Positions 1-21,773 of a stretch of 21,773 bases of DNA are shown one piece after another. The stretch is from a virus. The notes below the pieces were generated by a model. The model saw only the letters and a program-made list of their open reading frames with translations. It did no database searches and had not been told where the DNA came from. The first letter of the stretch is position 1; the number at the start of each line of letters is the position of its first letter. The stretch spans positions 1-21,773 of the IMG/VR virus record IMGVR_UViG_3300010883_000576; one strand, given 5' to 3'. The translations under genes were made by a program, and so were the position numbers.

Positions 1-2397
1 AAACCATCCAACCTAAAGACCATCGAAGATGACATGGTATCACCGATTACATTCGGTGGAATCAAGGACGCGAAAGAATTCGTCAAGAGCCATGGTGAGA
101 TTGCTAATTTCACGATATACGGAAACGACCGATTCGTGTATCAGTTTCTCAACGAAGAATTCCCCGGTGATATCAAATGGGATATCGACCATATCAAGAC
201 AGCATTCATTGATATTGAAACCGAGACGGAATCCGGATTCCCGATTGTAGAAGAAGCGAACGAAAAGATATTGCTGATCACCATCCAGATCGATGGAAAC
301 ATTGTGGTCTTCGGTGTGAAAGATTATGATGCGCCAGACAACGTGTTGTATTGTCAGTGCGACAACGAAGAGGATTTGTTACGACGATTCCTTGATCATT
401 GGGAACATCATTCCCCTGATATCATTACCGGATGGAACACGAATCTATTCGACATACCATACATTGTAAACAGACTCAAGCGACTCATGCCGGGGAGTGA
501 AAAGAGATTGTCTCCGTGGGGCTGGGTGCGAGAGCGAAAAGTATGGTCGATGAATCGTGAGCAGCAAACATACACCATTGAAGGTGTGGCTGTTCTGGAT
601 TACATGGAGCTATACAAGAAGTTCACATATCAGAAACAAGAATCATATCGACTCGATTACATATGCAGCCAAGAGTTGAAAGAGCGAAAGCTGAACCACG
701 AAGAGTACGACAGCTTCAAAGACTTCTATCGTAATGATTGGAAGAAGTTTGTCGATTACAATATACACGATGTTGTGTTGGTGCAGCGGTTAGATGATAA
801 GCTAAAACTCATAGAGTTGGCGCTAACACTTGCGTATGACGCCAAGGTAAACTACATCGATTCGTTTTCTCAGGTAAGGATGTGGGATACTATTATATGC
901 AATCATCTGTTGCAGAAGAATATCGTGTCCCCCCCGAACAATAAGTCAGACAAAGACTCTTCATACATCGGTGCGTATGTAAAGGCTCCGGTACTAGGTA
1001 TGCACGAGTGGGTTGTGTCGCTAGACGCAAATTCGCTTTATCCAAGTCTCATTATTGGACACAATATATCACCGGAAACTATTGTCAGTGATATACCAGA
1101 AGGATTGAAGAAGCATCACAACAAGTATCTCGACAAAGAATTGATCGCAAGTGAATTGGACTTATCCGACCTAAAGGATCATGATCTATGTATGGCGACC
1201 AACGGACAGTTTTTCACCAGAGAAAAACAAGGATTCTTGGGAGAGATACTTGAGAAGATGTACACAGACAGAGTACACTACAAGAACAAGATGATCGACG
1301 CTGAAAAACGCAAAGAGAAGGCTACCAGCGAAAAAGAAAAGACCGAGATAGAAAAAGACATAGCAACATATAAGAATCTCCAACTAGCCAAGAAGGTAGG
1401 ACTCAACTCATGCTATGGGACTATCGGTACTCCGTACTTCAGATACTTTAATATCAAGTTAGCAGAAGCGGTTACTCTATCCGGGCAGCTTGCAATTCGA
1501 TGGATCGAAAATGCACTCAATGGATACATGAACAACGTGATGAAAACAAAAGACGTTGAGTATGTCATTGCATCGGATACGGATTCGGTGTACATTCATT
1601 TTGGTCCACTTGTCAAGAAGGTTTTACCCAACGAGAAGAACAAGACAAAGATTGTTAATTTCTTGGATAAAATCATAACTGATGCCTTCGAGCCATTCAT
1701 TAAAAATAAATATAACGAACTCGCAGAATACATAAACGCATACCAGCAGAAGATGGTCATGTCGCGAGAGGTTATTGCAGACAAGGGTATATGGACTGCG
1801 AAAAAGCGATACATACTTAACGTATATGACTCCGAAGGTGTACGATATAAAAAACCCAAACAAAAGATCATGGGTATCGAGACAACCAGATCATCTACGC
1901 CTGAAGTGTGTAGGAAGAGACTGAAGACTGCCATCAAGATCATATTGAGTAAAGACGAAGACTTTCTTATTGATTACATCGAGAAGTTTAAGAAGAAGTT
2001 CAAGTCATTACCACCAGAGGATGTTGCGTTTCCTAGAGGCATATCAGAGTTGAGCAAGTACAAAGATGCCAGTAGTATTTACAAGAAGGGCACGCCGATA
2101 CACGTTAAGGCTGCCATCATCCATAATAACCTGCTGGCAAAGCATAAGCTGACAAAGAAATATGAGAAGATACAAAATGGTGACAAGATAAAGTTCATAT
2201 ATCTGAAGGATGAGAATCCCGTTAAGGCAAACGCCATTGCGTTCAATTCTTCGTTACCAGAAAAGTTCAATTTACACAAATACATCGACTACAACAAGCA
2301 GTTCGACAAGACGTTTCTTGATCCACTTAAAAATATACTAAACTGTATCGGGTGGAAAACAAAACACATAGCCACATTAGAAAGATTTTTCAAATGA
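1..2397 (+). CDS. 43: Family B DNA polymerase, T4 gp43 type (5' end cut by window)
   Basis: Replicative DNA polymerase with 3'-5' proofreading. The frame is open to base 1, so the ATG at 34 is internal; by comparison with T4 gp43 roughly the first 60-70 residues are missing. Numbering from the ATG at 34: ExoI has D60 and E62 (FIDIET), ExoII is GWNTNLFD with D140, ExoIII is YNIHD with D246, polymerase motif A is DANSLYPS at 331-338, motif B is KKVGLNSCYG at 453-462, and motif C is SDTDS with D515 and D517. All exonuclease and polymerase carboxylates are present, so it should be active in both. The extreme C-terminus, LERFFK, is placed like the T4 peptide that binds the gp45 sliding clamp. The stop overlaps the next start (ATGA), indicating translational coupling to uvsX. 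The family call is secure from motif order; the T4-type assignment also rests on the neighbouring genes. Confidence 0.97.
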   Translation, partial: KPSNLKTIEDDMVSPITFGGIKDAKEFVKSHGEIANFTIYGNDRFVYQFLNEEFPGDIKWDIDHIKTAFIDIETETESGFPIVEEANEKILLITIQIDGNIVVFGVKDYDAPDNVLYCQCDNEEDLLRRFLDHWEHHSPDIITGWNTNLFDIPYIVNRLKRLMPGSEKRLSPWGWVRERKVWSMNREQQTYTIEGVAVLDYMELYKKFTYQKQESYRLDYICSQELKERKLNHEEYDSFKDFYRNDWKKFVDYNIHDVVLVQRLDDKLKLIELALTLAYDAKVNYIDSFSQVRMWDTIICNHLLQKNIVSPPNNKSDKDSSYIGAYVKAPVLGMHEWVVSLDANSLYPSLIIGHNISPETIVSDIPEGLKKHHNKYLDKELIASELDLSDLKDHDLCMATNGQFFTREKQGFLGEILEKMYTDRVHYKNKMIDAEKRKEKATSEKEKTEIEKDIATYKNLQLAKKVGLNSCYGTIGTPYFRYFNIKLAEAVTLSGQLAIRWIENALNGYMNNVMKTKDVEYVIASDTDSVYIHFGPLVKKVLPNEKNKTKIVNFLDKIITDAFEPFIKNKYNELAEYINAYQQKMVMSREVIADKGIWTAKKRYILNVYDSEGVRYKKPKQKIMGIETTRSSTPEVCRKRLKTAIKIILSKDEDFLIDYIEKFKKKFKSLPPEDVAFPRGISELSKYKDASSIYKKGTPIHVKAAIIHNNLLAKHKLTKKYEKIQNGDKIKFIYLKDENPVKANAIAFNSSLPEKFNLHKYIDYNKQFDKTFLDPLKNILNCIGWKTKHIATLERFFK

Positions 2398-3509
2398 GTA
2401 CACCGTTATTCCACGACCTACTAAAGCACTCCAACAACAAAGACAGTTACATCGTGGCTGAGAAGGAAGAGAATCTACAGTTCATCGACACCGGATCATA
2501 CACACTGAATGCATTGATATCAGCCGATATATTCGGTGGGATACCTCAGTCTCGCGTGACGGCATTTGCGGGAGAAGAGTCTACCGGAAAGTCTTTCCTT
2601 GTGTTGAGTGTCGCCAAGCATTTCCTAGAGAAAAACCCAACTGGGTCGGTGCTGTACTTCGAGACAGAAGGCGCACTCACACAAGCCATGATTGAAGACA
2701 GAGGAATCGACAGCAATAGAATTGCCATTCTTCCTGTTGATACTATCCAGAACTTCAGGCATCAGATGATGTCGATACTAGATACATATCTCAGTAAGAC
2801 AGAAAAGCAGCGAGCAGAGAATCCTATTATATTCGTGCTGGACTCGTTGGGTATGCTGTCTACCAATAAAGAAATTGAAGATATTGTTGGTGGAAAAGAC
2901 ACTCGCGATATGACCCGCGCCCAATTAATTCGTGGGACATTTCGAGCATTGCTTATTAAATTAACAAAAGCCAACCTTCCATTGATCATCACCAACCACA
3001 CATATCAAGCTGTAACGAGTTTTTTCCCAACAAAAGAAATGAGCGGTGGTGGTGGAATCAAATATTCCGCATCTAACATCATATTTCTCGGCCGAAGCAA
3101 AGACAAGGATGATAAAACCAAACCCGATGTTCAGGGGAGTATTATCAAATGTCTCTTGAACAAAGGACGATTCACCAAAGAGAACAAACGGATTGAGACT
3201 CGTATTCTATATGGCTCTGGACTTGACAGATACTACGGGCTTGTAGTGTTAGCAGAAGAGGCCGGTATATTCACGAAAGAAGGAAACAAATGGAACACTC
3301 CCGGTGGATCAGCATTCGAGAAAGCCATCTACAAGAATCCAGAGAAGTATTTTACATCAGATGTACTAGATAAAATAAACGACTACGTAAAGGAAGAATT
3401 CGCATATGGCAAAGCGTCCATCAAAGAAGAAGGTGACGAAGAAATCGACACCGAAACCGGAGAAGTCACCAGCACCATCACCGGAGAAGAAATCGACACC
3501 GAAGTATAA
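2394..3509 (+). CDS. uvsX: UvsX, RecA-like recombinase
   Basis: Strand-exchange recombinase used in recombination-dependent replication and repair. The product is 371 residues, close to T4 UvsX (about 390). Walker A is GEESTGKS at 60-67, the glutamate-bearing strand is FETEG at 89-93, Walker B is IIFVLD at 145-150, and the Gly-rich DNA-binding loop is EMSGGGGIKYSAS near 215-227. I start it at the ATG that overlaps the polymerase stop (2394), not at the in-frame ATG at 2352, which would run 46 bases into the polymerase gene and add residues with no match to T4 UvsX. The C-terminus from about 344 is strongly acidic, as in T4 UvsX, and contains EEIDTE twice. The last 104 bases are also used in another frame by the next gene, which is unusual. 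Confidence 0.96.
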   Translation: MSTPLFHDLLKHSNNKDSYIVAEKEENLQFIDTGSYTLNALISADIFGGIPQSRVTAFAGEESTGKSFLVLSVAKHFLEKNPTGSVLYFETEGALTQAMIEDRGIDSNRIAILPVDTIQNFRHQMMSILDTYLSKTEKQRAENPIIFVLDSLGMLSTNKEIEDIVGGKDTRDMTRAQLIRGTFRALLIKLTKANLPLIITNHTYQAVTSFFPTKEMSGGGGIKYSASNIIFLGRSKDKDDKTKPDVQGSIIKCLLNKGRFTKENKRIETRILYGSGLDRYYGLVVLAEEAGIFTKEGNKWNTPGGSAFEKAIYKNPEKYFTSDVLDKINDYVKEEFAYGKASIKEEGDEEIDTETGEVTSTITGEEIDTEV

Positions 3510-3774
3510 ATTCAAAGACTTGAAAGGCCAGAACTACAGCGCCATTCATATACTTGACGGAAGGTATAAGGATGTGGTCTGTAAGTACGGACTTGTTCAA
3601 TTTGAAGAACGAACAGAGGGCGAACCAGACACAACCCCCTTGAAAATGAAGTTCGAATATGGTATACTAGAGAACCCTAATGAGGTAGATCGCGACGATC
3701 AGCAATTGATCAACGTGCTGGGTGACATTCTGGTAGAGTTAATGGAAGAGGAAAAAAAGCGAGAAGATGAGTAG
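3406..3774 (+). CDS. Small protein with Lys/Pro-rich N-terminus, between uvsX and gene 41
   Basis: A 122-residue protein that I do not recognise. The first 33 residues are almost only Lys, Pro, Ser and Thr, with KKSTPK occurring twice; they are encoded inside the 3' end of uvsX in a different frame. A more ordinary domain follows (about 34-100, beginning YKFKDLKGQNYSAIHI), and the tail is acidic (MEEEKKREDE). An AAGGAAG ribosome-binding site about nine bases before the ATG supports this start. The stop overlaps the helicase start by eight bases. The position equals that of T4 gene 40, but I see no sequence basis for homology. Its place inside the replication operon suggests a replication or recombination accessory role; that is inference. 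Confidence 0.8.
   Translation: MAKRPSKKKVTKKSTPKPEKSPAPSPEKKSTPKYKFKDLKGQNYSAIHILDGRYKDVVCKYGLVQFEERTEGEPDTTPLKMKFEYGILENPNEVDRDDQQLINVLGDILVELMEEEKKREDE
3438..3503 (+). repeat. 18-bp direct repeat in the dual-frame uvsX 3' end
   Basis: GAAGAAATCGACACCGAA occurs at 3438-3455 and 3486-3503. The offset is 48 bases (16 codons), so it repeats in phase in both reading frames: EEIDTE in the UvsX tail and KKSTP in the overlapping small protein. Confidence 0.9.
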
Positions 3775-5182
3775 CAACGTAGAACATATAATTCTGAGTA
3801 GTCTGGTTCAACATGAAGAGTTTTCTCGTTCGGTGTTGCCATTCCTAAAACATGAATACTTTCACGACAGACAGGACAAGGAAGTGTTTCTGGCTATCTC
3901 TCGGTATTGGGAAAAGTACAACACCAAACCAACATCGACATCTCTCACGATTGACATAAGCAATGCAGAGTTTCCTCATCTGAATGACGAAGACTGTTCT
4001 AATATCACCGATGTCCTTGTCCCTAGTCTTTTTGTTAAGATGGAAAACGAAGACATCGCATGGTTGCGAGACACCGCCGAAGCATTCTGCAAAGACAAGG
4101 CAGTATACAATGCACTCATGGAATCTATCCAGATAACCGATGAGAAGAATGAACACCAGAGTAAGAAACCAAAGAGCGCGATACCCACGATACTATCCGA
4201 AGCGTTATCCGTAACATTTGACCCAAACGTAGGACATGACTTTCTCGAAGATGCTGATGAGCGATTTGAATTTTATCATAAGGTAGAGAACAAGATACCA
4301 TATGACTTGGATTACTTCAATCGGATAACAGGTGGTGGTATGGCTAGAAAGACGCTTACTGTTATCATGTCTGGTACAAACGTAGGTAAGACGCTATGGA
4401 TGTGCCATGTTGCTGCTTCGTGTCTTTCACAGGGAAACAACGTACTGTATATAACAGCAGAGATGGCAGAGGAACGCATCGCGGAAAGAGTAGATGCTAA
4501 TCTGCTAGATGTAACGATTGAAGACTTGCACACCATACCCAAAGATTTGTTTGATCGAAAGATGACAAAGCTAAAGGCAAAGACGGATGGGCGGATGATC
4601 ATCAAAGAGTATCCGACTGCTACTGCACACGTAGGACACTTCAGAGCCTTGTGTGATGAGCTTCGGTTGAAGCAGGATTTTGTTCCTGATGTTATCTTTG
4701 TTGACTACATCAACATATGTCTTTCTTCGCGACTCAATGCAAATGCATCTGCCGGATCATATTTTTATATCAAGGCGATTGCAGAAGAGTTTCGAGGACT
4801 TGCAGTAGAACTGGATGTCCCTATGATCACTGCAACACAGGTAAATCGTGCTGGATTCACATCGACTGATTTTTCACTCGCAGACACCGCCGAGAGTTTC
4901 GGGCTTCCCGCTACCGCTGACCTAATGTTCGGATTGTTCTCGACTGATGAACTGGCTGACTTGAATCAATTTTGTGTCAAGCAACTCAAGAATAGATTTG
5001 ATGATCCAAATAAAATCAAGCGGTTCGTGATTGGTGTAGACAAACCAAAAATGAAGTTGTACGATGTGGCTGAATCAGCCCAGAAGAACTTGGTCGATAC
5101 AGGATCATCAGCCACAACAACGACCCAAACAGCCAACTCTGATTATCAGGAACCGAGAAAATACACCGGAATGACGGTATGA
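3767..5182 (+). CDS. 41: Replicative DNA helicase, DnaB-like, T4 gp41 type
   Basis: Hexameric 5'-3' helicase that unwinds the fork and, in T4, works with primase gp61. The product is 471 residues, nearly the length of T4 gp41 (475). Walker A is GTNVGKT at 203-209, a candidate catalytic Glu is E232 (ITAEMAEER), Walker B is VIFVDY at 309-314, the H3 glutamine is in TATQVNRAG near 355-363, and a candidate arginine finger is in QLKNRFDD near 410. The stretches KAIAEEFRGLAVE and AESFGLPATAD are very close to T4 gp41. The C-terminal 35 residues are a Ser/Thr/Gln-rich tail. Its start lies inside the end of the preceding gene (eight-base overlap), and it ends the replication operon just before a strong promoter. 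Confidence 0.96.
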   Translation: MSSNVEHIILSSLVQHEEFSRSVLPFLKHEYFHDRQDKEVFLAISRYWEKYNTKPTSTSLTIDISNAEFPHLNDEDCSNITDVLVPSLFVKMENEDIAWLRDTAEAFCKDKAVYNALMESIQITDEKNEHQSKKPKSAIPTILSEALSVTFDPNVGHDFLEDADERFEFYHKVENKIPYDLDYFNRITGGGMARKTLTVIMSGTNVGKTLWMCHVAASCLSQGNNVLYITAEMAEERIAERVDANLLDVTIEDLHTIPKDLFDRKMTKLKAKTDGRMIIKEYPTATAHVGHFRALCDELRLKQDFVPDVIFVDYINICLSSRLNANASAGSYFYIKAIAEEFRGLAVELDVPMITATQVNRAGFTSTDFSLADTAESFGLPATADLMFGLFSTDELADLNQFCVKQLKNRFDDPNKIKRFVIGVDKPKMKLYDVAESAQKNLVDTGSSATTTTQTANSDYQEPRKYTGMTV

Positions 5183-5188
5183 TCGTCA

Positions 5189-5216
5189 TTGACATATACG
5201 CAATATAGGGTATAAT
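5189..5216 (+). promoter_or_regulatory. Consensus sigma70-type promoter with start codon at +1
   Basis: TTGACA at 5189-5194 and TATAAT at 5211-5216 are both perfect hexamers, with a 16-base spacer. The predicted transcription start (about 5223) coincides with the ATG of the next gene, so the transcript would be leaderless or nearly so. Confidence 0.8.
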
Positions 5217-5222
5217 AGAGTC

Positions 5223-5588
5223 ATGAGCGAACTTAAAGACAAAACAGACGCCCATGTGAACAATAAAGTAGCGACTCTTCTAGGATGGACAACTATCGAA
5301 GGCTGCTACAGCGCCCCCTTCAGAAAGGGTTTGTTTGGTACAAATCCGGCAGGGCATCGGGGCGCCGTCCCTGATTTTTGCAACGACCTGAACGAGGCGT
5401 GGAATTTATTCGATGGTGTTGGCAAATCGCCTATATTGACTCTATCTTCAAATCAGATATCGAGTAATGCAGTGGTAAATTTTGAAAGTGATGTGCCGCA
5501 TGGGCGAAGGGAATGGCGCACAACTGCTAACCGACCTGCCCGGGCCCTTACGGAAACATATGTAACTTACAAGGAAGATAGAGGATAA
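5223..5588 (+). CDS. Small protein resembling the phage ABA-sandwich family
   Basis: A 121-residue protein. The N-terminal part (KVATLLGWTTIEGCYSAPF, then PDFCNDLNEAWNLFD around 50-64) has the layout of the phage ABA-sandwich fold: a VxxLLGW-type helix start, a sheet with a Pro-Asp-Phe turn, and an acidic helix feeding an alpha-beta-alpha core. The family usually ends with a helix like the ARALTETYVTYK segment here. The similarity is from memory of pattern only. The ATG at 5223 is the only methionine in the protein. There is no convincing ribosome-binding site, and the start sits at the predicted +1 of a strong promoter. The gene opens an early-type operon that runs through the RNA ligase. 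Confidence 0.75.
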   Translation: MSELKDKTDAHVNNKVATLLGWTTIEGCYSAPFRKGLFGTNPAGHRGAVPDFCNDLNEAWNLFDGVGKSPILTLSSNQISSNAVVNFESDVPHGRREWRTTANRPARALTETYVTYKEDRG

Positions 5589-5594
5589 ATCATA

Positions 5595-5798
5595 ATGAGA
5601 CGACAGCTATATAAACATGACGCCACAGTAATAGACAATCGTGGAAACCAACGATTCTTATCAACCAATGTGTGCAAGATAACACACCAACCGCTACTGG
5701 AAAAGGAAAGCAGAGTATTCGTGGAGACACCAGATGGATATAACTTGAAAAAATGTCATCTATCGTCTTTGGAAAAACTACACGGATTGTTTGCGTAA
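5595..5798 (+). CDS. Unknown 67-residue protein upstream of the RNA ligase
   Basis: I do not recognise it. A GAGG site at 5581-5584 lies ten bases before the ATG, and the gene begins seven bases after the previous stop, so it looks genuinely translated. The sequence is basic at the start, with VCKITHQPLLEKESRVFVE in the middle (Cys27) and KKCHLSSLEKLHGL at the end (Cys54, His55). The scattered Cys and His could suggest metal binding, but there is no full zinc-finger pattern. Confidence 0.7.
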   Translation: MRRQLYKHDATVIDNRGNQRFLSTNVCKITHQPLLEKESRVFVETPDGYNLKKCHLSSLEKLHGLFA

Positions 5799-5803
5799 AT
5801 ACC

Positions 5804-6961
5804 ATGAAACACCCAGCGGCCAAAGGGAATTATGAAGAGCTAGAAGCAAAGCTGTTGATGCTTTCATATCTAGGATATATCAAGTGCGTAGAACACAACG
5901 GACTTTGCATGTTCACATATACTCAAAAGACAGTGAACGACAAAGCGTGGTCGGTGTATACTCTTGTATCCAGAGGATTAATCGTCGATAGAAAAGCCAA
6001 GAAGATTGTTGCGTACACGATGCCGAAGTTTTTCAACTACGGCGAGGATGATGGATCGGAAGCATTCGGGGGAATGCCGTTTACTATATCCGAAAAGATG
6101 GACGGTTCTATGGGAACTGTTTTCCAGAATCAAATCGGACAATGGCAGGTAGCAACAAAAGGTTCTTTCACTTCCGATCAAGCCAAGTGGGGAACAAAGT
6201 TTCTCTACGAAGAGGGACTTCACGAGAAGCTGGAAGACGGACACACCTACATCGTAGAACTGATCTATCCTGAAAATCGGATTGTGGTTAACTATGGTGC
6301 TATGTTAGGCATGGTATTGCTGACATCATATGGACCTGACGGAGAAGAATATCCTGATGTGTCCATAGAAGGATTCTTTCAACTCCCCGATCATACGAAG
6401 TCGTATGTTTCCGAGCGAGACATCATAGACAAGTGCAAGACACTAGACAAAGACACCGAAGGATTTGTTGTTCGTTATACCAATGGAACGCGGGTAAAGT
6501 TCAAGGGTGATGAATATTGCAGAATTCATCATGTGCTGTCGCATGTCACGCCTCTAGGAATATGGAATATGCTACGGGAAGATGATAACATCAAAACCAC
6601 ACGAGACCAGTTGCCCGAAGAGTATCAGAAAGACTTTGATGCCATTACCGAATTGATATGGGATCAGTATGATGATGTGATACGAAACATCAACGGACTT
6701 GTAGGTCTTACACAGAACATGACGGACAAAGAAGTGGGATTGCAGTTTAAGAAATGGACTCTTCAGAAGTCTAATGCGAACAAAGAGTATTTCCCGTTTG
6801 TGTTTGCGGTTCGCAAGCACGAATTCTATCAACAAATAACAATCCCTTGCAGAGCAAGAGACAAACTGTTTAACCTATTCCGCCCGGGCAACAACGTGCT
6901 GCCGGGATACTCTCCGAGTGTCATAATGAATAGATTTACACCCAAGGAAGCGACTGTATAA
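5804..6961 (+). CDS. rnlA: T4 Rnl1-type RNA ligase
   Basis: ATP-dependent RNA ligase; in T4 this type repairs tRNA cut by host anticodon nucleases. The product is 385 residues from the ATG at 5804. Nucleotidyltransferase motif I is EKMDGS with the nucleotidyl lysine at K98 (T4 Rnl1 uses K99). The upstream SRGLIVD at 56-62 matches the T4 CRG segment. Motif III/IIIa is around YIVELIYPENRIVVNYG at 149-165, motif IV is EGFVVRY at 219-225, and motif V is VKFKG at 231-235. The all-helical C-terminal domain typical of Rnl1 follows. I chose 5804 over the in-frame ATG at 5753 because the earlier one overlaps the preceding gene by 46 bases and gives a longer N-terminus than T4's. The next gene starts two bases after its stop. 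Confidence 0.93.
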   Translation: MKHPAAKGNYEELEAKLLMLSYLGYIKCVEHNGLCMFTYTQKTVNDKAWSVYTLVSRGLIVDRKAKKIVAYTMPKFFNYGEDDGSEAFGGMPFTISEKMDGSMGTVFQNQIGQWQVATKGSFTSDQAKWGTKFLYEEGLHEKLEDGHTYIVELIYPENRIVVNYGAMLGMVLLTSYGPDGEEYPDVSIEGFFQLPDHTKSYVSERDIIDKCKTLDKDTEGFVVRYTNGTRVKFKGDEYCRIHHVLSHVTPLGIWNMLREDDNIKTTRDQLPEEYQKDFDAITELIWDQYDDVIRNINGLVGLTQNMTDKEVGLQFKKWTLQKSNANKEYFPFVFAVRKHEFYQQITIPCRARDKLFNLFRPGNNVLPGYSPSVIMNRFTPKEATV

Positions 6962-6962
6962 C

Positions 6963-7298
6963 ATGGCTAAGTATGAATATTTTGTGACGTACTCTGTAAG
7001 AGGAAAACACTACAACATCAACGTTGAACGAAGCGGGCCCATCTGTCACATCGGAGAAATCCTAGAGATGGAGAGGTTTATTGAGACTGACCGAGTTGTC
7101 AATGACGTTTCTATTACAGGATGGCAGATTTGGGAATCACCACAGGATGACTCTGAGATACCAGAGACAACGGAACACACTGGGCCTTCGTTGCGAGATT
7201 TGCCCATAGCTGAATTACAAGATGGATTGGTTGAAACGAAAGTTACCACAGAAGATGCAGATTCATCCGCCTCTTCAGAACCACTAGAGACCACATAA
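6963..7298 (+). CDS. Unknown 111-residue protein with acidic Ser/Thr-rich tail
   Basis: No family recognised. The first 60 residues form a plausible small folded domain (KYEYFVTYSVRGKHYNINV, ending SITGWQIWES). The remainder is low-complexity and acidic, rich in Glu, Thr and Ser, and probably disordered. The ATG follows the RNA ligase stop almost immediately, so it is likely translated by coupling. Position suggests co-expression with the ligase; nothing in the sequence indicates function. Confidence 0.75.
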   Translation: MAKYEYFVTYSVRGKHYNINVERSGPICHIGEILEMERFIETDRVVNDVSITGWQIWESPQDDSEIPETTEHTGPSLRDLPIAELQDGLVETKVTTEDADSSASSEPLETT

Positions 7299-7306
7299 GA
7301 TGTCGC

Positions 7307-7510
7307 ATGGGTATTTACGAAGTAATGAAAAATAAAAACGCAAACCCGGCGATAGGACCAAACCGAAATGAACTTGACGGTTCGATACGCTTTCGTTCAT
7401 CTTCATGGAATCCTAAGCTACCTTCAAAGGATGCAAAAGCAAGGCGGACCAAGACTAAGGGCGACATACGGGCGATGATGAAGGGCAAGGCCTCGGATGA
7501 AACAGTATAA
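7307..7510 (+). CDS. Unknown basic 67-residue protein
   Basis: A short protein rich in Lys and Arg (LPSKDAKARRTKTKGDIRAM in the second half) that I do not recognise. It starts eight bases after the previous stop and ends 14 bases inside the next gene. The ATG at 7300 was considered as a start but reads into a stop after 11 codons. The basic tail could bind nucleic acid; that is only inferred from composition. Confidence 0.65.
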   Translation: MGIYEVMKNKNANPAIGPNRNELDGSIRFRSSSWNPKLPSKDAKARRTKTKGDIRAMMKGKASDETV

Positions 7511-8150
7511 CTCAGCAGATGTAATACGAGATATACACACCATCATAGAAGAGTTCGACCAACTACAGAAAAGGCGATTGACATTCGACGATTTGTGTGC
7601 TATACTAGAACCAAAGAGAATCAGTATAGTGCATAGAAAAGAAGATAACAGGATACCCAAGTTTTACGCAATGTATAATGAGAATCTCACGAACACAAAA
7701 GCACCCGATGTCTTGGTCACAGTATCAGGACAAGAGAAACCAACGTTGCGATATATGAAACCTAAGTTTATGGAGCTACTAGCAGTAATCATCCACGAAC
7801 TGAAGCACAGACAACAAGCAATGCAGCGATATGGTATATGGGGGAAAGACTTTGTTGACATATGGTTTTCTGATTATCCACGAGACTTGTATTTGTATCT
7901 AGACTTCAAGGATAAACCCATCGATGAATGGAAGGGCTACTACGGACACAACGACGAAATAGATGCATACGCAATGGAAGCTGCGTTTATATGTTGGTTC
8001 GGAAACAAACCCTTGAACCTACAGGACAGTGAGACAAAGAGATACAAACAAGTGTTTGCAAACAACGAAACAGTATATAACCGATATCTAAAAAAGTTAT
8101 ATGGATATTTTATGATGTTTAACAAGGAAACAGCGAATGGCAAGAGATGA
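7497..8150 (+). CDS. Putative zinc metallopeptidase (HExxH protein)
   Basis: A 217-residue protein with a zincin-type motif in a hydrophobic helix: AVIIHELKHRQQ, with H100, E101 and H104. A possible third ligand lies in NDEIDAYAME, with E154, D156 and E161; HExxH proteins with a downstream E-x-x-A-Y-x-x-E helix are common in phages. No signal peptide or membrane segment is seen, so it would act in the cytoplasm. The start overlaps the previous gene by 14 bases and the end overlaps the next by 14 bases. Substrate is unknown. A consensus-like promoter lies inside its coding region at 7578-7606. Confidence 0.8.
   Translation: MKQYNSADVIRDIHTIIEEFDQLQKRRLTFDDLCAILEPKRISIVHRKEDNRIPKFYAMYNENLTNTKAPDVLVTVSGQEKPTLRYMKPKFMELLAVIIHELKHRQQAMQRYGIWGKDFVDIWFSDYPRDLYLYLDFKDKPIDEWKGYYGHNDEIDAYAMEAAFICWFGNKPLNLQDSETKRYKQVFANNETVYNRYLKKLYGYFMMFNKETANGKR
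7578..7606 (+). promoter_or_regulatory. Possible internal sigma70-type promoter
   Basis: TTGACA at 7578-7583 and TATACT at 7601-7606 have a 17-base spacer, inside the coding region of the HExxH protein. The match is good, but its position makes chance conservation possible. If active it would boost the genes from 8137 onward. Confidence 0.3.
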
Positions 8151-8316
8151 AGTAGTATCGAGAGTTTTGAGTGAAGAGGATTACGCAGCATATACTTCTG
8201 CGGATGTCAGATCACAAATGATAATCAATAATCTAGCAGAAGAAGTTCTGTCGTGGCGACAATCACATACAGCAAACGCCAGACAAACACTGATGGAGAA
8301 CCGCGACAATGGCTAA
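8137..8316 (+). CDS. Unknown 59-residue protein nested between overlapping genes
   Basis: A short gene preceded by AAGGAA at 8124-8129, seven bases before the ATG. It overlaps the previous gene by 14 bases and the next by eight, filling exactly the space between them. The product is mostly helical in appearance (MARDEVVSRVLSEEDYAAYT at the start, NNLAEEVLSWRQ in the middle) and resembles nothing I know. The ribosome-binding site and the nested overlaps on both sides make it a real gene. Confidence 0.75.
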   Translation: MARDEVVSRVLSEEDYAAYTSADVRSQMIINNLAEEVLSWRQSHTANARQTLMENRDNG

Positions 8317-8749
8317 GTCATTTGATCACGTTGAATCGTCGGGATCGGAAACCCAATTTGACACAGGAAGTCAAAGAGATGCACGAGACGGCAAGGGTCG
8401 CTTTGATCTGATTCCCCCATATGCATTACATCGACTAGCAAAACATTTTGAAAATGGCGCAAGACGATATCAAGATCGCAATTGGGAGAAGGGACAGCCT
8501 CTAAGTGTATATCTGGATTCTGCTATTAGACACACAAATAAAGCATTGATGGGATTGAATGATGAAGATCATTATATCGCCGCCACATGGAACTTATTGT
8601 GTCTGGTAGAAACCAAAAAGAGAATTGAGTTAGGCATCTTACCAAAAGAACTAGACAACTTACCAGACACATATAAGGATCATGATCCCGATCCAAAGAG
8701 ACAAAACTACATTCTCGATAGTGCCGCAGTGGATAAGAGCCACAAATGA
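8309..8749 (+). CDS. dATP/dGTP diphosphohydrolase-like protein (DUF5664)
   Basis: A 146-residue protein matching the phage family annotated as dATP/dGTP diphosphohydrolase N-terminal (DUF5664). Signature segments are GKGRFDLIPP at 28-37, GARRYQDRNWEKG at 50-62, and the helix SAIRHTNKALMG followed by DEDHYIAATWNLLCLVE at 85-101, with His75, Asp87 and His88 as likely functional residues. The fold is related to all-alpha NTP pyrophosphatases. The expected role is adjusting or cleaning the deoxynucleotide pool during phage replication. It is coupled by an ATGA overlap to a DUF4406 protein, a pairing consistent with nucleotide metabolism. Catalysis by this short form is not certain. Confidence 0.85.
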   Translation: MAKSFDHVESSGSETQFDTGSQRDARDGKGRFDLIPPYALHRLAKHFENGARRYQDRNWEKGQPLSVYLDSAIRHTNKALMGLNDEDHYIAATWNLLCLVETKKRIELGILPKELDNLPDTYKDHDPDPKRQNYILDSAAVDKSHK

Positions 8750-9198
8750 GAACAGCATACATTAGCGGTCCCATAACGGGATACGAAAACCATAATGCCC
8801 GCAGATTTAATCTTACTGCTGGCCATGCTCGGAACAAAGGATACTCAGTTGTCAACCCAATAGAGTTAGACAAAAAAATAAAACCAGACGATGCATGGCG
8901 GTGGGAAGATTATCTCAAGCGGGACTTGGGGGAAATGTGTATGCATTGTAACTGTATTGTATTGCTGCCTAATTGGGAAAAGTCTCGCGGCGCTGTGCTA
9001 GAGGTTTTTGTCGCATGGATATTACAACTAGATATTATACTGGTGGACGAAGCGTGGATAAAGACCAAATCACCAGAGATACCGCGGCCCATTGGAGCAA
9101 TGAATATCCCGTTTCTCACTAAGCTAATGTCATCTATGTTCAAGTTCTTTCTTATCCGAGAGGCAATAACACAAGAACCAATATGTTCGAACCCATAA
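8746..9198 (+). CDS. DUF4406 protein, nucleoside 2-deoxyribosyltransferase-like
   Basis: A 150-residue protein with the DUF4406/nucleoside deoxyribosyltransferase pattern: YISGPITG at 5-12, GYSVVNP at 32-38, and VLLPNWEKSRGAVLEV at 72-87, where S80, R81, G82 and A83 form the substrate loop and E86 sits where the family's catalytic Glu lies. Such enzymes cleave or exchange the N-glycosidic bond of deoxynucleosides or their monophosphates. It starts within the stop of the DUF5664 gene (ATGA). The C-terminal 45 residues (from about 105) extend beyond the usual domain, with a hydrophobic stretch near MSSMFKFFLI. The exact substrate cannot be read from the sequence. Confidence 0.85.
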   Translation: MRTAYISGPITGYENHNARRFNLTAGHARNKGYSVVNPIELDKKIKPDDAWRWEDYLKRDLGEMCMHCNCIVLLPNWEKSRGAVLEVFVAWILQLDIILVDEAWIKTKSPEIPRPIGAMNIPFLTKLMSSMFKFFLIREAITQEPICSNP

Positions 9199-9968
9199 CC
9201 ATATCAGTAATCAATAATAATATATACCACATACAAACAAAGACACAATACCATCTGTCTTCTACACTTGTGCGAATATCAGAATTCTATGAGAGTAACC
9301 TGAAGGGGATTCGTGGGCGGTATTTCACCTATGAACAGTATGCGGATATATATGCCAAGAAGTATGGGAATTTTGATTATTTTCAACAATGGTGTGGATT
9401 CAACGTTCCTAGCAACGTACTACTGAAATTCATCGACAAGTTTTACATCAGCCCACCATCAGACAATGCAGGGCCATGGAACAAAGAGAGAGAACTGTTA
9501 GGAGTCATGGGTGTTATCAATCCTCAGTTGCAGCCATATCTTGACAAGTCGATTAACAGGTATATTATCAAACCATCCATTGATAAGTTCTATATGATTG
9601 GAACATACAAAGATGATACGTTTCATAGTATATCGCACAGACACGAGTTGGCTCATGCGATGTTCGGTGTTGACAGCGAATACAAGGCTAATGTGATGGC
9701 AGCATATGGAAAATGGAAAGATGGTAAATCCAGACGGATGATCCATCGCGCCATCAAGAATCTAGGATATCATGATGCAGTTTCAATAGATGAAATCAAT
9801 GCGTATTGTGCGACAGAGACCAAGACCATGTTGGTAGCGTCTTTGGGTATGGATAAATCTTTCATTCGCCCAAGAATTTTCAAGAATTTACTTGACAAAT
9901 ACATGAAAACAAACTATACTATAAATGTAACATACAAGATCAACGATAGTACTATTACTGAAATCTGA
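9183..9968 (+). CDS. Second putative zinc metallopeptidase (HExxH protein)
   Basis: A 261-residue protein with HRHELAHAMFG around 152-161 (H154, E155, H158) and a possible third ligand in SIDEINAYCATE (D203, E204). The layout of HExxH followed some 45 residues later by an acidic DEIxAY helix is the same as in the protein at 7497-8150, but the two share no other obvious similarity. There is no signal peptide. The start overlaps the previous gene by 16 bases. A promoter for the next gene lies inside its 3' end, and an 11-bp inverted repeat covers its stop codon. It closes the early-type operon. Confidence 0.75.
   Translation: MFEPITISVINNNIYHIQTKTQYHLSSTLVRISEFYESNLKGIRGRYFTYEQYADIYAKKYGNFDYFQQWCGFNVPSNVLLKFIDKFYISPPSDNAGPWNKERELLGVMGVINPQLQPYLDKSINRYIIKPSIDKFYMIGTYKDDTFHSISHRHELAHAMFGVDSEYKANVMAAYGKWKDGKSRRMIHRAIKNLGYHDAVSIDEINAYCATETKTMLVASLGMDKSFIRPRIFKNLLDKYMKTNYTINVTYKINDSTITEI
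9892..9920 (+). promoter_or_regulatory. Sigma70-type promoter for the winged-helix gene
   Basis: TTGACA at 9892-9897 and TATACT at 9915-9920 have the ideal 17-base spacer. The predicted transcription start is near 9927, about 130 bases before the ATG at 10058. It lies inside the end of the preceding coding region. Confidence 0.6.
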
Positions 9969-9976
9969 TCTTGTAT
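9932..9976 (+). promoter_or_regulatory. 11-bp perfect inverted repeat spanning a stop codon
   Basis: ATACAAGATCA at 9932-9942 is the exact reverse complement of 9966-9976, with a 23-base loop containing the palindrome ATAGTACTAT. It begins about five bases after the predicted transcription start and covers the TGA at 9966-9968. No T-run follows, so it is not a typical terminator. It could be a leader hairpin or an operator for the winged-helix protein. Confidence 0.55.
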
Positions 9977-10057
9977 AATGTGAATGATGAATTATGTCAC
10001 CGACGAATAATGCATCTTAAAATAATAAGTCGGTACTTTTGAAAGGATTTGGTACAC

Positions 10058-10273
10058 ATGGCGACCAAGACACAGAACCAGAAAATTCGTGATTACTTGT
10101 TTTCTGGTAAGACCCTGACAGCCCCACAGGCAGATAACCTGTTCGGCGTCAAAAATATGCGCGCTCGTATGAGTGAGGTTCGCGAACATCTCGCGAAGTA
10201 TGGCAACTATGAAGTTGTCTCGAAGTCCACAGCCACCACTGGTGGGCTACGATACAGCATCTCTGCTGTATAA
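10058..10273 (+). CDS. Small winged-helix DNA-binding protein
   Basis: A 71-residue protein made of a single winged helix-turn-helix domain. The first helix is QNQKIRDYLF at 7-16, the HTH pair is TAPQADNLFG at 21-30 followed by VKNMRARMSEVREHLAKYG at 31-49 (recognition helix), and the wing is YEVVSKSTATTGGLRYSI at 51-68. I start at the ATG at 10058, not at the upstream TTG, because AAAGGA at 10042-10047 is well spaced for it. The gene is a stand-alone unit with its own promoter and a terminator, which suggests strong independent expression. It may regulate phage transcription or its own promoter, which carries a long inverted repeat. A perfect 7-bp inverted repeat (TTCGCGA/TCGCGAA, 10179-10197) lies inside the coding region. 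Confidence 0.85.
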   Translation: MATKTQNQKIRDYLFSGKTLTAPQADNLFGVKNMRARMSEVREHLAKYGNYEVVSKSTATTGGLRYSISAV

Positions 10274-10276
10274 ATA
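10269..10276 (+). promoter_or_regulatory. T4-type late promoter match overlapping a stop codon
   Basis: TATAAATA, an exact match to the T4 late consensus, overlaps the TAA stop of the winged-helix gene. Transcription from it would begin near 10282 and run into the terminator at 10335-10368, giving an RNA of roughly 85 bases with no ORF. It may be a chance match created by GTA-TAA-ATA. Confidence 0.35.
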
Positions 10277-10277
10277 A

Positions 10278-10326
10278 CGACAGTAACTACTGTCGGCTGT
10301 GCTGACAACAAGAAGAACAGCACAGC
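10278..10326 (+). other. Two adjacent hairpins in the 3' untranslated region
   Basis: Hairpin 1 is CGACAGT at 10278-10284 pairing with ACTGTCG at 10289-10295, loop AACT. Hairpin 2 begins at the next base: GCTGTGCTG at 10296-10304 pairs perfectly with CAGCACAGC at 10318-10326, with a purine-rich loop of 13 bases. They directly precede the terminator hairpin, so the transcript end carries three consecutive stems. They may protect the mRNA 3' end or form a small RNA. Confidence 0.6.
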
Positions 10327-10334
10327 GTCTCGCG

Positions 10335-10368
10335 AAAAGCGGGGATTCGCAAGAGTCCCCGCTTTTTT
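10335..10368 (+). terminator. Intrinsic (rho-independent) terminator
   Basis: AAAAGCGGGGA at 10335-10345 pairs perfectly with TCCCCGCTTTT at 10356-10366 (11 bp, GC-rich core), followed by a T-run ending at 10368. The loop TTCGCAAGAG can alternatively pair with CTCGCGAA at 10329-10336, a possible competing structure. It separates the winged-helix unit from the late-type genes. Confidence 0.92.
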
Positions 10369-10373
10369 GCACA

Positions 10374-10381
10374 TATAAATA
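10374..10381 (+). promoter_or_regulatory. T4-type late promoter for the giant-gene operon
   Basis: An exact TATAAATA just after the terminator. The predicted transcription start, about six bases beyond the motif, coincides with the ATG of a 12-codon mini-ORF at 10387. It implies that the 75-residue protein and the 2342-residue protein are expressed late, with the virion genes. Confidence 0.7.
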
Positions 10382-10386
10382 ATCAT

Positions 10387-10425
10387 ATGGCGTCCCCAAC
10401 CCATCAGATAACCAATTGGATTTAG
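10387..10425 (+). CDS. Possible leaderless 12-codon mini-ORF
   Basis: ATG at the predicted +1 of the late promoter opens a 12-codon frame (MASPTHQITNWI) that stops at 10423-10425, four bases before the next ATG at 10430. It could be a leader peptide translated from a leaderless end and feeding ribosomes into the next gene, which has only a weak ribosome-binding site. Equally it could be untranslated leader; evidence is positional only. Confidence 0.3.
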   Translation: MASPTHQITNWI

Positions 10426-10429
10426 CATT

Positions 10430-10657
10430 ATGGTAGTGTCATTCAAAGAATATTATCTGACAGAGAACGTGTTACAACGACTAATAGATAAACACGACAA
10501 CCCGCTTGCATTCGCGAAAGATGCAACCGAGATGATGCGAAAAGGTACGCTGAAGCTGAAGGAACGCGGTGCGTCCAACATGCGAGAGTTGATACGCATA
10601 TTCTACATACGCAAGAAGGGCGTGGAAACACGAGTGAAAGAGAGAACCATAGAATGA
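10430..10657 (+). CDS. 75-residue late protein with capsid-targeting-like N-terminus
   Basis: I know no family for the body of this basic protein (ATEMMRKGTLKLKERGASN, then MRELIRIFYIRKKG). The N-terminus, MVVSFKEYYLTEN, resembles the capsid-targeting sequence of T4 internal head proteins, with LTE at residues 10-12 in the place of the cleaved glutamate. It lies first behind a late promoter and overlaps the giant gene by ATGA, so the two are likely co-translated. A role as a small packaged or head-associated protein is inference from this N-terminus and its neighbours. Confidence 0.8.
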   Translation: MVVSFKEYYLTENVLQRLIDKHDNPLAFAKDATEMMRKGTLKLKERGASNMRELIRIFYIRKKGVETRVKERTIE

Positions 10658-11469
10658 AAACGTTCCACCAACATAGCACACTAGACGAAAAGTTTGAGAC
10701 AGTCATACGAGTGTCCGCCGGAACGGAAGTACTGACTGTTCCTATCTACAAGAATCCTTCACGAAAAGAGTGGCGAGAACTGGTACAGAACAAGGATGTA
10801 CCGCTTCGCTTTACGGGTGACGGGACTGTTCGTGGCATCATGGACAAGAAAGGTGACATCTGGACATGGAGTGCTGCGAATGCGTTACACTTCCAAGTGT
10901 GGACTAAGCTTCAGATGCGAGCAGAAGAGATTGTGACATTCTCCGTTGCTTATGGGGAAATTGAATTTCTTAGACATCCGGTAAAATGGCAAAAGAAAGA
11001 CGTTGCGACACTGTGGTCTACCAAAGCCCAGAAGAAATTTCCGTGGATAGATAAAATCTCTCGGCAGTATGAATACGAAGAGTTCGACAGCTTCATGAAG
11101 GTAAGGCGATTCGATGAACTGGTTCCCATCTACAAGAATCCTACTCGAAAAGAGTGGAAAGAACTAGAGCAGAACAGAGATGTTCCTAAAATGTATCGCG
11201 GCGTGAAAGCGATTCGCGGGATCATGGACAAGAAGGGCGATGTATGGACATGGAACGCAATGAACGCACTGCACGACCAAGTAAAGAGCCATCTGAAACT
11301 CGGTTCGGATAATGTAAACTTCTCTGTGGAAGTTGGAGTGATAACGTTCTACTATGATCCGCGACCAGGCGGATGGAATAACAAAGACATAGACAAGCTA
11401 TGGCTGTCCAAGGTACAAAAGAAATACTCATGGATAGATGATATCTCCATGGATGGATTGATCGGAGAA
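10654..11469 (+). repeat. A-module block of the giant protein (2 copies)
   Basis: Residues 1-272. The IYKNP starts are 128 residues apart and are followed by [RK]KEW[RK]EL, RGIMDKKGD[IV]WTW, an invariant His (H79, H207) and a WxxK-x-QKK closing segment. The block ends at LIGE272|A273. Confidence 0.9.
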
Positions 11470-14400
11470 GCAGCAGAACCCCGCGACTATCTCAAATATG
11501 GTCATCACGGACCCGATAGTGTGTTGTGGTGGGCGACAAACGTATCTGATATCAAGATGATAACACTGAAAAAGGCAAGTGAAAAACTGGGCATAAACAC
11601 AGATGAAGTAAATCATGATGGTCTTGTAGAGTTGGATGGCTTAGATATATTGGATGTGTTTAGTGGAAGAATAGACATAAAGCAAAAAGTGATTACAGGT
11701 GTAGGGATGCTCGGGCGAGAAGCGGTGCTAAAGAGTATTACAAAGCGTATAGCACGAAAACCAAAATACAGAGATTTCCGTATAGCAGTATACCACGGAC
11801 TCAATCCAGAATGGTTGGACGAAGGACTAAGGTATGAAGGCGAACCCGGTGCGCCGGGAGAGTTTTATGAGTACGGACACGACTCACCGACTGACTATTT
11901 GTGGTGGGCTAACAACGTATCCGACATAGACATGATGACACTCGCCAAGGCAGGTAAGAGAACCAATGACGTACCGGGCGAAGTAACACACTCTATGCTA
12001 TTGAGTAAGAATATGTTAGGTGTCACCGATGATGTAGATGATATATACAAAGGTCGCATAGACCTAAAGAAAAAGGTGATCACGGTTGTTACTAAGTGGC
12101 AAGGTAGAGATGCAGTATCAAAGAGCATAGCAAATCGCATCGCAAAGAATCCTAAGTTCAAAGACTTTCGCATAGCCCTGTATACTGTCAATGGGGATGA
12201 GTATTGGGTCAACGAAAACAAAATCAACGAACGCCTTGAACCCGGTTCATATATCGATTATGGTCATACATCACAAAAAGATATGATATGGTGGGCTAAA
12301 AATACACATGACATCAATATAGTAAATGTGAAAAAGGCAACCGATGATATGTTGGTTCCTAGAGGAACACATCTAACCCATTGGAATATATTTAAACAGA
12401 ATGCTAGTGAGATGCTGAAACACTACACGGGTCGCATCGATACAGAGAAAAAGGTGATCACGATTGTCAAGGCGGGAAATGGTAGAGACGCGGTTGCGAG
12501 AAGCATAGGTAAGGCAATCACGCGGAAAAAGGAATACCGAGACTATCGCGTAGCGTTGTATATCGGAGGGTTGCCGGTGTGGTTGGATGAGTCCACAATC
12601 AAAGAGCGCCTCGAACCGGGGTCGTATATTGACTACGGACACTTCCATGCATATGATTACATATGGTACGCTGATTCCATTGCGGATATCAAGATCGGAA
12701 AGTTGGAAGATGTTGCAGTAGAGCTAGGTAGAAAGAAAAGCGACTGGCACAGTGTTACACATGGAAGTTACACAGGAAACAGACACGTAAAATACTCTGG
12801 GCGCATTGACATGGACAAGAAAACCATAAGCCTTCAGATTATGGTTCAGGGTAACGAGCGAGTAGGTAAGAGCATAGCAAAGGCTATCCAGCGAGACAAA
12901 AAGTTTCGAGACTTTTCTGTCGCGATGTTCGGTGGTGGATGGGGGAAAGCAGAGTGGATGGACGAAGCACGCCAGATTAAAGCATGGACCGAGTATGGAC
13001 ACAGTTCACCAAAAGATATGTTATGGTGGGTTGGAGAAGGTGGTGAATTAAATATTATGTCTGCCGAGGAAATCTCAGAAAAAATAGACGGCGAGAAATC
13101 AAATAATGGTTGGAAGAATGTGAATCATCTTTATGCAATAGAAATCAGCGATGGTAGTGATGCAACACGCCTGTCATCATATGGAAGAGTTGATCATAAA
13201 CAAAAGATCATCACTGCTACAACCAACACCGATAATATAACGGGAGAACGCCGCGCGATCCTCTTTGCAAAGAGGGTCAATAAAAAATACAGGGACTATA
13301 GCATCCTCTTCCATGGAAGCCCAGATCAAACCAGATTCGTCAACGAAGCCCGCCGCGCTGGCGAGTGGTTTGACTACGGACATGGATCACCAAAGGATAT
13401 GCTATGGTGGATTGACGATGATGGTTCGGTACAAATAAAAACAACCGAGGAAATTGGCAAAGCAGGATGGCAACGCATTACACACAGCAACATTAGTCCC
13501 CCCGGTGGTCTGACTTCATATGGGAGAATAGATCACAAGAAGAAGGTTATCACTACCAGAAATGCTGGTGGTAGTATCATAACGTCGGACAAGAGAGCTA
13601 CTGTTGCTGCCAAGAAAGTCCAAAGAAAATTCAAGGACTATGACATCATTCTCTTTAAGGTTGGTTGGGGTAGTGCCGAGTTTGTCAACGAAGACTTCGC
13701 AGCCATGTTCAAACCGCCGTATGACGCATCATCACCCCCAATAATCATATACAAAAATCCGACATCACGAGAACTTCGTGAGTTGCTATCCGAGAACGGC
13801 AAAGAGATGCGATGCCTTGCAGACACAAAATCAGATGATATATATCTATTCATTTCCAAAGCGACTCATGCCGATGCACAAAAATCAATGAGAGCCGAAG
13901 GTGTTGAGAATGTTTCGAGACTCATGGAGTTGTATGTTACATTCAAAGGAACCGTCGCATCCAAGGTAGTCATATCATGGACTGCTGCTAATGCAGTATC
14001 CGCGAACCCTACCGAGAAAATATACAAACAGCTATGGAAGAAGGTATCGAAGAACCGGGGACTTGCCAAGCTGATGAACGCAAAGACAGAGGTATGGGAT
14101 AACAACACGGTATACAAACTCAACGAAGAGTTTGTGACGATGATAAAGAGTAAATGGCGACCAGATGTAGTCGTATCTATATACAGGAATCCGTCACCCA
14201 AAGAAATCAAAGAGGCATTCGCAGAGTCTCAACACAAAGAGGAATTGAGAGCGTTAGTCGATCCCCGATCCAACAACATATTCTTATTCTCTGATCAGAT
14301 GTTGCATCGCGATGGTGTACTTGCCCTGAAGAAAGAAAGCTACCCCGGCGATAGCATGGTTCCGATATATATATTATTCAAGGCTGGAAATTTCAGGAAA

Positions 14401-17400
14401 GCAGTCCATATCCGCATGTCATCAACAGTGGCGTATGCCGGAAACTTCGATAGTGATGTAGATGCATGGGAGGCTATATCCAAGAACAAGGGAATTCGTA
14501 GGCTCATGGATGGGGACACCGAGGTATGGGACGCATACTTAAATGATAAAATTGTCGTCGAAGAATTCACGACAATGATAAAGAATCCGTGGGACAAGTC
14601 GGCGGAACCTGCATCCATATACAAAAACCCGACAACGAAAGAGGTCAAAGAGGTATACAGAGAATCATCAATCAAGGGAGCAGTGAGAGTATTGGCTGAT
14701 CCCAAGTCGAATGATATGTTTTTGTTTCCTGATACCATTATACATCACGATGCGGTGGTCGCACTAGCCAAAGAAGGAGTGCCGTCCCGCCATATGGTTG
14801 AGTTGTATATCACGTTCTCAGCCGGAAACTACAGGATTGCAGATGAAATAAAGATATCTGGTTCTGCTGTTAACTCTAGTGTGAATCAACGGAAGTTGTG
14901 GGATAGTATCAAAAAGAACAAGGGGCTTAACAAATTCATAGACAAGAACACGCTGGTATATGACACACACTATACCATGAACATGAACGAAGAGTTCACG
15001 ACAATGTTCAAGAGTCCGTTTCCGGGCAAGCACGCACCCATATCCATATACAAAAACCCTTCATGGAAAGAGGTAAGAGAGATACTTGCATCGGCTAGAT
15101 TAAATGAGATGCGTGGACTTCTCGATATGAAGACAAGTAGTATATACATGTTCAACGACCAAGTTATACATGCTCATGCGAAGGGCGCATTGGAAGATAT
15201 GGGCATACGAGCCGATCCGTTTATCCCGATATATCTTGAGTTCATGGGGGGGAAAGCTGTACCAGCAGATGTATTACGATTGTCATCGGCTGGTGGGGAG
15301 GCATGGGGTTACGAAGATGATGCCGATGTATGGCCGAAGTTCATAAAAAACCGAGGACTCAAGAAACTAATAAACAAAGACACGATCATCGTGGATGGGT
15401 TCAATGATGAGGTTAAGTTAAAAGAAGAATTCGCGATATCATTCAAGAATCCGTTCAATGCGGATCAAGTCGTATCCGTATACAAGAATCCGACAAGCAG
15501 AGAGATACGAGAGATACGCGCCGAAGAACCATCAGGGAGTAGGTCAAACACGTTGCGAGCATTCGCAGTTCCCGGTGGGAAGGATATATATGTATTCAAT
15601 TCATTTGTGTTGCATCATGCTGCACGTATGCACATGCGACTAAATGATATAAAAAACACAGGGAAGATGGTAGAAATATACCTCGTGTTCTCAAGCACCA
15701 ACAGGACAACCGACGAAGTATCATTGTCTTCATCGACTCTTCGAAACACTACAGGTTCATATGAACTAGACTCACCTAAAAGTATATTCACACCGATGTT
15801 CGCGAAGGTGTGGTCTACTATTAAAAACAACAAGGCATTGAAAAGCCTTATGGGTAAGTCTACGAAGGTGACTGACTTCAATGACAATGAGGTAGTCAAC
15901 GAGGAATTCGAGGCGTTCTTTAGTAAGAAAAATATGCCTTTTCGATTCGGCTTATCGCCTGAGTCCGACTTCCCCAAGGACTTACCTATCTACAAGAATC
16001 CAAAGAGCCGAGAGTTCAGAGAGCTACGCAAAGACGCGGCGCAGAATGGTTGGGATGGAGAGGTAGGGGGAACCGGGAGAGTAGCGAAGACATTGATCGA
16101 CATGAAGACACTAGATGTATACATGTTCCCCGGACTTCCCTTCCACGAAGCCGTGGCAAACCAGTTGTGGCCAGGCAAGCGTATTGAGGATGTTGCTATT
16201 GTAGGTTGGATTGCTCATGACAAACGGGCTTTGGTGAATATCCAAAACGATAAACAACAAACAATCATAGAAAAACCCTTTTCAAAAAACAAACTAAAGA
16301 AAAAAGTACCTTGGGTGGATTGGAGTAATGTAGACAGCGAGTTATTCTTTGAGGAATTCAAAGACTTCTTTAGCAAGAAATATGGTCCGAATAGATTTTC
16401 TGGTGATCCGTCATTCCCTAAGACACTACCGATCTACAAGAACCCGTCAAGTAGAGAATTCCGAGAGCTAAAAAAAGAAATACGAACGAATAAGTGGGGC
16501 CCTGAATCATGGGATCGTCTTTCAGGTGATCCAACCGTCACCATCAAAATAGTTGTTGACCTGAAAAAATTTGATGTGTACATGTTCCCCGGCTTGCTCT
16601 TTCACGGCCATGTATCCGATCAGATGTTAGGTAAGGCTAACATACAAAGTTCAGGTATGGGATGGATAGATAATACAGGCACTGCGAAGTTCCGCAACTA
16701 CGAGTTAGACACACTGGCGCGTGGTGTCGATGATCTACAAAAAAATGTATCGTGGGTTGATTGGGAATCTGCCGTCAAGACAGGGGTAATGAACGAGAAT
16801 TTCGAAGACTTCTTCAATCCGACATTCATGGGGTCGGGGATGGCTAAAACATTCCCCAAGACGCTTCCGATATACAAGAACCCTACCAGTAGAGAGTTTC
16901 GGGAATTGATACATGACACACGAAGCAATCAATGGGGTCCAGAGGACTGGGATCGCCCAAAGGGTGACAAGAAATTTGAAATTAAGATAATCATCGACCT
17001 AAAGAAAGGTGATGTGTATATGTTCCCCGGTATCATTTTCCACACCGCAACCCAAAATCAAGTGGGACTTGGTCATTTTGATACTATTCATGGATGGATA
17101 TCTCCTATGAGAAAGGTGATGGTTCGCGACACAAGAGACATCACAAATATCGAAGAAGTCAGAACAAAACTAAACAAAAAGGTTCCGTGGGTTGATTGGG
17201 ATAAAGGTGTCGGTAAGCTATGGGAGTCTGATGTAGTCAACGAGAAGTTCGAGGATTTCTTTGACAAGAAACACATGGGACCGCCGATCAGCAGAGACTT
17301 GTCATTCCCCAAGGACTTGCCTATCTACAAGAACCCGTCAAGTAGAGAATTCTCGGAGATAAAACGAGACGCGAAGAGACACCAATGGGGCGGAGAGATT

Positions 17401-17682
17401 GCAAGTCAGGTGTCAGAGAAAGCAGCAAAGATATTCATCGACATGAGAACAATGGACGTATACATGTTTCCCGGTCTCGTTTTCCATACCGCTGCATTTC
17501 AACAGATAACAGGACGTAGCCGAGGCATGTTCGATGATGATGCAGTAGCAGGCTGGGTGTCATCCCAAGCCGTGCCGCGTATCATACCGGGCCCTGGCCA
17601 TGCCGAGGATGTAGAAGCCAAGATAGACAAGTTACGTAAAAAAGTCTCGTGGATGGACTGGGATCGAATGCGAGTAGATTAA
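10654..17682 (+). CDS. Giant 2342-residue modular protein, candidate internal-head polyprotein
   Basis: The protein consists of 17 tandem modules and no other domain. Two A modules (IYKNP at 31 and 159) are followed by six B modules (YGH at 282, 407, 536, 661, 781, 908), five C modules (IYKNP-type start at 1032, 1176, 1322, 1465, 1609) and four D modules (1779, 1927, 2073, 2224). A, C and D share IYKNP-x(3)-E-x-[RKS]-E, a D-x-[KR]-type turn with an [IV][YFW] strand, and an invariant His. B modules share YGH, an invariant His, GR[IV]D-x(3)-K and a basic helix ending DY/DF. Each module is preceded by a hydrophobic-x-Glu linker, for example LIGE|A, WLDE|G, WLDE|S. The N-terminus is MKTFHQHSTLDE, like a capsid-targeting sequence. 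The last module ends exactly where a linker would begin. There is no signal peptide, membrane segment or coiled coil. A fibrous structural protein is the main alternative. Confidence 0.85.
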   Translation: MKTFHQHSTLDEKFETVIRVSAGTEVLTVPIYKNPSRKEWRELVQNKDVPLRFTGDGTVRGIMDKKGDIWTWSAANALHFQVWTKLQMRAEEIVTFSVAYGEIEFLRHPVKWQKKDVATLWSTKAQKKFPWIDKISRQYEYEEFDSFMKVRRFDELVPIYKNPTRKEWKELEQNRDVPKMYRGVKAIRGIMDKKGDVWTWNAMNALHDQVKSHLKLGSDNVNFSVEVGVITFYYDPRPGGWNNKDIDKLWLSKVQKKYSWIDDISMDGLIGEAAEPRDYLKYGHHGPDSVLWWATNVSDIKMITLKKASEKLGINTDEVNHDGLVELDGLDILDVFSGRIDIKQKVITGVGMLGREAVLKSITKRIARKPKYRDFRIAVYHGLNPEWLDEGLRYEGEPGAPGEFYEYGHDSPTDYLWWANNVSDIDMMTLAKAGKRTNDVPGEVTHSMLLSKNMLGVTDDVDDIYKGRIDLKKKVITVVTKWQGRDAVSKSIANRIAKNPKFKDFRIALYTVNGDEYWVNENKINERLEPGSYIDYGHTSQKDMIWWAKNTHDINIVNVKKATDDMLVPRGTHLTHWNIFKQNASEMLKHYTGRIDTEKKVITIVKAGNGRDAVARSIGKAITRKKEYRDYRVALYIGGLPVWLDESTIKERLEPGSYIDYGHFHAYDYIWYADSIADIKIGKLEDVAVELGRKKSDWHSVTHGSYTGNRHVKYSGRIDMDKKTISLQIMVQGNERVGKSIAKAIQRDKKFRDFSVAMFGGGWGKAEWMDEARQIKAWTEYGHSSPKDMLWWVGEGGELNIMSAEEISEKIDGEKSNNGWKNVNHLYAIEISDGSDATRLSSYGRVDHKQKIITATTNTDNITGERRAILFAKRVNKKYRDYSILFHGSPDQTRFVNEARRAGEWFDYGHGSPKDMLWWIDDDGSVQIKTTEEIGKAGWQRITHSNISPPGGLTSYGRIDHKKKVITTRNAGGSIITSDKRATVAAKKVQRKFKDYDIILFKVGWGSAEFVNEDFAAMFKPPYDASSPPIIIYKNPTSRELRELLSENGKEMRCLADTKSDDIYLFISKATHADAQKSMRAEGVENVSRLMELYVTFKGTVASKVVISWTAANAVSANPTEKIYKQLWKKVSKNRGLAKLMNAKTEVWDNNTVYKLNEEFVTMIKSKWRPDVVVSIYRNPSPKEIKEAFAESQHKEELRALVDPRSNNIFLFSDQMLHRDGVLALKKESYPGDSMVPIYILFKAGNFRKAVHIRMSSTVAYAGNFDSDVDAWEAISKNKGIRRLMDGDTEVWDAYLNDKIVVEEFTTMIKNPWDKSAEPASIYKNPTTKEVKEVYRESSIKGAVRVLADPKSNDMFLFPDTIIHHDAVVALAKEGVPSRHMVELYITFSAGNYRIADEIKISGSAVNSSVNQRKLWDSIKKNKGLNKFIDKNTLVYDTHYTMNMNEEFTTMFKSPFPGKHAPISIYKNPSWKEVREILASARLNEMRGLLDMKTSSIYMFNDQVIHAHAKGALEDMGIRADPFIPIYLEFMGGKAVPADVLRLSSAGGEAWGYEDDADVWPKFIKNRGLKKLINKDTIIVDGFNDEVKLKEEFAISFKNPFNADQVVSVYKNPTSREIREIRAEEPSGSRSNTLRAFAVPGGKDIYVFNSFVLHHAARMHMRLNDIKNTGKMVEIYLVFSSTNRTTDEVSLSSSTLRNTTGSYELDSPKSIFTPMFAKVWSTIKNNKALKSLMGKSTKVTDFNDNEVVNEEFEAFFSKKNMPFRFGLSPESDFPKDLPIYKNPKSREFRELRKDAAQNGWDGEVGGTGRVAKTLIDMKTLDVYMFPGLPFHEAVANQLWPGKRIEDVAIVGWIAHDKRALVNIQNDKQQTIIEKPFSKNKLKKKVPWVDWSNVDSELFFEEFKDFFSKKYGPNRFSGDPSFPKTLPIYKNPSSREFRELKKEIRTNKWGPESWDRLSGDPTVTIKIVVDLKKFDVYMFPGLLFHGHVSDQMLGKANIQSSGMGWIDNTGTAKFRNYELDTLARGVDDLQKNVSWVDWESAVKTGVMNENFEDFFNPTFMGSGMAKTFPKTLPIYKNPTSREFRELIHDTRSNQWGPEDWDRPKGDKKFEIKIIIDLKKGDVYMFPGIIFHTATQNQVGLGHFDTIHGWISPMRKVMVRDTRDITNIEEVRTKLNKKVPWVDWDKGVGKLWESDVVNEKFEDFFDKKHMGPPISRDLSFPKDLPIYKNPSSREFSEIKRDAKRHQWGGEIASQVSEKAAKIFIDMRTMDVYMFPGLVFHTAAFQQITGRSRGMFDDDAVAGWVSSQAVPRIIPGPGHAEDVEAKIDKLRKKVSWMDWDRMRVD
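11470..13692 (+). repeat. B-module block of the giant protein (6 copies)
   Basis: Residues 273-1013, spacing 120-129 residues. Each copy runs YGH-x(5)-[DS]-x-[LI]W[WY], an invariant His (H321, H446, H576, H703, H825, H944), GR[IV]D, K[VIT]I[TS], a basic helix and [DK]D[FY]. A stand-alone copy of this module is encoded at 20336-20710. Confidence 0.92.
13693..15903 (+). repeat. C-module block of the giant protein (5 copies)
   Basis: Residues 1014-1750, spacing 143-146 residues. Each copy starts after a [LVM]xEEF- or VNEDF-type linker with Phe/Met and Lys, then IYKNP, an [IM][YF]xF strand, an invariant His (H1072, H1218, H1364, H1506, H1654) and a closing KNxxLxxLM-like helix. Confidence 0.9.
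15904..17679 (+). repeat. D-module block of the giant protein (4 copies)
   Basis: Residues 1751-2342, spacing 146-151 residues. Each copy has EF-x(2)-FF after the linker glutamate, FPK[DT]LPIYKNP, DVYMFPG, an invariant His (H1831, H1984, H2130, H2278) and KK/QK[KN]V[PS]W[VM]DW at the end. The final copy ends right after this segment, where other copies continue into a linker. Confidence 0.92.
16432..17352 (+). repeat. 30-bp identical direct repeat between D modules 2 and 4
   Basis: Bases 16432-16461 and 17323-17352 are identical for 30 bases over the IYKNPSSREF segment, 891 bases apart. Other module starts encode the same residues with different codons, so this identity suggests recent duplication or gene conversion. 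Confidence 0.85.
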
Positions 17683-17685
17683 ATA

Positions 17686-17713
17686 TTGACACACGCCCCT
17701 TTTATGGTATAAT
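17686..17713 (+). promoter_or_regulatory. Consensus sigma70-type promoter before the DUF6267-like gene
   Basis: TTGACA at 17686-17691 and TATAAT at 17708-17713 have a 16-base spacer, the same geometry as the promoter at 5189. It begins three bases after the giant gene's stop. The predicted start near 17720 leaves a leader of about four bases before the ATG at 17724. Confidence 0.8.
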
Positions 17714-17723
17714 AAGAGAACAT

Positions 17724-18902
17724 ATGCTAACAGGATTCTCCCACTACGAACCACGAGACCAGATAAACGAAGCAGGTAAGGTGCTACACCTAGACCATAT
17801 CGAAGACTTGGCTTTCTCGTTGTCATCGTCTGCTGACTCAGGACCAAGTGACGCAATCGCATTCTTTCGTGCTATCGAAGAGATGCTGCATGGAAGTGCG
17901 CCCAAGTCATCCAACATTTCTGTCAAGTGGGATGGAAGCCCTGCTATCTATGCAGGCATCGACCCGGAGACAGGAAAGTTCTTCATCGGAACGAAATCTA
18001 TCTTCAACAAACGAATACCGAAGCTAGGATTCACAGCAGCCGACATCAAAGAACACTACGGACACAACTCAGGACTTCTCGCAGTGTTACTCGCTGCATA
18101 TCCTATTCTAAAACGTATCCCTACTGCAAAATGGAAGGGTAGCTTCTTTCAGGGTGACCTGCTGTTCACACAAAAAATGCTCAAGGACAAGACGATAGAC
18201 GGAGAGCCACATACCACATTCCAACCGAATACGATTGTGTATGCAGTATCCCAGAAGAATAACCCTAAGTTGCACGCAGCCGTTCTTGCAGCCACAATAG
18301 GTATTGCATGGCACACGATGTACGAATCAGATACAACTGTTGCAGATTCTTCCGCGTCTGCTGTTTCTCCGAAGAACAGCCCTCAGAGTACTGCTGTGTT
18401 CTCTCCGCCTTCTCCACAAATCCGCGATCTATCAGGTACGGCTTCGCTAACAAAACAGGAATCTAAGATTCTAGACAAACTACTCAAGAAGGCGTCACCT
18501 AAGATGAAGAAACGTCTAGGAGCAAAGAGCGCCTCCGCCCTTCAGATATTCCTCAACGTACCAGAGACATCCGGAGATACCATAAAGACTGTTGCGGTGT
18601 TTACCGCTGCATTCGTCGCACATTATGCAGGGAAACACAACGGAGAACAGCCACCAGAGCTACCACATCCACGAGACGTACAGAATTGGATGCTCTTCTC
18701 TCGCATCAAAAAGATACTACTACAGAAAATGAACAAGATACAGAGCCTTCCTTCGTTTCTACAGAAGGACAACGGATTCGTCGTGACTCCACCAGAAGGA
18801 TTCGTCATATCAGATACGGTATCAGGAAACATTGTGAAGCTGGTAGACAGACTAGAATTCAGTAGAGCAAACTTTAACATCAACCGAGGACGTAATAAAT
18901 AG
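17724..18902 (+). CDS. DUF6267-like protein with nucleotidyltransferase/ligase motifs
   Basis: A 392-residue protein resembling the T4-like phage family DUF6267. I read ligase-superfamily motifs in the right order: motif I VKWDGSPAIY with candidate nucleotidyl lysine K68, a following strand FFIGTKS (86-92), motif III-like SFFQGDLLF (140-148), motif IV EGFVIS (358-363) and motif V IVKLVDR (370-376). About 200 residues lie between motifs III and IV, including a Ser/Pro-rich stretch around 205-235 and helices. The start at 17724, not the in-frame ATG at 17649, is chosen because the latter lies inside the giant gene upstream of the promoter. The N-terminus ends its first segment with INE16|A17, a perfect prohead-protease-type site. 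Enzyme activity is inferred from motifs only. Confidence 0.85.
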   Translation: MLTGFSHYEPRDQINEAGKVLHLDHIEDLAFSLSSSADSGPSDAIAFFRAIEEMLHGSAPKSSNISVKWDGSPAIYAGIDPETGKFFIGTKSIFNKRIPKLGFTAADIKEHYGHNSGLLAVLLAAYPILKRIPTAKWKGSFFQGDLLFTQKMLKDKTIDGEPHTTFQPNTIVYAVSQKNNPKLHAAVLAATIGIAWHTMYESDTTVADSSASAVSPKNSPQSTAVFSPPSPQIRDLSGTASLTKQESKILDKLLKKASPKMKKRLGAKSASALQIFLNVPETSGDTIKTVAVFTAAFVAHYAGKHNGEQPPELPHPRDVQNWMLFSRIKKILLQKMNKIQSLPSFLQKDNGFVVTPPEGFVISDTVSGNIVKLVDRLEFSRANFNINRGRNK

Positions 18903-18915
18903 AGGAAACTATATT

Positions 18916-19284
18916 ATGAATATATCAACAACACGAGAAGAGGATATCATTACCACCACACTCCTGACATGGGAGATAGAATGGTACAAGACCCATATTC
19001 CCGAAGACTTCAAACCATGTATCGCTCGCCTTTGCCGCCAAGCACTGTTCTGTAACAGAGATCGTGTAATCCAATACAAGAAGAAATTTGACGATGCAGA
19101 CTTCAGAGGTATGGACTACTCGCGACAAGATATGCTGTCAGAGGCAGACAGAGGACTGCTATCCAAAGAAGAGCTAGAATACTATGATGAATGCGGCGAT
19201 CATGACTCCGGAGAACCTGAAGTGTGTATGCTCGATCATCTTGTATCGTTGATCAACCCCGCTATTATAGAGGAAATTAAATAA
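18916..19284 (+). CDS. Unknown 122-residue protein
   Basis: No family recognised. AGAGGAAA precedes the ATG by about eight bases. The first half looks helical with paired Cys (CIARLCRQALFC), and the second half is acidic (SKEELEYYDECGDHDSGEPE). It contains five cysteines (residues 35, 40, 46, 92, 104), unusual here, but they do not form a standard zinc motif. Its TAA stop shares a base with the next ATG, so it is coupled to the paralogous pair downstream. It lacks the capsid-targeting-like N-terminus of its neighbours. Confidence 0.75.
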   Translation: MNISTTREEDIITTTLLTWEIEWYKTHIPEDFKPCIARLCRQALFCNRDRVIQYKKKFDDADFRGMDYSRQDMLSEADRGLLSKEELEYYDECGDHDSGEPEVCMLDHLVSLINPAIIEEIK

Positions 19285-19652
19285 TGGAAAATAATGAAAT
19301 CAACGCAGGAAAGACGTATTATTGTATATCGAGTACCATCAAGGATTATCAAGGAGACGATTCAATGATGACACTCGAAGCCATCCAGCCGTATAATTGG
19401 AGAATAGATTGTCGCCCGGAGACATGGAAGCTGCTACCTATTGATACATTGTGGGAATTCTACGAAGTCGTGAAGGATGGAAACTACGCGCCCGCACAGC
19501 GAGGAATAGAAGCAAAACACGTTCATCCAAGTAAGATAGAATGCATCCTGACCCGCATGGCAGATATCATCGAAGAGAAGAACGAACTAGACAAGACATA
19601 CAAACAACTGGTACGCCACATCGACACAGTAGACATAAGGAAGGCTCTATGA
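19284..19652 (+). CDS. Unknown protein, first of a tandem paralogous pair
   Basis: A 122-residue protein starting MENNEINAGKTYYCIS. The start resembles MKNNEIIAGKTYYHIR of the next gene, and the C-terminal halves also align (PSKIECIL...EKNELDKTYKQLVRHID against PTQIMCLG...EKRRTLGDRQVALQNKMDHL), so the two arose by duplication. The N-terminal part reads like a small beta-rich domain and the end like a helix or short coiled coil. Function is unknown. AGAGGAAA precedes it, and it is coupled on both sides by one- to four-base overlaps. Confidence 0.8.
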   Translation: MENNEINAGKTYYCISSTIKDYQGDDSMMTLEAIQPYNWRIDCRPETWKLLPIDTLWEFYEVVKDGNYAPAQRGIEAKHVHPSKIECILTRMADIIEEKNELDKTYKQLVRHIDTVDIRKAL

Positions 19653-20035
19653 AAAATAATGAAATCATTGCAGGAAAAACGTACTACCACATACGACCAA
19701 ATCACTGGGCTAAGCCCATTGTATCGATCATCGAGTTAGTCCCCCACCAACCAGTTGATCGCTATGGGATCGACCGGGCACATTCCGTTAACATATTCGA
19801 CTTCACCGATAACATCCATTGGGACTTCAAAGAGTATTACGGAGAAGGCGAAGAAGACTACGAGATGAATTACTATCGAATCTCCGAGGTATACCCTACT
19901 CAGATTATGTGTCTCGGAGCCAACATATCGAATATACAGGAGAAACGAAGAACCCTTGGAGATCGCCAAGTCGCTCTTCAGAATAAAATGGATCATCTCT
20001 ATAACCTTCATGTTGGAGACATCACGAAAGCATAG
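19649..20035 (+). CDS. Unknown protein, second of a tandem paralogous pair
   Basis: A 128-residue paralogue of the preceding gene. I start at 19649 and not 19541, because this ATG overlaps the previous stop (ATGA), follows AAGGAAGG, and gives an N-terminus matching the paralogue (KNNEIIAGKTYY). It has an acidic central insert (YGEGEEDYE) that the first copy lacks. No function can be assigned. A fragment resembling its first codons recurs at 20041. Confidence 0.82.
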   Translation: MKNNEIIAGKTYYHIRPNHWAKPIVSIIELVPHQPVDRYGIDRAHSVNIFDFTDNIHWDFKEYYGEGEEDYEMNYYRISEVYPTQIMCLGANISNIQEKRRTLGDRQVALQNKMDHLYNLHVGDITKA

Positions 20036-20040
20036 CCACA

Positions 20041-20064
20041 ATGAAAAATAATCACAAAGTATAA
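20041..20064 (+). pseudogene. Seven-codon remnant of a third paralogue start
   Basis: ATGAAAAATAAT at 20041-20052 is identical to the first 12 bases of the gene at 19649. The frame continues only to MKNNHKV and a TAA that lies inside the late-promoter motif. It may be the scar of a third tandem copy or a chance A-rich match. Confidence 0.35.
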
Positions 20065-20067
20065 ATA
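20060..20067 (+). promoter_or_regulatory. T4-type late promoter with start codon at +1
   Basis: An exact TATAAATA in the 37-base gap between genes. The ATG of the next gene (20073) is six bases beyond the motif's last base, the usual transcription start, and there is no ribosome-binding site between, so the mRNA would be leaderless. Confidence 0.7.
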
Positions 20068-20072
20068 ATAAC

Positions 20073-20339
20073 ATGACTAAGAGCTATAAAGAAATACTGG
20101 AAGAAGCCAAACAATCGAGCAAGGCGGCTTCTGTACAATCCAAGAAGGATTTCGTGAAATCTGTTCAAGCCAAGTATGGCTCTACTACCCGCGAAGTCGA
20201 CCCGGAAGAGTATCCGGAACGAAAGGGACTCGAAGGACCATTTCGGTTCAAGAACGGACAGGTATTATATTATGATGCCAAAGAGGGATCGTACTACGAC
20301 TCGAAAAAAGACCACTTCGTAGAGCCACCAAAGCAATGA
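20073..20339 (+). CDS. 88-residue late protein with capsid-targeting-like N-terminus
   Basis: The first residues, MTKSYKEILEEA, resemble the T4 internal-protein targeting sequence MKTYQEFIAEA, and LEE11|A12 fits the prohead-protease consensus exactly. The rest has a basic helical part (KAASVQSKKDFVKSVQAKYG) and a Tyr-rich C-terminal part (GQVLYYDAKEGSYYDSKKD) that I do not recognise. It is first behind a late promoter and apparently leaderless. The stop overlaps the next start (ATGA). It is probably a head-internal or virion protein, by inference. Confidence 0.8.
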   Translation: MTKSYKEILEEAKQSSKAASVQSKKDFVKSVQAKYGSTTREVDPEEYPERKGLEGPFRFKNGQVLYYDAKEGSYYDSKKDHFVEPPKQ

Positions 20340-20710
20340 AATCATTCATCGAACTAATTACCGAGATACAAAAAAAGCCCCTTACGTACTTTGACATAGG
20401 GTTCAATCCGAAGACGGATGAAGATGTCGAGCTTTGGTATATAGAGCGAGGAAAGTTCGAGAGCTTCAATCTGACCGTCGAGTCTGTCGAGATGGGAGAC
20501 AGAAACCATTTCATCGACGACCTTGACTGGTCGGGAAGAGTAGACCATCGGACGAAGATGGTATCGATTACAGGGCGTGGTCACGACGATGACGTTGTCG
20601 GTCGAGCCAAGCTAGAAGGAATGAGAAAGAGAATCATCAGAGAACTATCGAGCGTGAGAAACTATCGATTCTTCTCGTGGGACGAATCAGGATATGTAGA
20701 GATACTTTAA
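20336..20710 (+). CDS. Stand-alone B module with its own targeting-like N-terminus
   Basis: A 124-residue protein. After MKSFIELITE, residues 17-116 align with the B modules of the giant protein: TYFDIG (17-22) for SYIDYG, an LW in the next helix, an invariant His (H58, in RNHF), SGRVDHRTKMVSIT (66-79) for YGRIDHKKKVIT, a basic helix MRKRIIREL, NYRFF for DYRVA, and a final WDES for WLDES. The YGH histidine is replaced by Phe23. This shows that the module folds alone and that the giant protein is a concatenation of it and others. ITE10|I11 is a partial match to the protease consensus. It is coupled to the gene before it by ATGA. Confidence 0.85.
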   Translation: MKSFIELITEIQKKPLTYFDIGFNPKTDEDVELWYIERGKFESFNLTVESVEMGDRNHFIDDLDWSGRVDHRTKMVSITGRGHDDDVVGRAKLEGMRKRIIRELSSVRNYRFFSWDESGYVEIL

Positions 20711-20728
20711 TAATCTAAGGATAAAACA

Positions 20729-21085
20729 ATGGCAATGAAGACAATACAAGAACTACGAGAAGCATCAACCGACAAAAACCCTTCCTCTGCGAAAGCCAAG
20801 AAAGCTATGGCTGATATGGTCAAGATGGAAAAGGAAATCGACAAGTTCATCAAGACTGCATCCCCTGTTCTAAAGAAATGGAAGATGCTGGAAAAGCAAT
20901 CCGATGACATATTTGGTAAATTTAATAAGTCCAATCGCATCAAGCCTGCTGATCCCCGCGATGTGGCAAAGTTTGCGAATGATGAGGCAAGGGCTGCATG
21001 GAAGCGACTCGGTGCAGCCACCGATAGATTACAGTCTCTTGAAGACCTTCTTCCTGATCTTGTGCAAGGACCAGGGCAACATTAA
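20729..21085 (+). CDS. 118-residue Lys-rich helical protein with capsid-targeting-like N-terminus
   Basis: It begins MAMKTIQELREA; LRE11|A12 is a full match to the prohead-protease consensus. The remainder is Lys/Ala/Asp-rich and almost entirely helical (KAKKAMADMVKMEKEIDKF, then ARAAWKRLGAATDRLQSLED), consistent with a short coiled coil, and similar in size and composition to T4 internal proteins. AAGGAT precedes the ATG by about eight bases. No enzyme motif is visible. The role as a packaged internal protein is inference. Confidence 0.8.
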   Translation: MAMKTIQELREASTDKNPSSAKAKKAMADMVKMEKEIDKFIKTASPVLKKWKMLEKQSDDIFGKFNKSNRIKPADPRDVAKFANDEARAAWKRLGAATDRLQSLEDLLPDLVQGPGQH

Positions 21086-21179
21086 CGACTATCCGCGATA
21101 ATACCGACAATCCAAGAAAACGCACATGCCAGAACGGCAGACCAAAAGATAACAAAAAAGAATATAGAGAGGTAACGAA
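21086..21179 (+). other. 94-base gap between genes
   Basis: No promoter hexamer pair, late-promoter match or terminator is seen. It ends with AGAGG, the ribosome-binding site of the next gene. Confidence 0.6.
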
Positions 21180-21773
21180 ATGGGAAATATTAGCGGAAAT
21201 CAGAGGAATAAGAGTATATTGGAGTCTATCGAGAGGATCAGCGAGGCATCGGCGTCATCAGCGACAGACGAAGGACTGTTCGGTAATCCAAACAAACGAC
21301 CAACACCAAAGGATATTGAAGCGGCTCAGAAAACCTTGAAGAATGCTTCATTACACCTAAGCCCTGACGCGGAAAAGAAATTCATGAAGGGGAGAGATGC
21401 AGCACGCGATGTGCTTAAAGCCGCTGGATGGAGTAAGAGCAAGATATTTCAGTTAATGATGGGACCTAAATCAAAACAACGCAACGAATCTGAGGACTCT
21501 GCGAAACACCAATCCCGCCGAGATGCAGATAAAAAGGACGCCAACGCACGAAGAGCCGCAGGAAACAAGAAGTACCGAGGTTCTCGCAGTTTCTCAGAGT
21601 TCAATGCATGGAAGAGGTCTCAGCAGTCTCAGATGGTCTCAGAGGCAAGTGAAATGATCAAGACAGGCATTCAGATGGTCGCAGGTATCAAGATATATGT
21701 CAGTTCTATCTCTGGTGGTTCTCACTGGGGATATGCATGGAAATCGAAGGATGGCAAAGAACATTACGAGGAA
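21180..21773 (+). CDS. Partial protein with two targeting-like segments (3' end cut by window)
   Basis: A frame open from the ATG at 21180 to the window edge (198 residues), preceded by AGAGG. The N-terminal segment RNKSILESIERISE22|A23 ends in a perfect prohead-protease-type site. A basic linker follows (99-136, rich in Lys, Arg, Ser). Then comes a second segment of the same style, SFSEFNAWKRSQQSQMVSE155|A156, leading to a new domain (GIQMVAGIKIYVSSISGGSH, then WGYAWKSKDGK). It therefore looks like at least two units joined by a targeting/cleavage-like linker, a small version of the giant protein's plan. No family is recognised for either unit. Confidence 0.82.
   Translation, partial: MGNISGNQRNKSILESIERISEASASSATDEGLFGNPNKRPTPKDIEAAQKTLKNASLHLSPDAEKKFMKGRDAARDVLKAAGWSKSKIFQLMMGPKSKQRNESEDSAKHQSRRDADKKDANARRAAGNKKYRGSRSFSEFNAWKRSQQSQMVSEASEMIKTGIQMVAGIKIYVSSISGGSHWGYAWKSKDGKEHYEE

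What the first reader, a model, noticed from the sequence alone, without database searches (positions are those of the whole stretch)
10654..17682. A 17-module giant protein that looks like a prohead-protease-cut polyprotein
The 2342-residue protein contains nothing but whole modules (A2-B6-C5-D4), and the last ends where a linker would start. Every module is preceded by a linker with a hydrophobic-x-Glu motif. Strict fits to the T4 gp21 consensus (L/I)xE|(A/G/S) are IGE272|A, LDE390|G and LDE646|S; near fits are MDE771|A and VNE898|A. The others keep the glutamate but have E, N, K, D or F after it (such as LNE1158|E, VNE1013|D, VNE2197|K). The N-terminus MKTFHQHSTLDE resembles a capsid-targeting sequence. 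I propose one targeting signal that delivers a chain of modules into the prohead, where cutting releases about 17 small proteins to be packaged and perhaps injected. I know of no described phage polyprotein of this kind.
Basis: partly seen in the sequence, partly recalled or inferred. Interest (0 to 1): 0.88.

Follow-up and report, generated by a model that had tools for sequence, protein, structure and literature searches.

The report
Fused chain of phage head-cargo proteins
A virus of bacteria related to phage T4 carries one 2342-residue gene that looks like 17 small head-packaged proteins joined end to end, each joint keeping the kind of cut site that phage T4 uses to trim such proteins inside the new virus particle; if so, it is a phage version of an animal-virus polyprotein.

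Summary
The 2342-aa ORF is made wholly of 17 modules (A2-B6-C5-D4), and 16 of 17 module starts carry hydrophobic-x-Glu. A, C and D are one family ("YKNP"); B is a separate fold. The decisive new evidence is from relatives: six IMG/VR contigs carry YKNP modules, three of them in tandem gene runs (33 modules). Many are one-module genes starting with a T4-like capsid-targeting sequence ending in Glu (MIKSFSQYISE|KW, MKSYKQYINE|KW); some are two-module fusions that keep the signal internally. Across 34 modules the boundary Glu is one of only five invariant residues. In one contig the YKNP genes lie between terminase and portal, upstream of a T4-type head protease. The giant gene lies behind an intrinsic terminator and an exact T4 late promoter. 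Best explanation: tandem internal-head-protein genes fused into one core-targeted precursor that the prohead protease cuts into ~13-18 kDa cargo proteins. Targeting is well supported; cutting at the linkers is inferred. The modules' activity is unknown; counter-defence, as for T4 IPI*, is the best guess. New variant of a known kind.

The parts
10330..10371 (+). intrinsic terminator that separates the upstream genes from the unit holding the giant gene
   Evidence: MFE -27.8 kcal/mol, z -6.7, followed by a U run
10374..10381 (+). TATAAATA, T4/cyanophage late-promoter consensus
   Evidence: three exact copies in the window, all on + and between genes; chance mean 1.2 on both strands; NATAAATA is the published late promoter of S-PM2 (PMC2984593)
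10430..10657 (+). 75-aa protein, MVVSFKEYYLTE..., loosely targeting-sequence-like N-terminus; its stop overlaps the giant's start (ATGA)
10654..17682 (+). giant ORF, 2342 aa: proposed polyprotein precursor of internal head proteins
10654..10689 (+). N-terminal MKTFHQHSTLDE: proposed capsid-targeting propeptide ending at Glu12
   Evidence: aligns with N-termini of single-module relatives
10690..11469 (+). modules A1 and A2 (YKNP family), residues 13-142 and 143-272
11470..13692 (+). modules B1-B6 (YGH...GRID fold), residues 273-1013; cut sites proposed at E272, 390, 521, 646, 771, 898, 1013
13693..15903 (+). modules C1-C5 (YKNP family), residues 1014-1750; proposed sites E1013, 1158, 1303, 1446, 1591, 1750
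15904..17682 (+). modules D1-D4 (YKNP family), residues 1751-2342; proposed sites E1750, 1900, 2048, 2197
17724..18902 (+). DUF6267 protein (PF19782); likely start ATG 17724 rather than GTG 17649; N-terminus MLTGFSHYEPRDQINE|A
   Evidence: PF19782 E 1e-69; orthologues have short, variable N-termini ending in Glu just before the domain
20060..20067 (+). TATAAATA late-promoter consensus upstream of the next two targeting-like genes
20073..20339 (+). 88-aa protein with T4-like targeting N-terminus MTKSYKEILEE|A
20336..20710 (+). stand-alone B-like module with its own targeting N-terminus MKSFIELITE|I
   Evidence: B-model match (E 4.5e-7 when scanned alone) and shared G, W, H, GR.D, K columns

Best explanation
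The giant gene is a fused row of internal (cargo) head-protein genes of a T4-like phage. It is expressed late; its N-terminal targeting sequence, perhaps helped by the targeting-like linkers, carries the whole chain into the scaffold core of the prohead. There the T4 gp21-type protease cuts after the Glu of each hydrophobic-x-Glu linker, releasing about 17 folded proteins of 115-159 residues (12.9-17.9 kDa, mostly basic), which stay with the DNA and enter the next host, most likely as a panel of diversified inhibitors of host defences like T4 IPI*. Shown here: module make-up, boundary Glu, homology to single-module genes with targeting sequences, fusion intermediates, late-promoter consensus. 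Inferred: core targeting, cutting, packaging, injection, counter-defence role.
For: (1) Relatives carry runs of YKNP genes with T4-like targeting N-termini: MLHSFSQYIKE|KY, MIKSFNRYIKE|KW, MKSYKQYINE|KW, MIETFKQHLAE|KY, MIKSFSQYISE|KW; a strict pattern fits 10 of 26 such genes against 3 of 79 replication-region genes, Fisher p 3e-5. (2) Eight fusions keep phi-x-Glu at the joint, some with a nearly whole targeting sequence inside (IDSFKSYIRE|KW, SDIKSFLNE|AY). (3) The boundary Glu is one of 5 invariant columns in 34 modules; P3 is L/I/V/M/F in 33 of 34. (4) Unrelated folds share the boundary: B modules, the lone B gene (MKSFIELITE|I) and DUF6267. (5) L090: terminase - YKNP genes - portal - head maturation protease (phrog_207, E 3e-39). 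(6) Cultured relatives have gp21 (PF03420) and hydrophobic-x-Glu at the expected gp23 site: FLSE|A, FLGE|I, MLNE|V, LLGE|A; two gp22-position scaffolds begin with the linker motif (MLNE|KFEEF, QLDE|KFSASF). (7) Terminator plus TATAAATA directly upstream. (8) In the YKNP model (pLDDT 92) the Glu sits just outside the first strand. (9) The three best viral-model matches of module B are very large phage proteins, one annotated as carrying a polyvalent-protein domain.
Against: No proteomics. No head protease in the 21.8-kb fragment. A2 lacks the hydrophobic residue. The strict motif also occurs inside C2. The T4-like pattern is only weakly enriched in the DUF6267 neighbourhood of cultured relatives (8/66 against 3/66, p 0.10). 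The giant's own N-terminus departs in spacing from the T4 sequence, and several array genes do not match the strict pattern. A perfect sigma-70-type promoter follows the giant gene, so the neighbourhood is not purely late.
Confidence: 0.58

Rival explanations
1. The protein is targeted to the head but not cut between modules: it stays a long string of 17 domains, and the linker Glu is a relic of the targeting sequences of the once separate genes (or only the N-terminal propeptide is removed).
For: Fusion of array genes would leave targeting relics without continuing use; SPN3US packages many uncut head proteins (PMC10052503).
Against: The Glu and the hydrophobic residue at P3 persist at nearly every joint although the rest of the linker has drifted; relics without use should decay across 16 joints.
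Confidence: 0.2
2. The boundary Glu is a structural or active-site residue of the YKNP domain (with the invariant N, P, E and H) rather than a protease site.
For: E-[K/E]-[F/W/Y] leads straight into strand 1 of the model, and Glu is as conserved as the motif residues.
Against: The B fold, DUF6267 and the lone B gene have phi-x-Glu at the same boundary without the aromatic residue; in single-module genes the Glu closes a T4-like targeting sequence.
Confidence: 0.12
3. The giant protein is a cytoplasmic, early or middle protein acting in the infected cell (repeat scaffold, replication-linked or host-takeover factor), not a virion component.
For: It lies next to DNA polymerase, uvsX, helicase and RNA ligase genes; a perfect sigma-70-type promoter stands directly downstream.
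Against: Terminator and late promoter immediately upstream; relatives of the modules lie among terminase and portal genes; targeting-like N-termini.
Confidence: 0.08
4. It is a tail fibre or other extended external virion protein made of repeats.
For: Long and repetitive; some YKNP arrays lie beside baseplate-like genes (L094; gene assignment by eye).
Against: No match to fibre, adhesin or tail families in PHROGs or Pfam; modules are compact alpha/beta domains, also present as single genes with targeting sequences.
Confidence: 0.02

Closest known systems
T4 internal head proteins IPI, IPII, IPIII and Alt (capsid-targeting sequence, cut by gp21)
   Same: 10-residue targeting sequence ending in Glu at the front of small, often basic proteins; variable cargo behind a constant signal (PMC9026906, PMC3012670); late-promoter consensus here
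   Different: T4 makes each from its own gene; here 17 domains share one chain with a motif at each joint; module folds have no T4 counterpart that I could find
Polyvalent proteins of phages and conjugative elements (Iyer et al. 2017, PMC5512222), incl. P1 DdrB and N4 vRNAP types
   Same: many domains on one chain thought to be delivered with the DNA; compared by their authors with RNA-virus polyproteins; module B's best viral-model matches are very large phage proteins of this sort
   Different: those join 2-15 unlike, often enzymatic domains, and release where proposed is by a peptidase domain within the chain; here there are only two module families, each duplicated, no peptidase, and the proposed cutter is the prohead protease
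T4 core proteins gp22, gp67, gp68
   Same: core proteins cut into fragments by gp21 (PMC5694885); scaffold N-termini of two relatives resemble the linkers
   Different: those are degraded to short fragments that leave the head; here the pieces would be folded domains that stay
SPN3US / phiKZ head paralogue families (ejection proteins)
   Same: expanded sets of paralogous internal proteins, some trimmed after A-x-E or S-x-E (PMC5694885, PMC10052503)
   Different: separate genes, long propeptides; no sequence relation was looked for beyond PHROGs/Pfam

Membership tests
T4-type internal head protein with capsid-targeting sequence | N-terminal signal like M-K-[S/T]-[F/Y]-x-x-[F/Y]-[I/L]-x-E | tested here: inconclusive
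   Clear in many single-module homologues and in window ORFs 20073 and 20336; the giant's MKTFHQHSTLDE keeps K-T-F and LDE but with two more residues between
T4-type internal head protein with capsid-targeting sequence | late transcription | tested here: inconclusive
   exact TATAAATA at 10374 after a terminator fits; promoter activity itself not tested
T4-type internal head protein with capsid-targeting sequence | gp21-type protease in the same phage | tested here: inconclusive
   record is a 21.8-kb fragment; protease present in all four cultured relatives checked and in L090
T4-type internal head protein with capsid-targeting sequence | presence in the head and cleavage after Glu | not testable with these tools
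   needs virion mass spectrometry
Polyvalent proteins | several unlike domains (enzymes, LPDs) in one chain | tested here: not met
   only two module families; no enzyme domain by PHROGs or Pfam
Polyvalent proteins | shares domains with known polyvalent proteins | tested here: inconclusive
   module B model: Foldseek prob 1.00, 0.96, 0.93 to three very large phage proteins, E 6e-4 to 0.04, model pLDDT only 77
Self-cutting viral polyprotein | protease domain inside the chain | tested here: not met
   no peptidase found; all 17 segments belong to the two module families

The most novel reading that the evidence does not exclude
A tailed phage packages its cargo proteins as a true polyprotein: one targeting event loads 17 diversified proteins in fixed 1:1 ratio, and a protease supplied in trans by the prohead frees them inside it; linker sequences that resemble both targeting sequences and scaffold N-termini act as repeated core-binding and release elements.
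Probability: 0.5. Interest if true: 0.87.

Novelty: new variant of a known kind. Interest (0 to 1): 0.74.

Why it matters
Fixed-ratio loading of many head-delivered proteins through one targeting signal has not, to my knowledge, been described in a phage. It would explain simply how a phage can enlarge an arsenal of delivered proteins without evolving each signal anew; it defines two families of probable head-delivered proteins with no known function (candidate counter-defence proteins); and it gives an evolutionary series: single genes with signals, arrays, two-module fusions, 17-module chain. The cut-site prediction is precise enough to be tested by one mass-spectrometry experiment.

Tried and rejected
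Direct search for relatives of the whole giant or of single modules: no match in 50,697 phage records, even at E 10, apart from short chance-level hits; first scans of viral contigs empty; B-module scans of viral and genome contigs empty; YKNP scan of genome contigs empty. PHROGs and Pfam: no family; a weak 2OG-Fe oxygenase hit (E 2e-5, below cut-off, no stretch passing alone) rests on the FPG...FH string of module D and was rejected. Neighbour-gene approach: 80 DUF6267 loci carry no detectable module. Fold: the YKNP model has no significant Foldseek match; weak resemblance of both models to gelsolin/ADF domains (VIA Z 4.0 and 6.2) is below what can be trusted and was left as a lead. Separate translation of modules from internal starts: a Shine-Dalgarno-like sequence near only one of 16 junctions. 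Enrichment of targeting-like N-termini in the DUF6267 cluster of cultured relatives: not significant.

Full report
WHERE IT IS. The window is a whole IMG/VR record of 21,773 bases, a fragment of a T4-like phage near the cyanophage/pelagiphage group (Kyanoviridae): DNA polymerase 52% identical to S-PM2 over its length, UvsX, gp41-type helicase, RNA ligase and DUF6267/phrog_455, whose relatives are mostly in Synechococcus and Prochlorococcus phages, with some in Pelagibacter and Methylophilales phages.

THE OBSERVATION. ORF 10654-17682 is open for 2342 codons. Alignment and profile comparison give exactly A2-B6-C5-D4. A, C and D are homologous (hhalign 96-98%), marked by [I/V]YKNP[S/T]xxE and a conserved His; B (YGH..., H, YxGRID) shows no sequence link to them. 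Hydrophobic-x-Glu stands at 16 of 17 module starts; shuffles within modules give 1.9 on average, at most 8. Because modules are paralogues, the fair statement is that two unrelated module families share the motif at their borders. Cutting there would give pieces of 115-159 residues, 12.9-17.9 kDa.

RELATIVES. Whole-protein and single-module searches of named phages found nothing, even at E 10, apart from short chance-level hits. An alignment of the YKNP core of all 11 A/C/D modules found six viral contigs. These hold single-module genes and two-module fusions; a profile search over three whole records counts 4, 12 and 17 module matches (33 in all). Single-module genes start with a T4-like capsid-targeting sequence: MLHSFSQYIKE|KY, MIKSFSQYISE|KW, MKSYKQYINE|KW, MIETFKQHLAE|KY, MTIKEILTE|TF. 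T4's IPIII signal is MKTYQEFIAE|A (from memory); its targeting depends mainly on residues 4 and 7 and its cutting on 8 and 10 (PMC9026906). Second modules of fusions are preceded by IDSFKSYIRE|KW, SDIKSFLNE|AY, EIISE|KF, ALQE|KY, IVGE|KW, SILE|SF, FVE|EW, VNE|EF. In A11 (34 modules) the Glu is invariant together with only N, P, E and H; P3 is L, I, V, M or F in 33 of 34. The window's own lone B gene, 20336-20710, begins MKSFIELITE|I. The simplest reading is that the linkers of the giant are what remains of the start signals of once separate genes.

HEAD CONTEXT. In L090 the YKNP genes lie between terminase and portal, upstream of a head maturation protease; in L089 upstream of terminase and portal; in L093/L094 beside genes that by eye look like tail and baseplate genes, and a DNA end protector. 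The four cultured relatives checked have Gp23 and gp21; the expected gp23 maturation sites, placed by analogy with T4, read FLSE|A, FLGE|I, MLNE|V, LLGE|A, and two proteins in the gp22 (scaffold) position begin with LNE|KFEEF or LDE|KFSASF, nearly the giant's linkers (VNE|KFEDFF, LDE|KFETVI). DUF6267 orthologues carry short variable N-termini closing with Glu just before the domain, with D, S, Q or A after it.

EXPRESSION. A strong terminator (10330-10371, -27.8 kcal/mol, z -6.7) and then TATAAATA at 10374 precede 10430 and the giant, whose start overlaps the stop of 10430. TATAAATA is the T4 late promoter and NATAAATA that of S-PM2 (PMC2984593). The window has three exact copies, all forward and between genes; 8 of 100 shuffles reach three, so the number alone is weak and the position is what counts.

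STRUCTURE. Module C2 with 33 homologues gives a confident alpha/beta model (pLDDT 92); the Glu is the last residue before strand 1. No significant match in PDB or viral models. Module B (7 sequences, pLDDT 77) has as its three best viral matches very large phage proteins, one named RadC-like JAB protein and one named for a large polyvalent protein associated domain (prob 1.00, 0.96, 0.93; E 6e-4 to 0.04). Both models resemble gelsolin/ADF domains weakly (Z 4.0, 6.2), not enough to claim.

MECHANISM. Most likely the chain is made late, enters the core by its N-terminal signal, is cut at the joints by the prohead protease in trans, and its modules are injected. T4 internal proteins are described as diverse defence proteins behind a constant signal (PMC3012670), and IPI* inhibits a restriction enzyme; the divergence of the modules (25-50% identity within families) fits a panel against varied targets. 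Shown: structure of the gene, homologies, promoter consensus, context. Not shown: packaging, cutting, injection, function.

KNOWN OR NEW. It works like T4 internal proteins and, as a chain, like polyvalent proteins (PMC5512222), which their authors compared with RNA-virus polyproteins. It fails defining traits of polyvalent proteins (unlike domains) and of self-cutting polyproteins (inner peptidase). I found no paper on a phage polyprotein freed by the prohead protease, within an open-access library only. Hence 'new variant of a known kind'.

LIMITS.

Noticed in passing
7497-8150 and 9183-9968: Two proteins without family match carry HExxH (HELKH; HELAH), i.e. zinc-peptidase-like; upstream of the giant, conceivable alternative processing enzymes.
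   Followed up: no
17686-17713: Perfect extended sigma-70 promoter (TTGACA-16-TATAAT with TG, 12 of 12) just after the giant's stop and before the likely DUF6267 start at 17724.
   Followed up: no
19284-19652 and about 19649-20035: Two neighbouring small genes with similar starts (MENNEINAGKTYYCI / MKNNEIIAGKTYYHI), probably a tandem duplication.
   Followed up: no
20729-21085 and 21180-21773: Further loosely targeting-like N-termini (MKTIQELREA; ...SIERISEAS): this end of the window may be a cluster of head-delivered proteins.
   Followed up: partly
L090 2165-3286: Fusion of another protein (start MNIDKAFKILKEELLLE|G, WCIT motif) with a YKNP module through KVNE|EF: the joint motif also links unrelated partners.
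   Followed up: partly
L094 8272-18379; L093 1-5553: Arrays of about 13 and 9 YKNP genes running to the contig ends, a striking paralogue expansion.
   Followed up: partly
L090 8519-10659: Stretch that reads like a bacterial sensor-kinase region between the head protease and later head genes; possible chimeric assembly.
   Followed up: no
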